From NCBI RefSeq assembly GCF_030124145.1, contig NZ_JASKMS010000012.1, forward strand, positions 1 through 64,000: a DNA stretch of 64,000 nt. The letters are read 5' to 3'. Origin of the DNA: Streptomyces sp. 378 (lineage in GTDB: Bacteria; Actinomycetota; Actinomycetes; Streptomycetales; Streptomycetaceae). Both the position numbers and the translations under genes were made by a program. Shown here one piece after another: positions 1-64,000 of the stretch. Position 1 is the first letter of the stretch. Every line of letters begins with the position of its first letter. The notes beneath the pieces were generated by a model that had not been told where the DNA came from, did no database searches, and saw only the letters and a list, made by a program, of their open reading frames with translations.

Positions 1-67
1 CGAGCGAAGCCGAGAACGGGGGAGCGTGCCGGGCGTCGCGACGCCGCGGAGATCCATCAGAAGGGGC
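1..67. repeat. Dispersed repeat directly downstream of the LysE gene stop codon
   Basis: Positions 24-69 are identical, in inverted orientation, to 35039-35084, and positions 49-66 recur once more at 35121-35138. The element holds a perfect 14-bp palindrome (GGCGTCGCGACGCC, 32-45) followed by the 18-nt motif GAGATCCATCAGAAGGGG, and it ends at the TAG stop of the minus-strand LysE gene. Positions 1-23 (CGAGCGAAGCCGAGA...) resemble another GC-rich repeat that I recall from Streptomyces intergenic regions; a relative lies inside the kinase gene near 54870. It probably acts as a transcript 3' end structure or is a REP-like element. Confidence 0.75.
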
Positions 68-685
68 CTAGCGCGCCGTGAACGCCAGCTTCGCCCCCAG
101 CGCCACGAACGAGCCCGCGAAGCCCCGCCGCAGCCAGGCCATCACCCGTGGCCGGCCCACCACGTGCCGGCGCACCGACGCCGCCAGCACCCCGTACGCG
201 GCGAACACCACGAAGGTCGCCAGCATGAAGACCCCGCCCAGCCCCGCCATCCGCATCACCGCGTGCGGTTCCCCGGGGCTGACGAACTGGGGCAGGAACG
301 CGAAGAAGAAGATCGTCAGCTTCGGGTTGAGGATGTTGATGAGCACCCCGCGCACGATCACCCGCCGCGCCGACACCTCCGGGGCCGTATCCCGCTCCTC
401 CACCGCGAGCGCCTGCTTGTCCCGCACGGTCGCCCACGCCATGTACAGCAGGTAGGCGACACCCGCGTACTTGAGCACCTGGAACGCGGTCGCACTCGCG
501 TGCAGCAGCGCGGCGACGCCGGTGACCGTGGCCAGCAGGTGCGGGACGATCCCGAGCGTGCAGCCGACGGCCGCGACGACACTCGCGCGCCGCCCCCGGG
601 AGAGCGCGGCGGCGAGGGTGTAGACGACGCCGGTACCCGGCGTGGCGACGACGACAAGGGTGGTCAGCAGGAACGCGATACTCAT
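68..685 (-). CDS. LysE/RhtB family amino acid exporter
   Basis: A 205-residue integral membrane protein of the LysE/RhtB translocator family, which exports amino acids or related metabolites across the cytoplasmic membrane. The N-terminus (MSIAFLLTTLVVVATPGTGV) carries the family's first hydrophobic segment with the conserved proline-glycine turn. The middle has GVLINILNPKLTIFFFAFLP, matching the family's conserved N-P-K motif, and about six hydrophobic segments follow in all. The length is typical. I chose the ATG at 685 because longer in-frame extensions are rich in arginine and proline and do not resemble the family. It is a single gene with no neighbour on the same strand within 500 bases upstream. 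The substrate cannot be read from sequence. Its stop codon abuts the repeat at 1-67. Confidence 0.85.
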   Translation of the reverse strand: MSIAFLLTTLVVVATPGTGVVYTLAAALSRGRRASVVAAVGCTLGIVPHLLATVTGVAALLHASATAFQVLKYAGVAYLLYMAWATVRDKQALAVEERDTAPEVSARRVIVRGVLINILNPKLTIFFFAFLPQFVSPGEPHAVMRMAGLGGVFMLATFVVFAAYGVLAASVRRHVVGRPRVMAWLRRGFAGSFVALGAKLAFTAR

Positions 686-1184
686 GCCGCCACCCTGGCG
701 CGGGCGCCGCCCCGGGCAACAGGACCAATCGGCGCCGGCGCTCCGGGACCACTGCCCCGCGGCCCGAGGACACCAAGGGCTCCGCCGTTCGACACGGTTC
801 TCGCGGCCGAGACCCCGGGCCCTCCGGGGGCGTCGACCGACCAGACCGCCTTGGAGCGTTCCCCGCACGTCGGGGTCGTCGGCGACCTCAACGACGAGCC
901 GTCCGGCGAGGCGTCGGGCCCTGCGGGGCACGGGACTTCGGGACGTGATGAGGCACCCGCCCATCGGGCGCCCCGGGCCCACGGCACGGGGCGACCCCGG
1001 GGACCGGAATCGATCACCCGATGCCCCCGCCGCCCCTGTGGGAGCAGGCGCGGCACCTGGAGGCCGAACGGCGCGGTGTCCGGGCGCCGTTCACGATCAC
1101 GTCCTTCGACACCGTCACCTCGACGTGGAACCGCGCCTCGGACCACACGGCGGTCCACGCCGACCCGGACCCGTGAAACGCGGC
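686..1184 (-). other. Intergenic stretch with decayed coding traces
   Basis: No intact gene is visible between the LysE gene and glyS. On the minus strand two islands keep near-complete G/C third positions: about 1075-1170 (reading ...RFHVEVTVSKDVIVNGARTP) and, after a frame change, about 1015-1075 (DTAPFGLQVPRLLPQ). A third, weaker island lies at 835-905 (LVVEVADDPDVRGTLQGGLVG). The frame changes and lack of a start suggest a decayed gene. I do not recognise its family. Confidence 0.35.
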
Positions 1185-1218
1185 GGTGCCGGGCCCTTCA
1201 GAGGAGGAACCCGGCACC
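1185..1218 (-). terminator. Stem-loop downstream of glyS
   Basis: A perfect 9-bp inverted repeat (GGTGCCGGG ... CCCGGCACC) with a 16-nt loop lies about 20 bases after the glyS stop codon. There is no U-tract, which is usual for Streptomyces terminators. Confidence 0.55.
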
Positions 1219-1237
1219 ATCACGCGGAGAAGGAGGG

Positions 1238-2620
<1,383 letters not shown>

Positions 2621-2754
2621 GGTGCTCTCTTCATTACGACGACGGGCGACGAAGCGAGATGCTTCCAGCGAATGACTCAGGTTACCGGCGGGGGCGCCCC
2701 CTCAATCAAATCGCTCCCCCTGCGGCGTCCTCAAGGCCCCGGTCAGGACGTTTG

Positions 2755-2792
2755 TTGACAACGGTTTCCATATTTGTTGAAAATGACTGTCA
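2755..2792 (+). promoter_or_regulatory. znuA promoter with Zur-like box over the start codon
   Basis: A -35 hexamer TTGACA lies at 2755-2760, and with an 18-nt spacer a -10 GAAAAT lies at 2779-2784, placing the transcript start at about 2791. The 15-bp sequence TGAAAATGACTGTCA at 2778-2792 is an imperfect palindrome of the Zur-box type (TG...CA ends with an A/T-rich core). It covers the -10 and the first base of the znuA ATG. Zinc-bound Zur would therefore block RNA polymerase directly. The layout implies a leaderless znuA mRNA. This is inferred from sequence; the repressor itself is encoded at 5524. Confidence 0.7.
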
Positions 2793-3775
2793 TGAACGTA
2801 CGACGACACCTCATACCCACCGCCCTGGCCTCCGCTCTCGGCATCGGCGCCCTGACCGCCTGCTCCAGCGACAGCGCGGCCTCGGGCAACACGGAGAAGT
2901 TCGACGTCGTCGCGTCGTTCTACCCCATGGCCTTCCTCGCCGAGCAGATCGGCGGCGACCACGCGAACGTCACCAGCCTGACCGAGCCCGGCCAGGAGCC
3001 GCACGACCTGGAGGTCAGCACCAAGCAGCGCGCGCAGCTGGAGGAGGCCGACGCGGCGCTCTACCTCAAGGGCCTCCAGCCCGCCGTCGACGAGGCCGTC
3101 GGCCAGACCGGCATCAAGACGAAGATCGACGCGGCCGGCCTGACCACCCTCGAGGACCACGGCAACACCGAGCACAGCCACGAGGGCGAAGAGGGCCACG
3201 CGGAGGAGGAGGGCCACGCCGAGGAGGAAGGCCACGCCGAGGAGGAGGAGCACGCCCGCGACCCGCACGTCTGGCTGGACCCGGTGAAGTACGCCGAGGT
3301 CGCCGAGGGCGTCGGCAAGGCCTTCGAGAAGGCCGACCCGGATCACGCGGCCGACTACAAGAAGAACACCGCGGCCCTGGTGAAGAAGCTGAACGACCTG
3401 AACGCCGACTTCGAGAACGGCCTGAAGGACACCAAGACCAAGGTCTTCTTCACCAACCACGCCGCCTTCGGCTACCTCGCCGAGCGCTACGGCCTCACCC
3501 AGGAGGCCATCTCCGGCCTCGACCCCGAGAGCGAGCCCAGCGCCGCCCGGATCAGGGAGCTCCAGCAGGAGGCCAAGGCCGACGGCGTCACCACCGTCTT
3601 CTACGAGACACTGGTCTCCGACAAGACCGCGAAGACCCTCGCCCGCGACGCGAAGCTCAAGACCGACGTCCTCGATCCGCTGGAGGGCATCACCGACAAG
3701 TCCCGCGGCGACGACTACTTCCAGGTCATGGAAGCCAACCTCAAGGCCCTGCGCACGGCCCTGGGAGCCAAGTGA
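2792..3775 (+). CDS. znuA: Zinc ABC transporter substrate-binding lipoprotein ZnuA
   Basis: A 327-residue cluster A-I metal-binding lipoprotein that captures zinc outside the membrane for ZnuBC. From the ATG at 2792 the signal sequence ends in a lipobox with Cys (GALTACSS). The mature part starts VVASFYPMAFLAEQIGG and includes the EPGQEPHDLE metal-site histidine. A His/Glu-rich loop follows (three repeats of GHAEEE, about 3190-3250), then DPHVWLDP. A further metal ligand lies in FFTNHAAFGYLA and the last in the GLDPESEPS region. The charged loop is typical of zinc rather than manganese binders. TTG at 2774 and ATG at 2783 are possible earlier starts, but both lie inside the predicted promoter and Zur box, so ATG 2792 is preferred. 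It heads the znuA-znuC-znuB transcription unit. Confidence 0.95.
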   Translation: MNVRRHLIPTALASALGIGALTACSSDSAASGNTEKFDVVASFYPMAFLAEQIGGDHANVTSLTEPGQEPHDLEVSTKQRAQLEEADAALYLKGLQPAVDEAVGQTGIKTKIDAAGLTTLEDHGNTEHSHEGEEGHAEEEGHAEEEGHAEEEEHARDPHVWLDPVKYAEVAEGVGKAFEKADPDHAADYKKNTAALVKKLNDLNADFENGLKDTKTKVFFTNHAAFGYLAERYGLTQEAISGLDPESEPSAARIRELQQEAKADGVTTVFYETLVSDKTAKTLARDAKLKTDVLDPLEGITDKSRGDDYFQVMEANLKALRTALGAK

Positions 3776-3795
3776 CCGATCCATCGGAGGACGGC

Positions 3796-4563
3796 ATGAC
3801 CGAGCCCGTCGTATCCCTGCGCGGCGTCCGCGCCGACCTGGGCTCACGCCCCGTGCTGCGCGGCATCGACCTCACCGTGCGCCGCGGCGAGGTCGTCGCG
3901 CTGCTCGGCGCGAACGGTTCGGGCAAGTCCACGGCCGTGCGCACCATCATCGGCCAGGTGCAGACCGGTGCCGGTGAGATCCGGCTGTTCGGCACGGACC
4001 GCGGACGGTTCCGCGACTGGCACCGCGTGGGCTACGTCCCGCAGCGCACCACGGCCGCCGGCGGCGTGCCCGCCACGGTGACCGAGGTGGTCTCCTCCGG
4101 CCGCCTGTCCCGGGCCCGCTTCGGCATCCTGCGCAAGGCCGACCGCGAGGCCGTACGGGGCGCCCTGGAGCTCGTCGGCATGGCCGACCGGGCCAAGGAC
4201 CCGGTCGACGCCCTCTCCGGCGGCCAGCACCAGCGCGTCCTGATCGCCCGCGCCCTCGCCTCCGAACCCGAGCTGCTGATCATGGACGAGCCGATGGCCG
4301 GTGTCGACCTGGCCAGCCAGGAGGTCCTCGCGCACACCCTCACCGAGCAGGTCTCGCGGGGGACGACGGTGCTGCTCGTGCTGCACGAACTGGGCCCGCT
4401 GGAGCCCCTCATCGACCGGGCGGTCGTCCTGCGCGACGGCTGCGTCGTGCACGACGGGCCGCCCCCGAAGGCCGTCGGACAGCACGCCCTGCCCGGCCAC
4501 GACCACGTGCACCCGCACGCACCGGCGGGCGCCGAACCGATCCGCACGGGACTGCTGAGCTGA
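3796..4563 (+). CDS. znuC: Zinc ABC transporter ATP-binding protein ZnuC
   Basis: A 255-residue cytoplasmic ATPase that powers zinc import. Walker A is GANGSGKST, the Q-loop lies near YVPQR, the ABC signature is LSGGQHQRV, Walker B is LLIMDEPMAGVD, and the switch histidine is in LVLHELG. The C-terminus is histidine-rich (GQHALPGHDHVHPHAP), which is common in metal transporters. ATG 3796 is preceded by GGAGG at 3786-3790. It begins 20 bases after znuA, and its TGA stop overlaps the znuB ATG (TGATG), so translation is probably coupled. Expression should follow the Zur-controlled znuA promoter. Confidence 0.94.
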   Translation: MTEPVVSLRGVRADLGSRPVLRGIDLTVRRGEVVALLGANGSGKSTAVRTIIGQVQTGAGEIRLFGTDRGRFRDWHRVGYVPQRTTAAGGVPATVTEVVSSGRLSRARFGILRKADREAVRGALELVGMADRAKDPVDALSGGQHQRVLIARALASEPELLIMDEPMAGVDLASQEVLAHTLTEQVSRGTTVLLVLHELGPLEPLIDRAVVLRDGCVVHDGPPPKAVGQHALPGHDHVHPHAPAGAEPIRTGLLS

Positions 4564-5465
4564 TGGACTTCCTCGACTACGCCTTCATGCAGCGTGCCCT
4601 GCTCGCCGCCGTCCTGGTCGGCATCACGGCCCCCGCGGTGGGGATCTACCTGGTCCAGCGCCGCCAGGCCCTGATGGGCGACGGCATCGGCCACGTGGCG
4701 ATGACCGGCGTCGGCCTCGGCTTCCTGCTGTCCTGGTCCCCGGTGTGGATGGCGACGCTCGTCTCCGTCCTCGGCGCGGTCCTCATGGAGCTGATCCGCT
4801 GGTACGGCAAGACCCGCGGCGACGTCGCCCTGGCGATGCTGTTCTACGGCGGCATGGCCGGCGGTGTGATGTTCATCAACCTCGCGCCGACGGGCTCCAG
4901 CGCCAACCTGACGTCATACCTGTTCGGCTCCCTGTCGACGGTGTCCGAGTCGGACGTCACGGCGATCTGCGTGCTGGCCGCCTTCGTCGTGCTGGTCACC
5001 CTGGGCCTGCGGCGGCAGCTGTTCGCGGTCAGCCAGGACGAGGAGTTCGCCCGCGTGACGGGCCTGCCGGTGCGGGCCTTGAACCTGCTGACGGCGATCA
5101 CCGCGGCCGTCACGGTGACGGTGGCGATGCGGGTGGTCGGCCTGCTGCTGGTCAGCGCGCTGATGGTGGTGCCGGTCGCCGCCGCCCAGCAGATCGCCCG
5201 CAGCTTCGCCGTCACGTTCGCGATCGCCGTCGCCATCGGCGTGAGCGTGACGATCGGCGGCACCATGACCTCGTACTACCAGGACGTGCCGCCCGGTGCG
5301 ACGATCGTGCTGCTGACCATCGGCGCGTTCCTCGTGCTGACGGCACTCGCGGCCCCACTGGCCCGTCGCCGCGCCCGTGCGGCGGCGGCCGCGCACACCC
5401 CGGCAGACCCGGCCGAGTGCGCGATTCCGGGCAGCCGGGAGGCGGCCGACGAAGTCGGCGTCTGA
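4563..5465 (+). CDS. znuB: Zinc ABC transporter permease ZnuB
   Basis: A 300-residue membrane permease of the ABC-3 (zinc/manganese) family. The N-terminus MDFLDYAFMQRALLAAVLVG and segment QRRQALMGDGIGHVAMTGVG are characteristic; the latter holds the conserved D-x-x-x-H loop that contacts the ATPase. Eight to nine hydrophobic segments are visible, ending at about residue 270, followed by a charged cytoplasmic tail. The start overlaps the znuC stop by one base. It is last in the uptake operon, and zur follows 58 bases later with its own apparent promoter. Confidence 0.94.
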   Translation: MDFLDYAFMQRALLAAVLVGITAPAVGIYLVQRRQALMGDGIGHVAMTGVGLGFLLSWSPVWMATLVSVLGAVLMELIRWYGKTRGDVALAMLFYGGMAGGVMFINLAPTGSSANLTSYLFGSLSTVSESDVTAICVLAAFVVLVTLGLRRQLFAVSQDEEFARVTGLPVRALNLLTAITAAVTVTVAMRVVGLLLVSALMVVPVAAAQQIARSFAVTFAIAVAIGVSVTIGGTMTSYYQDVPPGATIVLLTIGAFLVLTALAAPLARRRARAAAAAHTPADPAECAIPGSREAADEVGV

Positions 5466-5499
5466 CCGCTCCCGTCCCGGGCTGGCACAATGGCCCGGG
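5462..5499 (+). promoter_or_regulatory. Candidate zur promoter with inverted repeat
   Basis: CTGACC (5462-5467) and CACAAT (5486-5491), 18 bases apart, form a plausible -35/-10 pair upstream of zur. The -10 sits within a perfect 7-bp inverted repeat CCCGGGC/GCCCGGG (5476-5482 and 5493-5499). The repeat could end znu transcripts or act as an operator. This would let zur be made independently of the zinc-repressed znu promoter. Confidence 0.4.
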
Positions 5500-5523
5500 C
5501 AAGGCAGACGTGAGGAGGCAACG

Positions 5524-5943
5524 GTGACGACCGCTGGACCGTCCGTGAAGGGCCGCGCCACCAAGCAGCGGGCCGCTGTGTCGGCGGCCCTGCAGGAGGT
5601 CGACGAGTTCCGCAGCGCGCAGGAACTGCACGACATGCTCAAGCACAAGGGCGACTCGGTCGGGCTCACCACGGTCTACCGCACCCTGCAGTCCCTGGCC
5701 GACGCCGGTGAGGTCGACGTCCTGCGCACCGCGGACGGCGAGTCCGTCTACCGCCGTTGCTCCACCGACGACCATCACCACCACCTCGTCTGCCGCGGCT
5801 GCGGCAAGGCCGTCGAGGTCGAGGGCCCGGCCGTGGAGAAGTGGGCCGAGGCCATCGCCGCCGAGCACGGCTATGTGAACGTGGCCCACACGGTGGAGAT
5901 CTTCGGCACGTGTGCGGATTGTGCGGCTGCCTCCGGCGGTTGA
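5524..5943 (+). CDS. zur: Zinc uptake regulator Zur (Fur family)
   Basis: A 139-residue Fur-family repressor that binds DNA when zinc is bound. The winged helix carries the recognition helix SVGLTTVYRTLQSL. The dimerisation half has STDDHHHHLVCRGCGKAVEV with metal-ligand histidines and a CxxC pair, and the second CxxC (CADC) is near the C-terminus; these four Cys form the structural zinc site. The GTG at 5524 is chosen because GAGGAGG lies 7-13 bases upstream and the length equals that of known Streptomyces Zur. Its place directly after znuACB and the Zur-like box at 2778-2792 fix the role as zinc rather than iron regulator. Confidence 0.94.
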   Translation: MTTAGPSVKGRATKQRAAVSAALQEVDEFRSAQELHDMLKHKGDSVGLTTVYRTLQSLADAGEVDVLRTADGESVYRRCSTDDHHHHLVCRGCGKAVEVEGPAVEKWAEAIAAEHGYVNVAHTVEIFGTCADCAAASGG

Positions 5944-5970
5944 GCCGATCCTCGCCGTGGGGGTGGGGAT

Positions 5971-6101
5971 TCGTCGTCGGCCGCGGGTGTGTGTGGGGGG
6001 GCGTTCGCGCAGTTCCCCGCGCCCCTGAGGAGAGTGGCGCGTCGTCGTCCACCGCTGCGGGTGTGTGTGGGGGCCGTTCGCGCAGTTCCCCGCGCCCCTG
6101 A
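5971..6101. repeat. Two tandem copies of a GC-rich dispersed repeat
   Basis: Two units of about 60 bases, 73 bases apart, share a G/T-rich run followed by an identical 26-nt core (6003-6028 and 6076-6101) that includes CGCGCAGTTCCCCGCGCCCC. I recall this core as an abundant intergenic repeat of Streptomyces. It fills most of the 317-base gap (5944-6260) between the convergent zur and uppS genes, where no gene is seen. It may serve as a bidirectional 3' end structure. Confidence 0.75.
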
Positions 6102-6260
6102 CGTGCTGCGGAGGCGCATGTCTCGCCGGGCGCCCGGGACCGGGGCTCCTCTGGGAAGGCGTCGGTGCACCGAGGTGTGCCGACGGCAGTGGAAACCATG
6201 CCGCAGGACGCCGCCGCTGTGGCCCGGCTGCCGCCCGAGGGGCCGCCGGGCCTCGGCGTG

Positions 6261-7094
6261 CTACGGCTGGTCGCCCTCCATGGCCAGCAGTTCCTCGTTC
6301 GGGATGGCACCGCCGAAGCGCCGGTCCCGCGAGGCGAACTCCAGGCAGGCCCGCCACAGGTCACGCCGGTCGAAGTCCGGCCACAGCACGTCCTGGAAGA
6401 CCATCTCGGCGTAGGCGCTCTGCCAGATCAGGTAGTTGGAGGTGCGCTGCTCGCCGCTGGGGCGCAGGAACAGGTCCACGTCCGGCATGTCCGGGTAGTA
6501 CAGGTACTTCGCGAAGGTCTTCTCACTGACCTTCGACGGGTCGAGCTTTCCGCTCTTCACGTCCTCCGCCATCGCCTGGGCGGCGTCGGCGATCTCGGCG
6601 CGGCCCCCGTAGTTCATGCAGAAGTACAGGGTCAGCCGGTCGTTGTCCTTGGTCTGCTCCTGGGCGACCTGGAGCTCCTTGGCGACCGAGCGCCACAGCT
6701 TGGGCATACGGCCCACCCAGCGCACCCGGATGCCCAGCTCGTCGAGCTGGTCGCGGGTCTTGCGGATGAAGTCCCGGTTGAAGTTCATCAGGAAGCGCAC
6801 CTCGTCCGGCGACCGCTTCCAGTTCTCGGTGGAGAAGGCGTACAGCGAGATGGCGCCCACGCCCATCTCGATGGCCCCCTGGAGCACGTCCAGCACGCGC
6901 TCGGCGCCGACCTTGTGCCCCTCGGTGCGCGGCAGACCCCGTTCCTTGGCCCAGCGACCGTTGCCGTCCATGACGATGGCCACATGGCGCGGTACGAGTT
7001 CCCCGGGGAATCTCGGGGGCCGCGCGCCGGACGGGTGCGGCTCCGGCGTCCTGTACTCCCGGCGCTGGCGCCCCAGGATCCCGCGTACGGCCAT
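6261..7094 (-). CDS. uppS: Isoprenyl transferase (undecaprenyl diphosphate synthase family)
   Basis: A 277-residue cis-prenyltransferase that extends allylic diphosphates with isopentenyl diphosphate to make the polyprenyl carrier lipid for wall synthesis. Conserved elements are [20 protein letters not shown] (catalytic Asp-Gly-Asn-Gly-Arg-Trp), [20 protein letters not shown], and the substrate-binding segment [20 protein letters not shown] near the C-terminus. ATG 7092-7094 gives the family's usual basic N-terminus. Streptomyces carry more than one homologue, so the chain length is not certain. recO lies 59 bases upstream on the same strand, and the two are probably cotranscribed. Confidence 0.93.
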
Positions 7095-7153
7095 GTGTTT
7101 CTCGTCTCCTCGTGCTCGCTTGCTTCTCTGGTGCTCTGTGCCGGCTGCTCGCG

Positions 7154-7900
7154 CTACTTCTCGACGTAGCGCAGGGAGCGCAGCCCGCGCTCCATGTGCC
7201 AGTGCAGATACGCGGACACCAGCCCGCTGCCCTCCCGGACGTGGCGCGCCTCGCACGCGTCCGCGGTCTCCCAGTCTCCCGTAAGCAGGGCACCGAGGAG
7301 TTCCAGGGCCTGGGGCGAGGGTACGACGCTGCCGGGCACCCGGCAGTCCCCGCAGACGGAACCGCCCGACGCGACCGAGAAGAACCGGTTGGGCCCGGGC
7401 ATCCCGCACTTCGCGCAGTCGGTGAAGCTCGGGGCGTATCCGTTGACGGCGAGGGAGCGGAGCAGGAACGCGTCGAGCACGAGATGCGGCGCGTGCTCCC
7501 CCCGGGCCAGGGTCCGCAGTGCGCCGACCAGCAGCAGGTACTGCTGCACGGCCGGCTCCCCCTCGTGGTCGGTGAACCGCTCGGCGGTCTCCAGCATGAC
7601 GGTCCCGGCCGTGTACCGTGCGTAGTCGCTCACGATGGCGCCGCCGTACGGCGCGATGGTCTCGCTCTGGGTGCACAGCGGCAGGCCGCGCCCGACCAGC
7701 TCGCTCCCCTTGGCGAAGAACTGCACGTCGACGTGGGAGAACGGCTCGAGACGCGCCCCGAACTTCGACTTCGTCCGGCGCACGCCCCGGGCCACCGCGC
7801 GGACCCGTCCGTGACCGCGCGTGAGCAGCGTGATGATCCGGTCCGCCTCACCCAGCTTCTGGGTGCGCAGCACGATGCCGTCGTCGCGGAACAGACTCAT
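7154..7900 (-). CDS. recO: DNA repair protein RecO
   Basis: A 248-residue recombination mediator that, with RecR, loads RecA onto SSB-coated single-stranded DNA in the RecFOR pathway. The N-terminal OB fold starts [20 protein letters not shown] and continues [21 protein letters not shown] helical domain follows, and a zinc finger made of CAKCG and CGDC sits at about residues 150-180. The length and layout are standard. It is the first gene of a likely recO-uppS unit. Confidence 0.94.
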
Positions 7901-7926
7901 GGAGCCATTCTGGCAGGGTCGTCACG

Positions 7927-8142
7927 TCAAGGGACCTCGCCCCTGCTGCGGGCGTTGGCGTACGCGGTGGCCGCGCGCAGCCGCTCGGCCGGGGTGGCGT
8001 GCCGGACGGCACCGGGGTCGGCGTCCCACTCCTTGCCGCCGCCGTACGGCCGCAACTGCACGTAGGGCCCCTCATGCCCCATCACGATGCCGATGCGACC
8101 GCTGCGGGTGTCCACGACGTACGCGCCGACCGGAGGCTTCAT
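7927..8142 (-). CDS. Small hypothetical protein, coupled to 8139-8345
   Basis: A 71-residue protein starting MKPPVGAYVVDTRSGRIGIV with GHEGPYVQLRPYGGGKEWD in the middle. It looks like a small beta-rich fold (short SH3-like strands around V-D-x-x-x-G-R-x-G and P-Y-V-Q-L-R-P), but I do not recognise a named family. The ATG overlaps the upstream gene's stop (ATGA at 8142-8139), so the two proteins are probably translated together in similar amounts. Third positions are strongly G/C, supporting a real gene. No transporter, kinase or helix-turn-helix is encoded next to it. Confidence 0.72.
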   Translation of the reverse strand: MKPPVGAYVVDTRSGRIGIVMGHEGPYVQLRPYGGGKEWDADPGAVRHATPAERLRAATAYANARSRGEVP

Positions 8143-8345
8143 CGCGGCACCGCCACGAGCCGACCGGCGGTCCGCACGCGGTTCCGGCCCGATCCGAGGA
8201 GCGGGCAGGGCGCTTCCCGCACAAGACTCTCCGGGTCGAGCCCCGATGAGTGCAAGTTCATTCCGGCCTTGGTGAGTTCTGCCCGCAATTCTTTCACCGC
8301 GTCCTCCGCTTCTTCGGCGCAGAGCGCCGAGTGTCGTGCCTCCAC
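8139..8345 (-). CDS. Small hypothetical protein, first of a coupled pair
   Basis: A 68-residue protein starting MEARHSALCAEEAEDAVKEL. The first half is a predicted amphipathic helix rich in Ala, Glu and Arg, followed by GLDPESLVREAPCPLLGSGR and a basic tail. A strong ribosome binding site (AGGAGG, 8360-8355) lies 9 bases before the GTG start, so this gene rather than its partner sets translation of the pair. The stop overlaps the start of the 71-residue gene. I recall similar pairs in Streptomyces genomes without an assigned function. Confidence 0.72.
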   Translation of the reverse strand: MEARHSALCAEEAEDAVKELRAELTKAGMNLHSSGLDPESLVREAPCPLLGSGRNRVRTAGRLVAVPR

Positions 8346-8554
8346 CGTGCTCCCCCTCCTTTCGCGGTTTCACTCTTCGCATCTCTTCGGTCACGCTCCG
8401 CGTCTACACTCGGGAAGGGTCTGTGTCGTACAACTGCGGCGCGGCACAAAGGGGTTCGGCACGCGGTGCGGCAAAGCGGCCTGTCGGCGGGCTTTTCGCG
8501 GAAAGGCCGGTGCCGGCAAGAGGTGGGCCGGCGACCCGTTGAGACAATCCGGTC

Positions 8555-9076
8555 GTGGAAACATCGAAGGGGCACTCGAAGCCGGAATGGGGCATGCGCC
8601 CCGCGCGGCCGACGGATGTCGAGGCGATCGCGGATCTGCGGGCCGTGGTGATGCGGCCGGACCTGGAGCGGCTGGGCCGCTATGACGAACACCGGGTCAG
8701 GCAGCGCCTGCGGGACGGCTTCGCCGCTCGGCACACGTCGATCATCACGACCGGCGGCGCCTTCGCGGGCAGCGTCTCCCTGCGCCCGTCCGGGACCGGT
8801 CACTGGCTGGAGCACTTCTACCTCGTTCCGGCGCTCCAGGGCCGCGGGGTCGGTTCGGCGGTCCTGCGCACCCTGCTGGACAGGACGGACTCCACCGGCG
8901 ACCTCGTCCGCCTGAACGTCCTGCGCCGCAGTCCGGCCCGCCACCTCTACGAACGGCACGGCTTCACGGTGGACACCCAGGACGCGATCGACGTCTTCAT
9001 GGTGCGGCCGCCGACGGGCCGGCGCAGGGGAACGGGCGGGCCTTCGCGCCGGGCCCCGTCTGCGGGCCTGGGGTAA
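8555..9076 (+). CDS. GNAT family N-acetyltransferase
   Basis: A 173-residue GNAT acetyltransferase that moves an acetyl group from acetyl-CoA to an unknown amine. The N-terminal part has MRPARPTDVEAIADLRAVVM; the acetyl-CoA pocket is LVPALQGRGVGSAVLRTLLD, matching the Q/R-x-x-G-x-G/A motif; and the C-terminal LYERHGFTVD is the typical final strand. A basic, disordered tail (RRRGTGGPSRRAPSAG) is extra. The GTG at 8555 lies 7 bases after a -10-like GACAAT (8543-8548), suggesting a leaderless message. It stands alone, with a secreted peptidase 66 bases downstream. Confidence 0.87.
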   Translation: METSKGHSKPEWGMRPARPTDVEAIADLRAVVMRPDLERLGRYDEHRVRQRLRDGFAARHTSIITTGGAFAGSVSLRPSGTGHWLEHFYLVPALQGRGVGSAVLRTLLDRTDSTGDLVRLNVLRRSPARHLYERHGFTVDTQDAIDVFMVRPPTGRRRGTGGPSRRAPSAGLG

Positions 9077-9142
9077 TCCCCCGCACACATCAGGCGGTTA
9101 CCCGGATGTGGTCCGCCGCCGGGTTCGGCCAGGCTGCTGCGC

Positions 9143-10618
9143 ATGAAGCAGATGTCGAAATGCGCGGTACTGGTCGCCGCCGCCGGAATGATCCTCGGGT
9201 TCGCCGGACCCGGTGGGGCGTCCGCGGCCGGTGGGGAGCGGGTCGAGTGGGGCGCGTGCGCGGGCTCAGGGCTCGATCCCCGACAGCAGTGCGCCACCGT
9301 CGGTGTGCCCATGGACTACTCCGACCCCGACAGCCCCGAGATCCGGATCGCCGTCTCCCGGATCCCCGGTGAGAAGCCGTCCGCCCGGCGAGGCGCGCTG
9401 TTACTCATCCCGGGCGGTCCCGGTGGGGACAGTCTCGCCGATCCCTCCGGCAAGGGGCAGAAGCTGCCGCAGAAGGTGCGGGACGCCTACGACCTCATCG
9501 GGTTCGCGCCGCGCGGGATGGCGCCCTCCACCGCCGTCGACTGCGAGCTGGATCCCGCCGACATCGGACCGACCAAGCTCCTGCCCTGGCCGGGCCCGGA
9601 CGGTTCCGTCGGCGAGAACATGGCCACCGCCCGGCGTACGGCAACGGCCTGCGTGCGCAACGGCGGTGAGCTGATCCGGCACATCAGCACCGCCAACGGG
9701 GCCCGCGACCTGGACCGGGTCCGGGCCGCCCTCGGCGAGGAGAGGATCTCCGCGTGGGGGGTCTCGTACGGCACCTACGTCGGCGCCGTCTACAGCCAGT
9801 TGTTCCCGCACCGCACCGACCGCATCGTGCTGGACAGCAACAACGACCCCGACCACACCCGCGTGACCCGCAACTGGCTCGCCGCCTTCGAGGCCGGGGC
9901 CGAGGACAACTTCCCCGAGTTCGCCCGGTGGGCGTCGCGGCCGGGCAATCCGCACCGGGTGGCCCGCACGCCCGCCGAGGTGCGCTCCGGCTTCCTGCGC
10001 CTCGCCGCCCGGCTGGACCGCGCGCCTCTGCCCTGGCCGGGCGCCAACCCGCCGCGGCTGGACGGCAACGCGCTGCGCCAGACCATGCTGTCCAGCCTCT
10101 ACGACCCCGACGACTACCCGACCCTGGCCAGGACCATCCGGGCCGCCCGCAAGGGCACCGTGCCGCCGGTGCCCGAGGCGCCGCCCGAGTCGGTCCTGCA
10201 GAACGTCGCCGCGGTCGGCGTCGGCACGATCTGCAACGACGTCGACTGGCCCGACTCGGCCGCCGCGTACCAGAAGGACGTCGACGCGAGCCGCGCCGCT
10301 TTCCCGCTGACCGCGGGCATGCCGCGCGGGCCGATGGTGTGTGCGGCCTGGCCGTACGAGCCGCGGGAGCCGGCCGTGCGGGTCACCGACCGCGGGCCCT
10401 CCAACATCCTCCTCGTGCAGAACGAGCGGGATGTCGCCACCCCGCTCGCGGGGGCCCGGAAGCTGCGGCAGGCCCTCGGTGACCGGGCCGTCATGGTCAC
10501 CGTGAACTCCACCGGTCATGACGCCTACCTCGCCAACGGCAACGCCTGCGGCGACCGGACCGTCTCCCGTTTCCTGGCCACCGGCACACGGCCCGCCTCC
10601 GACCTCTACTGCGGCTGA
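9143..10618 (+). CDS. Secreted alpha/beta-hydrolase peptidase (tripeptidyl aminopeptidase type, S33)
   Basis: A 491-residue exported serine peptidase of the Streptomyces tripeptidyl aminopeptidase family, which removes short peptides from the N-termini of extracellular proteins. The signal peptide (MKQMSKCAVLVAAAGMILGF... ending ASA) is followed by the family start VEWGAC. The oxyanion region is LLIPGGPGGDS, the nucleophile elbow is WGVSYGTYVG (Ser in GVSYG), and the catalytic His is in NSTGHDAYL near the C-terminus, with the TAP C-terminal domain before it. The usual GFDPRG segment reads GFAPRG here. Several Cys suggest disulphides outside the cell. It is monocistronic and meets minus-strand genes end to end. 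Confidence 0.88.
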   Translation: MKQMSKCAVLVAAAGMILGFAGPGGASAAGGERVEWGACAGSGLDPRQQCATVGVPMDYSDPDSPEIRIAVSRIPGEKPSARRGALLLIPGGPGGDSLADPSGKGQKLPQKVRDAYDLIGFAPRGMAPSTAVDCELDPADIGPTKLLPWPGPDGSVGENMATARRTATACVRNGGELIRHISTANGARDLDRVRAALGEERISAWGVSYGTYVGAVYSQLFPHRTDRIVLDSNNDPDHTRVTRNWLAAFEAGAEDNFPEFARWASRPGNPHRVARTPAEVRSGFLRLAARLDRAPLPWPGANPPRLDGNALRQTMLSSLYDPDDYPTLARTIRAARKGTVPPVPEAPPESVLQNVAAVGVGTICNDVDWPDSAAAYQKDVDASRAAFPLTAGMPRGPMVCAAWPYEPREPAVRVTDRGPSNILLVQNERDVATPLAGARKLRQALGDRAVMVTVNSTGHDAYLANGNACGDRTVSRFLATGTRPASDLYCG

Positions 10619-10639
10619 GGAGTGCGGCCGAGGAGTGCG

Positions 10640-10936
10640 GTGGCCCGCCGCCCCGTACCGGTGGGCCGCCGCGCGGAACTCCTCCTCCGGCTCCACGCGC
10701 CGGCCGGAGGCGGGGTCGTCCGGACGGTCCTTGACGACCTTGGTGAGGGCGTACTCCACCCAGTCGAGGTCCGGGCGCGGCTCGTCCGGGCGGCGCGGGG
10801 CGTCCGGGCGGCGCGGGGCGTCCGGGCTGGCGAACTCGAACGTCATCGCCGCGTACAGGCCCTCCGACGCGAAGACCTCCGGCAACTCGCCCCCGTAGTG
10901 GCGGATGAGGTGCGCCGGGCCGGAGGAGAGGTTCAG
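10640..10936 (-). pseudogene. Truncated coding remnant after the phosphatase gene
   Basis: After the phosphatase stop a second minus-strand frame reads NLSSGPAHLIRHYGGELPE and FASEGLYAAMTFEFASPD, then DLDWVEYALTKVVKD and EEEFRAAAHRYG, with almost every third base G or C. Its first codon would be CTG overlapping the phosphatase TGA (CTGA), where ATGA would be normal. No in-frame ATG or GTG precedes the conserved part, and the frame runs on without a stop into the antisense of the peptidase gene. The centre holds a 15-bp tandem repeat encoding DAPRRP. It is most likely a truncated gene once coupled to the phosphatase. The family is not recognised. Confidence 0.45.
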
Positions 10937-11388
10937 CCCTCGCCGAACCGGCGTACGTACCGCCGTTGCCAGGGCGTCTCCACGGCGTGCCGGTCGTAGT
11001 GCCGGCGGACGTACCCCACCGCCTCCTCCGCGGGCACCCCGTCCAGCACCGCCAGGCAGGCCAGGGCCGTGCCCGTGCGGCCGCGCCCTCCGCCGCAGGC
11101 GATCTCCACCCGCTCCCCGGCGGCCCGTTCCCACACGCCGGCCAGCGTCGCGCGGGCGTCCGTCGGGTCCGCCGGGAGGCGGAAGTCGGGCCAGCGGATC
11201 CAGCTCGACTCCCAGGGCACCCCGGGCGGTTGCCGACCGAGCAGATAGACGCCGTAGGAGGGGAGGGGCGCGACGGGGTCCAGAGGATGGCGAAGGCCAC
11301 GGCCGCGGATCAAGCGGCCTGAGGGCAGCCGCAGGACGCCGGTGTCACTCTCGCTCCACAGCTCGCTCACGCCCCCATCATGCTCCAT
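10933..11388 (-). CDS. Small dual-specificity/tyrosine phosphatase-like protein
   Basis: A 151-residue cytoplasmic protein of the protein tyrosine phosphatase superfamily. The active-site loop reads IACGGGRGRTGTALACL, that is the C-x5-R-T/S-G signature with the catalytic Cys and Arg present. The usual histidine before the Cys is Ala. An aspartate-bearing segment (WIRWPDFRLPADPTD) precedes it and could supply the general acid. The remaining helices (VLDGVPAEEAVGYVRRHY) fit the family. The start is ATG 11388 or GTG 11370; the latter has a G-rich stretch in front. It is followed by the coding remnant at 10640-10936. Confidence 0.8.
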   Translation of the reverse strand: MEHDGGVSELWSESDTGVLRLPSGRLIRGRGLRHPLDPVAPLPSYGVYLLGRQPPGVPWESSWIRWPDFRLPADPTDARATLAGVWERAAGERVEIACGGGRGRTGTALACLAVLDGVPAEEAVGYVRRHYDRHAVETPWQRRYVRRFGEG

Positions 11389-11531
11389 GTCACGTCGGCC
11401 GGGGGCGCGATCACTCCCCCTGTCGCCCCACCTCCGGCGGCACCCGGCCCGCCCTGACGATCGGCCAACTCACGCCGTCGTCGGCGCCATTGGTCCGGCC
11501 TCTGGCGGATACGCCATTCGTGTGCGACCCC

Positions 11532-11588
11532 TTGACCGCCCCCACACCCCCTCCTATGGTCGCGACCGCAGGACGTAGGACGTCGTAC
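11532..11588 (+). promoter_or_regulatory. Promoter and candidate operator of the ABC transporter operon
   Basis: TTGACC (11532-11537) and TATGGT (11555-11560) are separated by 17 bases, a good vegetative promoter. The predicted start is near 11567. Just downstream, GTAGGACGTCGTAC (11575-11588) is a palindrome in 12 of 14 positions, and the heptamer AGGACGT is repeated head to tail at 11570-11583. A repressor bound here would block transcription of the operon starting at 11632. The regulator is not in the window. Confidence 0.55.
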
Positions 11589-11631
11589 CTCCCCTGCCGG
11601 CCCCTTCCCCCGGACCCTCGCTGGAGGACCC

Positions 11632-13260
11632 GTGCGCGACGTGACCCCCGACGTGCCGGCAGTGCACCGCCGGTCATTCCTGAAGTACACCGGCGCGCTG
11701 GGCGCGACCGCCGCCGCCTCCACGTCGCTGTCGGCCTGTTCGTCCGGGCCGGAGTCCACCAACGACACCGGCACCGGCGGTGGCCGGGAGCGGACGCTCA
11801 CCGCGGTCATCGGCTACGGCAACGACGGCAGCTGGGACCCCACCCAGACGGCGTCGGCGTTCTGCATGGCCGCCAACAACCACGTGTACGAGGGGCTGCT
11901 GGACACGGATCCGATCTCCCGGGAACCGTACGCGGCGCTGGCGACCGAGGTGCCGAAGGACCCGGACAGCACGTCATGGAGGTTCAGCCTGCGGGCGGGC
12001 GCGACGTTCCACGACGGCAGGCCCGTCACCGCCGACGACGTGGTGTTCGTCTTCGACCGGATCCTCGACCCGGGCACCCAGACCCTCGCCAAGGGCTTCT
12101 TCGCGAGCTGGTTGCGGGAGGTCCGGAAGATCGACGCGCACAACGTCGAGCTGGTGCTGAAGTTCCCGTTCCCGGACGGCCTTTCGCGGCTCACGCTCGC
12201 CAAGATCATGCCGAGGCACGTGTACGCGAAGCCGGGGGGCTGGGACGACGCCATCAAGGGCAAGGCGATCGGCTCGGGGCCGTACCGGCAGACCGCGCAC
12301 CACCCGAAGTCGAACACGACCTTCGAAGCCTTCGACGGCTACAACGGCCCCCGCGAGCCCGCCTTCCAAAAGATGAACTGGCTGACCATCGTGGACGCGG
12401 CACCCCGGGTCGCCAAGATCTCCGGTTCGAGCGCGGGCGCGCAGATCGCGGACAACATCCCGTACGCCAACATCGGGCAGTTGGAGAGCGGCGGGCTGAC
12501 GGTCGCCGGCGGGGCCGGGATGAACAACCTGTTCCTGATGTTCAACACCCGGCACAAGCCCTTCGACGACGTGCGGGTGCGCCAGGCCCTGCACTACGCC
12601 ATCGACACCGGGAAGATGGTGGAAGTGGCGCTCAAGGGTCATGGGAAACCGTCGAGTTCCTTCCTCGACGAGGGCAATCCGTCCTACCGCCGGGCGAAGA
12701 CGGTCTACGACTACGACCCCGACAAGGCCAGGGCGCTGCTGAAGGCCGCCGGGGTCAAGGGGCTGAGCGTCGACCTCCTCGCCGTGAACGTCAGCTGGAT
12801 CGTCGACTGCCTGCCCACCGTCAAGGCGTCCTGGGACGCGATCGGGGTCAAGACGACCCTGTCCCCGCAGGAGACCACGGCCGTCTTCACGAAGATGGAC
12901 CAAAAGCAGGACTACCAGGTCGTCGCCGCCGCCTCGAACCCCAACCAGTTCGGCGTCGACGCCGACCTGATCATGCGGTACAACCACGGGCCCGAGAACC
13001 TGTGGATGCGGTACACGCGGTGGGCCTCCGACCCGGTCGCCCGGCAGCTCTTCAAGGACATGGACCGGGCCACCCGGGAGCCCGACCCGCGGAAGAAGAA
13101 GACGATGATCCAGGACTGCATCGACGTCGTCGCCGAACAGGCCGTGCTCTACCCGGTCGTCCACAACGAGCTGATGACCGCCTGGGACCCGGCGCGGCTC
13201 AGCGGGATAAGGGCGCAGCCCTACCCGGGGCTCAACCTCCTGCAGGCCAGGTGGACCTAG
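11632..13260 (+). CDS. Peptide-type ABC transporter substrate-binding lipoprotein
   Basis: A 542-residue family 5 (DppA/OppA-like) solute-binding protein. The N-terminus has both a twin-arginine motif (RRSFLKYTG) and a lipobox (STSLSACSS), so it is probably a Tat-exported lipoprotein. Family signatures include FSLRAGATFHDGRPVTADDV, the conserved segment of cluster C binding proteins, and VRQALHYAIDTGKMV. The GTG start at 11632 is preceded by GGAGG. It is the first gene of a five-gene operon with two permease parts, two ATPases and a DapA-like enzyme. The ligand may be a peptide, but the enzyme at the operon end suggests a sugar acid or another alpha-keto acid precursor. Confidence 0.9.
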   Translation: MRDVTPDVPAVHRRSFLKYTGALGATAAASTSLSACSSGPESTNDTGTGGGRERTLTAVIGYGNDGSWDPTQTASAFCMAANNHVYEGLLDTDPISREPYAALATEVPKDPDSTSWRFSLRAGATFHDGRPVTADDVVFVFDRILDPGTQTLAKGFFASWLREVRKIDAHNVELVLKFPFPDGLSRLTLAKIMPRHVYAKPGGWDDAIKGKAIGSGPYRQTAHHPKSNTTFEAFDGYNGPREPAFQKMNWLTIVDAAPRVAKISGSSAGAQIADNIPYANIGQLESGGLTVAGGAGMNNLFLMFNTRHKPFDDVRVRQALHYAIDTGKMVEVALKGHGKPSSSFLDEGNPSYRRAKTVYDYDPDKARALLKAAGVKGLSVDLLAVNVSWIVDCLPTVKASWDAIGVKTTLSPQETTAVFTKMDQKQDYQVVAAASNPNQFGVDADLIMRYNHGPENLWMRYTRWASDPVARQLFKDMDRATREPDPRKKKTMIQDCIDVVAEQAVLYPVVHNELMTAWDPARLSGIRAQPYPGLNLLQARWT

Positions 13261-13264
13261 CGCC

Positions 13265-14227
13265 ATGACGGCCGTCCTGCGGATCCTGCTCCGCCGTGTC
13301 GCCCTCCTCGTGCCGCTGACGCTCGGCATCGTGCTGTTCGTGTTCCTGGTGATGCGGTTCTCGGACGTCGACCCGGCGTCGGCGTTCTTCCAGGGCGCCA
13401 ACCCGACGCCGGCACAGTTGCACGACTTCCGCGAGGAACACGGCCTGCTGGATCCGCTGCCCGTGCGCTACGCCGGCTTCGTCGCCGATCTGCTCCACGG
13501 CGACCTGGGCACCAGCGCGCTGACCCGGGCGCCGGTGCTCGACCAGGTCACCACCGCGCTGCCGCTCACCCTCCAGCTGACGTTCCTCGGTCTGGGCATC
13601 GCGGTCGTGCTGTCCCTCGTGGGCGGTGTGACCGCGGCGATCCACCGGGACCGGCTGCCCGACCAGATCATCCGGGTGGTGTCCCTGACCGGTGTCGCGG
13701 CGCCCGGCTTCTGGCTGGCACTGCTGATGATCCAGTACCTGGCGGTCGACCTGGGCTGGTTCCCGACCGGCGGTTACATCAACCCGGCCGACTCCCTCTC
13801 CGGCTGGCTGAAGACCATGACCCTGCCGGCGTTCGCGTTGTCCCTTCCGGTGGCGGCGCAGCTGACCCGGATCGTGCGCACGGCCGTGGTGGAGGAGCTG
13901 GACAAGGACTACGTGCGGACGGCGATCGGGAGCGGGCTGCCGCCGCGGGTGGTCGTGGGGCGCAACGTGCTGCGCAACGCGCTCATCACCCCGCTCACCG
14001 TGCTCGGTCTGCGCGTCGGCTATCTGCTGGGCGGCGCGGTCGTCATCGAGACCATCTTCTCGCTGCCCGGCATGGGCAAGCTGATGATCGACGCCGTGAA
14101 GAACGGCGATCCGGCCGTGGTGCAGGGCGTGGTGCTGACCACGGCGGCCGGGTTCGTCGTGGTGAACCTGGTCATCGACGTCCTGTACCTGCTGGTCAAC
14201 CCGCGATTGAGGGATGCGCCCCCATGA
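13265..14227 (+). CDS. Peptide-type ABC transporter permease, DppB-like
   Basis: A 320-residue membrane permease with about six transmembrane segments. The N-terminus ILLRRVALLVPLTLGIVLFV is the usual DppB/OppB start, and the cytoplasmic EAA-type loop appears as DYVRTAIGSGLPPRVVVGRN followed by ALITPLTVLGLRVG. The segment VVIETIFSLPGMGKLMIDAV is diagnostic of the family. It starts 4 bases after the binding-protein gene and ends overlapping the next start (ATGATGA), so translation is coupled. It pairs with the permease half of the following fusion protein. Confidence 0.92.
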   Translation: MTAVLRILLRRVALLVPLTLGIVLFVFLVMRFSDVDPASAFFQGANPTPAQLHDFREEHGLLDPLPVRYAGFVADLLHGDLGTSALTRAPVLDQVTTALPLTLQLTFLGLGIAVVLSLVGGVTAAIHRDRLPDQIIRVVSLTGVAAPGFWLALLMIQYLAVDLGWFPTGGYINPADSLSGWLKTMTLPAFALSLPVAAQLTRIVRTAVVEELDKDYVRTAIGSGLPPRVVVGRNVLRNALITPLTVLGLRVGYLLGGAVVIETIFSLPGMGKLMIDAVKNGDPAVVQGVVLTTAAGFVVVNLVIDVLYLLVNPRLRDAPP

Positions 14228-16206
14228 TGACCCGCGTGCTGACCCGCAAGGGCCTGGCCCAGGCGCTGTCCCGGCCCGGTGTCCGGCTGCGCGGCCTGCG
14301 CAGGCTGCCGCTGCCGTCGAAGATCGCCCTCTGCTTCCTGGCGGTCGTCGCCGTGGCGGCGCTGTGCGCGCCGCTCCTCGCCCCGCACGACCCGCTCGAC
14401 CAGCAGCCGCCGGCGGACGGCACCGGACATCCGTCGGCCGGGCACTGGATGGGCCAGGACAGCCTCGGCCGGGACATCCTGAGCCGGCTGATGTACGGGG
14501 CGCGCTGGTCGCTGGCGATCGGGCTCGGCGCGACCGGACTCGCCCTGGTGGCCGGCGCGCTGCTGGGGGCGATCGCGGCGACCTCCCGCAAGGCGGTGGA
14601 CGAGACGCTGATGCGCTGCCTGGACATCGTGATGGCGTTCCCGGGGATCGCGCTGGCCGCCGTGCTGGTGGCGGTGTTCGGCGGTGGCATCACGGTGCTG
14701 ATCTGCGCGATCGCGTTCCTGTTCACGCCGCCGGTGGCGCGGGTGGTCCGGGCGAACGTCCTCGACCAGTACGGCGAGGACTATGTGACGGCGGAACGGG
14801 TGATCGGCGCCCGGACTGCGCACATCGTGCTGAGGCACGTGGCGGTCAACTGCGCGGCGCCGGTGCTGGTGTTCTGCACGGTCCAGGTCGCCGAGGCGGT
14901 CGTGTTCGAGGCGTCGCTGTCGTTCATCGGGGCGGGCGTACGGCCGCCGGACCCGTCCTGGGGCAGTGTCATCGCGGACGGCAAGAACATGGTGCTGACC
15001 GGCGGCTGGTGGGCGACGGTGTTCCCCGGGCTGCTGATGCTGGTCACCGTGCTGTCGCTGAACATCCTGTCCGAGGGCGTGTCCGACGCCTGGGCGGCCC
15101 CGTCGGCGCGGGAGGCCGACGCGCCCGGCGATGATCCGGTGGAGGCGCCGGAGCCCGGCGGCGGGGAGGTCGTGCGGCTGCCCGGTCTGGCGGAGGCGGC
15201 CCGGCGGCTGCGGGCCCGAGCCCGTCCGCTGCCCGACGGGCAGCCGGTGCTCGCGGTGGAGAACCTCACGATCGGCTTCGACCAGCGGCACGGCGGCGTC
15301 GACATCGTGGACGGCATCGGCTTCGAGGTGCGCCCCGGGGAGGTGCTCGGGCTGGTCGGCGAGTCGGGCTGCGGCAAGTCCCTGACCGCGCTGGCGATCA
15401 TGGGGCTGCCGCCGAAGGGGGCGCGGATCAGCGGCCAGGTCCGTTTCCAGCGGCGGGACCTGCTCGCCGAGCCGATGCGCGTACGCCGCAGGCTGCTCGG
15501 CCACGAGATGGCGATGATCTACCAGGACGCCCTGTCGTCGCTGAACCCGGCGATGACGATCCGCGCCCAGCTGAAGCAGGTCGTGCGACGCGGCGGGCAC
15601 CGGAGCCCCGCGGAGCTGCTGACGATGGTGGGCCTCGACCCGGGGCGCACCCTGCGCAGCTACCCGCACGAACTGTCCGGCGGGCAGCGCCAGCGCGTCC
15701 TCATCGCCATGGCCCTGTCCCGCGACCCCAAGCTGATCGTCGCCGACGAGCCGACGACCGCCCTGGACGTGACCGTGCAGGCCCAGGTCATGGAGCTGCT
15801 GCTGCGGCTGCGCGAGGAGCTCGGCTTCGCGCTGATCCTCGTCTCGCACGACCTGGCGCTGGTCGCGGACGTCACCGACCGGGTGGTGGTGATGTACGGC
15901 GGGCAGATCGTGGAGGCGGGTGTGACCGCCGACCTGGTGGAGGCCCCGGCCCACCACTACACGCGGGGCCTGCTCGGCAGCGTGCTGTCGCTGGAGTCGG
16001 GGCAGGAGCGGATGACGCAGATCCGGGGCGTGGTGCCGTCCCCGGCCGACTTCCCCGCGGGGTGCCGCTTCGCCGGCCGCTGCCCGCGCGCGAGCGGCGT
16101 CTGCCGGACGACGGCCCCCGTCCTGGCCGGCACGCCGGCGCACACGGCGGCCTGCCATCACCCGGCCCTGGAGCTGGCGACGACCGAGACCGAGGCGGTG
16201 TCATGA
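14224..16206 (+). CDS. Fused ABC permease (DppC-like) and ATPase (DppD-like)
   Basis: A 660-residue fusion of two transporter subunits. Residues 1 to about 290 are a DppC-like permease with WMGQDSLGRDILSRLMYGAR, FPGIALAAVLVAVFGGG, the EAA loop DYVTAERVIGARTAHIVLRH and SFIGAGVRPPDPSWG. A linker of about 55 residues (acidic then arginine-rich) leads to an ATPase with Walker A GESGCGKS, signature LSGGQRQRV, Walker B LIVADEPTTALDV and the Opp/Dpp C-terminal cysteine motif GCRFAGRCPRASGVC. The two parts are separate genes in most bacteria. The frame is continuous with no sign of sequencing error, and both domains look intact. The stop overlaps the next ATG (ATGA). Confidence 0.92.
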   Translation: MMTRVLTRKGLAQALSRPGVRLRGLRRLPLPSKIALCFLAVVAVAALCAPLLAPHDPLDQQPPADGTGHPSAGHWMGQDSLGRDILSRLMYGARWSLAIGLGATGLALVAGALLGAIAATSRKAVDETLMRCLDIVMAFPGIALAAVLVAVFGGGITVLICAIAFLFTPPVARVVRANVLDQYGEDYVTAERVIGARTAHIVLRHVAVNCAAPVLVFCTVQVAEAVVFEASLSFIGAGVRPPDPSWGSVIADGKNMVLTGGWWATVFPGLLMLVTVLSLNILSEGVSDAWAAPSAREADAPGDDPVEAPEPGGGEVVRLPGLAEAARRLRARARPLPDGQPVLAVENLTIGFDQRHGGVDIVDGIGFEVRPGEVLGLVGESGCGKSLTALAIMGLPPKGARISGQVRFQRRDLLAEPMRVRRRLLGHEMAMIYQDALSSLNPAMTIRAQLKQVVRRGGHRSPAELLTMVGLDPGRTLRSYPHELSGGQRQRVLIAMALSRDPKLIVADEPTTALDVTVQAQVMELLLRLREELGFALILVSHDLALVADVTDRVVVMYGGQIVEAGVTADLVEAPAHHYTRGLLGSVLSLESGQERMTQIRGVVPSPADFPAGCRFAGRCPRASGVCRTTAPVLAGTPAHTAACHHPALELATTETEAVS

Positions 16207-17231
16207 CCGGACGGCCCGCCCTGGTCGAGCTCCGCGACGCCCACGTCGTCCACCGGGCCCGCAGCGGCGGCCTCTTCACCCGCGACCGGGTGTACGCCCT
16301 GACCGGCGCAGACCTGGTGATCGCGCCCGGGGAGACCGTCGGCGTGGTCGGGGAGTCGGGCTGCGGCAAGTCGACGCTGGCGAAGGTGCTGGTGGGGGTG
16401 GAGCGGCCCACACTGGGGACGGTGTCCTTCCGGGGCAGGGACCTGTGGGCCATGTCGGCCGCCGAGCGCCGCCGGACCATCGGCGCCGGCACCGGCATGA
16501 TCTTCCAGGACCCGTCGACGGCCCTGAACCGCCGCCTGACCGTCCGGCAGATCCTGCGGGACCCGCTGGACGTGCACGACCGGGGCACTCGCGGCCGACG
16601 TGACGAGAGAGTGCGGGAGCTGCTGTCCCTGGTCGGCCTCCCCCGGGGCCTCGCCGACGCCCTGCCCGGACAACTCTCGGGCGGGCAGCGCCAGCGTGTG
16701 GCGATCGCCCGGGCACTGGCCCTGGACCCGGACCTGGTCGTGGCCGACGAGCCGACGAGCGCCCTGGACGTGTCCGTCCGGGCCCAGATCCTCAACCTCC
16801 TGCTGGACCTGAAGGAACGCCTCGGCCTGGCGCTGGTGTTCGTCTCGCACGACATCCAGACGGTGCGGCGGATGAGCGACCGCGTGATCACCATGTATCT
16901 GGGGCGGATCGTGGAGGAGTCCCCGGCCGCGCTGGTCACCGACCGGGCCCGCCACCCGTACACCCGTGCCCTGTTCTCCGCCACACCCGGCCTGCTCGAC
17001 CCGATCGACCCGATCCCGCTGGCCGGCCCGGTCCCGTCGGCGACCCGGCCGCCGAGCGGCTGTCCGTTCCGCACCCGCTGCTGGAAGGCGGACGGCACGT
17101 GCGCGGACGAGATGCCGGGCTTCTCCGCCGCGTCGGCACCCGCGCACCGCTTCCGCTGCCACCATCCTGTCCGGGAGGACGAGTCGACCCGTGACCTCGT
17201 CCACCGACGCGACCCGATGGAGGCGCCATGA
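16203..17231 (+). CDS. Peptide-type ABC transporter ATPase, DppF-like
   Basis: A 342-residue ATPase, partner of the ATPase half of the fusion protein. It has Walker A GESGCGKST, signature LSGGQRQRV, Walker B LVVADEPTSALDVS, the switch histidine in VFVSHDIQTV, and the C-terminal cysteine motif GCPFRTRCWKADGTC that can hold an iron-sulphur or zinc site in the Dpp family. ATG 16203 overlaps the previous stop. Its own stop overlaps the DapA-like gene start, so the whole operon is tightly coupled. Confidence 0.93.
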   Translation: MTGRPALVELRDAHVVHRARSGGLFTRDRVYALTGADLVIAPGETVGVVGESGCGKSTLAKVLVGVERPTLGTVSFRGRDLWAMSAAERRRTIGAGTGMIFQDPSTALNRRLTVRQILRDPLDVHDRGTRGRRDERVRELLSLVGLPRGLADALPGQLSGGQRQRVAIARALALDPDLVVADEPTSALDVSVRAQILNLLLDLKERLGLALVFVSHDIQTVRRMSDRVITMYLGRIVEESPAALVTDRARHPYTRALFSATPGLLDPIDPIPLAGPVPSATRPPSGCPFRTRCWKADGTCADEMPGFSAASAPAHRFRCHHPVREDESTRDLVHRRDPMEAP

Positions 17232-18160
17232 CCTTCGCCCCGCTGACCGGTGTCATCCCGCCCGTCTGCACGCCCCTGACACCGGACGGCGAGGTGGATG
17301 TCCCCTCGCTGCTCGGACTCGTCGACCATCTGCTGGCCGGCGGGGTGCACGGCCTGTTCGTGCTCGGCTCGACCTCGGAGGCCGCGTATCTGCCCGACCG
17401 TCAGCGCAGGCTGGTCGTCGAGTCGGTCACCGGCCACGTGGGCGGGCAGCTGCCGGTGCTGGCCGGGGCGATCGACATGACGACGCCCCGGGTCCTGGAC
17501 CATGTCGCGTCGGTGACGGCGGCGGGCGCGGACGCGGTCGTCGTCACCGCCCCGTTCTACGCCCGGACCCACCCGGCGGAGATCGCCCGCCACTACCGCG
17601 CGGTCGCCGCCGCGAGCCGGGTCCCGGTGATCGCCTACGACCTTCCCGTCGCCGTCCACACCAAGCTGTCGGCCGACGTGGTGCTGGAGCTGGCCGCCGA
17701 CGGTGTCGTGGCAGGGCTCAAGGACTCCAGCGGTGACCTGGCCGCCTTCCGCCAGGTCGTGACCGGTGTCCGGGAACGCCAGGGCGTCACCGGTTTCAGC
17801 GTGCTGACCGGCTCGGAGCTGATCGTCGACGCGGCCCTCGCGATCGGCGCGGACGGCACGGTGCCGGGCCTCGGCAACGTCGACCCGCACGGCTACGTCC
17901 GCCTGGACCGCCTGTGCCGCGCCGGGGACTGGGACGCGGCCCGTGCCGAACAGGAGCGCCTGTGCGCGCTGTTCGGCATGGTGACCGTCGGCGACCCGGC
18001 CCGGATGGGGCCGAACTCCTCGGCGATCGGCGCCTTCAAGGCCGCCCTGCACCTGCGGGGCGTGATCCGCTGCCCGGCGACGGCTCGGCCGCAGATCCCG
18101 CTGTCGCCGGAGGAGGTGGAGCGGGTGGGGAAGTATCTGGCGGCGGCCGGACTGCTCTAG
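17228..18160 (+). CDS. DapA/N-acetylneuraminate lyase superfamily aldolase
   Basis: A 310-residue class I aldolase with a TIM barrel. The N-terminus GVIPPVCTPLTPDGEVD is the superfamily signature, the loop GLFVLGSTSEAAYL replaces the GTTGE motif, the catalytic Tyr is in PVIAYDLP, and the Schiff-base Lys is in GLKDSSGD. The family includes dihydrodipicolinate synthase, sialic acid lyase and 2-keto-3-deoxy sugar acid aldolases. As the last gene of a transport operon it more likely degrades the imported compound than makes lysine. The loop change from GTTGE to GSTSE argues against true dihydrodipicolinate synthase. The exact substrate is unknown. Confidence 0.87.
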   Translation: MTFAPLTGVIPPVCTPLTPDGEVDVPSLLGLVDHLLAGGVHGLFVLGSTSEAAYLPDRQRRLVVESVTGHVGGQLPVLAGAIDMTTPRVLDHVASVTAAGADAVVVTAPFYARTHPAEIARHYRAVAAASRVPVIAYDLPVAVHTKLSADVVLELAADGVVAGLKDSSGDLAAFRQVVTGVRERQGVTGFSVLTGSELIVDAALAIGADGTVPGLGNVDPHGYVRLDRLCRAGDWDAARAEQERLCALFGMVTVGDPARMGPNSSAIGAFKAALHLRGVIRCPATARPQIPLSPEEVERVGKYLAAAGLL

Positions 18161-18170
18161 AGCCCGCCCG

Positions 18171-18600
18171 TCAGACGCTCCCGGCGTGACCATGCCCGAC
18201 CCGCGGTCCGGCGTCGGGTGTGCCACCGACGCCGCGGGTCCGCTCGCGCATGCCGACGAGCCCGAAGCCGGGGATTGCGCCGGGGCCGGTCCGGTGCCAA
18301 CGTCGCGGACAGGCAGGTGCAGGGCGCCGTCCCGCTCCGCCGGCTCGACCCGGACGGCCGGTTCGGGCCCCGCGTGCCGTACGGCGTTCGTCAGGGCTTC
18401 CTGCACGATGCGGTAGGCGGCGGCGACGGCGGGGGTGCCTGCCGTATCCGTACGGTAGGCGGCGCCCACGGCGGAGGGCCTGCCGTATCCGTACGGTAGG
18501 CGGCGCCCACGGCGGAGGGCCTGCCGTATCCGTACGGTCTGCTCGACCCGGGCTCCGGCGAGCCGCGCGGCCCGGGCCAGGTCGGGTCCGGCTCCCTCCG
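18171..18600 (-). pseudogene. Broken two-component sensor histidine kinase, C-terminal part
   Basis: The minus strand keeps pieces of a NarL/DesK-type kinase: a DHp-linker segment (DLARAARLAGARVE), the N-box AAAYRIVQEALTNAVRHAG, and the G1 region reading VRDVGTGPAPA. The G2 end, GFGLVGMRERTRGVGGTPDA, is present only after a frame change near 18270. The N-box is preceded by a 41-bp tandem duplication that adds an AAYR-like copy. No N-terminal sensing part or response regulator follows. It is a decayed gene on the opposite strand to the ABC operon. Boundaries are approximate. Confidence 0.75.
18440..18538. repeat. 41-bp tandem duplication plus partial third copy
   Basis: Two perfect 41-bp units (18440-18480 and 18481-18521) are followed by the first 17 bases of a third (18522-18538). 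Each unit starts TGCCGTATCCGTACGG. It lies inside the broken sensor kinase, next to the N-box codons. Since 41 is not a multiple of three, each copy shifts the frame. Confidence 0.9.
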
Positions 18601-18735
18601 GTCGGGTGTCTGGATCGGTCTCCGGACTCCCGTCCGCCGGGTGCCGTTTCGTCGGGCGTGAGGTCGAGCCGGGGGCTGCTGCCGGGGGCGGCCCCGGCCG
18701 CGCGCTACTCCCCGGGGAGTACGTGGGGGCGTGCC

Positions 18736-19434
18736 CTACGAAGGCGTGCGCGCCGCCGCCGCCAGCAGCCGGGTCACGTCGTCGGAGCAGATGGTGAGCG
18801 CCGCACCCACCGTCGCCAGCACATCCCGCTCGGCCGGGGTGTACGGCGCGTCCGCGAGGGCGATGCGGGCGCCCTGGAGCAGGATCGATTCGCGGCCGAC
18901 GGTGGCGAGGTGCGGGGCGAGCGGGTCCAGGGCCTCGTGCAGCTCTATGGCGAGCCCGGCGCCGCACGGTCCACCGGTGATCCGGCCGGTGTCGGCCTCC
19001 AGCGCCTCGACGAGGGCGGCCAGCTGCTCCTCGGTGCAGTCGTCGAAGCCGGCCGCGCGCACGGCGAGCACGGCGGCCTCCAGTGCCGTACGGGAACCGG
19101 CGCCGCCCGCGGCCAGCACGGCGAGGGCGACCGTGTGCACGGCGTCGCGGAGCATCGCGGAGAAGCGCGTGGTGGTGGGGTGGTCGAGGACGTCCGTGCC
19201 GAAGTGGCGGCGGCAGGCGGCGCACTCCACGACCGGGCCGGTCTCGCCGCGCGGCAGCACGGGCAGGCCGAGCAGGGTGAAGCGGCGTTGTCCGGTCAGC
19301 CGCTGGTAGTTGCGGTCGCCGCCGCAGCCGGGGCAGAAGAACTCCCCGTCACCGGCGGCCGTCCACGCGGTGCGGGTGCCCAGGATGCGCGAACACCTGG
19401 CGGCATGGCCGTTTCGTCCCCGTCCTGGCAGCAC
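18736..19434 (-). CDS. TerB-like protein with N-terminal zinc ribbon
   Basis: A 232-residue cytoplasmic protein. Residues about 28-78 hold two Cys pairs, FFCPGCGG and VVECAACRRHFG, flanking a conserved NYQRLTGQRRFTLLGLPVLP; this is a zinc ribbon of the kind often fused to TerB domains. The rest is all-helical and fits a TerB/tellurite-resistance fold: AMLRDAVHTVALAVLAAGG near its start and YTPAERDVLATVGAALTICS near its end. TerB proteins take part in membrane-associated stress responses, but no other ter genes are close by, so the name indicates fold only. It lies downstream of leuA on the same strand after a likely terminator. Confidence 0.75.
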   Translation of the reverse strand: MLPGRGRNGHAARCSRILGTRTAWTAAGDGEFFCPGCGGDRNYQRLTGQRRFTLLGLPVLPRGETGPVVECAACRRHFGTDVLDHPTTTRFSAMLRDAVHTVALAVLAAGGAGSRTALEAAVLAVRAAGFDDCTEEQLAALVEALEADTGRITGGPCGAGLAIELHEALDPLAPHLATVGRESILLQGARIALADAPYTPAERDVLATVGAALTICSDDVTRLLAAAARTPS

Positions 19435-19565
19435 GTCGCACCTCCGTCACGCCGCGCGGCAACGCCGCCGCGCTTGCGTGATGTTAGCCACATCGGAGAC
19501 GAGGAGTCAGCACCCCGGAGGAGACCTTTCCGTGACCTCCACAGCAAATGGCCGGTATACGACGC

Positions 19566-19597
19566 GGCTCCGCCCGCCTACGTCGGCGGACGGAGCC
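19566..19597 (-). terminator. Stem-loop downstream of leuA
   Basis: A strong inverted repeat, arms GGCTCCGCCCGCC and GGCGGACGGAGCC with one mismatch and a 6-nt loop, lies about 50 bases after the leuA stop. It probably ends leuA transcripts before the TerB-like gene. Confidence 0.65.
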
Positions 19598-19644
19598 CCT
19601 GTGGCGTCCTTGAGCGGCCTTCGGACGCAGACCCGTACGGCTGG

Positions 19645-21447
<1,803 letters not shown>

Positions 21448-21466
<19 letters not shown>

Positions 21467-21507
21467 CAGCTAAGGAGAAGCAGCCCGAAACGCATGATGC
21501 GCAGCAT
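21448..21507 (-). CDS. leuL: leuA leader peptide
   Basis: A 19-codon open frame, MLRIMRFGLLLLSCRGEGL, ends 81 bases before leuA. It contains four consecutive leucine codons, CTG CTT CTC CTT, of which CTT is rare in Streptomyces, as expected of a leucine-sensing leader. A -10-like TAGCAT lies at 21511-21506 over the first ATG, so the transcript may begin near 21500 and use the internal ATG at 21495 (15 codons, still with all four leucines). The hairpin described at 21424-21466 begins inside the leader. It fits classical attenuation: starvation for leucyl-tRNA stalls the ribosome and changes downstream folding. Confidence 0.65.
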
Positions 21508-21686
21508 GCTAGCCGAGCCCCTCCCGGCGCGTGGGGTCGTTCCAGTATGCGGGACCCGAAGCACATACGGGACAAAAAGTGCGCTATACCACTCCGCCAC
21601 GGAGCGTGAAGGGCGTTGTCACGGTATTTCACCAATCATGGTGGCGAGCAGTGACAGCATCGTCACGCAGTGCAAAGGTGCCGGGC

Positions 21687-22748
21687 ATGACGACTCACGG
21701 GGGCTTCGAGCCCGTCTTCTGCACCATCGTCCCGCCCCATGTCCTCGACCGGCTCGCCCGCGCCGAGGACCCCGCGCTCGCCGGTCCCGCCCGCCGCACC
21801 CTGCAGCGCGACGCCTTCGAGCGCACCCAGCGCCGCCTGACCACGGTCATCGGCGCCACCGCCGTCGCCGCGGTCCCCGAAGGCAAGCCGCGGCGCACCG
21901 TCCACGACGCCCGGCACGGCACCAACCTGCCCGGCCACAAGGTCCGCGGCGAGGGCGACAAGCCCGGCAAGGACGCCACCGTCAACCGCGCCTACGCGGG
22001 TCTCGGCGCCACCTTCGAGCTGTTCCTCCAGGCCTACCGGCGCGACTCGATCGACGGCAGCGGCCTCCCGCTGAACGCGACGGTCCACTACGACCGCGAC
22101 TACAACAACGCGTTCTGGAACGGCGAGCAGATGGTCTTCGGCGACGGGGACGGGGAGATCTTCCTCGACTTCACCCTCCCGATCGACGTCATCGGCCACG
22201 AACTCGCGCACGGCGTCACGCAGTACACGGCCAACCTCACCTACTTCGGCCAGCCGGGCGCGCTCAACGAGTCCCTGTCGGACGTCTTCGGCGCCCTGAT
22301 CAAGCAGTACACGCTCGGGCAGACCGCCGCCGAGGCCGACTGGCTGATCGGCGCGGGCCTGCTCGCCCCCCGCGTGACCGGCACGGCCCTGCGCTCCATG
22401 AAGGAGCCGGGCACGGCGTACGACGACGACGTCCTCGGCAAGGACCCGCAGCCGGCCACGATGGACGACTTCGTGCGCACCGGCCGCGACAACGGCGGCG
22501 TGCACATCAACTCGGGCATCCCGAACCACGCCTTCTACCTCGCGGCCACCGCCCTCGGCGGCCACGCCTGGGAGCGGGCCGGGCAGGTCTGGTACGACGT
22601 GCTGACCGGCGGCGAGCTGAGGCAGGACGCCCTGTTCGCCGACTTCGCCACGCTCACCGTCAAGGCCGCCCGGGAGCGCTTCGGCGACGGGGAGGAGCTG
22701 GACGCCGTGTCGAAGGCCTGGGAGCGGGTCGGGGTGCGGACCCTGTAA
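21687..22748 (+). CDS. Protealysin-type M4 metallopeptidase
   Basis: A 353-residue zinc metallopeptidase of the thermolysin family. The zinc motif is VIGHELAHGVTQY (HExxH), the third ligand is in GALNESLSDVFG, and the catalytic His is probably in GGVHINSGIPNHAFY. There is no signal peptide. The N-terminus GFEPVFCTIVPPHVLDRLA carries the short protealysin-type propeptide motif (C-x-I-x-P-P-x-x-L), which blocks the active site through its Cys and is removed by autolysis. Such enzymes are made in the cytoplasm. Start ATG 21687; earlier in-frame codons lie in a lower-GC stretch lacking homology. The gene 20 bases downstream looks like its inhibitor emfourin, so the two probably form an operon. 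Confidence 0.92.
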   Translation: MTTHGGFEPVFCTIVPPHVLDRLARAEDPALAGPARRTLQRDAFERTQRRLTTVIGATAVAAVPEGKPRRTVHDARHGTNLPGHKVRGEGDKPGKDATVNRAYAGLGATFELFLQAYRRDSIDGSGLPLNATVHYDRDYNNAFWNGEQMVFGDGDGEIFLDFTLPIDVIGHELAHGVTQYTANLTYFGQPGALNESLSDVFGALIKQYTLGQTAAEADWLIGAGLLAPRVTGTALRSMKEPGTAYDDDVLGKDPQPATMDDFVRTGRDNGGVHINSGIPNHAFYLAATALGGHAWERAGQVWYDVLTGGELRQDALFADFATLTVKAARERFGDGEELDAVSKAWERVGVRTL

Positions 22749-22768
22749 TTCCGTACTAGACAGGTCCC

Positions 22769-23035
22769 ATGCGGATTCAGGTGAGGCGCACGGGCGGGTT
22801 CGCGGGCATCGAGCGGCACGCGGAGGTGGACACCTCGGGCCGGCCCGATGCCGCCGAGTGGCACGCCCTGGCCGGGCAGGCGGTCGCCGACGGGCGGAGC
22901 ACGCCGCCGGTCGGGCTGCCGGACGGCTTCAGCTACCAGCTCACGGTGGACGGGAAGACCGTGTACTGCGCGGATCCCCGGCTGACGGCGGAGCAGCGCA
23001 AGCTGATCTCGCGGGTGCTGAAGGAAGGGGCCTAA
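22769..23035 (+). CDS. Emfourin-like protealysin inhibitor
   Basis: An 88-residue protein starting MRIQVRRTGGFAGIERHAEV. The R-x-G-G-F-A-G-I motif near the N-terminus, the central loop VGLPDGFSYQLTVDG and the C-terminal helix LTAEQRKLISRVLKEG match what I recall of emfourin (M4in), the inhibitor encoded next to protealysin in Serratia. It lies 20 bases after the protealysin-type gene on the same strand. Its job is probably to keep the cytoplasmic protease in check. This is recall of the family plus gene context; no alignment was run. Confidence 0.8.
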   Translation: MRIQVRRTGGFAGIERHAEVDTSGRPDAAEWHALAGQAVADGRSTPPVGLPDGFSYQLTVDGKTVYCADPRLTAEQRKLISRVLKEGA

Positions 23036-23056
23036 CGGCCGCTTCCCGCGCGGGCG

Positions 23057-23086
23057 TTGACTTCCGTTACCGTCGGTACGGATGAT
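23057..23086 (+). promoter_or_regulatory. Candidate promoter of the beta-glucosidase gene
   Basis: TTGACT (23057-23062) and GATGAT (23081-23086) are 18 bases apart and would start transcription at about 23093, one base before the ATG at 23094. This points to a leaderless message. Confidence 0.45.
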
Positions 23087-23093
23087 CCAGCGC

Positions 23094-24416
23094 ATGGCGA
23101 CTGACGCAGGCACCGCGATCCCCCGTTTCCCCGACGGCTTCCTCTGGGGCGTGTCCACCTCGGCGCACCAGATCGAGGGCGCCGCGGACGAGCGCGAACC
23201 GTCCGTGTGGGACGCGTTCACGGCGGAGCCGGGACGGGTGAAGGACGGCTCCACGGCGGCGGTGGCCTGCGACCACGTCCACCGCCACCGCGAGGACGTG
23301 GCACTCCTGGCCGGCCTCGGCGTGAACGCCTACCGCTTCTCGCTCTCCTGGCCGCGCGTGCGCTCCGAGAAGGGCCTGGACTTCTACGACCGGCTGGTGG
23401 ACGACCTGTGCGCGGCCGGTGTCCGCCCGGTGCCGACGCTGTTCCACTGGGACCTGCCGGCGGACCTGGACTGGCTGGAGCGGGACACGGCCGCGCGTTT
23501 CGCCGAGCACGTGTCGCTGGTCGCGGGCCGGCTGGGCGACCGTGTGACGAAGTGGATCACCCTGAACGAGCCCGCCGAGCACACCCTGCTGGGTCACGCC
23601 CTGGGCGTGCACGCGCCGGGGAAGCGGCTGATGTTCGACGCGCTGCCGGCCGCCCACCACCAGCTGCTCGCCCACGGCCTGGCCGTCCGGGCCCTGCGCG
23701 CCTCGGGCGCCGGGGACATCGGCATCGCCAACTCGCACGGCCCGACCTGGGCGGCCTCGACCGAGGCGGCGGACGTGGAGGCGGCCGACTTCTACGACCT
23801 GCTGCTGAACCGCCTGTTCGCGGACCCACTTTTGCTGGGCCGGTACCCGGACGGCATCGGCGAGCTGATGCCCGGGGACGTGGAGGCCGACCTGAAGGTG
23901 ATCGCCGAGCCGCTCGACTGGTACGGCATCAACTACTACGCGCCGACCAGGGTGGGTGCCCCGCAGGGCGCGCAGATCGAGTTCGGCGGGGTTACGATGC
24001 CCGCCGAACTGCCCTTCTCCGTCCGGGAGATCGAGGGACGCCCGGTGACGGACTTCGGCTGGCCGGTCGTCCCCGAGGGCCTCACCGAACTGCTCACCAC
24101 GTTCCGCGACCGCTACGGCGACCGGCTCCCACCCGTCGTCATCACCGAGAACGGCTGCGCGTACCCGGGCGTGGACGACCAAGACCGCATCGCCTATCTG
24201 GACGGCCATGTGCGGGCCCTGCACCGGGCGGTGGAGGCGGGCGTCGACGTGCGCGGCTACTTCGTGTGGTCCCTGCTCGACAACTTCGAGTGGGCGGAGG
24301 GCTACGCACGCCGTTTCGGCCTGATCCACGTCGACTTCGACACCCTGGAGCGGACCCCCAAGGCGTCGTACCACTGGTACCGGGAGCTGCTGCGGGCACA
24401 GGGGCCCACGGCTTGA
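23094..24416 (+). CDS. Family 1 glycoside hydrolase (beta-glucosidase)
   Basis: A 440-residue cytoplasmic GH1 enzyme that hydrolyses beta-linked disaccharides or aryl glucosides. The N-terminal signature FPDGFLWGVSTSAHQIEGA is complete, the acid/base Glu is in WITLNEPAEH, the nucleophile Glu is in VVITENGCAY, and the aglycone region SLLDNFEWAEGY is standard. The length is typical and there is no signal peptide. The ATG at 23082 (four codons longer) is possible, but the promoter spacing favours the ATG at 23094. No CebR-type operator or cellobiose transporter is next to it, so its link to cellulose use is not shown here. Confidence 0.93.
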   Translation: MATDAGTAIPRFPDGFLWGVSTSAHQIEGAADEREPSVWDAFTAEPGRVKDGSTAAVACDHVHRHREDVALLAGLGVNAYRFSLSWPRVRSEKGLDFYDRLVDDLCAAGVRPVPTLFHWDLPADLDWLERDTAARFAEHVSLVAGRLGDRVTKWITLNEPAEHTLLGHALGVHAPGKRLMFDALPAAHHQLLAHGLAVRALRASGAGDIGIANSHGPTWAASTEAADVEAADFYDLLLNRLFADPLLLGRYPDGIGELMPGDVEADLKVIAEPLDWYGINYYAPTRVGAPQGAQIEFGGVTMPAELPFSVREIEGRPVTDFGWPVVPEGLTELLTTFRDRYGDRLPPVVITENGCAYPGVDDQDRIAYLDGHVRALHRAVEAGVDVRGYFVWSLLDNFEWAEGYARRFGLIHVDFDTLERTPKASYHWYRELLRAQGPTA

Positions 24417-24476
24417 CCGCCCGCTCCCGGAGATGTGCGCGAGCCCGCGGACGGCCTTGGAGCGGGCCGCGGGCTC

Positions 24477-25430
24477 TCAGAACCCCAGTTTGCGCAACTG
24501 CCGGGGATCCCGCTGCCAGTCCTTGGCCACCTTCACGTGCAGGTCGAGGAAGACCGGCGTGCCCAGCAGCGCCTCGATCTGCTTGCGGGACTTGATGCCG
24601 ACCTCCTTCAGGCGCTTGCCCTTGGGGCCGATGATGATGCCCTTCTGGCTGGGGCGCTCGATGTAGACGAAGGCGTGGATGTCGAGGAGGGGCTTGTCGG
24701 CGGGGCGGTCCTCGCGCGGGAGCATCTCCTCGACGACGACCGCGATGGAGTGCGGCAGCTCGTCACGGACGCCCTCCAGCGCGGCCTCGCGGATCAGCTC
24801 CGCGATCATGACCTGCTCGGGCTCGTCGGTCAGGTCGCCCTCGGGGTAGAGCGCGGGGCCATCGGGCAGCAGGGGGACGAGCAGATCGGCCAGCAGACCC
24901 ACCTGCTGGTCGGCGACGGCCGAGACCGGCACGATCTCGGCCCACTCGAAGCCGAGCTCCTTGCCGAGCTGGTCGACGGCGATCAGCTGCTCGGCGAGCG
25001 CCTTGCTGTCCACCAGGTCGGTCTTGGTGACGATGGCGATCTTCGGCGTCTTCTTGATGGACGCCAGTTCCTTCGCGATGAAGCGGTCGCCGGGACCGAG
25101 CTTCTCGTTCGCCGGCAGACAGAAGCCGATCACGTCGACCTCGGCCCACGTGGTGCGCACGACGTCGTTGAGCCGCTCGCCCAGCAGTGTGCGCGGCTTG
25201 TGCAACCCCGGGGTGTCGACCAGGATCAGCTGGGCGTCCGGGCGGTGCACGATGCCCCGCACGGTGTGCCGCGTCGTCTGCGGCTGGTTCGCCGTGATCG
25301 CCACCTTCTGGCCGACCAGAGCATTCGTGAGGGTGGACTTGCCCGCGTTGGGACGGCCCACGAAGCAGGCGAAGCCGGCCCTGTGGACAGCTCCGGCCGG
25401 CTCTTCGGATGACTGGGTACGAACGCTCAT
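24477..25430 (-). CDS. era: GTPase Era, ribosome maturation factor
   Basis: A 317-residue GTPase that binds the 3' end of 16S rRNA and helps assemble the 30S subunit. The G domain has GRPNAGKST (G1), the switch region NQPQTTRHTVRG (G2), DTPGLHKPR (G3) and TKTD (G4). A C-terminal KH domain contains GIIIGPKGKRLKEVGIKSR, the RNA-binding GxxG turn. Two in-frame ATGs lie at 25439 and 25430; I prefer the second. It stands apart from ybeY and phoH, which in many Streptomyces lie just upstream; here the amtB remnant, PII and several other genes lie between. Confidence 0.96.
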   Translation of the reverse strand: MSVRTQSSEEPAGAVHRAGFACFVGRPNAGKSTLTNALVGQKVAITANQPQTTRHTVRGIVHRPDAQLILVDTPGLHKPRTLLGERLNDVVRTTWAEVDVIGFCLPANEKLGPGDRFIAKELASIKKTPKIAIVTKTDLVDSKALAEQLIAVDQLGKELGFEWAEIVPVSAVADQQVGLLADLLVPLLPDGPALYPEGDLTDEPEQVMIAELIREAALEGVRDELPHSIAVVVEEMLPREDRPADKPLLDIHAFVYIERPSQKGIIIGPKGKRLKEVGIKSRKQIEALLGTPVFLDLHVKVAKDWQRDPRQLRKLGF

Positions 25431-25484
25431 GGCGCCCATTGTCCCTGATCCACGAAGCCGCCCTGTACCGGACGCCTCTGGTGA

Positions 25485-26150
<666 letters not shown>

Positions 26151-26174
26151 CGCCGGGGCCGCGCCGCCGCGGTC

Positions 26175-26651
26175 TCAGTCGAAGACGAACGGGCCCGGTG
26201 ACTGCGGCCCGGTCGCCGTGCAGGTGATGGTGATGCCGAAGACGGTCATCCGCAGCGAGCCGCCGAAGGCCTCCAGGCTGTCGCCCGAGGCCACGGTGCC
26301 GCTGAGAGGGCCGACCTCGACGGGGGCGCCGGCGGCCATCGCCGGGTTCTCCGTGCCGGTGAAGTCGACGGTTCCGCCGCCACTCTTCACCAGGGTGAGG
26401 GCGGAGGAGATCGAGTCCTCTCCCAGCGCGATGGGCGCCGTGATCGCGGAGGACGTGACCGTGACGGTGGCGGCGGTGCCGTCCTGCGTGGCCGTGAGCG
26501 TGGCCTCACCGCTGCCGAAGCCGCCGCAGTCCGCGCTGATCGTCGCCGTCTGGGGGGTGACGGCGAGGGCTGCGGGGGCGAAGGCGAGCCCGGTGACCGC
26601 GAGGGCCCCGGCCGCCAGTGCCGCACCTGCTCCGATTCGCTTGCATCTCAT
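26175..26651 (-). CDS. Small secreted protein of unknown function
   Basis: A 158-residue exported protein. The signal peptide MRCKRIGAGAALAAGALAVT...FAPAALA ends with an Ala-x-Ala cleavage site. The mature part is rich in Thr, Ser, Gly and Val, alternates in beta-strand fashion, and has two cysteines (ISADCGG and ITCTATG), probably a disulphide. I recognise no enzyme motif. Similar small beta-rich secreted proteins are common in Streptomyces. It ends 25 bases from the convergent PII gene and stands alone. Confidence 0.78.
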   Translation of the reverse strand: MRCKRIGAGAALAAGALAVTGLAFAPAALAVTPQTATISADCGGFGSGEATLTATQDGTAATVTVTSSAITAPIALGEDSISSALTLVKSGGGTVDFTGTENPAMAAGAPVEVGPLSGTVASGDSLEAFGGSLRMTVFGITITCTATGPQSPGPFVFD

Positions 26652-26822
26652 GGGATTCCGGCTCCCTTTCCGTGTGGGGGGACCGCTCGGCAGGTGGGTG
26701 CGGGCACGCTGCGCGAGAGTCGAACCTGACGGTCCGTCGGAACATACGGTTCCATTGATGCGCCTGGGAGCAGGGGCGGCAAGGGGGAGAACCGGCCTAA
26801 TGAGAGCCGCCCCCAGTGAGGT

Positions 26823-27176
26823 TCAGCCGGCGGTGACGGTGGTCCGCACCGTCCCGTCCGGCCCGGCCACCAGGACCGGCGTCTCGGCGCTGCCCAGCTC
26901 CCGCACCGCCGCCCGGTCCTGCGCGGAGACGGTCTCCGCCTCCGTCACCAGCGCGGCCGCCTCCAGCGAGCGGGCGCCCGAGGCCACCGCCATCGCCACA
27001 GCGGTCCGCAGGGCACTGAGCTGCAGGGAGTCGAGGGCCACGGTGCCCGCGACATAGGTGCGTCCGGTCTCGTCCCGCACGGCCGCGCCCTCGGGCACGC
27101 CGTTGCGGGCCCGCGCGGAACGGGCCAGGGTGACGATCTTGCGGTCCTCGGGGTCGAGCGCGCTGCTGTCGGTCAT
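26823..27176 (-). CDS. Cytidine deaminase-like protein lacking the zinc site
   Basis: A 117-residue protein with the outline of the cytidine deaminase fold: DPEDRKIVTLARSARARNGV, then GAAVRDETGRTYVAGTVALD and LQLSALRTAVAMAVASGAR. In true deaminases the segment after TG..Y.G has a catalytic C/H-A-E and later P-C-x-x-C; here the first reads QLSALRT and the second PVLVAGPDG, so no zinc ligands remain. It may be a non-catalytic paralogue that I recall as widespread in actinobacteria near era and ybeY. It lies 20 bases downstream of the MmcQ-like gene on the same strand and probably shares its transcript. Confidence 0.75.
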   Translation of the reverse strand: MTDSSALDPEDRKIVTLARSARARNGVPEGAAVRDETGRTYVAGTVALDSLQLSALRTAVAMAVASGARSLEAAALVTEAETVSAQDRAAVRELGSAETPVLVAGPDGTVRTTVTAG

Positions 27177-27196
27177 GATCCGAGCATACGGAAGCG

Positions 27197-27556
27197 TCAG
27201 GCGCGGTCGAGGCGGAGGCGGTCCGCCCGCGGCAGACCCGCGACGACCAGGTCGTAGGAGTCCTCGATGAGCTCCCGGACCAGCTCGTCCGGGAGGGCGC
27301 CCTCGACGGTGACCGTGTTCCAGTGGCGCTTGTTCATGTGCCAGCCCGGGACGATCAGCCCCTCGTACTCGCGGCGCAGGCGGATCGCCTCCTCCGGGTC
27401 GCACTTGAGGTTGGCCTTCAGCGGCCGTGCGTCGAGGTGCGACAGGGCGAAGAGCTTGCCCTGCACCTTGAAGACCGAGAGCTCCGGGCTGAACGGGAAG
27501 TCCTCCACCGCCGCGTCGAAGGACAGACAGAACGCGCGCAGCTCCTGCGGAGTCAT
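27197..27556 (-). CDS. MmcQ/YjbR family protein
   Basis: A 119-residue protein of the MmcQ/YjbR fold. Typical features are the N-terminal helix [20 protein letters not shown], the strand [14 protein letters not shown], the segment [20 protein letters not shown], and [20 protein letters not shown] with the conserved K-R-H-W. The fold resembles DNA-binding MotA-C-like domains, but the cellular role is unsettled. The ATG overlaps the stop of the CBS-domain gene (ATGA), so the two are translationally coupled in the order CBS protein then MmcQ. Confidence 0.87.
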
Positions 27557-28857
27557 TCCGGCTTCTCCTCCTCGGGCGGCTCCGCCGGGTCCACCGGTTC
27601 CGCCAGCACCGTCACGATCTTGTTCCGGCGGCCGGCGGCGGCCTCCGCCGTCAGCCGCAGCTCGCGGCCGTCGGGCAGGTCCACGACGGAGGAGGCGCCC
27701 GCGATGGGGACGCGGCCCAGCGCCTTGGCCAGCAGGCCGCCGACCGTCTCGACGTCCTCGTCGTCGAAGGCCTCCAGGCCGTACAGCTCGCCCAGGTCCT
27801 CGATGTCGAGGCGGGCGGTGACCCGGAAGCGGTCCTTGCCGAGGTCCTCCACCGGCGGCAGTTCACGGTCGTACTCGTCGGTGATCTCGCCGACGATCTC
27901 CTCCAGGATGTCCTCGATGGTGACGATGCCGGCCGTGCCGCCGTACTCGTCGATGACCACGGCGACGTGGTTGCGTTCCTTCTGCATCTCGCGCAGCAGG
28001 TCACCGGCGTTCTTGGTGTCGGGCACGAAGAAGGCGGGGCGCATGGCCGTGGACACCTGCTCGGACTCGGCGTCACGGCTGATGTGCGTCCTGCGGACGA
28101 GGTCCTTCAGATAGACGATCCCGACGATGTCGTCCTCGCTCTCGCCGGTCACCGGGATGCGCGAGAAGCCGGAGCGCAGGGCGAGGGTGAGGGCCTGGCG
28201 GATGGTCTTGAAACGCTCGATGACCACCAGGTCCGTGCGCGGCACCATGACCTCGCGCACGAGGGTGTCGCCCAGCTCGAAGACCGAGTGCACCATGCGG
28301 CGCTCCTCGTCCTCGATGAGGGACTCCTTCTCGGCCAGGTCGACCAGCGCGCGCAGCTCCGCCTCGGAGGCGAAGGGGCCGCGCCTGAAGCCCTTGCCGG
28401 GCGTGAGCGCGTTGCCGATGAGGATGAGCAGCGACGGGATCGGGCCCATGATCCGGGCCAGCGGCACCAGGACGTACGCCGAGACCGTCGCGGTGCTCAG
28501 GGGGTGCTGGCGGCCGATGGTGCGCGGGGAGACGCCGACGGCGACGTACGACACGAGGACCATGACCGCGATGGCGACCAGGAGGGCCTCGGTGGTGCCG
28601 TCGAACTCTTGCAGGCAGCCGTAGGTGATCAGCGCGGCGGCGGCCATCTCGCAGGCGACGCGGACCAGCAGCGCGACGTTCAGGTAGCGGGTCGGGTCGG
28701 CGGCGACCTGGGAGAGCTTGGCGCTGCCGCGGCGGCCGGAGCGCACGGCCTCCTCGGCGCGGAAGCTGGAAACGCGCGCGAGGCCCGCCTCCGCGCAGGC
28801 GGCGAGCCAGGCCACGACGACCAGGGCGATGGCGCCCAGAGCCAGTTGGGGACTCAT
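27553..28857 (-). CDS. CNNM/CorC-type membrane protein with CBS pair
   Basis: A 434-residue protein annotated in many genomes as hemolysin-like; related proteins act in magnesium/cobalt efflux. The N-terminal CNNM (DUF21) domain has about four hydrophobic segments from [20 protein letters not shown] to [19 protein letters not shown] pair follows ([14 protein letters not shown] and [13 protein letters not shown], then [20 protein letters not shown]), ending in a CorC-HlyC domain ([18 protein letters not shown]) and an acidic tail. The signature DEYGG is present. It lies 8 bases after ybeY and overlaps the next gene, so phoH-ybeY-CNNM-MmcQ are probably one transcript. Confidence 0.92.
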
Positions 28858-28865
28858 CGGCGGCG

Positions 28866-29363
28866 CTACGAGACCGTCGGCGCCGGGGACGGGCCGGTCA
28901 GGCCCCGCTCCGCGCGCCAGCCGTCCACGATGGCCGCCTGGAGGCCGAACATCTCGGCCTTCTCGTCCGGTTCCTCGTGGTCGTAGCCCAGCAGGTGCAG
29001 CACTCCGTGGACGGTGAGCAACTGCAGCTCCTCGTCCATGGAGTGCTGCGTGTCGGCTTCCTTGCCCTGCTTCTGAGCGACCTCGGGGCACAGCACGATG
29101 TCACCGAGCAGCCCCTGCGGCGGCTCGTCGTCGTCCTTGGAGGGCGGGCGCAGCTCGTCCATCGGGAAGGACATGACATCCGTGGGACCCGGGAGGTCCA
29201 TCCACTGGAGATGGAGCTGCTCCATGGCGTCGGCGTCCACGACGATCACCGAGAGCTCGGAGAGCGGGTGGATGCGCATCCGAGCGAGCGCGTAGCGGGC
29301 GATGTCGAGGATCGCCTGCTCGTCGACCTCGGTGCCGGACTCGTTGTTGACGTCGATCGACAT
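28866..29363 (-). CDS. ybeY: Endoribonuclease YbeY (16S rRNA maturation)
   Basis: A 165-residue zinc-dependent endoribonuclease involved in 16S rRNA 3' end processing and ribosome quality control. The metal motif is [18 protein letters not shown] (H-x3-H-x5-H), and the upstream strand [17 protein letters not shown] is typical. The start [15 protein letters not shown] is the usual actinobacterial N-terminus. It lies 14 bases after phoH, a gene pair conserved in most bacteria. Confidence 0.96.
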
Positions 29364-29377
29364 GGTGCTGTGTGTGT

Positions 29378-30445
29378 CTACTTCCCCTTGTGCCCGGACT
29401 TGCCGCGGCCCTGGTGCGCGCCGTTCCGGGTGCCGTGCGTGGTGTCGTACTTCTCGTACGCGTCGACGATACGGCCCACCAGCTTGTGCCGGACGACGTC
29501 CTGGGACGACAGCCGGGAGAAATGCACGTCCTCGACGCCTTCCAGGATGTCCTGCACCTGGCGCAGACCGCTCTTCGTCCCGTCGGGCAGGTCGACCTGC
29601 GTCACGTCACCCGTGATCACGATCTTCGACTCGAAGCCGAGGCGGGTGAGGAACATCTTCATCTGTTCGGGGCTCGTGTTCTGGGCCTCGTCCAGGATGA
29701 TGAAGGCGTCATTGAGCGTACGACCACGCATGTACGCCAGCGGCGCGACCTCGATGGTGCCCGCCGCCATCAGCCGCGGGATCGAGTCCGGGTCGAGCAT
29801 GTCGTGCAGGGCGTCGTAGAGCGGGCGCAGGTACGGGTCGATCTTCTCGTAGAGCGTGCCCGGGAGGAACCCGAGCCGCTCTCCGGCCTCGACCGCGGGA
29901 CGGGTCAGGATGATGCGGTTGACCTGCTTGGACTGCAGGGCCTGCACCGCCTTGGCCATCGCCAGGTAGGTCTTTCCGGTGCCGGCGGGGCCGATGCCGA
30001 AGACGATCGTGTGCTTGTCGATCGCGTCCACGTAGCGCTTCTGGTTGAGCGTCTTGGGGCGGATCGTGCGGCCGCGCGAGGACAGGATGTTCTGCGTGAG
30101 CACCTCGGCCGGGGTCTCCTGGCCGTCGCTCTCGCCGTTGTCGCTCGCCTTGAGCATGGCGATCGAGCGTTCCACTGCGTCCTCCGTCATCGGCTGCCCG
30201 GTGCGGAGCACCAGCATCATCTCGTCGAAAACGCGCGAAATGAGGGCGACGTCCTTGGAGTCGCCGACCGCGCTGATCTCGTTGCCCCGGACGTGGATGT
30301 CGGCCGCCGGGAAGGCCTTCTCGATCACGCGCAGAAGGGAGTCGCCGGATCCCAGAACGGTCACCATGGGGTGCTGGGCGGGGACGGTGAGCTGCGCTCT
30401 CGCCTGCTCCTGCGCGGGGGTGTGAGCTGTGGGTGTCTGAGTCAT
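29378..30445 (-). CDS. phoH: PhoH-family ATPase
   Basis: A 355-residue cytoplasmic ATPase. It has Walker [13 protein letters not shown], Walker [17 protein letters not shown], and sensor segments [17 protein letters not shown]. The N-terminal part ([20 protein letters not shown] ... [12 protein letters not shown]) is the KH-like PhoH N-terminal domain. The C-terminus is basic ([16 protein letters not shown]) and could bind RNA. PhoH with YbeY is thought to act in RNA processing. The ATG at 30445 is chosen; an ATG 12 codons upstream gives an arginine-rich extension that is not typical. Confidence 0.93.
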
Positions 30446-30623
30446 GGGCCGGCGCTGAGGCCTGCGGTTCCTCCTCGTCACGGCCGCGTAGCTGAGGGCG
30501 GCCTCGCGATTCCCAGGGTACGACGGGGGAGTGACATCGCCGTAGGGGTTTTGGGGACGGGGTTGGAAAGGGGGGCGGCGGCGCGGGCCGGGGTCCGGGC
30601 GGAGCTGCCCGAAGGGCCGGGGG

Positions 30624-31757
30624 TCAGGCGGAGCGGCGGAAGCCGATCGTGGGCACGGCGCGCCGCAGCGGCCAGGGCCGCACCCGTTCCTCCGACACGA
30701 GCCCCGCCAGGAACCCGTACCTCTCCAGGGCCGCCGCCGACTGCTCCGCGACCGACTGCACCTTGCGCCACCACGCCGCGATCTCCGACCACCCCGGCGC
30801 CGACAGCGACCCCCCGAACTCCTGCACCGACAGCGCCGCCGTCAGTCCGGCGAAGGCCAGCCGGTCCGCCAGCGGCCAGTCCGCCAGGGTCCCGGCCACG
30901 AACCCGGCGACGAACACGTCGCCGGCTCCCGTCGGGTCGAGCGCCTCGACCTCGATCGCCGGTACCTCCGCCGTCTCCCCCGTCCGCCGGTCCACGGCGT
31001 ACGCACCGTCCGCGCCGAGGGTGACCACCGCGAGCGGCACGTACTCGGTCAGGGCGTGCGCGGCGGCCCGGGGGCAGTCCGCGCCGGTGTACCGCATGGC
31101 CTCCTCCGCGTTCGGCAGGAACGCCTCGCAGTGCGGCAGGTCGGGCAGGCCCGCCAGATCCCACGCGCCGGTGTCGTCCCAGCCGACGTCGCCGAACACG
31201 CGGGTGCCGGTGCTCGCGGCCTGGGCGATCCAGGGCGCGCTGACGCCGGGGGCGAGGGAGGCGACGGCGGCACGGGCGCGGGGCGGGCACGCGGGGGCGG
31301 GTTCCTCGGGGGGTGGCTCGTGGCCGTGCGAGACCATGGTGCGCTCCCCCTCGTAGGCCATGGAGACGGTCACCGGGGAGTGCCAGCCGGGCACCGTGCG
31401 CGACGGGGAGAGGTCGATGCCCTCGCCGTGCTCCAGGGCGTCCCAGCAGTAGTCGCCGTAGTGGTCGTCGCCGAAGGCCGCCGCGAGGGACGTCCGCAGG
31501 CCGAGGCGGGCCAGGGCGGTCGCCATGTTGGCGACGCCGCCGGGGCTCGACCCCATTCCGCGCGCCCAGGACTCCGTGCCCCGCACCGGGGCGGAGTCGA
31601 GGCCGGTGAAGATGATGTCCAGGAAGACGGTGCCGGTGAGATAGACGTCCCAGGGCGGGTCGTCCGGCCTGCGCAGCGGGGCGAGGGGATCGGCCTGGCT
31701 CTGGCGGTGCGATCCCTTTCCCGGGCCCTTTCCGGCCGGGGCGGTGGACGCGGTCAC
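30624..31757 (-). CDS. PfkB-family carbohydrate kinase
   Basis: A 377-residue sugar or nucleoside kinase. Family signature 1 is seen in GMGSSPGGVANMATALARLG, signature 2 in DPTGAGDVFVAGFVAG with the catalytic Asp, and VTLGADGAYAVDR binds nucleotide. A 35-residue N-terminal extension rich in Lys, Gly and Gln precedes the core. GTG 31757 has GGGAG 6 bases upstream. The substrate is unknown. The neighbouring glucarate dehydratase-like gene is read in the same direction 138 bases upstream, so a shared role in sugar-acid use (for example 2-keto-3-deoxy sugar acid phosphorylation) is possible but unproven. Confidence 0.87.
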   Translation of the reverse strand: MTASTAPAGKGPGKGSHRQSQADPLAPLRRPDDPPWDVYLTGTVFLDIIFTGLDSAPVRGTESWARGMGSSPGGVANMATALARLGLRTSLAAAFGDDHYGDYCWDALEHGEGIDLSPSRTVPGWHSPVTVSMAYEGERTMVSHGHEPPPEEPAPACPPRARAAVASLAPGVSAPWIAQAASTGTRVFGDVGWDDTGAWDLAGLPDLPHCEAFLPNAEEAMRYTGADCPRAAAHALTEYVPLAVVTLGADGAYAVDRRTGETAEVPAIEVEALDPTGAGDVFVAGFVAGTLADWPLADRLAFAGLTAALSVQEFGGSLSAPGWSEIAAWWRKVQSVAEQSAAALERYGFLAGLVSEERVRPWPLRRAVPTIGFRRSA

Positions 31758-31895
31758 GATGCGCTCCCTGACGTGGTGCGGGTCAGGCCAGTCTGCACCA
31801 CTTCACCGACGACGTGACGCCGATCACGCCGGACCCACCCGACCCGTCAGCTCGCGCAGGACCCTCGCGCGCCCCCGCACCGGCATGAGCCGGGG

Positions 31896-33185
31896 TCACC
31901 AGCGGGGCACGGCGGGCGTCACCCACTGCGGGTCGGCGACCCGCATCGCCGCCGCGTCGTCGCGGTCCCGCAGGGCACCGTCGTCGTCCAGCCACCGCCG
32001 GTGCAGTGCGGCCAGCCGCTCGCGGTCGAGTTCCACGCCGAGGCCGGGGGCGTCGGACACGGTGATCCTGCCGTCCTCGAAGGCGAGCCGCTCGGTGAGG
32101 ACGTCCTCCGACTGCCAGGGGTAGTGGGAGTCGCAGGCGTGGTGGAGGTCCGGGACGGTGGCCGCCACATGGGTCATCGCGGCGAGGGAGATGCCGAGGT
32201 GGGTGTTGGAGTGCATCGACACGCCGACGCCGAAGGTGCGGCAGACGGCGGCGAGCTGCTGGGTGTTGCGCAGTCCGCCCCAGTAGTGGTGGTCGGAGAG
32301 CACGACCTGGACCGCGCCGCGGGTGAACGCCTCCTCGATCTCGGCGAAGGTCGTCACGCACATGTTGGTGGCGAGCGGCACCCCGGTGCGTTCGGCGACC
32401 TCGGCCATGGCGGGTGTGCCGAGCGCCGGGTCCTCCAGGTACTCCAGGACGTCCCCGAGCTCGCGGGCCACCCGCACGGACGTCTCGACGGACCAGGCGC
32501 CGTTCGGGTCGAGCCGCAGCGGGTGCCCCGGGAAGGCCTCGGCGAGCGCGCGTACGGCGGCGATCTCCTCGGCCGGCGGGAAGACGCCGCCTTTGAGCTT
32601 GAAGGAGGTGAAGCCGTGGCGCTCCTTGAAGCGGCGGGCCTGTTCCACCACTCCGGCCGGGTCGACGGCGGCGCCCCAGTCGTCCTTCTCGGCGGGCACG
32701 CCCTCGGGGTGGTGGGCCCACTTGTAGAACAGGTAGGCGCTGTACTCGACGGCGTCGCGCACCTTGCCGCCGAGCAGCGTGTGCACGGGCAGTCCCAGCG
32801 CTTTGCCGAGGGCGTCCAGGCAGGCGACCTCGAAGCCGGAGACGACGGACAGCCGCAGCTTCTCGGCGGTCTGGACGCCGCGCAGCCCGCCGACGTCGAC
32901 GGCGTTCTGCACGCGCGAGGCGTCCACCGCGACCCGGTCCGCGACGGTGAACAGGCCGTTCAGGTCGCTGACCTGGCGCCCTTTCAGCCGCTCGGCGAAG
33001 GACCGGGCCAGGTCCAGGTACTTGGCGTCACCGTAGGTCTCCCCCACGCCGGTGACGCCGTCGGCGGTGACGACCTCGACGATCAGCCGGGGTGTGTACG
33101 GCTGGTGCACGCCCTGGGTGTTCAGCAGCGGCGGGTCCGCGACCAGGATCGAGGTGAGCCGCACGTCGGTGATGGCGAGGTTCAC
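31896..33185 (-). CDS. Glucarate dehydratase-like enolase superfamily enzyme
   Basis: A 429-residue enzyme of the mandelate racemase/enolase superfamily, closest in motif pattern to D-glucarate dehydratase. The N-terminal capping domain starts NLAITDVRLTSILVADPPLL and includes GVGETYGDAKYL. In the barrel, SFKLKGGVFPP holds the K-x-K catalytic lysine, LRLDPNGAWS the first metal Asp, YLEDPALG the second metal Glu, and GVSMHSNTHLGISLAAMTHV the catalytic His. GTG 33185 is preferred because GGGAG lies 7 bases upstream. It acts on sugar diacids, giving 5-keto-4-deoxyglucarate. A promoter with direct repeats precedes it, and an MFS transporter is divergent. Confidence 0.88.
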   Translation of the reverse strand: MNLAITDVRLTSILVADPPLLNTQGVHQPYTPRLIVEVVTADGVTGVGETYGDAKYLDLARSFAERLKGRQVSDLNGLFTVADRVAVDASRVQNAVDVGGLRGVQTAEKLRLSVVSGFEVACLDALGKALGLPVHTLLGGKVRDAVEYSAYLFYKWAHHPEGVPAEKDDWGAAVDPAGVVEQARRFKERHGFTSFKLKGGVFPPAEEIAAVRALAEAFPGHPLRLDPNGAWSVETSVRVARELGDVLEYLEDPALGTPAMAEVAERTGVPLATNMCVTTFAEIEEAFTRGAVQVVLSDHHYWGGLRNTQQLAAVCRTFGVGVSMHSNTHLGISLAAMTHVAATVPDLHHACDSHYPWQSEDVLTERLAFEDGRITVSDAPGLGVELDRERLAALHRRWLDDDGALRDRDDAAAMRVADPQWVTPAVPRW

Positions 33186-33219
33186 GGGGGTGTCTCCCAC
33201 GAGGTCGAGTCCGGCGGTG

Positions 33220-33384
33220 AGGGCCGCCCGGTCGGCGGGCGAGGGGGCGGTGAGCTACCCGGGGACGCGGTCGCGCGGTTCGGCGGACGGCACATGGAAG
33301 TCGCGCGGCAGCTTGTCGGCGATGCCGTGAGTCGCCGTCGCGCGGGGCGGTGAAGAAGGCGTCGGCGATCTCGAGGGATCTCAT
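33220..33384 (-). pseudogene. Short coding remnant upstream of the glucarate dehydratase-like gene
   Basis: The minus strand starts with ATG 33384 and reads MRSLEIADAFFTAPRDGD. After an apparent frame change it continues GIADKLPRDFHVPSAEPRDR and ends VPG with a TAG near 33255. Codon third positions are G/C-rich in both pieces. It looks like a short gene or an N-terminal fragment broken by a frameshift. The family is not recognised. It lies between the direct-repeat promoter and the dehydratase, so it may be part of the same message. Confidence 0.4.
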
Positions 33385-33388
33385 CCAT

Positions 33389-33421
33389 GTATGAGAATGA
33401 CGGTTGGGTATGAGAACGTCA
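33389..33421 (-). promoter_or_regulatory. Promoter region with 9-bp direct repeats
   Basis: On the minus strand TTGACG (33421-33416) could be a -35. Two copies of GTATGAGAA on the plus strand (33389-33397 and 33408-33416) lie 19 bases apart, about two helical turns, flanking the presumed -10. A regulator of sugar-acid use could bind here. The rest of the 33186-33709 gap holds the remnant at 33220-33384 and, near 33615-33627, TTGCTTGATACAA, a weak inverted repeat of the MarR-operator kind. Confidence 0.45.
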
Positions 33422-33709
33422 ACCGCCCCCGGCGCCCCCGATCACCATCGGCGCATGTCGGACACCGGGGTCGTCGCGCGGCTGGGTCCGCACCGCCGTC
33501 ACCGGCTCCCCGCACCTCGACGAACAAGGCGAAAGGGCTCCGTTTACCCGGGCTTCATCGCCCCAAACGCAACGTGCTCCACATCACACCCTCCCGGCTC
33601 ACGCGCCCGACTACTTGCTTGATACAAATTGCCCGCGCGTTCCTGTCCGTCGACGGTCGTCGCCCCCTCCCCCTTTCTGCCGCTCCTTTCGCATGCCCTG
33701 GGAACGCCC

Positions 33710-35023
33710 GTGTTCGCCCCTCGCACCACGCCCTGGCCCCTCGTCGCCCTTTTCGCGGCCGGGTACCTCGCCCCGTATCTGCTGCCGACCACCGTCGGCC
33801 GGCTCGACTCGGGACTTCCGCTCTCCGCCACGCAGGCCGGCGCCGTCGGCAGTGCCCTGCTGCTGAGTTCGGCCGCCGCCGGATTCGTCCTGGCCTCCCG
33901 GGTCGAGCGGGTCGGAGCCCGCACACTCGCCCGCCTCGGCCTCGCCCTGGCCCTCCTCGGCTACGGCGGCGCCGCCCTGGCCACCTCGATTCCCGCCGTC
34001 GTCGTGGGCGCCGTCGTCGGCGGCTTCGGCTCGGGCACGGCCACCACCGTCGCCGCCACCCTCATCGCGGGCCTGGGGGATCCGCACCGAGCCTCCACCG
34101 CCGGTCTGTTGAGCGTCTCCGGCCTCGCGGGCGCGGTGTATCTGACGGTGCCGCACCTCGGCCCCGGGCACGGTCTGCCCCTGGCCGCGCTCGCCCTCAC
34201 GGCCCTGGTCGTGTGGCCGTTGACCGGCCGCCTCCCCGTCGGGACGCCCCCGGCGCCCACCCGGCACCCCAAGGCCCGGCTGCCGCACGCCCGTTCGGGG
34301 CTGGTGCTGGCCGCCGCCATGGTGTGCTGGTCGCTCGCCCAGAACTCCCTGTGGGGTGTGAGCGGCCGGATAGGTCTTGAGCAGGCGCACCTGGGCGAGG
34401 CCGCCGTGGGCGCCGTCTTCGCGGTGGCGCTCGGCGCCGGGCTCGCCGGTGTCCTGGCGGCCGGTGCCCTCGGGGCACGCCTCGGACGCGCGGTGCCGAT
34501 CGGCCTGGGCACGGTCCTCATCGCGGGCTGCATCGTCCTCAGCGCCTCCGCGACCGGCTTCGGGAGCTTCGCGGCCGGCGAGATCGCCTGGAACACGCTC
34601 TACCCGGTGGTGCTGTCGTACCTCATCGGGCTCGCCGCCTCGCTCGACCCGCGCGGCCGCTGGGCGGTGCTGGTCGGCTCGGCGTCCTCGCTGGGCACCG
34701 CCGCCGGGCCGCTGACCGGCAGCGTGCTGGCGGCGCAGGCCGGGTTCCCGGCCATGGGCGCGGTGCTCGGCGGGGGGCTGCTGGTGATCGCCGTGCCGAT
34801 GACCGCGGTCGCCCTGCACACCGGCGGACGTCCGCTGCTGCCCGGCGCGATCCGCCGCCGCGGCGGCCACCCGGCCGCCCTGCTCGCCGCCGCCACCGGC
34901 ACGCCCACCGGCGCGGTCCCCGAGATCGGCGCCCCGGAGCAGCCCGTGGTGGAGATCCCGGTGGAGGCCGCCGCCGTCCCCGCCCGGCGCGCCTACGACA
35001 AGGCGGGTTCGGAGGCCCTCTGA
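33710..35023 (+). CDS. Major facilitator superfamily transporter
   Basis: A 437-residue membrane protein with about twelve hydrophobic segments, such as LVALFAAGYLAPYLLPT, AGAVGSALLLSSAAAGFVLA, the conserved loop-2-type region ASRVERVGARTLARLG, and GLVLAAAMVCWSLAQNSLWG in the second half. A 70-residue hydrophilic C-terminal tail rich in Ala, Pro and Glu follows the last helix. GTG 33710 is the first codon that leaves a reasonable N-terminus; a TTG at 33629 would add 27 unrelated residues. The substrate is unknown. It is divergent from the glucarate dehydratase-like gene, which suggests sugar-acid transport as one option. Confidence 0.85.
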   Translation: MFAPRTTPWPLVALFAAGYLAPYLLPTTVGRLDSGLPLSATQAGAVGSALLLSSAAAGFVLASRVERVGARTLARLGLALALLGYGGAALATSIPAVVVGAVVGGFGSGTATTVAATLIAGLGDPHRASTAGLLSVSGLAGAVYLTVPHLGPGHGLPLAALALTALVVWPLTGRLPVGTPPAPTRHPKARLPHARSGLVLAAAMVCWSLAQNSLWGVSGRIGLEQAHLGEAAVGAVFAVALGAGLAGVLAAGALGARLGRAVPIGLGTVLIAGCIVLSASATGFGSFAAGEIAWNTLYPVVLSYLIGLAASLDPRGRWAVLVGSASSLGTAAGPLTGSVLAAQAGFPAMGAVLGGGLLVIAVPMTAVALHTGGRPLLPGAIRRRGGHPAALLAAATGTPTGAVPEIGAPEQPVVEIPVEAAAVPARRAYDKAGSEAL

Positions 35024-35038
35024 GTCCGGCCCGGAGCG

Positions 35039-35145
35039 AGGCCCCTTCTGATGGATCTCCGCGGCGTCGCGACGCCCGGCACGCACTCTCGCCGCACCGA
35101 ACGCCGCTCCTTCTCCCACTGAGATCCATCAGAAGGGGTCTAGCC
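35039..35145. repeat. Composite inverted repeat between convergent genes
   Basis: CCCCTTCTGATGGATCTC (35042-35059) and its perfect complement (35121-35138) form an 18-bp stem with a 61-nt interior. Positions 35039-35084 are identical to 24-69 in inverted orientation, including the palindrome GGCGTCGCGACGCC. The right arm runs into the TAG stop of the adenosine deaminase gene. It separates the MFS and deaminase genes and should act as a strong bidirectional terminator. It also marks a repeat family placed directly after stop codons. Confidence 0.85.
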
Positions 35146-36156
35146 GAAGGTGTAGGCCTCCACCTCGGCCAGATACCGCGCCCGCAGCTCCTCGTCGTCC
35201 TCCAGGAAGGAGGCGAGGAAGGAGTTGCGGGCGAGTTCCCGCAGCCGTTCCCCGGTGAGGCCGAGGGTGGCGCGCACGGCCTCGAAGTTGTCGCCGGCGT
35301 AGCCGCCGAAGTAGGCCGGGTCGTCGGAGTTGACCGTGCACATCAGGCCGGCGTCCAGCATGGCGGGCAGGGGGTGGTCGGCGAGGGTGTCGACGGTGCG
35401 CAGTCGCACGTTGGACAGCGGGCACAGCGTCAGCGGCACCCGGTCGCGCACCAGCCGCTCCACCAGCGCCGGGTCCTCCACGCAGCGCAGCCCGTGGTCG
35501 ACCCGCTCCACCCCGAGGACGTCCAGCGCCTCGATGATGTACTCGGGCGGGCCCTCCTCACCGGCGTGGGCGACCCGGCGCAGGCCGAGCGCGGCGGCCC
35601 TCTCGTAGACCTCGCGGAACTTCACCGGCGGGTGCCCGACCTCGGCCGAGTCGAGACCGACCCCGGTGATCCGGTCCAGGTAGGGCTTGGCGGCGTCCAG
35701 CGTGGCCAGGGCCGACTCGGCGGACTCGTCGCGCAGGAAGCACAGGATCAGCCGGGTGGAGACGCCGTGGTTCGCCTCGCTGCTCCCCAGCGCCCGCCAC
35801 AGTCCCTCGACGACCGTGCCGAGCTCCAGGCCGCGGCTGGTGTGGGCCTGCGGATCGAAGAAGATCTCCGCGTGCCGCACGCCCTGCGCCGCCGCCCGGG
35901 CGAGGTACTCGTTCGCCAGGTCCTCGAAGTCCCGCTCGGTGCGCAGGACGGCCATGAGCTCGTAGTACAGGTTCAGGAAGGACTGGAGGTCGTCGAACCG
36001 GTAGGCCTCGCGCAGCTCGTCCGTGTCGGCGTACGGCAGCGTGAGGCCGTTTCGGGTGGCGAGCTCGAAGGCGAGTTCCGGTTCCAGGGTGCCTTCGATG
36101 TGAAGGTGCAGTTCGGCTTTGGGGAGGGACATCAATTCATCGTACGGCCGTTTCAC
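35140..36156 (-). CDS. add: Adenosine deaminase
   Basis: A 338-residue zinc enzyme converting adenosine (or a close relative) to inosine in purine salvage. The first zinc motif is [13 protein letters not shown] (HxH), [15 protein letters not shown] holds a zinc His and the catalytic Glu, ERVDHGLRC holds the catalytic His, and [14 protein letters not shown] the final Asp-Asp. The start may be GTG 36156, which overlaps the ribonuclease Z stop (GTGA), or the ATG eight codons later at 36132 (MSLPKAEL); the overlap favours coupling from GTG. The stop codon touches the inverted repeat at 35121-35145. Some family members prefer adenine or 6-aminodeoxyfutalosine, so the substrate is likely but not certain. 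Confidence 0.9.
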
Positions 36157-37058
36157 CGACGCTTCGGAACCGGTACCCGCAGGAGATCGTGGGCCACGGT
36201 CAGCTCGCCGTCGTACCCGGCGGCCCGCGCCTGCCGCTCGAACTCGTCGGAACCGGTGTACCGCTGGCTGAAGTGGGTCAGCACGAGGTGGCGCACACCG
36301 CCCTCCCGGGCCACCCGCGCGGCCTGACCGGCGGTCAGGTGCCCGTGCTCGACGGCGAGTTCCTCGTCCTCGTCGAGGAAGGTCGACTCGATGACGAGCA
36401 TGTCGCAGTCCTCGGCGAGCGCGTACACGCCGTCGCACAGCCGGGTGTCCATGACGAACGCGAACCGCTGCCCGCGCCGCACCTCGCTGACGGCGTCGAG
36501 GCCGACCGCGCCGAGGGAGCCCTCGCGCTGGATGCGACCGACGTCCGGGCCCGCGATGCCGTGCGCGGCGAGCCGCTCGGGCAGCATGCGGCGACCGTCG
36601 GGCTCGACGAGCCGGTAGCCGTACGACTCCACCGGATGCGACAGCTTCCGGGCTTCCAGGGTGTAGCCGTCGGTGCGGGCGAGGGGTCCGTCGGCGTCGA
36701 CCGGGGCCTCGGTGATGCCGACGGTCTCGCGGTAGGCCGTGGCGTAGCGGAGCCGGTCGAAGAAGCGCTGCCCGGAGCGGGGGTAGTGGGCGGTGATCGC
36801 GTGCGGGACCCGGTCGAGGTTGATGCGCTGGATCACACCGGCGAGGCCGAGGCAGTGGTCGCCGTGGAAGTGCGTGACGCAGATCCGGTTCAGGTCGTGG
36901 GCGGCGGCCCCGGCGCGCAGCATCTGGCGCTGCGTGCCCTCGCCCGGGTCGAACAGGATGCCCTCGCCGTCCCAGCGCAGCAGGTAGCCGTTGTGGTTGC
37001 GGTGCCGGGTCGGGACCTGGCTGGCGGTGCCGAGGACCACGAGTTCACGTACGGACAA
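36153..37058 (-). CDS. rnz: Ribonuclease Z (tRNA 3' processing)
   Basis: A 301-residue metallo-beta-lactamase-fold nuclease that cuts the 3' trailer from precursor tRNAs. It starts [20 protein letters not shown]. The zinc motif is [16 protein letters not shown] (HxHxDH), FAFVMDTR provides a later Asp, and [10 protein letters not shown] the last His. The middle holds a short exosite-type region rather than a long arm. HIT lies 6 bases upstream, and its stop overlaps the adenosine deaminase start, suggesting one transcript HIT-rnz-add. Confidence 0.94.
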
Positions 37059-37064
37059 GGCGGA

Positions 37065-37418
37065 TTACCCCGGGGGCCAGTCGAGGCCGCGGCCGCCGAG
37101 CACGTGGCCGTGCACGTGCCAGACCGTCTGGCCGGCGCCGCTGCCCGTGTTGAAGACCAGACGGTGACTGTCGAGCTTCTCCTCCTCCGCGACGGCCTGG
37201 GCCTCGCGGAGCACGTCCGCGGTGAGGGCCGGATCGGCGGCGGCGAGGGCGGCGGCGTTCTCGTAGTGCGCCTTGGGGATGATCAGGACGTGCGTGGGGG
37301 CCTGGGGGTTGATGTCGCGGAACGCGACGGTGGTGTCCGTCTGGCGGACGATCGTCGCCGGGATGGTGCCTGCGACGATCTTGCAGAACAGGCAGTCTTC
37401 CTGGGGCTCCCCTGCCAT
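37065..37418 (-). CDS. HIT family nucleotide-binding hydrolase
   Basis: A 117-residue histidine triad protein of the HINT group, a purine nucleoside phosphoramidase or related enzyme. The N-terminus CLFCKIVAGTIPATIV carries a CxxC pair that binds zinc in many members. The catalytic histidine triad is VWHVHGHVLGG near the C-terminus (H-x-H-x-H). ATG 37418 gives the standard length. It is the first gene of a likely operon with rnz and add. Confidence 0.94.
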   Translation of the reverse strand: MAGEPQEDCLFCKIVAGTIPATIVRQTDTTVAFRDINPQAPTHVLIIPKAHYENAAALAAADPALTADVLREAQAVAEEEKLDSHRLVFNTGSGAGQTVWHVHGHVLGGRGLDWPPG

Positions 37419-37479
37419 TTTCCCTCCGGGGGTCGGCCGAACTCGGTCTTGCCGGGCATCGTATCGTCGTCGGGTGCGG

Positions 37480-37545
37480 GCCGTTTGTGGCCTGTCGCGC
37501 CCACGCGGCGGAGCCGCACATCGACACAGCCCCGCGCCCCTTAAA
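37480..37545. repeat. Dispersed GC-rich repeat before the HIT gene
   Basis: The stretch includes GGCGGAGCCGCACATCGACA followed by CAGCCCCGCGCCCCTT. I recall this as a common Streptomyces intergenic repeat related to the CAGTTCCCCGCGCCCC units at 5971-6101. It occupies the 122-base gap between the HIT gene start and the tricorn protease stop, and its last bases overlap the tricorn stop codon region. Confidence 0.55.
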
Positions 37546-40500
37546 GGGTCGGCACGGCCGGGGGCGTTTTCGCCGGACTGGACTCCAGTGCCTCCAGTGC
37601 CAGCCGGATTGCTTCGTCCAGTTGGGTGTCCCTGCCTGCCGCGTGGTCCTGGGGGCGTTGGACGATCTCCACGTCCGGATCCACGCCGTGGTTCTCCACG
37701 CCCCACTCGTAGCCCTGCAGCCAGAAGGCGTACTTGGGCTGGGTCACGAGGGTGCCGTCGACCAGGCGGTAGCGGCTGTCGATGCCGATGACGCCGCCCC
37801 AGGTGCGGGTGCCGACGACCGGACCGAGACCGAGGGCCTTGACGGCCGCGTTGACGATGTCGCCGTCGGAGCCGGAGAACTCGTTGGCGACGGCCACGAC
37901 GGGGCCGCGCGGGGCGTCCTCCGGATAGCTGTAGGCGCGCATGCCGCGCGGGACGGCCCAGCCGACGATGCGGCGGGCGAGCTTCTCCACGACCAGCTGG
38001 GAGGTGTGGCCGCCGCGGTTCTCGCGGACGTCGACGACCAGGCCCTCGCGGGCGACCTCGACCCGCAGGTCGCGGTGGATCTGGGCCCAGCCGGGGGCCT
38101 GCATGTCCGGGACGTGGAGATAGCCGAGGCGGCCGCCGGACTTCTCGTGGACGTAGGCGCGCCGGTCGGCGACCCAGGCGTGGTAGCGCAGGGGCTCCTC
38201 GTCGGCGACCGGGACGACGACGGCGTGCCGGGGATCGCCGCCGCCGGACGGGGAGATGGTCAGCTCCACCGGCTTGTCGGCCGTGCCGATCAGCAGCGGG
38301 CCGGGGCCGGCCACCGGGTCGACCGGCTGTCCCGCGACGGCGACGATCGCGTCCCCAGGGCGTACCGCGACGCCCGGCGCGGCCAGCGGGCTGCGGGCGT
38401 CCGGATCGGAGGTCTCGGAGGGCAGGATGCGGTCGACGCGCCAGCTGCCGTCCTCGTGACGGGAGAGGTCGGCGCCGAGCAGACCCTGGCGGGGGCCGCC
38501 GCCGCGTCCCCCGCGCGGGATGACGTAGGCGTGCGAGGTGCCCAGTTCGCCCTGGACCTCCCACAGCAGGTCGACCAGGTCGTCGTGGGTGGCGAGCCGC
38601 TCCACCACCGGGCGGTAGCGGTCGAGGACGCCGTCCCAGTCGACGCCGCTCATGTCGGGCCGCCAGAAGTGGTCCCGCATGATGCGGCCGTTCTCGTCGA
38701 ACATCTGGCGCCACTCGGCCGCCGGGTCGACGATCTGGCGTACCCGGCTCAGGTCGACGGTGATGTTCGTGTCGCTGTCGTCGTCGTTGGAGGCGCGCCG
38801 GTCACTGGGAACGACCTTGAGCCGTCCGTCGGTCCACAGCAGCACCCGCTTGCCGTCGCCGCTCACCGTGAAGTGGTCGGCGTCGACGGCGAGATGCTCG
38901 ACGCGCTGCTGGGCGAGGTCGTAACGCTCCAGTTCCGACTTGGGGTCGGGGCCGTCCGGGGTGGCCCGGGACGCGCCGAGGACACCGGAGACCGGGTGGC
39001 GCAGCCACAGGACACCGTCCTTGGCGGCGCGCAGGTTGGTGTAGCGGGCGGCCTCCACCGGGAAGGGCACGATGCGGTCGGCGAGGCCTTCGAGGTCGAT
39101 GCGGGTGGTGGGGGTCCCCTCGCTGTCGGGTGTCTCCTCCCGGTCGGGCGTCTCGAAGGACCGGCCGTGCCGCTGCGGCCCGAAGGGGGACGGAGTGGTG
39201 GCCGCGAGGGTGATCAGATGCGGCCGGGCGCCCTCCACGAAGGCCAGGTCGAAGACGTGCTCGTCGTACACCGGGTCGAAGGAACGGGTCGACAGGAACG
39301 CGAGGTGCTTGCCGTCCATCGTGAACGCCGGCGCGTAGTCCTGGAAGCGCAGCGGGGTGGCCTCGGTGACCGACAGGTCGGTGGTGTTGGCGAGCTTCAG
39401 CTGGCTCAGGGGCCGCGGGCCGGGGTGGGACCAGGCCAGCCAGGACGAGTCGGGCGAGAAGACGGGCCCCGACACGTCACCGTCCTCGCTGCGGTCCACC
39501 TCGCGCACCTCGCCCGTCTCCCGCTCCACGAGCAACAGGCGGCCGTCGTGGCAGGCGACCGCGGCCCGGCTGCCGTCGGGCGCCATGGCGAGGTCCAGGA
39601 CCCGGCCGAGCTGCCCGGCGGCGATCCGGCGGGGTGTCGCCCCGGGGGCGAGTCCGGTGGCGGGCGCGAACTCCAGGGCGTCGTCGCCCTCGGCGTCCGT
39701 CACCCACACCACCCACTCCTCGCCGTCCGCGCGGAACGTCCGCGGCAGCCGGGCCCGCACGCCGGGCGTCGCGGCCAGGGCGCGGGCCGGGCCGGAGCGG
39801 TGGGTGACCCAGTGCACGCAGCCGCGTACGGCGACCGCGCTGCCGCGCGCGGTGTGGTCCGGGCAGGCCGACCCGAACCAGCGGGAGGCGTTCACCGGGA
39901 ACGGCTGCAGATCGGCGCGCTGTCCGCCCAGCCGCACCTCCAGCCGCCGCGGCTCGGCCCCCTCCAGGTCGTCCAGCACCCACAGTTCACCGGCGCTGGA
40001 GTAGACGACACGGGTGCCGTCGCTCGCGGCGTGCCGGGCGTAGAAGCCGTCGAGAGCCGTGTGCCGGCGCAGGTCGGATCCGTCGGCGAGGGAGGAGTAG
40101 AGCGCGCCGGTGCCCTCGTGGTCGGAGAGGAAGGCGATGCGGTCCCCGACCCACAGCGGGTACTCGATGTTGCCGTCGAGGTCCTCGTGCAGGCGCACGA
40201 ACTCCCCGTCGTCCTGCCGGTCGATCCACAACTTGCCCGCGGTACCGCCCCGGTACCGCTTCCACCAGGCGGCCTCACGGCCCATCGGCGCGGACAGCAG
40301 GACCGTGTGCGGCCCGTGGGCGACATCGCCCACGGGCCCGTACGGCAGGACGGCGGCCGGGCCGCCGTCCAGCGGGACGGCACGGGCCCAGGTGCGGCGC
40401 AGACTCGCCTGGCCCTGGGTGCTGATGGCCAGGACCTCACCGTCCGGGGTCCAGCCGCGCACCTGCGTCTTCGCACTCCCCCAGTACGTCAGCCGCCGGG

Positions 40501-40735
40501 CGGGACCGCCGTCGACCGGGGCGACGAGCACCTCCGGGGCGCCGTCTCTCGTGGAGGTCCAGGCGACCGTGGTGCCGTCGGGCGAGATGCGGGGCTGGGT
40601 CACCGGCATGTTGTCGGCGCTGACCCGCCAGGCCCGGCCGCCGTCGAGCGGAGCGAGCCACACGTCGTCCTCGGCGGTGAAGGCGACCAGGTCACCGTGC
40701 ACATGGGGGAACCGGAGGTAAGCAGGCGATGTCAC
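37541..40735 (-). CDS. Tricorn protease homologue
   Basis: A 1064-residue cytoplasmic serine peptidase that trims peptides released by the proteasome or other proteases. Residues 1 to about 640 are repeated beta-propeller blades (for example PRISPDGTTVAWTSTRDGAP and MDGKHLAFLSTRSFDPVYDE). A core domain follows with the catalytic His probably in GELGTSHAYVIP. A PDZ domain spans about 750-850 (GDAIVAVAGQPVDPVAGPGP). The nucleophile Ser lies in VANEFSGSDGDIVNAAVKAL, followed by GTRTWGGVIGI. Length and order equal archaeal tricorn. It is monocistronic. Streptomyces have proteasomes, so a trimming role is reasonable, but the physiological substrate is not known here. Confidence 0.93.
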   Translation of the reverse strand: MTSPAYLRFPHVHGDLVAFTAEDDVWLAPLDGGRAWRVSADNMPVTQPRISPDGTTVAWTSTRDGAPEVLVAPVDGGPARRLTYWGSAKTQVRGWTPDGEVLAISTQGQASLRRTWARAVPLDGGPAAVLPYGPVGDVAHGPHTVLLSAPMGREAAWWKRYRGGTAGKLWIDRQDDGEFVRLHEDLDGNIEYPLWVGDRIAFLSDHEGTGALYSSLADGSDLRRHTALDGFYARHAASDGTRVVYSSAGELWVLDDLEGAEPRRLEVRLGGQRADLQPFPVNASRWFGSACPDHTARGSAVAVRGCVHWVTHRSGPARALAATPGVRARLPRTFRADGEEWVVWVTDAEGDDALEFAPATGLAPGATPRRIAAGQLGRVLDLAMAPDGSRAAVACHDGRLLLVERETGEVREVDRSEDGDVSGPVFSPDSSWLAWSHPGPRPLSQLKLANTTDLSVTEATPLRFQDYAPAFTMDGKHLAFLSTRSFDPVYDEHVFDLAFVEGARPHLITLAATTPSPFGPQRHGRSFETPDREETPDSEGTPTTRIDLEGLADRIVPFPVEAARYTNLRAAKDGVLWLRHPVSGVLGASRATPDGPDPKSELERYDLAQQRVEHLAVDADHFTVSGDGKRVLLWTDGRLKVVPSDRRASNDDDSDTNITVDLSRVRQIVDPAAEWRQMFDENGRIMRDHFWRPDMSGVDWDGVLDRYRPVVERLATHDDLVDLLWEVQGELGTSHAYVIPRGGRGGGPRQGLLGADLSRHEDGSWRVDRILPSETSDPDARSPLAAPGVAVRPGDAIVAVAGQPVDPVAGPGPLLIGTADKPVELTISPSGGGDPRHAVVVPVADEEPLRYHAWVADRRAYVHEKSGGRLGYLHVPDMQAPGWAQIHRDLRVEVAREGLVVDVRENRGGHTSQLVVEKLARRIVGWAVPRGMRAYSYPEDAPRGPVVAVANEFSGSDGDIVNAAVKALGLGPVVGTRTWGGVIGIDSRYRLVDGTLVTQPKYAFWLQGYEWGVENHGVDPDVEIVQRPQDHAAGRDTQLDEAIRLALEALESSPAKTPPAVPTL

Positions 40736-40780
40736 CCGATCACCCTATGCAGGGACACCGCCGCGCGGACAGGGTTCGGA

Positions 40781-41326
40781 TCACTTGCCCTCGACGGGGC
40801 GGCAGTCCGGGTACCGCTCGCACCAGATGGTCTGGGTGACGGTCACGGTGACGGTCGGCCCGGGTCCGCCGTTCGCGGGCCCGCCGACGGGCGACGGGCT
40901 GGTGGAGTCGCAGTCGCCGAGCCCGTCGACCTCGAACCACACCTTGCCGTCCACCTTGGCGGTGATGTCTCCGCGCACGCAGGCCCCGTTCACGGCGTGG
41001 GTGACCTTGCCGTCGACGGTGATCTCCTTGCCGTCGTTCGTCTCGCCCTCGCAGTCGACGGTCGCGACGGTCCGCTCACGCGCCGAGGGTGACGACTTCC
41101 CGCCGCTCTCCCCGTAGGAGGCGGTGCAGGTGAGCCAACGCACGCCCGCCTTCTGCCGGTTGAGTTCCTTGGTCACCGTCTCGTCGGTGGTGTACGCGAC
41201 GGACGCCGAGCTGATGCTGCCCGGCTCGCAGGCCACAGCGCCGCCCACCGCCATCGCGGCGAACGTCGCCGCGACCGCCACTCGCCGACCGCGCGGCCCC
41301 AGCCGATTCCTCCTCGAAGCCCCCAT
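40781..41326 (-). CDS. Secreted lipoprotein of unknown function
   Basis: A 181-residue exported protein. The N-terminus has arginines (RRNRLGPRGRRVAVAATFAA) followed by a hydrophobic run and a possible lipobox AVGGAVACEP. The mature part has two similar halves: WLTCTASYGESGG then VATVDCEGETNDGKEITVDG and AVNGACVRGDITAKVDGKVW, suggesting small cysteine-bridged beta domains. The tail is rich in Pro, Gly and Thr (GPGPTVTVTVTQT) and ends with CERYPDCRP. I recognise no enzyme signature. It lies alone between the tricorn gene and a VOC protein. Confidence 0.8.
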   Translation of the reverse strand: MGASRRNRLGPRGRRVAVAATFAAMAVGGAVACEPGSISSASVAYTTDETVTKELNRQKAGVRWLTCTASYGESGGKSSPSARERTVATVDCEGETNDGKEITVDGKVTHAVNGACVRGDITAKVDGKVWFEVDGLGDCDSTSPSPVGGPANGGPGPTVTVTVTQTIWCERYPDCRPVEGK

Positions 41327-41375
41327 GAAGGGGAGCCTGCCACCGACGGGGGCCGCGCGGTAGGGCGCAAAGGCG

Positions 41376-41768
41376 TCAGCCGCGCAGCAGCAGCCACTCC
41401 TGGAGCTCCACCAAGTTGCCCTCGGGGTCCTTGAGATGCGCCACCCGCATGCGGTCCGTCATGAGCACCGGGCCGTGCAGCACCGTGGCGCCGCGCATCG
41501 TGATCTCCTCGCAGTACGCGTCCAGCCCGTCCACCCGCAGCACGACCAGGGAGCGGTGACCGGCCGCCGTGTCGCCCAGTTCGTCGAGCACCTCGGCCAT
41601 CACCGACCGGTCCTGCAACGCGATTCCCGCGGAGCCCACGGCGGGGCTGAACTTCTCGTACGGACCGTCCGCCGCGCCCGACTGCGGTTTGAGGCCGAGG
41701 ACCTCGCCGTAGAAGCGGTAACAAGCGGAGAAGTCGGTCACGAGCAGACGAACCTGGGCGAGTTCCAC
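41376..41768 (-). CDS. VOC-fold (glyoxalase-like) protein
   Basis: A 130-residue protein of the vicinal oxygen chelate superfamily. It shows the two beta-alpha-beta-beta-beta modules: MELAQVRLLVTDFSACYRFY with GEVLGL, and LVVLRVDGLDAYCEEITMRG with MRVAHLKDPEGNLVELQEWL. The usual metal ligand Glu near the end is present (LVELQ), but the first His is replaced (ELAQVRLLV), so it may not be a classic glyoxalase. It lies 15 bases downstream of rsmE on the same strand. Confidence 0.84.
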   Translation of the reverse strand: MELAQVRLLVTDFSACYRFYGEVLGLKPQSGAADGPYEKFSPAVGSAGIALQDRSVMAEVLDELGDTAAGHRSLVVLRVDGLDAYCEEITMRGATVLHGPVLMTDRMRVAHLKDPEGNLVELQEWLLLRG

Positions 41769-41783
41769 GGTGCCTCCAAGCGG

Positions 41784-42524
41784 TCAGGACCAGCGTCCGG
41801 TGCGTGCCAGGAGTACGGCCGCGGCGGCCGTCCCGGCAGTCGATGTGCGCAGCACACTGCGTCCGAGGCGGTACGCCTGCGCCCCCGCCTCCTCGAACAG
41901 CGCCAGTTCCTCCGGCGCCACGCCCCCCTCGGGCCCCACGACCAGGACGATCTCGCCGGTGGCCGGCAGTGCGGCCGTGGCCAGCGGCGCGTCCCCGCTC
42001 TCGTGCAGCACGGCGGCGAAGTCCGCCCCGGCGAGCAGGGCGGCGACCTGCTTGGTCGTGGCCGCCTCCGCGACCTCGGGGAAGCGCACCCGGCGGGACT
42101 GCTTGCCGGCCTCCCGGGCCGTCGCCCGCCACTTGCCCAGCGCCTTGACCCCGCGCTCGCCCTTCCACTGCGTGATGCAGCGAGCCGCCGCCCAGGGCAC
42201 GATCGCGTCGACGCCGGTCTCGGTCATCGTCTCGACGGCGAGCTCGCCCCGGTCGCCCTTGGGCAGCGCCTGGACGACGGTGACCCGAGGCTGCTCCTCG
42301 GGCTCCTCGGACACCGAGTCCAGCTGGACGATCAGCCGGTCCTTGCCTTCCGTGTCGAGCACGACACAGTCCGCCCAGCGGCCGGCCCCGTCCGTGAGCA
42401 CGATGTCCTCACCGGCCCGCAGCCGCTTCACGGAGACGGCGTGCCGCCCCTCCGGCCCGTCGAGGACGTACCGGCCGCCGCCGCCCGCGTCGAAGTGCTC
42501 GACGACGAACACCGGCGCGGTCAC
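41784..42524 (-). CDS. rsmE: 16S rRNA (uracil-1498-N3) methyltransferase
   Basis: A 246-residue SPOUT-class methyltransferase that methylates U1498 in 16S rRNA. The N-terminal PUA-like domain starts PVFVVEHFDAGGGGRYVLDG. The C-terminal knot has ETMTETGVDAIVPWAAARC, KWRATAREAGKQSRR and EIVLVVGPEGGVAPEELALF, the S-adenosylmethionine-binding loop, then LRTSTAGTAAAAVLL. The ATG overlaps the stop of the nitronate monooxygenase gene (ATGA). In many bacteria rsmE lies near dnaJ and hrcA, as here. Confidence 0.95.
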   Translation of the reverse strand: MTAPVFVVEHFDAGGGGRYVLDGPEGRHAVSVKRLRAGEDIVLTDGAGRWADCVVLDTEGKDRLIVQLDSVSEEPEEQPRVTVVQALPKGDRGELAVETMTETGVDAIVPWAAARCITQWKGERGVKALGKWRATAREAGKQSRRVRFPEVAEAATTKQVAALLAGADFAAVLHESGDAPLATAALPATGEIVLVVGPEGGVAPEELALFEEAGAQAYRLGRSVLRTSTAGTAAAAVLLARTGRWS

Positions 42525-43594
42525 AGCACGCCACCGCCCGTCGACGAGGCCCGGGCGGCGGCCAGTTCACCGGCCAGCACCTCGACCAGCTGCCCGGCGG
42601 GCAGCTCACGGGCCATCTTGTGCCCCTGCCCGGCCCACAGCGCCATGCCCTGCGCGTCGCCGGCCTTGGCGGCGGCCTTGCGCAGCGGCGAGGTGAGGTG
42701 GTGGATCTCGGGGTAGGCGGCGGGCGCGTACGGGCCGTGCTCACGCAGGAACCGGTTGACCAGGCCGCGTGCCGGACGCCCCGAGAACGCCCGGGTCAAC
42801 TCCGTACGTACGAACAGGGGGTTGGTCAGCGCCTGCTTGTGCAGGGCGTTCGCGCCCGACTCGTGCGTGGCGAGGAAGGCGGTGCCCAGCTGGGCCGCGC
42901 TCGCGCCCGCCGCGAGGACCCCGGCGATCTGGCCGCCGCGCATGATGCCGCCCGCGGCGACGACCGGGATGCTCACGGCCTCGCGGACCTGGGCGATCAG
43001 CGACAGCAGCCCGATGCCGGACCCGTCCGTCTCGGGGATGTCCCGGTGGGTGCCCTGGTGGCCGCCCGCCTCGACGCCCTGGGCGATGACCGCGTCCGCG
43101 CCCGCCCGCTCCACCGCCCGGGCCTCGTCGGGAGTGGTCGCGGCGGCCAGGACGAAGGTCCCGACCCGGTGCAGGGTGTCGACGACCTCACGGCCGGGGA
43201 CACCGAAGTGGAACGACACCACCGGCACGGGGTTGTCGCGCAGCACCACGAGCTTGGCCTCGAAGCCGTCGTCGCGTCCGCTGTCCGGATCGCCGAGCTC
43301 GGTCTCGTACCAGGTGGCCTCGCCGGCCAGCTGGTGGGCGTAGACGTCGAGGGCGCCGGGGTCGGCGTACTCCGGCTGCGGCATGAACACGTTGACGCCG
43401 AAGGGCCTGCCGGTGAGGCTCCGGAGCTGCTTGATCTCCTGGTACATCCCGTCGGCGGTCTTGTACCCGGCGGCGAGGAAACCGAGCCCTCCCGCTTCGC
43501 ACACGGCGGCGGCGAGCTGCGGCACGGAGACGCCGCCCGCCATGGGGGCCTGCACGATCGGGAGGGGGAAGAGATCGGTCAGTGCGGAGGACAT
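42521..43594 (-). CDS. Nitronate monooxygenase family FMN enzyme
   Basis: A 357-residue FMN-dependent TIM-barrel enzyme of the nitronate monooxygenase/2-nitropropane dioxygenase family. It starts FPLPIVQAPMAGGVSVPQLA and continues with GGLGFLAAGYKT and FGVNVFMPQPEYAD. Flavin-binding segments are ADAVIAQGVEAGGHQGTHRD (with the catalytic His region) and IPVVAAGGIMRGGQIAGVLA, then GAQLGTAFLATHES-like sequence (AAQLGTAFLATHESG). It oxidises nitronates to carbonyl compounds, possibly as defence against propionate 3-nitronate. It is placed between dnaJ2 and rsmE and coupled to the latter. Confidence 0.91.
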   Translation of the reverse strand: MSSALTDLFPLPIVQAPMAGGVSVPQLAAAVCEAGGLGFLAAGYKTADGMYQEIKQLRSLTGRPFGVNVFMPQPEYADPGALDVYAHQLAGEATWYETELGDPDSGRDDGFEAKLVVLRDNPVPVVSFHFGVPGREVVDTLHRVGTFVLAAATTPDEARAVERAGADAVIAQGVEAGGHQGTHRDIPETDGSGIGLLSLIAQVREAVSIPVVAAGGIMRGGQIAGVLAAGASAAQLGTAFLATHESGANALHKQALTNPLFVRTELTRAFSGRPARGLVNRFLREHGPYAPAAYPEIHHLTSPLRKAAAKAGDAQGMALWAGQGHKMARELPAGQLVEVLAGELAAARASSTGGGVL

Positions 43595-43671
43595 GACCGC
43601 ATGTTGTCACGTCCTCCGAACAACCCCGAAACCGGCCTGCCGACTGGCATAGACCAGAAGCACGACCCGTT

Positions 43672-43935
43672 CCAGCGCCCGCTGCGGGCGTCCTTCGACC
43701 GCGAGAACAGCCCTTGCCGACCCTGCTGACCAGGCCCACCCGGGGGACGCCCCCGGACCCCGAGCACCCGCGTCAGCGCCCGTTGAAGGCGTCCTTCAAC
43801 CGCGAGAACAACCCCTGCTGACCCGGCTGACCATGCCACCCGGGGGACAACCCCCGGACCCCCGGCAGCACCGCGTCAGCGCCCGTTGAAGGCGTCCTTC
43901 AACCGCGAGAACAACCCCTGCTGACCCGGCTGGAA
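43672..43935. repeat. Tandem triplication of the dnaJ2 3' end
   Basis: Three copies spaced 101 and 103 bases apart cover the last 15-20 codons of dnaJ2 (encoding [15 protein letters not shown]) plus the following 40 bases. The functional copy is at 43874-43935, the second at 43771-43833, and the most diverged at about 43672-43733. Each is followed on the minus strand by a CCGGGGGTCC...CCCCCGGG type hairpin that looks like the original terminator. The copies lie between dnaJ2 and the nitronate monooxygenase gene. Confidence 0.85.
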
Positions 43936-45009
43936 CTGGCCCGTGGGGCGCTCCTCGCCGCGGAGCTTGGAGAGCTCGCGCAGCAGGCGTTCCTGCTCGG
44001 GGTCGAGCTTGGTCGGGGTGGTGACCTCGACGTGGACGATGAGGTCGCCGCGTCCGCCGCCGCGCAGGTGGGTGATGCCCCGGCCGTGCAGCGGGATCGA
44101 CTGGCCGGACTGGGTGCCCGGGCGGATGTCGACCTCTTCGAGGCCGTCGAGCGTCTCCAGCGGCACCTTCGTGCCGAGGGCCGCCGCCGTCATCGGGAGC
44201 GTCACCGTGCAGTGCAGGTCGTCACCGCGGCGCTGGAACTGCGCGTGGGGCAGTTCGTGGATCTCCACGTAGAGGTCACCGGCCGGACCACCGCCGGGGC
44301 CGACCTCGCCCTCGCCGGCGAGCTGGATGCGCGTGCCGTTGTCGACACCGGCCGGGATCTTGACCGTGAGCGTGCGGCGGGACCGGACGCGGCCGTCGCC
44401 CGCGCACTCGGGGCACGGCGTCGGGACGACCGTGCCGAAGCCCTGGCACTGCGGGCAGGGGCGCGAGGTCATGACCTGGCCCAGGAACGAACGGGTGACC
44501 TGCGAGACCTCACCTCGGCCGCGGCACATGTCACACGTCTGGGCGGAGGTGCCCGGGGCCGCGCCCTCACCGCTGCAGGTGTTGCAGACGACGGCCGTGT
44601 CGACCTGGATGTCCTTCGTCGTGCCGAAGGCGGCCTCGTCGAGCTCGACCTCGATACGGATCATGGCGTCCTGGCCGCGGCGGGTGCGCGAGCGCGGTCC
44701 GCGCTGCGACGCCGTGCCGAAGAACGCGTCCATGATGTCCGAGAAGTTCCCGAAGCCGCCGGCTCCGAAGCCGCCCGCGCCGCCGCCGGCCTGCGAGAGC
44801 GGGTCGCCGCCGAGGTCGTAGACCTGCTTCTTCTGCGGGTCCGACAGCACCTCGTAAGCGGCGTTGATCTCCTTGAACCGCTCCTGGGTCTTCGGATCGG
44901 GGTTGACGTCCGGGTGCAGCTCGCGGGCGAGCCGCCGGAAGGCCTTCTTGATCTCTTCCTGCGACGCGTCGCGGCGCACGCCGAGTACGGCGTAGTAGTC
45001 CGTGGCCAC
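43876..45009 (-). CDS. dnaJ2: Chaperone DnaJ (second copy, HrcA-linked)
   Basis: A 377-residue type I DnaJ co-chaperone that delivers substrates to DnaK. The J domain [20 protein letters not shown] contains HPD ([11 protein letters not shown]), followed by a Gly-rich region ([15 protein letters not shown]). Four zinc-finger repeats are [24 protein letters not shown] and CPECAGDG. The C-terminal substrate domains end [13 protein letters not shown]. The ATG overlaps the hrcA stop by one base, so the two are one transcript. This is the DnaJ2 copy rather than the one in the dnaK operon. Its 3' end is duplicated downstream. Confidence 0.96.
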
Positions 45010-46025
45010 TACGACTCCGCCAGGATCTGTCCGACGTACCGTGCCACTGCGCGTACCGCTCCCATCGTTCCCGGGTAGTCCATGCGGGTCGGTCCGACCA
45101 CGCCGAGCTTGGCGACTGCCTCGCCGCCCGAACCGTAGCCGACCGACACGACGGACGTGGAGTTGAGTCCTTCGTGGGCGTTCTCGTGACCGATCCGTAC
45201 GGTCACGCCCGGATCCTGCGCCTCGCCGAGCAGCTTGAGGAGCACGACCTGCTCCTCCAGCGCCTCCAGCACCGGCCGGATCGTGAGGGGGAAGTCATGA
45301 CCGAAGCGGGTCAGATTGGCGGTGCCGCCGATCATCAGCCGCTCCTCGTTCTCCTCGACGAGCGTCTCCAGGAGTGTGGAGAGCACCGTGGAGACCGTAC
45401 CCCGGTCCTCGTGCTCGAAAGCCTCCGGGAGATCCTCCACCAGACTGGGCACATCCGCGAAACGGCGGTTCGCCACCCGGCTGTTGAGGCGCGCGCGCAG
45501 ATCCGCGAGCGAGGCCTCGCCGAAGGGCGCCGGGCAGTCGACCACCCGCTGCTCGACCCGCCCGGTGTCCGTGATCAGCACGAGCATCACCCGCGCGGGT
45601 GCCAGGGAGAGCAACTCCACGTGCCGCACGGTCGAGCGGGTCAGCGACGGGTACTGCACCACGGCGACCTGGCGCGTGAGCTGCGCGAGCAGCCGTACCG
45701 TGCGCGCCACGACGTCGTCGAGGTCGACGGCGCCCTCGAGGAAGTTCTGGATCGCGCGCCGCTCGGGCGCGGTCATCGGCTTGACGCCGGCGAGCTTGTC
45801 GACGAACAGCCGGTAGCCCTTGTCGGTGGGGATGCGCCCGGCGCTGGTGTGCGGCTGGGCGATGTACCCCTCGTCCTCCAGGGCCGCCATGTCGTTGCGG
45901 ACGGTGGCCGGGGAGACGCCGAGGCTGTGCCGCTCGGTGAGGGCCTTGGACCCCACCGGCTCCTCGGTGCCGACGTAGTCCTGGACGATGGCGCGCAGCA
46001 CCTGAAGCCTGCGTTCACTGAGCAT
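45009..46025 (-). CDS. hrcA: Heat-inducible transcription repressor HrcA
   Basis: A 338-residue repressor of class I heat-shock genes that binds CIRCE elements. The N-terminal winged helix reads [20 protein letters not shown] ... [20 protein letters not shown], then [20 protein letters not shown], the family signature. The central and C-terminal parts include VLVEE-like [20 protein letters not shown] and [21 protein letters not shown] perfect CIRCE lies 47 bases upstream of the ATG at 46025, so it represses itself and dnaJ2. GroE refolds HrcA in the known model. Confidence 0.96.
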
Positions 46026-46071
46026 CGCGCACACCTCCAGATGTCTCCGTCTGCTGCCCTGCCGGTCCGGC

Positions 46072-46098
46072 CTGGCACTCTGCGCGTGCGAGTGCCAG
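46072..46098 (-). promoter_or_regulatory. CIRCE operator of hrcA-dnaJ2
   Basis: CTGGCACTC (46072-46080), a 9-nt spacer and GAGTGCCAG (46090-46098) form a perfect 9-9-9 inverted repeat, matching the CIRCE consensus (TTAGCACTC-N9-GAGTGCTAA) at 7 of 9 positions per arm. A -10-like TACACT lies at 46117-46112 on the minus strand, so CIRCE lies within a few bases downstream of the transcription start. Confidence 0.93.
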
Positions 46099-46195
46099 CA
46101 TTCCCCGGCCCAGTGTACGGCGGTGGGGTACACCCCCGGCAAGGCTGGTCGTGCGGCGCCGCGCCCCGGGCGGGGCGCACCGCTAGCGTCGCCGT

Positions 46196-46927
46196 ATGAC
46201 GGTGACTTGGGAAGACCTCGGGTGGGAGCGCGTGGCCGCCGGGGTGGGGCGGTGCCGGCTGCCGGTGTGGGACTGCACGGCGGGGCTGGTGGTCGGCGAC
46301 GGCGCCGCCCTCGTGATCGACGCGGGATCGAGCCTCGCCGAGGGCGCGAAGGTGCGGGCACAGGCGCGGGCGGCCGCGGGTCACCGTGTGACGCATCTCG
46401 CGCTGACCCATCCCCACTTCGACCATGTCTTCGGCGCGGCGGCCTTCACGGACACCGAGGTGTTCGGCGCGGTGGGCGTGGACGCGGTGCTGACGCGGGT
46501 GCGGGACCGGGAGGACCTGCGCGCGGACGCCGTGCGCAACGGTCTGGCGGCGGACACGGCCGGGGAGGCGGCGGAGCGGCTGGCCCCGCCCGGCCATCTG
46601 GTCTCCGGCGAGTGGACCCTCGATCTGGGCGGCGGCCGGCAGGTGCTGCTGGCGAACGTCGGCCCCGGGCACACCGCGCACGACCTGGCGGTGCTGGTGC
46701 CGGGAGATCCGGAGGTGGTGTTCTGCGGCGACCTGGTCGAGGAGTCGGATGAGCCGCAGGCGGGCCCGGACGCGGTGCCGTCGCACTGGCCGGCCGCCCT
46801 GGACCGGCTGCTCGGCCTGGGCGGCGAGGACGCGCTGTACGTACCCGGTCACGGAGCGGTGGTGGACGCGGCGTTCGTGCGGGCGCAACGCGACGCGCTG
46901 GCGGCGCGTTTCGGCGTGTCGCGGTGA
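46196..46927 (+). CDS. Metallo-beta-lactamase-fold hydrolase
   Basis: A 243-residue MBL-fold hydrolase of unknown substrate. The motif [19 protein letters not shown] supplies HxHxDH in the form HPHFDH, a later His lies in [14 protein letters not shown], Asp in [11 protein letters not shown], and the last His in [14 protein letters not shown]. The N-terminus gives [20 protein letters not shown], the usual first strands. A -10-like TAGCGT (46184-46189) ends 6 bases before the ATG, pointing to a leaderless message. It is divergent from hrcA. Confidence 0.88.
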
Positions 46928-46958
46928 TCGCCGTTCGCCTTCTCCTATCGTCATGCGA

Positions 46959-47762
46959 ATGCGCCAGTACTCCGCCGATCTGACTCCACCGTGGAAGAAG
47001 CCCAAGCCGGTGCCCGAGGTCGCGGCGGAGCCGGGTCTGGTCGTGGAGGAGCCGGGGACCGGCTTCTGCGGTGCGGTGATCCGCTGCGAGGCGGGCACGG
47101 TGACGCTGGAGGACCGCTTCGGCAAGCACCGGGTGTTTCCCCTGGAGCCGCGCGGCTTCCTGCTGGAGGGCAGGGTGGTGACCCTCGTCCGCCCGGCCCC
47201 GGGCGGCCCCGCGCGTCCCGCCCGCACGGCCTCCGGGTCGGTCGCCGTCCCCGGCGCGCGCGCCCGCGTGGCCCGCGCCGGCCGCATCTACGTCGAGGGC
47301 CGCCACGACGCCGAGCTGGTCGAGAAGGTGTGGGGCGACGACCTGCGCATCGAGGGCGTGGTCGTGGAGTACCTGGAGGGCGTCGACGACCTCCCCTCGA
47401 TCGTCTCCGAGTTCGCCCCCGGGCCGGACGCCCGCCTCGGCGTCCTGGTCGACCACCTGGTCCCGGGCTCGAAGGAGTGGCGCATCGCCCGGTCCGTCAC
47501 CAGTGACCACGCGCTGGTCGTGGGCCACCCGTACATCGACGTCTGGGAGGCGGTGAAGCCGTCGTCCCTGGGCATCGGCGCCTGGCCCCGCGTCCCCCGC
47601 GGTCAGGACTGGAAGACGGGGGTGTGCAGGGCCCTGGGCTGGCCGGAGAACACGGGGGCGGCCTGGCAGCGGATCCTGTCGGGGGTGCACTCGTACAAGG
47701 ACCTGGAGCCGGAGCTGCTGGGCAGGGTCGAGGAACTGATCGACTTCGTCACGGCCCCGTAG
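46959..47762 (+). CDS. DUF3097-family protein
   Basis: A 267-residue protein conserved in actinobacteria. It begins MRQYSADLTPPWKKPKPVPE, followed by AVIRCEAGTVTLEDRFGKHR and FPLEPRGFLLEGRVVTLVRP, which look like an SH3-like strand region. The main domain has GRIYVEGRHDAELVEKVWGD, RIEGVVVEYLEGVDDLPSIV and ARLGVLVDHLVPGSKEWRIA, resembling a TOPRIM-like core (E and DxD-like residues: VEGRHDAE, VDHLVPGSKE). I assign DUF3097 from memory. A -10-like TATCGT (46946-46951) suggests leaderless translation from ATG 46959; ATG 46953 is in frame too. Confidence 0.8.
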   Translation: MRQYSADLTPPWKKPKPVPEVAAEPGLVVEEPGTGFCGAVIRCEAGTVTLEDRFGKHRVFPLEPRGFLLEGRVVTLVRPAPGGPARPARTASGSVAVPGARARVARAGRIYVEGRHDAELVEKVWGDDLRIEGVVVEYLEGVDDLPSIVSEFAPGPDARLGVLVDHLVPGSKEWRIARSVTSDHALVVGHPYIDVWEAVKPSSLGIGAWPRVPRGQDWKTGVCRALGWPENTGAAWQRILSGVHSYKDLEPELLGRVEELIDFVTAP

Positions 47763-47910
47763 CCGCACTCGACTGCGGGCCATCGTGGCGCTGCGGCGGC
47801 CCAGGTGGGCGCTGGGGGCGACCCTGCCCGGAGCGCTCGGGGAGCTCGGGGAGGCACCCCGCTACGCCGGGCCGCGCACCCGCCCGGCCGCAGCACCGGT
47901 CCCGAGCACC

Positions 47911-49143
47911 TCAGTCCACGAGATCGCGCACCACCCCGTCCGCCAGCAACCGCCCGCGCAAGGTCAGCACAGCACGGCCCTGCGCATACAGCCCCTCCTG
48001 AAGCAGCCCTTCGGACAGGGCCCGCCGAGACGCCGCGAGCCCCTCCTCCCGCAGCAGCGACAACGGCACCCCGTCCCGCAGCCGGAGCTCCAGCAGAATC
48101 CGCTCGACCCGCCGGTCCTCCTGCGAGAGCACCTCACGCCCCGCCCCCGGCGACCTCCCCGACGCCAGCGCGGCCGCGTACGCCCCCGGATGCTTCACGT
48201 TCCACCACCGCACCCCGCCCACATGACTGTGCGCACCGGGCCCGGCACCCCACCAGTCGGCCCCGCGCCAGTACAGCTCGTTGTGCAGGCAGCGCCCGGC
48301 CTCGGAGGTCGCCCAGTTCGACACCTCGTACCACGCGAAGCCGGCGCCGGAGAGGACCTCGTCCGCGATCAGATACCGGTCGGCGTGGACGTCGTCGTCG
48401 GTCATCGGCACCTCGCCCCGGCGGATCCGGCGGGCCAGCTGCGTGCCCTCCTCGACGATCAGGGCGTACGCGCTGACATGGTCCGGTCCGGCGCCCAGCA
48501 CCGCGTCCAGCGAGGCCCGCCAGTCGTCGTCGGACTCGCCTGGGGTGCCGTAGATCAGGTCGAGGTTGACGTGCTCGAACCCGGCCGCCCGGGCTTCCGC
48601 CACACACGCCTCGGGCCGCCCCGGCGTGTGCGTGCGGTCCAGCACCTTCAGCACGTGCTGCCGCGCGCTCTGCATCCCGAAGGAGATCCGGTTGAAGCCC
48701 CCCTCGCGCAGGGCGGCCAGATACGCGGGATCCACCGACTCCGGGTTCGCCTCGGTCGTGATCTCGGCGTCCTCCGCCAGCCCGAACTCGTCCCGGACGG
48801 CCTTCAGCATCCGGACCAGGTCACCGGCGTCCAGCAGCGTGGGCGTCCCCCCGCCCACGAACACCGTCCGCACCGGCCGCGGATCGTCGCCCAGCACCTT
48901 GCGCGCCAGCCGGATCTCGTCGGCCAGCGTCTCGGCGTAGTTGTCGCGGGAGGCCAGCACGCCGCCGGTGCCGCGCAGCTCGGTCGCGGTGTACGTGTTG
49001 AAGTCGCAGTAGCCGCAGCGGGTCGCGCAGTACGGGACGTGCAGGTAGAACCCGAGCGGACGATCGGCGGCCCCGGCGAGGGCGGAAGCGGGCAGCGCGC
49101 CGTCGTCGGGGACGGGCTCGCCGTCGGGGAGTGCGGAAGGCAT
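47911..49143 (-). CDS. hemW: Radical SAM protein HemW (coproporphyrinogen dehydrogenase-like)
   Basis: A 410-residue radical S-adenosylmethionine protein. The cluster motif is YLHVPYCATRCGYCDFNTYT (C-x3-C-x2-C). SAM-binding and barrel segments are VRTVFVGGGTPTLLDAGDLV, EITTEANPESVDPAYLAALR and RISFGMQSARQHVLKVLDRT, and the HemW C-terminal domain includes WWGAGPGAHSHVGGVRWWNV. HemW is now seen as a heme chaperone or insertion factor rather than the HemN enzyme. ATG 49143 is chosen; an ATG three codons upstream is possible. The phosphatase gene lies 27 bases upstream on the same strand. Confidence 0.93.
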   Translation of the reverse strand: MPSALPDGEPVPDDGALPASALAGAADRPLGFYLHVPYCATRCGYCDFNTYTATELRGTGGVLASRDNYAETLADEIRLARKVLGDDPRPVRTVFVGGGTPTLLDAGDLVRMLKAVRDEFGLAEDAEITTEANPESVDPAYLAALREGGFNRISFGMQSARQHVLKVLDRTHTPGRPEACVAEARAAGFEHVNLDLIYGTPGESDDDWRASLDAVLGAGPDHVSAYALIVEEGTQLARRIRRGEVPMTDDDVHADRYLIADEVLSGAGFAWYEVSNWATSEAGRCLHNELYWRGADWWGAGPGAHSHVGGVRWWNVKHPGAYAAALASGRSPGAGREVLSQEDRRVERILLELRLRDGVPLSLLREEGLAASRRALSEGLLQEGLYAQGRAVLTLRGRLLADGVVRDLVD

Positions 49144-49170
49144 GCCCTCCATTGTCCAGCACCCGGGCGG

Positions 49171-51474
49171 TCAGTCCGCCTGGAGCACCAGCAGCGCGAG
49201 ATCGTCCGCCGGGGGCCGCGCCCCGAAGTCGTGCACCAGCCGCTTGATCCGCTCGGCTATCAGCTCCGCGTCCAGCCCGGCGCACCCGGCCAGCGCCGCC
49301 GCGAGACCGTCCCCGTCGTCGAACTGGCGGGAGCCCGAGCGGCGCTCGGTCACGCCGTCGGTGACGCACAGCAGCGTGTCGCCGGACCGCAGTTCGAAGG
49401 TCTCACTGGTGTAGGTGGCGTCCTCGACGACGCCGAGGAGGGTCTGCGGCGTCGCCGCCGTGTGGACCTCGCCGCCCGCCCCGAGCAGCAGGGGCAGCGG
49501 GTGCCCGGCGGAGGCGACGGTGCAGCGGACACCGCCGTCGAAGGGGACGAGTTCCCCGTACAGCAGGGACAGGAAGCGCGTCTGGGGACCGTCGCCGGGC
49601 GGGGTCGGCCGCGCGCCCGCGGCGACCAGCGCCCGGGCCGCCGCGTCGGCGGCCTCCGTGGCGTCGTCGAGCAGGAGCTGGTTGAGCCGGTCCAGGACGT
49701 CGGCGACCCGGTAGCCCTCGCGGGCCAGCAGCCGCAGCCAGGGCCGCGCCAGGCCGATCACGACGGCCGCCTCGGGCCCCTTGCCCTGGACGTCGCCGAC
49801 GGCGAAGCACCAGCGGCCGTCACCGGCCGGGAACAGGTCGTAGAAGTCACCGCTCGGCCCGCCCTTGTCGCACGGCTCGTAGACCAGGGCGCTGCGCATG
49901 CCGGGGATCTCGGCCACGGCGCCCGGCAGCAGCCCGCGCTGGAGTACGGCGCTGATCGTGGCCTGACGGGCGTACTGGCGGGCGGCGCCGATGGCGAGGG
50001 CCACCCGGCGGCTGAGGTCCTCGACGAGGCCGGTGATCTCGTCGGGGAAGCCGGCCGCCCCGGACCGGCCGATGACGAGGGTGCCCAGCGGACGTCCCCC
50101 GGCGACCAGCCGGTACGCGAGGGCCGCGCCGGGCTCACCGGCGTCGTCACCGAGCGCCTCGGCGGGCCAGGGGTAGGCGACGGGCCCGGACCCGCCCTGC
50201 TCCCGACCGCGCTCGAAGGGGCCCGCCCCCATCGGGTCGAACGGTTGCGGCGGGTCCTTCTCCAGGGCGCGACGCAGCTCCTCGATGCGGTTCTCACTGC
50301 CGTGCCACACCCGGGCCAGGCGCGGGCCGCCCGCGCCGGCTCCGCCCCTCCAGCCGTCGCCGGTGGCCTCGTCCTCCAGCCACACCGCGCACCAGTCGGC
50401 CAGCCGGGGCACGATCAGCTGCCCGGCGAGGGCCGCGACCAGGTCCTCGTCGAGCTGCCCGGCGAGCAGGTCGGAGGCCTCGGCGAGGAAGGAGAGGGCG
50501 CCGCGGCCGAGCCAGGCGCCGTCGGGACCGTGGCGTCCGTGGCCGTTCTCGTGCCGGTCCCGCCAGTCCCGTAAGTCGTTCCAGTCACGCAGGTCACGGG
50601 ACTCCCGCAGGGCGGGCCAGTCGCGTGCCTCCCCGCCCTCCCGCGAGTCCCAGGTCTCCCCTCCCCCGCGCGAGTCCCACAGTTCTCCCCCGGCACGCCA
50701 GGCCAGGACGGTCTCCCCCGCCTCGACGCCCTGGCGTGGTTCCGGCGCCAGGATCTCCGCCACCCGCAGGCCACGCGCCAGCGCCTGCTCCCCGGCGTAC
50801 GCCTCGATCTGCTCGCCCGCCGCGCAGCCCGCGGCGGGCAGCCGCGCCCACACGGTCTTGCGCCCCGTGCGGTACGTGATCCCCCACGCCTCGCAGAGCG
50901 CGCCGACCAGCCGCAGGCCGCGCCCGTACTCGGGGGTGTCGTGCGGTGTCTCCGGCTCGCTGCCGCGCGGGGCGCGGGAGGGGTGGTGGTCGGAGACCTC
51001 GATGACGAGCGCGGCCGTGTCCGGGGTGCCGCCTTCGAGCCGGCACTCCATCTCGACGGCGGTGCCGGCGTGCACGACGGCGTTGGTGACGAGTTCGCTG
51101 ACGACGAGCGCGGCGTCGTCGGCGAGGCGGTCGGGGAGGTGCCCGGCGCCGGGCAGGCCGAGCCCGGTCCACTCGGCGAGCGCCGCGCGCACCAGGGCGC
51201 GGGCGGCGCCCGGCGCGAGAGGGCTGCCGGGCAGGGTCGCGTGCGCCCGCGCGTGCTCCGGTGCGGGCGCCTCGGATGCGGACCCGGGCGTCGCATGGGC
51301 GGGCGCACGCGTATCGGAGGCGAGCGCCCCGGCGGGCGGTGTGACCACCTCCGCGGGCGGTGCGGGCTCCTCGGAAACGGGCCCCTCCTGGACGGGCACG
51401 GGCGTCTCCGCAGCGTGTGCAGGCGCCTCTGAGGCACGGGAAGCGGTCTCCCGTTGCGTCGGAATGGCCCCCAT
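49171..51474 (-). CDS. SpoIIE-type PP2C phosphatase with HATPase and GAF domains
   Basis: A 767-residue cytosolic signalling protein. After a long Ala/Pro/Glu-rich N-terminus (about 70 residues) comes an RsbW-like ATPase domain (DDAALVVSELVTNAVVHAGT, VIEVSDHHPS, EYGRGLRLVGAL). A charged low-complexity stretch with repeats of WDSR and RDLRDW follows, then a GAF-like sensor (LIVPRLADWCAVWLEDEATG). The C-terminal SpoIIE/PP2C phosphatase has PSGDFYDLF, FAVGDVQGKGPEAAVVIGLA, CVTDGVTERR and DDLALLVL with the metal aspartates. Such proteins control anti-sigma factor antagonists. ATG 51474 has GGGGAG upstream; GTG 51510 would add 12 codons. It is divergent from the hybrid kinase gene at 51577. Confidence 0.9.
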   Translation of the reverse strand: MGAIPTQRETASRASEAPAHAAETPVPVQEGPVSEEPAPPAEVVTPPAGALASDTRAPAHATPGSASEAPAPEHARAHATLPGSPLAPGAARALVRAALAEWTGLGLPGAGHLPDRLADDAALVVSELVTNAVVHAGTAVEMECRLEGGTPDTAALVIEVSDHHPSRAPRGSEPETPHDTPEYGRGLRLVGALCEAWGITYRTGRKTVWARLPAAGCAAGEQIEAYAGEQALARGLRVAEILAPEPRQGVEAGETVLAWRAGGELWDSRGGGETWDSREGGEARDWPALRESRDLRDWNDLRDWRDRHENGHGRHGPDGAWLGRGALSFLAEASDLLAGQLDEDLVAALAGQLIVPRLADWCAVWLEDEATGDGWRGGAGAGGPRLARVWHGSENRIEELRRALEKDPPQPFDPMGAGPFERGREQGGSGPVAYPWPAEALGDDAGEPGAALAYRLVAGGRPLGTLVIGRSGAAGFPDEITGLVEDLSRRVALAIGAARQYARQATISAVLQRGLLPGAVAEIPGMRSALVYEPCDKGGPSGDFYDLFPAGDGRWCFAVGDVQGKGPEAAVVIGLARPWLRLLAREGYRVADVLDRLNQLLLDDATEAADAAARALVAAGARPTPPGDGPQTRFLSLLYGELVPFDGGVRCTVASAGHPLPLLLGAGGEVHTAATPQTLLGVVEDATYTSETFELRSGDTLLCVTDGVTERRSGSRQFDDGDGLAAALAGCAGLDAELIAERIKRLVHDFGARPPADDLALLVLQAD

Positions 51475-51576
51475 GGACAGCTCCCCGGGCAGTTCGTACG
51501 AATACGCCACAGTCGATGCCGACAGAGTGACAGACTGACCACGCCCATAAGCGCCGAGTTACCGAAGTGGGCCGCC

Positions 51577-54500
51577 ATGAGTGAGAACAGTGCTACTCCT
51601 GTGGTCGAAGACCGGCACGAAGACGGTCAGATTCGTGCATCCGATCTGCGTCCTCTGCTCGCCGCCATGACAGCCGCGCGGGACGGCGACTTCGCCAAGG
51701 TGCCGGAAACCGGCCACGGGATGGTGGCCGAACTCACCGCGGTCTTCAACCAGATCATGGACCGCAGCATCCATTTCACCACCGAGACACGACGTGTCAG
51801 ACGGGAGCTGGTGCGGCACGGCCGGCTCGACGAGCGCCTCTCGGCCAGCCCGGGCCAGGGCCTGTGGACCTCCCGCGTCGACGACGTGAACCAACTGCTC
51901 GACGCCCTGGTCGCCCCGGCGGCGAACGCCACGCGCGTACTGGACGCGGTGGCCGGCGGCGATCTGACCCAGCGGGTCGATCTGCACGACGGCACGCGGG
52001 AGTTACGCGGCGACCTGCGGCGCCTCGGCCGGGCCGTGAACAGGATGGTGGACCAGCTCTCCCTGTTCACCGGCGAGGTGACCCGGGTCGCCCGGGAGGT
52101 CGGCACCGAGGGCCGGCTCGGCGGCCGGGCCAAGGTGCAGGGCCTGTCGGGCAGTTGGCGGGACGTGACGGAGGCCGTCAACACGATGGCCGCCCGTCTG
52201 ACGGCCCAGGTCCGGGACATCGCGGCGGTGACGACGGCGGTGGCCCGCGGCGATCTGACGCGCACGGTCACGGTGGAGGCGACCGGCGAGCTGCTGGAGC
52301 TGAAGCTGACCGTGAACACGATGGTCGACCAGCTCTCCGCCTTCGCCGACGAGGTGACGAGGGTCGCCCGGGAGGTCGGCACGGAGGGCCGGCTGGGCGG
52401 CCGGGCACAGGTCCGGGGCGTCTCCGGCGTCTGGAAGGACCTGACCGACAACGTCAACTTCATGGCGTCGAACCTGACCTCGCAGGTCCGCAACATCGCC
52501 CAGGTGACGACGGCCGTCGCCAACGGCGACCTGTCCCAGAAGATCACGGTCGACGCGCAGGGCGAGATCCTGGAGCTGAAGTCGACCATCAACACGATGG
52601 TGGACCAGCTCTCCGCGTTCGCCGACGAGGTCACCCGCGTCGCCCGCGAGGTCGGCACCGAGGGCAACCTCGGCGGCCGGGCTCAGGTCCGGGGCGTCTC
52701 GGGCGTCTGGAAGGACCTCACCGACAACGTCAACTTCATGGCCGACAACCTCACCTCCCAGGTCCGCAACATCGCCCTCGTCTCCACCGCCGTCGCCCAG
52801 GGCGACCTCGGCAAGAAGATCACGGTGGAGGCCAAGGGCGAGATCCTGGAGCTGAAGTCCACGATCAACACGATGGTCGACCAGCTCTCCGCGTTCGCCG
52901 ACGAGGTCACCCGCGTCGCACGCGAGGTCGGCACCGAGGGCAACCTCGGCGGCCAGGCCCAGGTCCGGGGCGCCTCCGGCGTCTGGAAGGACCTCACCGA
53001 CAACGTCAACTTCATGGCGCTGAACCTGACCTCGCAGGTCCGCAACATCGCCCAGGTGACGACGGCCGTCGCCAACGGCGATCTGTCGAAGAAGATCACG
53101 GTCGACGCGCGCGGGGAGATCCTGGAGCTGAAGGACACCGTCAACACGATGGTGGAGCAGTTGCGCGCCTTCGCCGACGAGGTGACCCGGGTGGCCCGCG
53201 AGGTCGGCACCGACGGCCGGCTCGGCGGCCGGGCCCAGGTCCTGGGTGTCTCCGGCGTCTGGCGGGACCTGACGGACAACGTCAACTCCATGGCCGACAA
53301 TCTCACCTCCCAGGTGCGCAACATCGCCCAGGTGGCGACGGCCGTGGCGCAGGGCGACCTGTCCCGGAAGATCGACGTGGACGCGCGCGGCGAGATCCTG
53401 GAGCTGAAGACCACCATCAACACCATGGTCGACACGCTGTCCTCGTTCTCCTCGGAGGTCACCCGCGTGGCCCGCGAGGTCGGCAGCGAGGGCCGGCTCG
53501 GCGGCCAGGCCCGGGTCGAGGGCGTGTACGGCACCTGGAAGCGCCTGACGACGAAAGTCAACGAACTCGCCTCCAACCTCACCACCCAGGTCCGGGCGAT
53601 CGCCGAGGTCGCCTCCGCCGTGGCCCAGGGCGACATGTCCCGCTCGATCACGGTGGAGACGCAGGGCGAGGTCGCGGAGCTGAAGGACAACATCAACCTG
53701 ATGGTGGCCAACCTCCGCGAGACGACCCGCGCGAAGGACTGGCTGGAGTCCAACCTGGCCCGGCTCGCCGCCCTGATGCAGGGCCACCGGGACCTGATGG
53801 AGGTCGCCGACCTGATACTCCGCGAGCTGACCCCGCTGGTGAACGCCCAGTACGGCGCGTTCTACCTGGCCGACCCGGACGAGGACGGCGCGGCCGTGCG
53901 CACCACCGCGCCGATCAAGGGCCTGGCCTTCATCGCCGGCTACGGCGCCGCCCAGGACACGACCGTCGAGACCGGCGGCCTGCCGGTGCACGGTCTGGTC
54001 GCGCAGGCGGCCCGGGAGAAGAAGCGGATCCTGGTCGAGGACGCCCCGCCCGACTACATCAAGATCAACAGCGGGCTGGGCGAGGCGGCTCCGACCACGA
54101 TCGTCATCATCCCGATCCTCTTCGAGGACAAGCTCCTCGGTGTCATCGAACTCGCCTCGTTCTCGCGCTTCTCCGATGTGCACCTGGCGTTCTTCGACCA
54201 GTTCGTCAACACGATCGGCGTCGCCATCAACACCATCATCGCCAACTCCCGGACGGAGTCCCTGCTCGGCGAGTCCCAACGCCTCGCCACGCAGCTCCAG
54301 GAGCGTTCGGACGAACTTCAGAAGCAGCAGGGCGAACTCCAGCGTTCCAACGCCGAACTGGAGGAGAAGGCCGCCCTGCTGGCCACGTCCTCGCAGTACA
54401 AGTCGGAGTTCCTGGCGAACATGTCGCACGAGCTGCGCACGCCGCTGAACTCCCTGCTGATCCTGGCCCGGCTGCTCTCCGACAACCCGGACGGCCATCT

Positions 54501-55722
54501 CACCGACCAGGAGGTGCAGTTCGCGGCGACGATCCACCGCTCGGGCTCGGACCTCCTGCAGCTGATCAACGACATCCTGGACCTGTCGAAGATCGAGGCC
54601 GGCCGGATGGACGTACGCCCCAAACGGCTGCCGCTGATCAAGCTGCTCGACTACGTGCACGCGACGTTCCGCCCCCTCACGATCGACCGCGGGCTCGCCT
54701 TCGAGCTGGCGGTGGGTGAGGACGTACCGCGTGAGATGTACTCGGACGAACAGCGGCTCCAGCAGATCCTGCGCAACCTGCTGTCCAACGCGATCAAGTT
54801 CACCGCGAACGGCAAGGTCGAGCTGCGGGTGGAGCGGGTGCAGGACGCCGAGCACCGACGGGGGTCCCCCCGGTCGAGGGAAGCCGAGAGGGGCGGAGCA
54901 GCCGGGCGTGAGGGAGTCCGGGACACCGACGACGTCGTCGCGTTCGCCGTCTCCGACACCGGCATCGGCATCGCGCAGGAGAAACTCCCGGTGATCTTCG
55001 AGGCGTTCCAGCAGGCCGACGGCACCACCAACCGCAAGTACGGCGGGACCGGCCTCGGTCTGTCCATCAGCCGGGAGATCGCGGGCCTGCTCGGCGGCCG
55101 GATCGTCGCCGAGAGCGAACCCGGCAAGGGCTCCACGTTCACCCTCTACGTCCCCGTCGTCTGCCCGGGTCACCCGGCTCCCGTGCCGCTGCCCGAGGAG
55201 CGCCCCGACCTGCCCCTGCCGCTCCGGTCGGACGCCGGGCCCCTCCCCGTGGCGCACGACACGGACGACGCGTGGCCCACGCCGACCAAGCTGGAGGCGT
55301 GGACGTCCGGCAGGCCGGGCCGGATCCTGGCCGGGCGGCGGGTGCTGATCGTGGACGACGACATCCGCAACGTCTTCGCCCTCACCCATGTCCTGGGCCG
55401 GGTCGGCGTGACCGTGCTGTACGCGGAGAACGGCCGCGAGGGCATCGAGACACTGGAGCGCAGCCCGGACGTCGAACTGGTCCTGATGGACATCATGATG
55501 CCGGAGATGGACGGTTACGAGACCATCTCCGCGATCCGCCGCACACCCCGCTGGGCAGATCTTCCGATCGTGGCGCTGACCGCCAAGGCGATGCCCGGCG
55601 ACCGGGAGAAGTCCATCGCCCGCGGCGCCAACGACTACGTGCCCAAGCCGGTGGACGTCGACGGCCTGCTGACGGTCGTGTGCGCACTGCTAAACCCCGA
55701 GGGCGCGGAAGAAGAGGCATGA
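51577..55722 (+). CDS. Cytosolic poly-HAMP hybrid histidine kinase
   Basis: A 1381-residue hybrid kinase without transmembrane segments. Residues about 30-153 form a first HAMP-like region. Six 92-residue repeats follow (encoded by 52036-53691), each with [20 protein letters not shown] and [10 protein letters not shown]-type HAMP helices. A GAF domain spans about 735-900 ([20 protein letters not shown]). The HisKA H-box is [17 protein letters not shown] (His951). The ATPase has [37 protein letters not shown] and [18 protein letters not shown]. The C-terminal receiver has [15 protein letters not shown] (Asp1305) and PKPVD. The layout resembles fungal Nik1-type group III kinases and related actinobacterial proteins. 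A response regulator gene overlaps its end. An arginine-rich insert lies between N and G1 boxes. Confidence 0.93.
52036..53691 (+). repeat. Six 276-bp coding repeats (poly-HAMP array)
   Basis: Units start at 52036, 52312, 52588, 52864, 53140 and 53416, each exactly 92 codons, with a partial seventh ([10 protein letters not shown]) at 53692. The middle four units are most alike in both protein and DNA, suggesting recent duplication or gene conversion; the first and last are more diverged. Each unit ends with a G-D-L-x-x-x-I-T-V-x-A-x-G-E-I-L-E-L-K type segment. Confidence 0.95.
54857..54905 (+). repeat. Dispersed intergenic-type repeat inside the kinase gene
   Basis: The stretch GGGGGTCCCCCCGGTCGAGG followed by GAAGCCGAGAGGGGCGGAG resembles the repeat fragment at 1-23 and a common Streptomyces intergenic repeat that I recall. 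It encodes an arginine-rich insert ([15 protein letters not shown]) between the N-box and G1-box of the kinase ATPase domain, and the frame is kept on both sides. Confidence 0.7.
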
Positions 55723-56187
55723 GCGGCACGGCCCCTCACCCCGGACGCGCCGGAATCCTCCTCGTCGACGACATGGAGGACAACCTGACGGCTCTGGAGG
55801 CCGTCCTGGCCTGCCTCAACGAGCCGCTGGTACGGGCCCGTTCGCGAGGAGGCGATGAAGGCCCTGCTGCGGCAGCCGATCGCCCTGGTCCTGCTCGACA
55901 TCCGCATGCCCGGCATGGACGGCTTCGAGACGGCCGCCCACATCAGACGCCTCGACCAGACCCGGAACGTGCCGATCATCTTCCTCACCGGCGCGGACGA
56001 CGACGCGGGCTACGCCTTCCGCGGCTACGCGACCGGCGCCGCCGACTACGTGACCAAGCCCTTCGCCCCGTGGGTCCTCAGGGCCAAGGTCAGCGTCTTC
56101 CTGGACCTCTACCGCACAGGCCGGGAGGTGGAACGCCTCAGGGCGGAGATCCAGGAGCTGCGGCGCCGGGTCGGTCCGGAGGCCTGA
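55719..56187 (+). pseudogene. Response regulator receiver protein with a frameshift
   Basis: A stand-alone receiver gene that overlaps the kinase stop (ATGA at 55719-55722). The first part reads ILLVDDMEDNLTALEAVLAC and LNEPLVRARS, then the frame shifts at about 55844. In the other frame the protein continues EEAMKALLRQPIALVLLDIR with the phosphoacceptor in LLDIRMPGMDGFE, then FLTGADDDAGYAFRGYATGA, YVTKPF, and a coiled coil (REVERLRAEIQELRRRVG). Adding two G residues after 55844 (CGTTCG GGC GAG GAG) would restore the frame as RSGEEAM. It is either a real 2-nt deletion or a sequence error. The second part could start at ATG 55855. Confidence 0.85.
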
Positions 56188-56198
56188 GCGGCCCCCTC

Positions 56199-58073
56199 CT
56201 ACCGCTCGCGAGAGCCGTCGTACATCTCCTCGATCAGATGCTTGTACTCCCGCTCCACCACCGGCCGCTTCAGCTTCAGGCTCGGCGTGATCTCACCGTG
56301 CTCCACGTCGAGGTCCCGGGGCAGGAGCCGGAACTTCTTGATGGTCTGCCACCGCTGAAGCCCCTCGTTGAGCTGCTTCACATACCCGTCGACCATCTCG
56401 ACGGTCACCGGCGCGGCGACGATCTCCGCGTACGACTTCCCCGCGAGCCCGTTTTCCTTGGCCCACTCGGTGATCGAGAGCTCGTCCAGCGCGATGAGCG
56501 CCGTGCAGTAGTTCCGGTCGGCCCCGTGCACCAGGATGTTGGACACGTACGGGCACACCGCCTTGAACTGTCCCTCGACCTCCGCCGGGGCGATGTACTT
56601 GCCGCCCGAGGTCTTGATGAGGTCCTTCTTGCGGTCGGTGATCCGCAGGTACCCGTCGGGCGACAGCTCCCCGATGTCCCCGGTGTGGAACCAGCCGTCC
56701 GGCTCCAGCACCTCGGCGGTCTTCTCGGGCAGCTTGTGGTAGCCCTCCATGATGCCCGGGCCGCGCAGCAGGATCTCCCCGTCGTCGGCGATCCGCACCT
56801 CCGTGCCGGGCAGCGGCTTGCCGACGGTGCCGGTGCGGTAGGCCTCGCCCGGGTTCACGAAGGACGCCGCCGAGGACTCGGTCAGTCCGTAGCCCTCCAG
56901 GATGTGGATGCCGGCACCCGCGAAGAAGTAGCCGATCTCCGGCGACAGCGCGGCGGAACCGGAGACGCAGGCCCGCAGGTTCCCGCCGAAGGCGTCACGG
57001 ATCTTGGTGAACACCAGCGCGTCGGCCACCTTGTGCTTCGCGCCCAGCCCGAACGGCACGGACGCGGTCCCGGTCCGGCGGAAGTTGTCCTGGGAGACCT
57101 TGGCGTACTCGCGGGCCACCTCGGCCGCCCACTGGAAGATCTTGTACTTGGCGCCGCCGGCGGCGCGGGCCTTCGCGGCCACGCCGTTGTAGACCTTCTC
57201 GAAGATGCGCGGTACGGCCGCCATGTACGTCGGCTGCACCACCGGCAGGTTCTCGATGATCTTGTCGACCCGGCCGTCCACGGCGGTGACGTGCCCGACC
57301 TCGATCTGCCCGGAGGTGAGCACCTTGCCGAAGACGTGCGCGAGGGGCAGCCACAGGTACTGCACGTCCTCGGTGCTGACCAGCCCGGTCGCGGCGATCG
57401 CCTTCGCCATGTACGACCAGTTGTCGTGCGGCAGGCGCACACCCTTGGGGCGGCCCGTGGTGCCGGAGGTGTAGATGAGCGTGGCCAGCTGGTCCTTGGT
57501 GAGCGCGCCGACCCGGTCCTTGACCAGGTCCGGGTCCTTCTCCAGCCGGGCCGCGCCGCGCTTCTCCAGCTCGTCCAGGGTGAGGATCCAGTCGGCGGTC
57601 TCGACACCGGCCGGGTCCACGACCACGACATGCGTCAGCTCGGGCAGCTCGGCGCGCTTCTCCTTCGCCTTGGCCAGTTGCTCGGCGTTCTCCGCGATCA
57701 GCACCCGGCTCTCGGAGTCCGACAGGATGTACGCGGACTCGTCGGCGTTGGTCTGCGGGTACACCGTGGTCGTGGCGGCGCCGGCGCACATGATGCCGAG
57801 GTCGGCCAGGATCCACTCGATCCGGGTGCTGGAGGCGAGGGCGACGCGCTGCTCGGGCTGCACGCCGAGCTCGATGAGCCCCGCCGCGATGGCGTAGACC
57901 CGCACGGCGGCCTGCCCCCAGCTCAGCGATTTCCACTCGTCGGGCCCCTGGCCCGCCGGTGACGGGACCGGATACCGATAGGCCTCGGCGTCCGGCGTGG
58001 CCGCCACGCGCTCCAGGAAGAGGCCCGCCACGGAGGGCGGACGGTTCTCGATCAGGGTCTGTGTGTCGCTCAC
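56199..58073 (-). CDS. Long-chain acyl-CoA synthetase (AMP-forming)
   Basis: A 624-residue AMP-binding enzyme of the FadD15/long-chain acyl-CoA ligase type; it activates fatty acids to acyl-CoA via an acyl-AMP. The ATP motif is LIYTSGTTGRPKGVRLPHDN, a later signature is GYGLTESSAASFVNPG, followed by GKPLPGTEVRIADDGEILLR, and the hinge-containing DGWFHTGDIGELSPDGYLRI with RKKDLIKTSGGKYI. The C-terminal Lys region is EITPSLKLKRPVVE. GTG 58073 (VSDTQTLIEN) is preferred, with GGAGG 6 bases upstream. An operator-like palindrome lies about 100 bases upstream. Confidence 0.93.
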   Translation of the reverse strand: MSDTQTLIENRPPSVAGLFLERVAATPDAEAYRYPVPSPAGQGPDEWKSLSWGQAAVRVYAIAAGLIELGVQPEQRVALASSTRIEWILADLGIMCAGAATTTVYPQTNADESAYILSDSESRVLIAENAEQLAKAKEKRAELPELTHVVVVDPAGVETADWILTLDELEKRGAARLEKDPDLVKDRVGALTKDQLATLIYTSGTTGRPKGVRLPHDNWSYMAKAIAATGLVSTEDVQYLWLPLAHVFGKVLTSGQIEVGHVTAVDGRVDKIIENLPVVQPTYMAAVPRIFEKVYNGVAAKARAAGGAKYKIFQWAAEVAREYAKVSQDNFRRTGTASVPFGLGAKHKVADALVFTKIRDAFGGNLRACVSGSAALSPEIGYFFAGAGIHILEGYGLTESSAASFVNPGEAYRTGTVGKPLPGTEVRIADDGEILLRGPGIMEGYHKLPEKTAEVLEPDGWFHTGDIGELSPDGYLRITDRKKDLIKTSGGKYIAPAEVEGQFKAVCPYVSNILVHGADRNYCTALIALDELSITEWAKENGLAGKSYAEIVAAPVTVEMVDGYVKQLNEGLQRWQTIKKFRLLPRDLDVEHGEITPSLKLKRPVVEREYKHLIEEMYDGSRER

Positions 58074-58166
58074 GACATCCTCCGGGGCCCGCGACGGTGC
58101 GGCTGGCTCAGGTGCGGCTGGTGGGCACTCACGAGGCGTCACGTGGTGCGGTGCGCACCCCGTTGT

Positions 58167-58186
58167 TTAACTCGCGAGTAACTATC
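58167..58186 (-). promoter_or_regulatory. Candidate TetR-type operator upstream of the acyl-CoA synthetase gene
   Basis: ACTCGCGAGT (58170-58179) is a perfect 10-bp palindrome flanked by A/T (GTTACTCGCGAGTTAA on the minus strand). A -10-like GATAGT lies next to it at 58186-58181. The palindrome size and A/T flanks suit a TetR-family repressor of fatty-acid genes. The regulator is not in the window. The remaining 58074-58346 gap shows no gene. Confidence 0.5.
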
Positions 58187-58346
58187 GAGCAGGGATCAGA
58201 GTAAAGGGCGACCGGCCCCGGCGTAAGGGTCCGCGGCCTGTCACTTCGTACAGAGAGCTACCCCATGGACGCGCGAGGGCCCGCCGCACTTCGCACGGCG
58301 AGCCCCTGTTCAACCCGGATTGCGGTGTAACCCACGGTATCCGCGA

Positions 58347-60215
58347 CTACTTCTTGCCCTTGCCCGACCCCGCGCTGTCATCACTCGACAGGACGGCGAT
58401 GAAGGCCTCCTGCGGAACCTCTACGGAACCGACCATCTTCATCCGCTTCTTGCCCTCCTTCTGCTTCTCCAGCAGCTTCCGCTTACGGGAGATGTCACCG
58501 CCGTAGCACTTGGCGAGGACGTCCTTGCGGATGGCACGGATGGTTTCGCGGGCGATGACCCGGGAGCCGATGGCCGCCTGGACCGGCACCTCGAAGGCCT
58601 GCCGCGGGATGAGCTCCTTGAGCTTGGCGACGAGCCGCACGCCGTACGCGTACGCCTGGTCCTTGTGGGTGATCGCCGAGAAGGCGTCGACCTTGTCGCC
58701 GTGCAGCAGGATGTCGACCTTGACCAGGCTGGAGGTCTGCTCGCCGGTGGGCTCGTAGTCGAGCGAGGCGTAGCCGCGGGTCTTGGACTTCAGCTGGTCG
58801 AAGAAGTCGAAGACGATCTCGGCGAGCGGGAGGGTGTAGCGGATCTCGACCCGGTCCTCGGAGAGGTAGTCCATGCCGAGCAGGACACCACGCCGGGTCT
58901 GGCACAGCTCCATGATCGAGCCGATGAACTCGCTGGGCGCCAGGATGGTGGCCCGCACGACCGGCTCGTAGACCTCCGAGATCTTGCCCTCGGGGAACTC
59001 GCTGGGGTTGGTGACGGTGTGCTCGCCGCCGTCCTCCATCAGGACGCGGTAGACCACGTTCGGCGCGGTGGCGATCAGGTCGAGGCCGAACTCGCGCTCC
59101 AGCCGCTCGCGGATCACGTCCAGGTGCAGGAGCCCGAGGAAACCGACGCGGAAACCGAAGCCGAGGGCCGCGGAGGTCTCCGGCTCGTACACCAGCGCGG
59201 CGTCGTTGAGCTGGAGCTTGTCCAGGGCCTCGCGCAGCTCCGGGTAGTCGGAGCCGTCCAGCGGATACAGGCCCGAGAAGACCATGGGCTTGGGGTCCTT
59301 GTAGCCGCCGAGCGCCTCCTCGGCCCCCTTGGACTGGCTGGTGACGGTGTCACCGACCTTGGACTGGCGCACGTCCTTCACACCGGTGATGAGGTAACCC
59401 ACCTCGCCGACGCCGAGCCCGTCCGCGGCGAGCATCTCGGGCGAGTTCGTCCCGATCTCCAGCAGCTCGTGGGTGGCGTTGGTGGACATCATCCGGATGC
59501 GCTCGCGCCTGTTGAGCTGCCCGTCGATGACGCGGACGTACGTCACGACACCGCGGTAGGAGTCGTAGACCGAGTCGAAGATCATGGCGCGGGCGGGGGC
59601 GTCCTTGACGCCGACCGGGGCCGGGACCTCGGCGACGACCTTGTCGAGCAGCGCCTCGACGCCCAGACCGGTCTTGGCGGAGACCTTCAGCACGTCGTCG
59701 GGGTCGCAGCCGATGAGGTTGGCGAGCTCCTCGGAGAACTTCTCCGGCTGGGCGGCCGGCAGGTCGATCTTGTTCAGCACAGGGATGATCTTGAGGTCGT
59801 TCTCCATCGCCAGGTACAGGTTGGCGAGGGTCTGGGCCTCGATGCCCTGGGCCGCGTCGACGAGGAGCACGGTGCCCTCGCAGGCCGCGAGCGACCGCGA
59901 GACCTCGTAGGTGAAGTCGACGTGCCCGGGAGTGTCGATCATGTTGAGGATGTGCGTGTTGCTCTTGTCATGGGTCGGAGCCCAGGGCAGACGCACCGCC
60001 TGTGACTTGATCGTGATGCCGCGCTCGCGCTCGATGTCCATGCGGTCGAGGTACTGGGCGCGCATCTGCCGGTGCTCGACCACTCCGGTCAGCTGGAGCA
60101 TCCGGTCGGCGAGCGTGGACTTGCCGTGGTCGATGTGCGCGATGATGCAGAAGTTGCGGATCAGAGCCGGGTCGGTACGGCTCGGCTCGGGCACGTGGCT
60201 GGGGATCGCGGGCAC
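58347..60215 (-). CDS. lepA: Elongation factor 4 (LepA)
   Basis: A 622-residue ribosome-binding GTPase that can back-translocate or remodel stalled ribosomes. The G domain has [20 protein letters not shown] (G1), [12 protein letters not shown] (G2), [13 protein letters not shown] (G3) and NKIDLPAAQ (G4). Domains II and III follow, then the LepA-specific C-terminal domain with [20 protein letters not shown] and [20 protein letters not shown]. The GTG at 60215 ([20 protein letters not shown]) gives the length known for Streptomyces LepA; earlier ATGs give a non-homologous extension. It is divergent from rpsT. Confidence 0.96.
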
Positions 60216-60313
60216 GCAGGGTCCTGATTCTTGAGGCGTCCGCAGTGTCTGCGGTCTCGGGTCGGATCGATACGTAGCCTCCATCGTCCCACGGGTGGCG
60301 ACCACGGACGGGT

Positions 60314-60343
60314 TTGGGCCGTGGATGGGGCCACTGGTAGCCT
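60314..60343 (+). promoter_or_regulatory. Candidate rpsT promoter
   Basis: TTGGGC (60314-60319) and TAGCCT (60338-60343), 18 bases apart, lie 114 bases upstream of the rpsT start codon, leaving a leader of about 105 bases. The leader could hold S20 feedback sites, but no structure stands out. Confidence 0.4.
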
Positions 60344-60456
60344 GGGTGGCTGTGCCTCATGCCCTCTCGCACGAGGCACGACCTCAAGAAATCACCCGGT
60401 GCGGTCGTCGTGCGGTATCCGTGCGGTCTCGTGCCAGAACCTGAGAAGGCTCATTC

Positions 60457-60723
60457 GTGGCGAACATCAAGTCCCAGATCAAGCGGATCAAGACCAACGA
60501 GAAGGCGCGGCTGCGCAACAAGGCCGTCAAGTCCTCCCTGAAGACCGCGATCCGCAAGGCCCGTGAGGCTGCTGCCGCGGGTGACGTCGAGAAGGCCACC
60601 GAGTACCAGCGCGTCGCCGCGCGTCAGCTCGACAAGGCCGTCTCCAAGGGCGTCATCCACAAGAACCAGGCCGCCAACAAGAAGTCGGCGCTGGCTTCGA
60701 AGGTCGACGCGCTCAAGGGCTGA
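60457..60723 (+). CDS. rpsT: 30S ribosomal protein S20
   Basis: An 88-residue basic helical ribosomal protein that binds 16S rRNA early in 30S assembly. It starts [20 protein letters not shown] from GTG 60457, with GAGAAGG 6-7 bases upstream, and continues [20 protein letters not shown] and [20 protein letters not shown], all typical. Codon use is strongly biased to translationally preferred codons (AAG, GTC, CGC). It is monocistronic and followed by two hairpins. Confidence 0.97.
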
Positions 60724-60789
60724 CATCTGATGTGACGCCGGAGGGAATCGAGCGGGCCCTCTCTCATCCGCTCCCGTCCGGCACCCCTC

Positions 60790-60831
60790 GGATCCGCGCG
60801 CGGCCTGCGTTCGCCACGCGGGCGCGGATCC
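60790..60831 (+). terminator. Stem-loop downstream of rpsT
   Basis: GGATCCGCGC (60790-60799) and GCGCGGATCC (60822-60831) form a perfect 10-bp stem with a 22-nt loop that can itself fold. It lies 66 bases after the rpsT stop and is a likely terminator. Confidence 0.55.
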
Positions 60832-60845
60832 AGCAGCTTGAATCG

Positions 60846-60891
60846 AAGGCCGGGTGCCCTCCTGTTCCCCATGGGACGGCAACCCGGCCTT
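60846..60891 (-). terminator. Stem-loop between rpsT and the NTF2-like gene
   Basis: AAGGCCGGGT (60846-60855) and ACCCGGCCTT (60882-60891) form a perfect 10-bp stem with A/T at its ends. It lies 8 bases after the stop of the minus-strand NTF2-like gene and is probably its terminator, working in both directions. Confidence 0.6.
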
Positions 60892-60899
60892 CGGCCTGT

Positions 60900-61295
60900 T
60901 CAGGACCAGAACTCGTTGCTCCTGTCGATGTCCTCGACGCATTCGTCGAGGTCGGTGACCTTGTCGTCGACGATCCGGAAGATGATGCAGCCGGTGTCGT
61001 CGAGGCGCTTGCCGTTGCGCTCGGCCGTGAAGCGGTTCACACCGACCGCGTGACCGCGGCCGTCGACACAGATACTGATGAGGTCGGCGCGCATCGTCCC
61101 GTTCGTCTCCGCGCCGAGCCGCTCGTACATCTCGATGATCGAGTCCACTCCCTTGAAGTCGCCCGACAACGGGTGATCTCCCGGCACGTGGTGTGAGGCG
61201 TCCGAGGCCATCAGTCCGCGCAGGGTGTCCATGTCCCCGCGCGAGAAGGCCTCGAATCCCTTGCGGACCAGTGCTGCGTGCGGGTGTTCAGCCAT
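60900..61295 (-). CDS. SnoaL/NTF2-like fold protein
   Basis: A 131-residue protein of the SnoaL-like/ketosteroid isomerase (NTF2) fold. It starts MAEHPHAALVRKGFEAFSRG and has DMDTLRGLMASDASHHVPGD, DSIIEMYERLGAETNG, and the beta-sheet RADLISICVDGRGHAVGVNR and CIIFRIVDDKVTDLDECVED. Such proteins often act as cyclases, isomerases or stress proteins; no function is assigned. An upstream GTG could extend it by four codons. It stands alone. Confidence 0.83.
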   Translation of the reverse strand: MAEHPHAALVRKGFEAFSRGDMDTLRGLMASDASHHVPGDHPLSGDFKGVDSIIEMYERLGAETNGTMRADLISICVDGRGHAVGVNRFTAERNGKRLDDTGCIIFRIVDDKVTDLDECVEDIDRSNEFWS

Positions 61296-61489
61296 GACCC
61301 TCGCCACCTTTCCGTCACTTGGCGACGTACGGCTGATACACCCGATTCTCCTCTTCTGCAGGAGGAGGGCGACTCGATCACGGCACAGGGGAGACATGGA
61401 CGTGGAAGGCACGAGCGCACCAGTCCTGGTCCGCGCGGCGACCGGGCTCCCCGCCCGGGACCCGGAGCGGGCACGGCGCTTCCTCCTCC

Positions 61490-61657
61490 GAGAAACGCGG
61501 TCCGGATCCCGTCGACGAACCCCCGGCGGGCTGCCCTACCGGTGCGGCGGCGCGAAGTTCGCCCTCTTCCGACGAGAAGCACGGTCCGGATCCCGTCGAC
61601 GAACCCCCGGCGGGCTGCCCTACCGGTGCGGCGGCGCGGAGTTCGTCCTCTTCCGGT
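61490..61657. repeat. 84-bp tandem duplication
   Basis: Two units (61490-61573 and 61574-61657) differ at only a few bases near their ends; the centre, including CGGATCCCGTCGACGAACCC, is identical. In one minus-strand frame each unit encodes ELRAAAPVGQPAGGSSTGSG, with 84 being 28 codons, but no start codon opens that frame and a TGA precedes it. The duplication lies in the 402-base gap 61296-61697 between holA and the NTF2-like gene, where no intact gene is seen. Confidence 0.85.
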
Positions 61658-61697
61658 CGACGAGGGCCTCATCCGGCACCTTCACCCAGATGGCGGG

Positions 61698-62687
61698 TCA
61701 GCCCCGGCCCCTGGAGCGGGCCGCCCGGGCGATGGTGACCACCGCCTTCTCCAGGGCGTACTCGGGGTCGTCGCCGCCGCCCTTCACCCCGGCGTCCGCC
61801 TCGGCCACGGCCCGCAACGCGACCGACACCCCGTCCGGGGTCCAGCCCCGCATCTGCTGCCGCACGCGGTCGATCTTCCAGGGCGGCATCCCCAGCTCCC
61901 GCGCGAGATCGGCCGGCCGGCCGCCGCGCGCGGACGACAGCTTCCCGATCGCCCGGACGCCCTGCGCGAGAGCGCTCGTGATCATCACCGGCGCCACCCC
62001 GGTCGCCAGGGACCAGCGCAACGCCTCCAGGGCCTCAGCGGCCCGCCCCTCGACCGCCCGGTCGGCGACCGTGAAGCTCGACGCCTCGGCCCGTCCGGTG
62101 TAGTACCGCCCGACGACCGCCTCGTCGATCGTCCCCTCGACGTCGGCGACCAGCTGGGACACCGCGGAGGCCAGCTCCCGCAGATCGCTGCCGATCGCGT
62201 CGACGAGTGCCTGGCAAGCCTCCGGCGTGGCGGATCTCCCCGTCACCCTGAACTCGCCCCGCACGAACGCCAGCCGGTCCGCCGGCTTCGTCATCTTCGG
62301 GCAGGCCACCTCACGCGCCCCCGCCTTGCGCGCCGCGTCGAGCAGCCCTTTGCCCTTGGCCCCGCCGGCGTGCAGCAGCACCAGGGTGATCTCCTCGGCG
62401 GGGGACCCGAGATACGCCTTCACGTCCTTGATCGTGTCGGCCGACAGATCCTGCGCGTTGCGTACGACCACGACCTTGCGCTCCGCGAAGAGCGACGGGC
62501 TCGTCAGCTCGGCGAGCGTGCCGGGCTGCAGCTGGTCCGGGGTCAGGTCCCGCACGTCCGTGTCGGCGTCGGCGGCCTTCGCCGCGGCCACCACCTCCCG
62601 CACGGCACGGTCGAGGAGCAGGTCTTCCTGGCCCACGGCGAGCGTCAGCGGGGCGAGGGGGTCGTCGTTCGCAGTCTTCCTGGCCAT
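61698..62687 (-). CDS. holA: DNA polymerase III delta subunit
   Basis: A 329-residue clamp-loader subunit that opens the sliding clamp during DNA replication. Typical features are TLAVGQEDLLLDRAVREVVA at the N-terminus, the clamp-contact region LAELTSPSLFAERKVVVVRN, the AAA+-like middle, and SALAQGVRAIGKLSSARGGR plus LARELGMPPWKIDRVRQQMR in the C-terminal collar domain. ATG 62687 is chosen. The neighbourhood of lepA, rpsT and holA is usual in Streptomyces. Confidence 0.94.
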   Translation of the reverse strand: MARKTANDDPLAPLTLAVGQEDLLLDRAVREVVAAAKAADADTDVRDLTPDQLQPGTLAELTSPSLFAERKVVVVRNAQDLSADTIKDVKAYLGSPAEEITLVLLHAGGAKGKGLLDAARKAGAREVACPKMTKPADRLAFVRGEFRVTGRSATPEACQALVDAIGSDLRELASAVSQLVADVEGTIDEAVVGRYYTGRAEASSFTVADRAVEGRAAEALEALRWSLATGVAPVMITSALAQGVRAIGKLSSARGGRPADLARELGMPPWKIDRVRQQMRGWTPDGVSVALRAVAEADAGVKGGGDDPEYALEKAVVTIARAARSRGRG

Positions 62688-62763
62688 CGCGACAAGCATC
62701 CCACGCGCCACTGACATCGGGCCCCGGCGGACCGGGAGGCGCCCCCGCGCACGACCCGGGCGC

Positions 62764-63018
62764 CTACGGTTCCTCCCGCCAGCCCTCCCACTGGCCGGCC
62801 AGCCGGTCCAGCTCCCCGGGATCCAGGCGTCCGTCCTCGTCCCGCAGGACGACCAGCCACTGCGCGTCCTCGGCGTCGTCCTCACCGGCCAGCGCGTCCC
62901 GCACCAGCTGCGGCTCCTCGACGACCCCGAGCCTCTCCCGCAGCGCGTCCACCACCTCTTCCGCGGCATCACGGTCGGGCAGTACCAGCACATGTCGCAC
63001 GTCACTCACGCCGGACAT
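62764..63018 (-). CDS. Small acidic hypothetical protein
   Basis: An 84-residue acidic protein starting MSGVSDVRHVLVLPDRDAAE with EEVVDALRERLGVVEEPQLV and DAQWLVVLRDEDGRLDPGEL, ending LAGQWEGWREEP. A beta-alpha-beta pattern is likely, like a small ferredoxin-like domain. I do not recognise the family. It lies between YceI and holA on the same strand with spacing of 29 and 76 bases, and may be cotranscribed with either. Confidence 0.75.
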   Translation of the reverse strand: MSGVSDVRHVLVLPDRDAAEEVVDALRERLGVVEEPQLVRDALAGEDDAEDAQWLVVLRDEDGRLDPGELDRLAGQWEGWREEP

Positions 63019-63047
63019 TGTCCGACACCGCGCGGCGGCCCGGCCGC

Positions 63048-63932
63048 TCAGGCCTTGCGCACGACCTGCACATCGAGTTCGACCCCGATGCTCGGCCCCA
63101 CCACCGCGATGCCCCGCGCCAGCATCGTCTGCCAGCTCATGGTGAAGTCGTCCCGGTGCAGCTCGGTCGTGGCCCGGCAGGCCGCCCGCACCTCGCCCTC
63201 CATGCCGTTGCCCAGCCCGAGGTACTCCGTGTCCAGCGTGACCGTCCGCGTCACGCCGTGCAGCGACAGCGCCCCGGTCACAGCCCACCGGTTCCCGCCC
63301 TTGTGCACGAACCGCTCGCTGTAGAACTCCAGGGTCGGGAACCTCTCGACGTCCAGGAAGTCCGCCGACCGGAGATGGTCGTCGCGCATCCTCATGTTGG
63401 TGTCGATGGACGCCGCGTCGATCACCACGTGCATCGCCGACCGCTCCATCGGATCGGCGACCCGTATGACGCCCGCGAACGACGTGAACCGCCCGTGGAT
63501 CCGGGCCAGTCCGATGTGCCGCGCGGTGAAGCCCACCGAGGAGTGCGCGGGCTCGATCTCCCAGTCACCGGCATCGGGCAGCTCCGGCGGCCGGGCCAGG
63601 TGCAGCGTCACGTCCCCGAGCGACGCCAGGGCGTTCTCCGCGACCTGCGTGGTCGCCCGGTACGGCGTGTACCCCTCCGCCGACACCGCGAGCCGGTACT
63701 CCCCCGCGGGTAGCGTCGTCATGAACGACCCGTACGGATCCGCTCCCCCGCTGACCACCGGCCGCCCCACGGCGTCCGTGACCGCGAACTCGGCGTGGGT
63801 GACCGGCTCGTTGACCGGATCCAGCACCCGGCAGGCCAGCACCCCGGCGCTCGGCGGTGTCGGCACCCCCGCCAGGGGGCTCGTCCGTTGCACCCGGTCG
63901 GTGCGGCTTCCCCGCCAGCGGCCGATCATCAC
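63048..63932 (-). CDS. YceI-family protein with carboxypeptidase-regulatory-like domain
   Basis: A 294-residue protein with two domains. Residues about 30-120 form a carboxypeptidase regulatory-like beta sandwich (LACRVLDPVNEPVTHAEFAV ... GGADPYGSFMTTLPAGEYRL ... AVSAEGYTPYRATTQV). Residues about 125-294 are a YceI lipocalin-like barrel: DWEIEPAHSSVGFTARHIGL, FTSFAGVIRVADP, MRDDHLRSADFLDVERFPTL, WAVTGALSLHGVTRTVTLD. YceI proteins bind isoprenoid-like lipids. No signal peptide is seen, so it acts inside the cell. Two in-frame ATGs open it; AGGGAG lies just upstream. A tandem direct repeat precedes the gene. Confidence 0.88.
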   Translation of the reverse strand: MMIGRWRGSRTDRVQRTSPLAGVPTPPSAGVLACRVLDPVNEPVTHAEFAVTDAVGRPVVSGGADPYGSFMTTLPAGEYRLAVSAEGYTPYRATTQVAENALASLGDVTLHLARPPELPDAGDWEIEPAHSSVGFTARHIGLARIHGRFTSFAGVIRVADPMERSAMHVVIDAASIDTNMRMRDDHLRSADFLDVERFPTLEFYSERFVHKGGNRWAVTGALSLHGVTRTVTLDTEYLGLGNGMEGEVRAACRATTELHRDDFTMSWQTMLARGIAVVGPSIGVELDVQVVRKA

Positions 63933-63958
63933 GACTCCCTGAATGACTCGAAAATCGC

Positions 63959-63978
63959 CTGTTGATCACTGTTGATCA
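63959..63978 (-). promoter_or_regulatory. Tandem 10-bp direct repeat upstream of the YceI gene
   Basis: CTGTTGATCA occurs twice head to tail (63959-63968 and 63969-63978), each holding a TGATCA palindrome, 27-46 bases before the YceI start codon. The 10-bp period matches one helical turn, so two protein molecules could bind on the same face of DNA. The repeat is A/T-rich relative to its surroundings. Confidence 0.55.
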
Positions 63979-64000
63979 CACGGTGCGAAGACGCATTCGA

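Follow-up and report, generated by a model that had tools for sequence, protein, structure and literature searches.

The closest described system is the protealysin-emfourin pair of Serratia, in which emfourin binds protealysin in a 1:1 ratio at the active site region and both genes form one operon (PMC9505478). According to the same paper, protealysin cleaves FtsZ and RecA, and a role in interbacterial competition has been proposed for Serratia. The paper also describes that an emfourin deletion strain of Serratia was obtainable and that E. coli stayed alive when it bore the protealysin gene by itself on a plasmid, with a lower survival of UV treatment (PMC9505478). A gene of interest for comparison in Streptomyces is SCO2529 of S. 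coelicolor, which is named smpA in a table (PMC5839063, PMC3293853) and adjoins leuA (PMC3293853). In adpA null mutants the level of SCO2529 mRNA is dramatically lower; in the sections considered here, AdpA-like motifs are given for two other protease genes, SCO2529 not being one of them (PMC2936110). The authors did not succeed in bringing SCO2529 into E. coli on pIJ6902, and since SCO2920, a putative secreted protease, failed in the same way, this failure is not specific for SCO2529 (PMC2936110).

The stretch of Streptomyces DNA analysed here (64,000 nucleotides, in the following called the window) contains a protease gene that is followed after a gap of 20 bases by an emfourin gene on the same strand. 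The positions of both genes, their motifs and the upstream features are summarized in Table 1. No tRNA genes were found in the 64,000-nt window and no Rfam match was obtained at 19500-26500.

Table 1 Features of the protease-emfourin locus and its upstream region (positions within the window)
Feature	Position	Strand	Basis
leuA (presumed), divergent neighbour, 573 aa from the ATG of MANRQQPSS	19645..21366	-	ORF; identity as given in the text
ARG-box-like site	21535..21554	n/a	16/20 bases as in the SCO2529 site of PMC5839063
Predicted protealysin-like M4 zinc metalloprotease, 353 aa	21687..22748	+	Pfam and PDB matches
Propeptide motif C-T-I-V-P-P-H, residues 12-18	21720..21740	+	sequence; PLN_propep match below cut-off
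Zinc and catalytic motif HELAH	22197..22211	+	sequence; alignment to 2vqx
Glu of ALNES	22269..22271	+	sequence
His of DNGGVHINSG	22503..22505	+	sequence
Emfourin-family protein, 88 aa, predicted protease inhibitor	22769..23035	+	PF20242, 54.9 bits

The original prediction for this locus, a protealysin-type M4 protease with a short propeptide motif and without a signal peptide, was borne out by the detailed examination of the protease. Pfam recognizes Peptidase_M4_C (181.9 bits) and Peptidase_M4 (93.3 bits), the motifs HELAH, ALNES, YNNAFWNG and DNGGVHINSG are all intact, and the best solved structure by sequence is 2vqx (E 7.5e-116, residues 57-350), which bears the title protealysin precursor in the fold search. 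By thermolysin, the glutamate of ALNES is presumably the third zinc ligand and the histidine of DNGGVHINSG the transition-state histidine. The Pfam family PLN_propep matches at the expected place (residues 12-40) with 14.5 bits, which is below the curated cut-off of 28.1, and the cysteine of the C-T-I-V-P-P-H motif is a putative zinc contact. A hydrophobic N-terminal stretch was not seen by eye, including when the start is moved to the GTG that lies upstream in the longer open reading frame. Taken together, the M4 domains with the zinc motif, the short propeptide with its PP motif and the start without signal-like features mark this protein as a predicted full-length protealysin-like M4 protease. 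The genome to which the window belongs encodes two further M4 proteases, which are located close together on another contig (G000:C67:746-3489).

The adjacent 88-residue protein had been assigned to the emfourin type, an assignment that was to be doubted if the protein failed to align with emfourin. The alignment was run, and the protein matches the Pfam family Emfourin (PF20242; E 1.2e-14) at twice the curated cut-off of 27 bits. This match and the position of the gene next to that of a protealysin-like protease identify it as a predicted emfourin inhibitor, and the genome holds no other emfourin above the cut-off. The similarity to the structurally characterized protein is distant. A profile of 31 relatives retrieved a single PDB chain, 6zyg ("Protealysin-associated protein"), with a weak score (E 0.041), and a phmmer search of the PDB with the window emfourin as a single sequence gave no meaningful match and missed 6zyg. 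When plasmids were searched with the window emfourin at E 1e-3, no match was obtained; this search is insensitive to distant emfourins, because a known Streptomyces plasmid emfourin was missed by it. As judged by the family matches, the window pair is real and belongs to the known protealysin-emfourin kind.

The co-occurrence survey that had been proposed together with the original prediction was carried out for 150 genomes of the window's genus, using a scan in which a limited number of candidates was scored; all genomes counted as positive are listed, and the numbers of extra copies apply among the matches listed. A window-like protease (E <= 1e-60) is present in 141 of the 150 genomes, and the first scan detected an emfourin in 137 of 150. 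In 136 genomes the emfourin is located downstream on the same strand, the two matches being separated by 25 to 315 bases, and an emfourin upstream of the protease does not occur among the matches listed. When the 13 genomes lacking an emfourin were scanned more fully, one (G006) was added, so that 137 of the 141 protease-bearing genomes possess an emfourin just downstream, on the same strand and within 1 kb. Since the genes adjoin in 137 of the 150 sampled genomes, the adjacency of the pair is not a result of chance. Besides G006, with its adjoining emfourin on the fuller scan, G045 was rejected as an example of a protease without emfourin, since its two genes are split over contig ends, and so was G050, where the adjoining emfourin frame is broken in two pieces (assembly of 1770 contigs); G010 is an artefact, its downstream sequence reading N. 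The two genes of G145 (L067, L068) lie approximately 37 kb apart on one contig. Among the nine genomes without the protease, G089 keeps an emfourin above the cut-off and the other eight have none above it.

Across the phylum, a sample of 296 actinobacterial genomes was searched with thresholds of E <= 1e-3 for emfourin and E <= 1e-50 for the protease. This revealed an emfourin in 21, a protease match in 27 and both in 19 genomes. Four seeming cases of a protease without emfourin (G157, G398, G409, G419) were rejected, since a refined profile, and only this profile, reveals the adjoining emfourin; with its inclusion, 23 of the 27 protease-bearing genomes also carry an emfourin. The remaining four comprise a frame without the N-terminal part of the protease (G285) and partial matches in frames of approximately 1200 residues (G177, G381, G423). 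In G367 the emfourin is situated about 1.2 kb downstream of the protease. An emfourin without a protease at E <= 1e-50 was found in G244 (31.6 bits) and in G435 (below the cut-off).

Two genomes are informative with regard to the separation of the partners. In G089, a lone emfourin follows the same leader block and ARG box as the window protease does, and in G443 no protease is present in the 3.3 kb surrounding the emfourin. A search of the whole genomes detected one M4 protein in each of them, at a different place; by eye, its start is signal-like, its propeptide is long and the PP motif is absent. Since both genomes keep the emfourin while their sole M4 proteins look secreted, an emfourin can outlive its protealysin-like protease. 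A protease without emfourin is rarer than the reverse at the main locus, yet it occurs for extra copies. Among the matches listed for the genus, four proteases (G011, G039, G046, G095) and eight emfourins are extra copies without a partner. The genomes with these four proteases each carry a main pair in addition, and no emfourin was found near the extra proteases, also when larger pieces were read. Two of the eight emfourins (L058, L059) have a protease just upstream once larger pieces are read. In the named set of loci, no emfourin was found within 3 kb of the protealysin-like protease of L153 and L175.

Several variants of the two proteins were observed at other places. Second protealysin-like copies with a C-terminal tail of approximately 50 residues are present in three genomes of the genus (L075:3108-4325, L076:2950-4524, L077:3305-4555); the tails have the look of coiled coils by eye, and no emfourin adjoins. 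A plasmid protease with such a tail (L193) has an adjoining emfourin. On the Streptomyces canus plasmid NZ_CP108710 (L191:763-6196), a protealysin-like protease whose C-terminal tail is acidic is flanked by an S8 peptidase and by a protein of 344 residues that weakly matches a membrane family, and an emfourin was not found there. Protealysin-like proteases are also encoded by Streptomyces phages of about 185 kb, namely Kela (L194:3501-4400) and Quantum (L195:3501-4397). They keep the C-x-F-I-P-P-H start and the HExxH motif, and no emfourin was found within 3.5 kb on each side. It is possible in principle that a host emfourin meets a phage protease. Divergent stand-alone emfourins starting with MLITV occur in four genomes of the genus (L061, L062, L063, L064), without a called neighbour common at the same position. 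A weak emfourin-like match (L065:4733-5212) belongs to a protein with a lipoprotein-like start by eye.

Within the phylum sample, one genome (G233) has a single reading frame that spans both protease and emfourin. In the genus of this organism, 8 of 11 genomes possess the fusion, G443 has a separate emfourin and two are without emfourin. Propeptide, protease and emfourin of the eight fusions align well, and the stretch between protease and emfourin varies freely. With this alignment, 84,980 species genomes were searched and the best 80 loci were kept: 32 are fused, 45 are separate with the emfourin downstream (in L155 about 1.3 kb away), and in three no emfourin was seen, one of these lying at a contig end. 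As the query used to rank the loci was a fusion, 32 of 80 overstates the frequency of fusions, and two of the 32 (L106, L107) appear, by their protein starts, to be identical to two of the eight genus fusions (L103, L104). The fused hosts include Knoellia, Pedococcus, Terrabacter, Humibacillus, Phycicoccus and Intrasporangium as well as Janibacter, Nostocoides, Micropruina, Microlunatus and Microbacterium. The linkers comprise approximately 11 to 82 residues, mostly of low complexity, and all six fusions tested exceed the Pfam cut-offs for M4, M4_C and Emfourin. The fusion of protease and emfourin in several actinobacterial families is well supported by these sequences, and a literature search of one open collection found no description of it among the papers listed.

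Two alignments were made with all 32 fusions, with 21 proteases and 21 emfourins out of the 45 separate ones of each kind, and with the window pair. The protease tree (81 rows) contains three changes between the fused and the separate state, which are weakly supported; the number rises to five when the three rows lacking an emfourin are included. Two long branches are joined in this tree. The fusion may have a single origin. The nearest named relatives of the window protease in this tree are from Streptomyces.

The start codons of both arrangements were compared as well. The 20 codons before the emfourin motif contain an ATG in 2 of the 32 fusions and neither ATG, GTG nor TTG in 8 of 32; 44 of the 45 separate emfourin genes start with ATG, as assigned by a script that prefers ATG. 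In 9 of the 32 fusions this stretch contains an in-frame GTG that is preceded by a sequence agreeing with a ribosome site at 5 of 6 bases, and in these a free inhibitor may be produced from the internal start. At L150, L157, L164 and L183, the stop of the protease and the start of the emfourin overlap by 4 bases (starts again by the ATG-preferring script), which suggests coupled translation.

Structure prediction was applied to the fusion from Knoellia sp. Soil729 with AlphaFold, and the models were evaluated by their confidence values and secondary structure. Both parts are predicted to be well folded, with a disordered linker between them (mean pLDDT 87.6, pTM 0.69; 92.4 and 0.76 without the propeptide), and in both models the inhibitor is placed on the enzyme without confidence. 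Foldseek with this model ranks the protealysin precursor first. The fusions are genetic evidence that protease and emfourin act on each other, and they offer ready-made material for solving the complex of both. One could assume that the fused chain is a doubly locked enzyme, made up of propeptide, protease, flexible linker and tethered inhibitor, and that the Streptomyces pair is the same switch in unfused form, potentially self-harming and opened by removal of the inhibitor; we would give this view somewhat less than even odds.

In the window, the divergent neighbour of the protease gene is presumably leuA, as judged by eye from its likeness to leuA sequences and from the adjacency of leuA and SCO2529 in S. 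coelicolor (PMC3293853). Among the other neighbours, we take two by eye to be a glycosidase and era, and no secretion genes are among those recognized. By its position, not by sequence, the window protease is matched as the counterpart of SCO2529. For the analysis of the upstream region, 31 loci were used, of which six were dropped because they lack the start motif. The ARG-box 10-mer CAGTATGCGG is present exactly in 20 of the resulting 25 regions, the window included, and the other five contain an ARG-box-like site with two mismatches in the 13-mer, so that a matching site exists in all 25. However, since the box is also kept in G089 despite the absence of a protealysin-like protease, it is not assignable to the protease and may serve leuA alone. 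ArgR retards the gap between leuA and SCO2529 of S. coelicolor (PMC3293853; PMC5839063), and the table in PMC3293853 gives expression for leuA there and not for SCO2529.

Our main reading of the pair is a two-layer lock, consisting of propeptide and emfourin, on a cytoplasmic protease, to which we assign a probability of roughly 0.78. The protease would be made as a zymogen with the short propeptide covering the active site. Once the enzyme has processed itself, emfourin expressed alongside would bind the mature form at its active-site region and keep it switched off, and activity would require a shortage of the inhibitor, for instance by its degradation or by unequal expression. This reading builds on direct observations: both genes belong to the families named, the catalytic motifs are intact, the genes adjoin in a constant order, they are near-obligate partners at the main locus, and relatives contain natural fusions. 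Against it stand the AlphaFold models, which do not place the inhibitor with confidence, the distance of about 37 kb in G145, the extra protease copies that lack an adjoining emfourin, and the lack of specificity of the E. coli failure. Self-processing and inhibition by emfourin are transferred to Streptomyces by analogy, and the trigger and substrates of the window protease are matters that we infer only. In Streptomyces, the setting would likely be AdpA-dependent development. The developmental role raised in the original prediction receives indirect support, namely from the lowered SCO2529 mRNA in adpA null mutants (PMC2936110). This AdpA dependence and the failure in E. coli fit a harmful developmental protease, without proving it, and a role of the pair in development is possible rather than probable in our opinion.

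Alternatively, the protease might kill the cell that makes it. Emfourin would then be the antitoxin of a toxin-antitoxin-like module, from which the protease is released under stress, during phage attack or in programmed cell death. The main-locus protease is indeed nearly always accompanied by emfourin, while emfourin stands alone in G089, at the same place, and in G443, the only other M4 protein of these genomes looking secreted and having a long propeptide. The failed transfer of SCO2529 to E. coli (PMC2936110) and the cleavage of FtsZ and RecA by protealysin (PMC9505478) would also agree with a harmful enzyme. However, the pair is very common in the genus sample and not patchy, the window locus has no match in the PADLOC defence library, and several extra protealysin-like copies lack an adjoining emfourin. 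Moreover, since the emfourin deletion in Serratia was obtained and E. coli with the protealysin plasmid lived (PMC9505478), Serratia protealysin is not simply lethal. We therefore consider a self-harming module of this kind to be unlikely, albeit with a real chance of being correct.

It is conceivable as well that the enzyme is an ordinary cytoplasmic protease for the housekeeping recycling of amino acids, which is tied to the supply of arginine and leucine via ArgR and leuA. The conserved ARG box in the gap between leuA and the protease, retarded by ArgR in S. coelicolor (PMC3293853, PMC5839063), would fit this explanation. But the box stays in G089 without a protealysin-like protease and may serve leuA alone, the table for leuA-SCO2529 gives expression for leuA and not for SCO2529 (PMC3293853), and a dedicated inhibitor is unexpected for such an enzyme, which makes this explanation improbable to us. 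Even less credible is an effector that is exported or injected against competitors or predators, with emfourin as its immunity protein. A function against competing bacteria has been proposed for Serratia (PMC9505478); the window protease, however, has no signal-like start by eye, and the neighbours recognized by eye are not secretion genes. The suggestion that the pair acts against competitors or predators found no support here, and we regard it as very improbable; the proposal on competition concerns Serratia.

With the two-layer lock as the preferred reading, the protealysin-emfourin switch moves from its Serratia setting to a very common pair of a major developmental, antibiotic-producing genus, and the link to AdpA is testable. 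If the release of the protease is harmful, the pair would be a concrete candidate for proteolysis inside the cell while Streptomyces develops or undergoes programmed cell death.

Thermolysin and bacillolysin are secreted and possess a long propeptide, and we know of no emfourin that belongs to them; the window protease shares their catalytic domains and motifs. Closer to the window pair is a Streptomyces pair on NZ_CP108712, annotated by NCBI as M4 family metallopeptidase and "protealysin inhibitor emfourin", which consists of the same two families in the same order with a gap of 16 bases. Unlike the window pair, this copy is located on a plasmid, and its protease is about 47 percent identical to that of the window and carries a C-terminal tail. 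The statement that protealysin-emfourin is known mainly from Serratia may hold for experiments, as far as the papers considered here go, but not for the genes, which occur in most of the genus sample and are annotated by NCBI. In comparison with the pln-m4in operon of Serratia proteamaculans, the window emfourin is distant, a profile being needed to reach 6zyg at E 0.041, its inhibitory function is predicted, and the pair is situated beside leuA, with an AdpA-dependent counterpart in SCO2529. Both loci nevertheless have in common an intracellular M4 protease with a short propeptide, an emfourin gene alongside and the same Pfam families.
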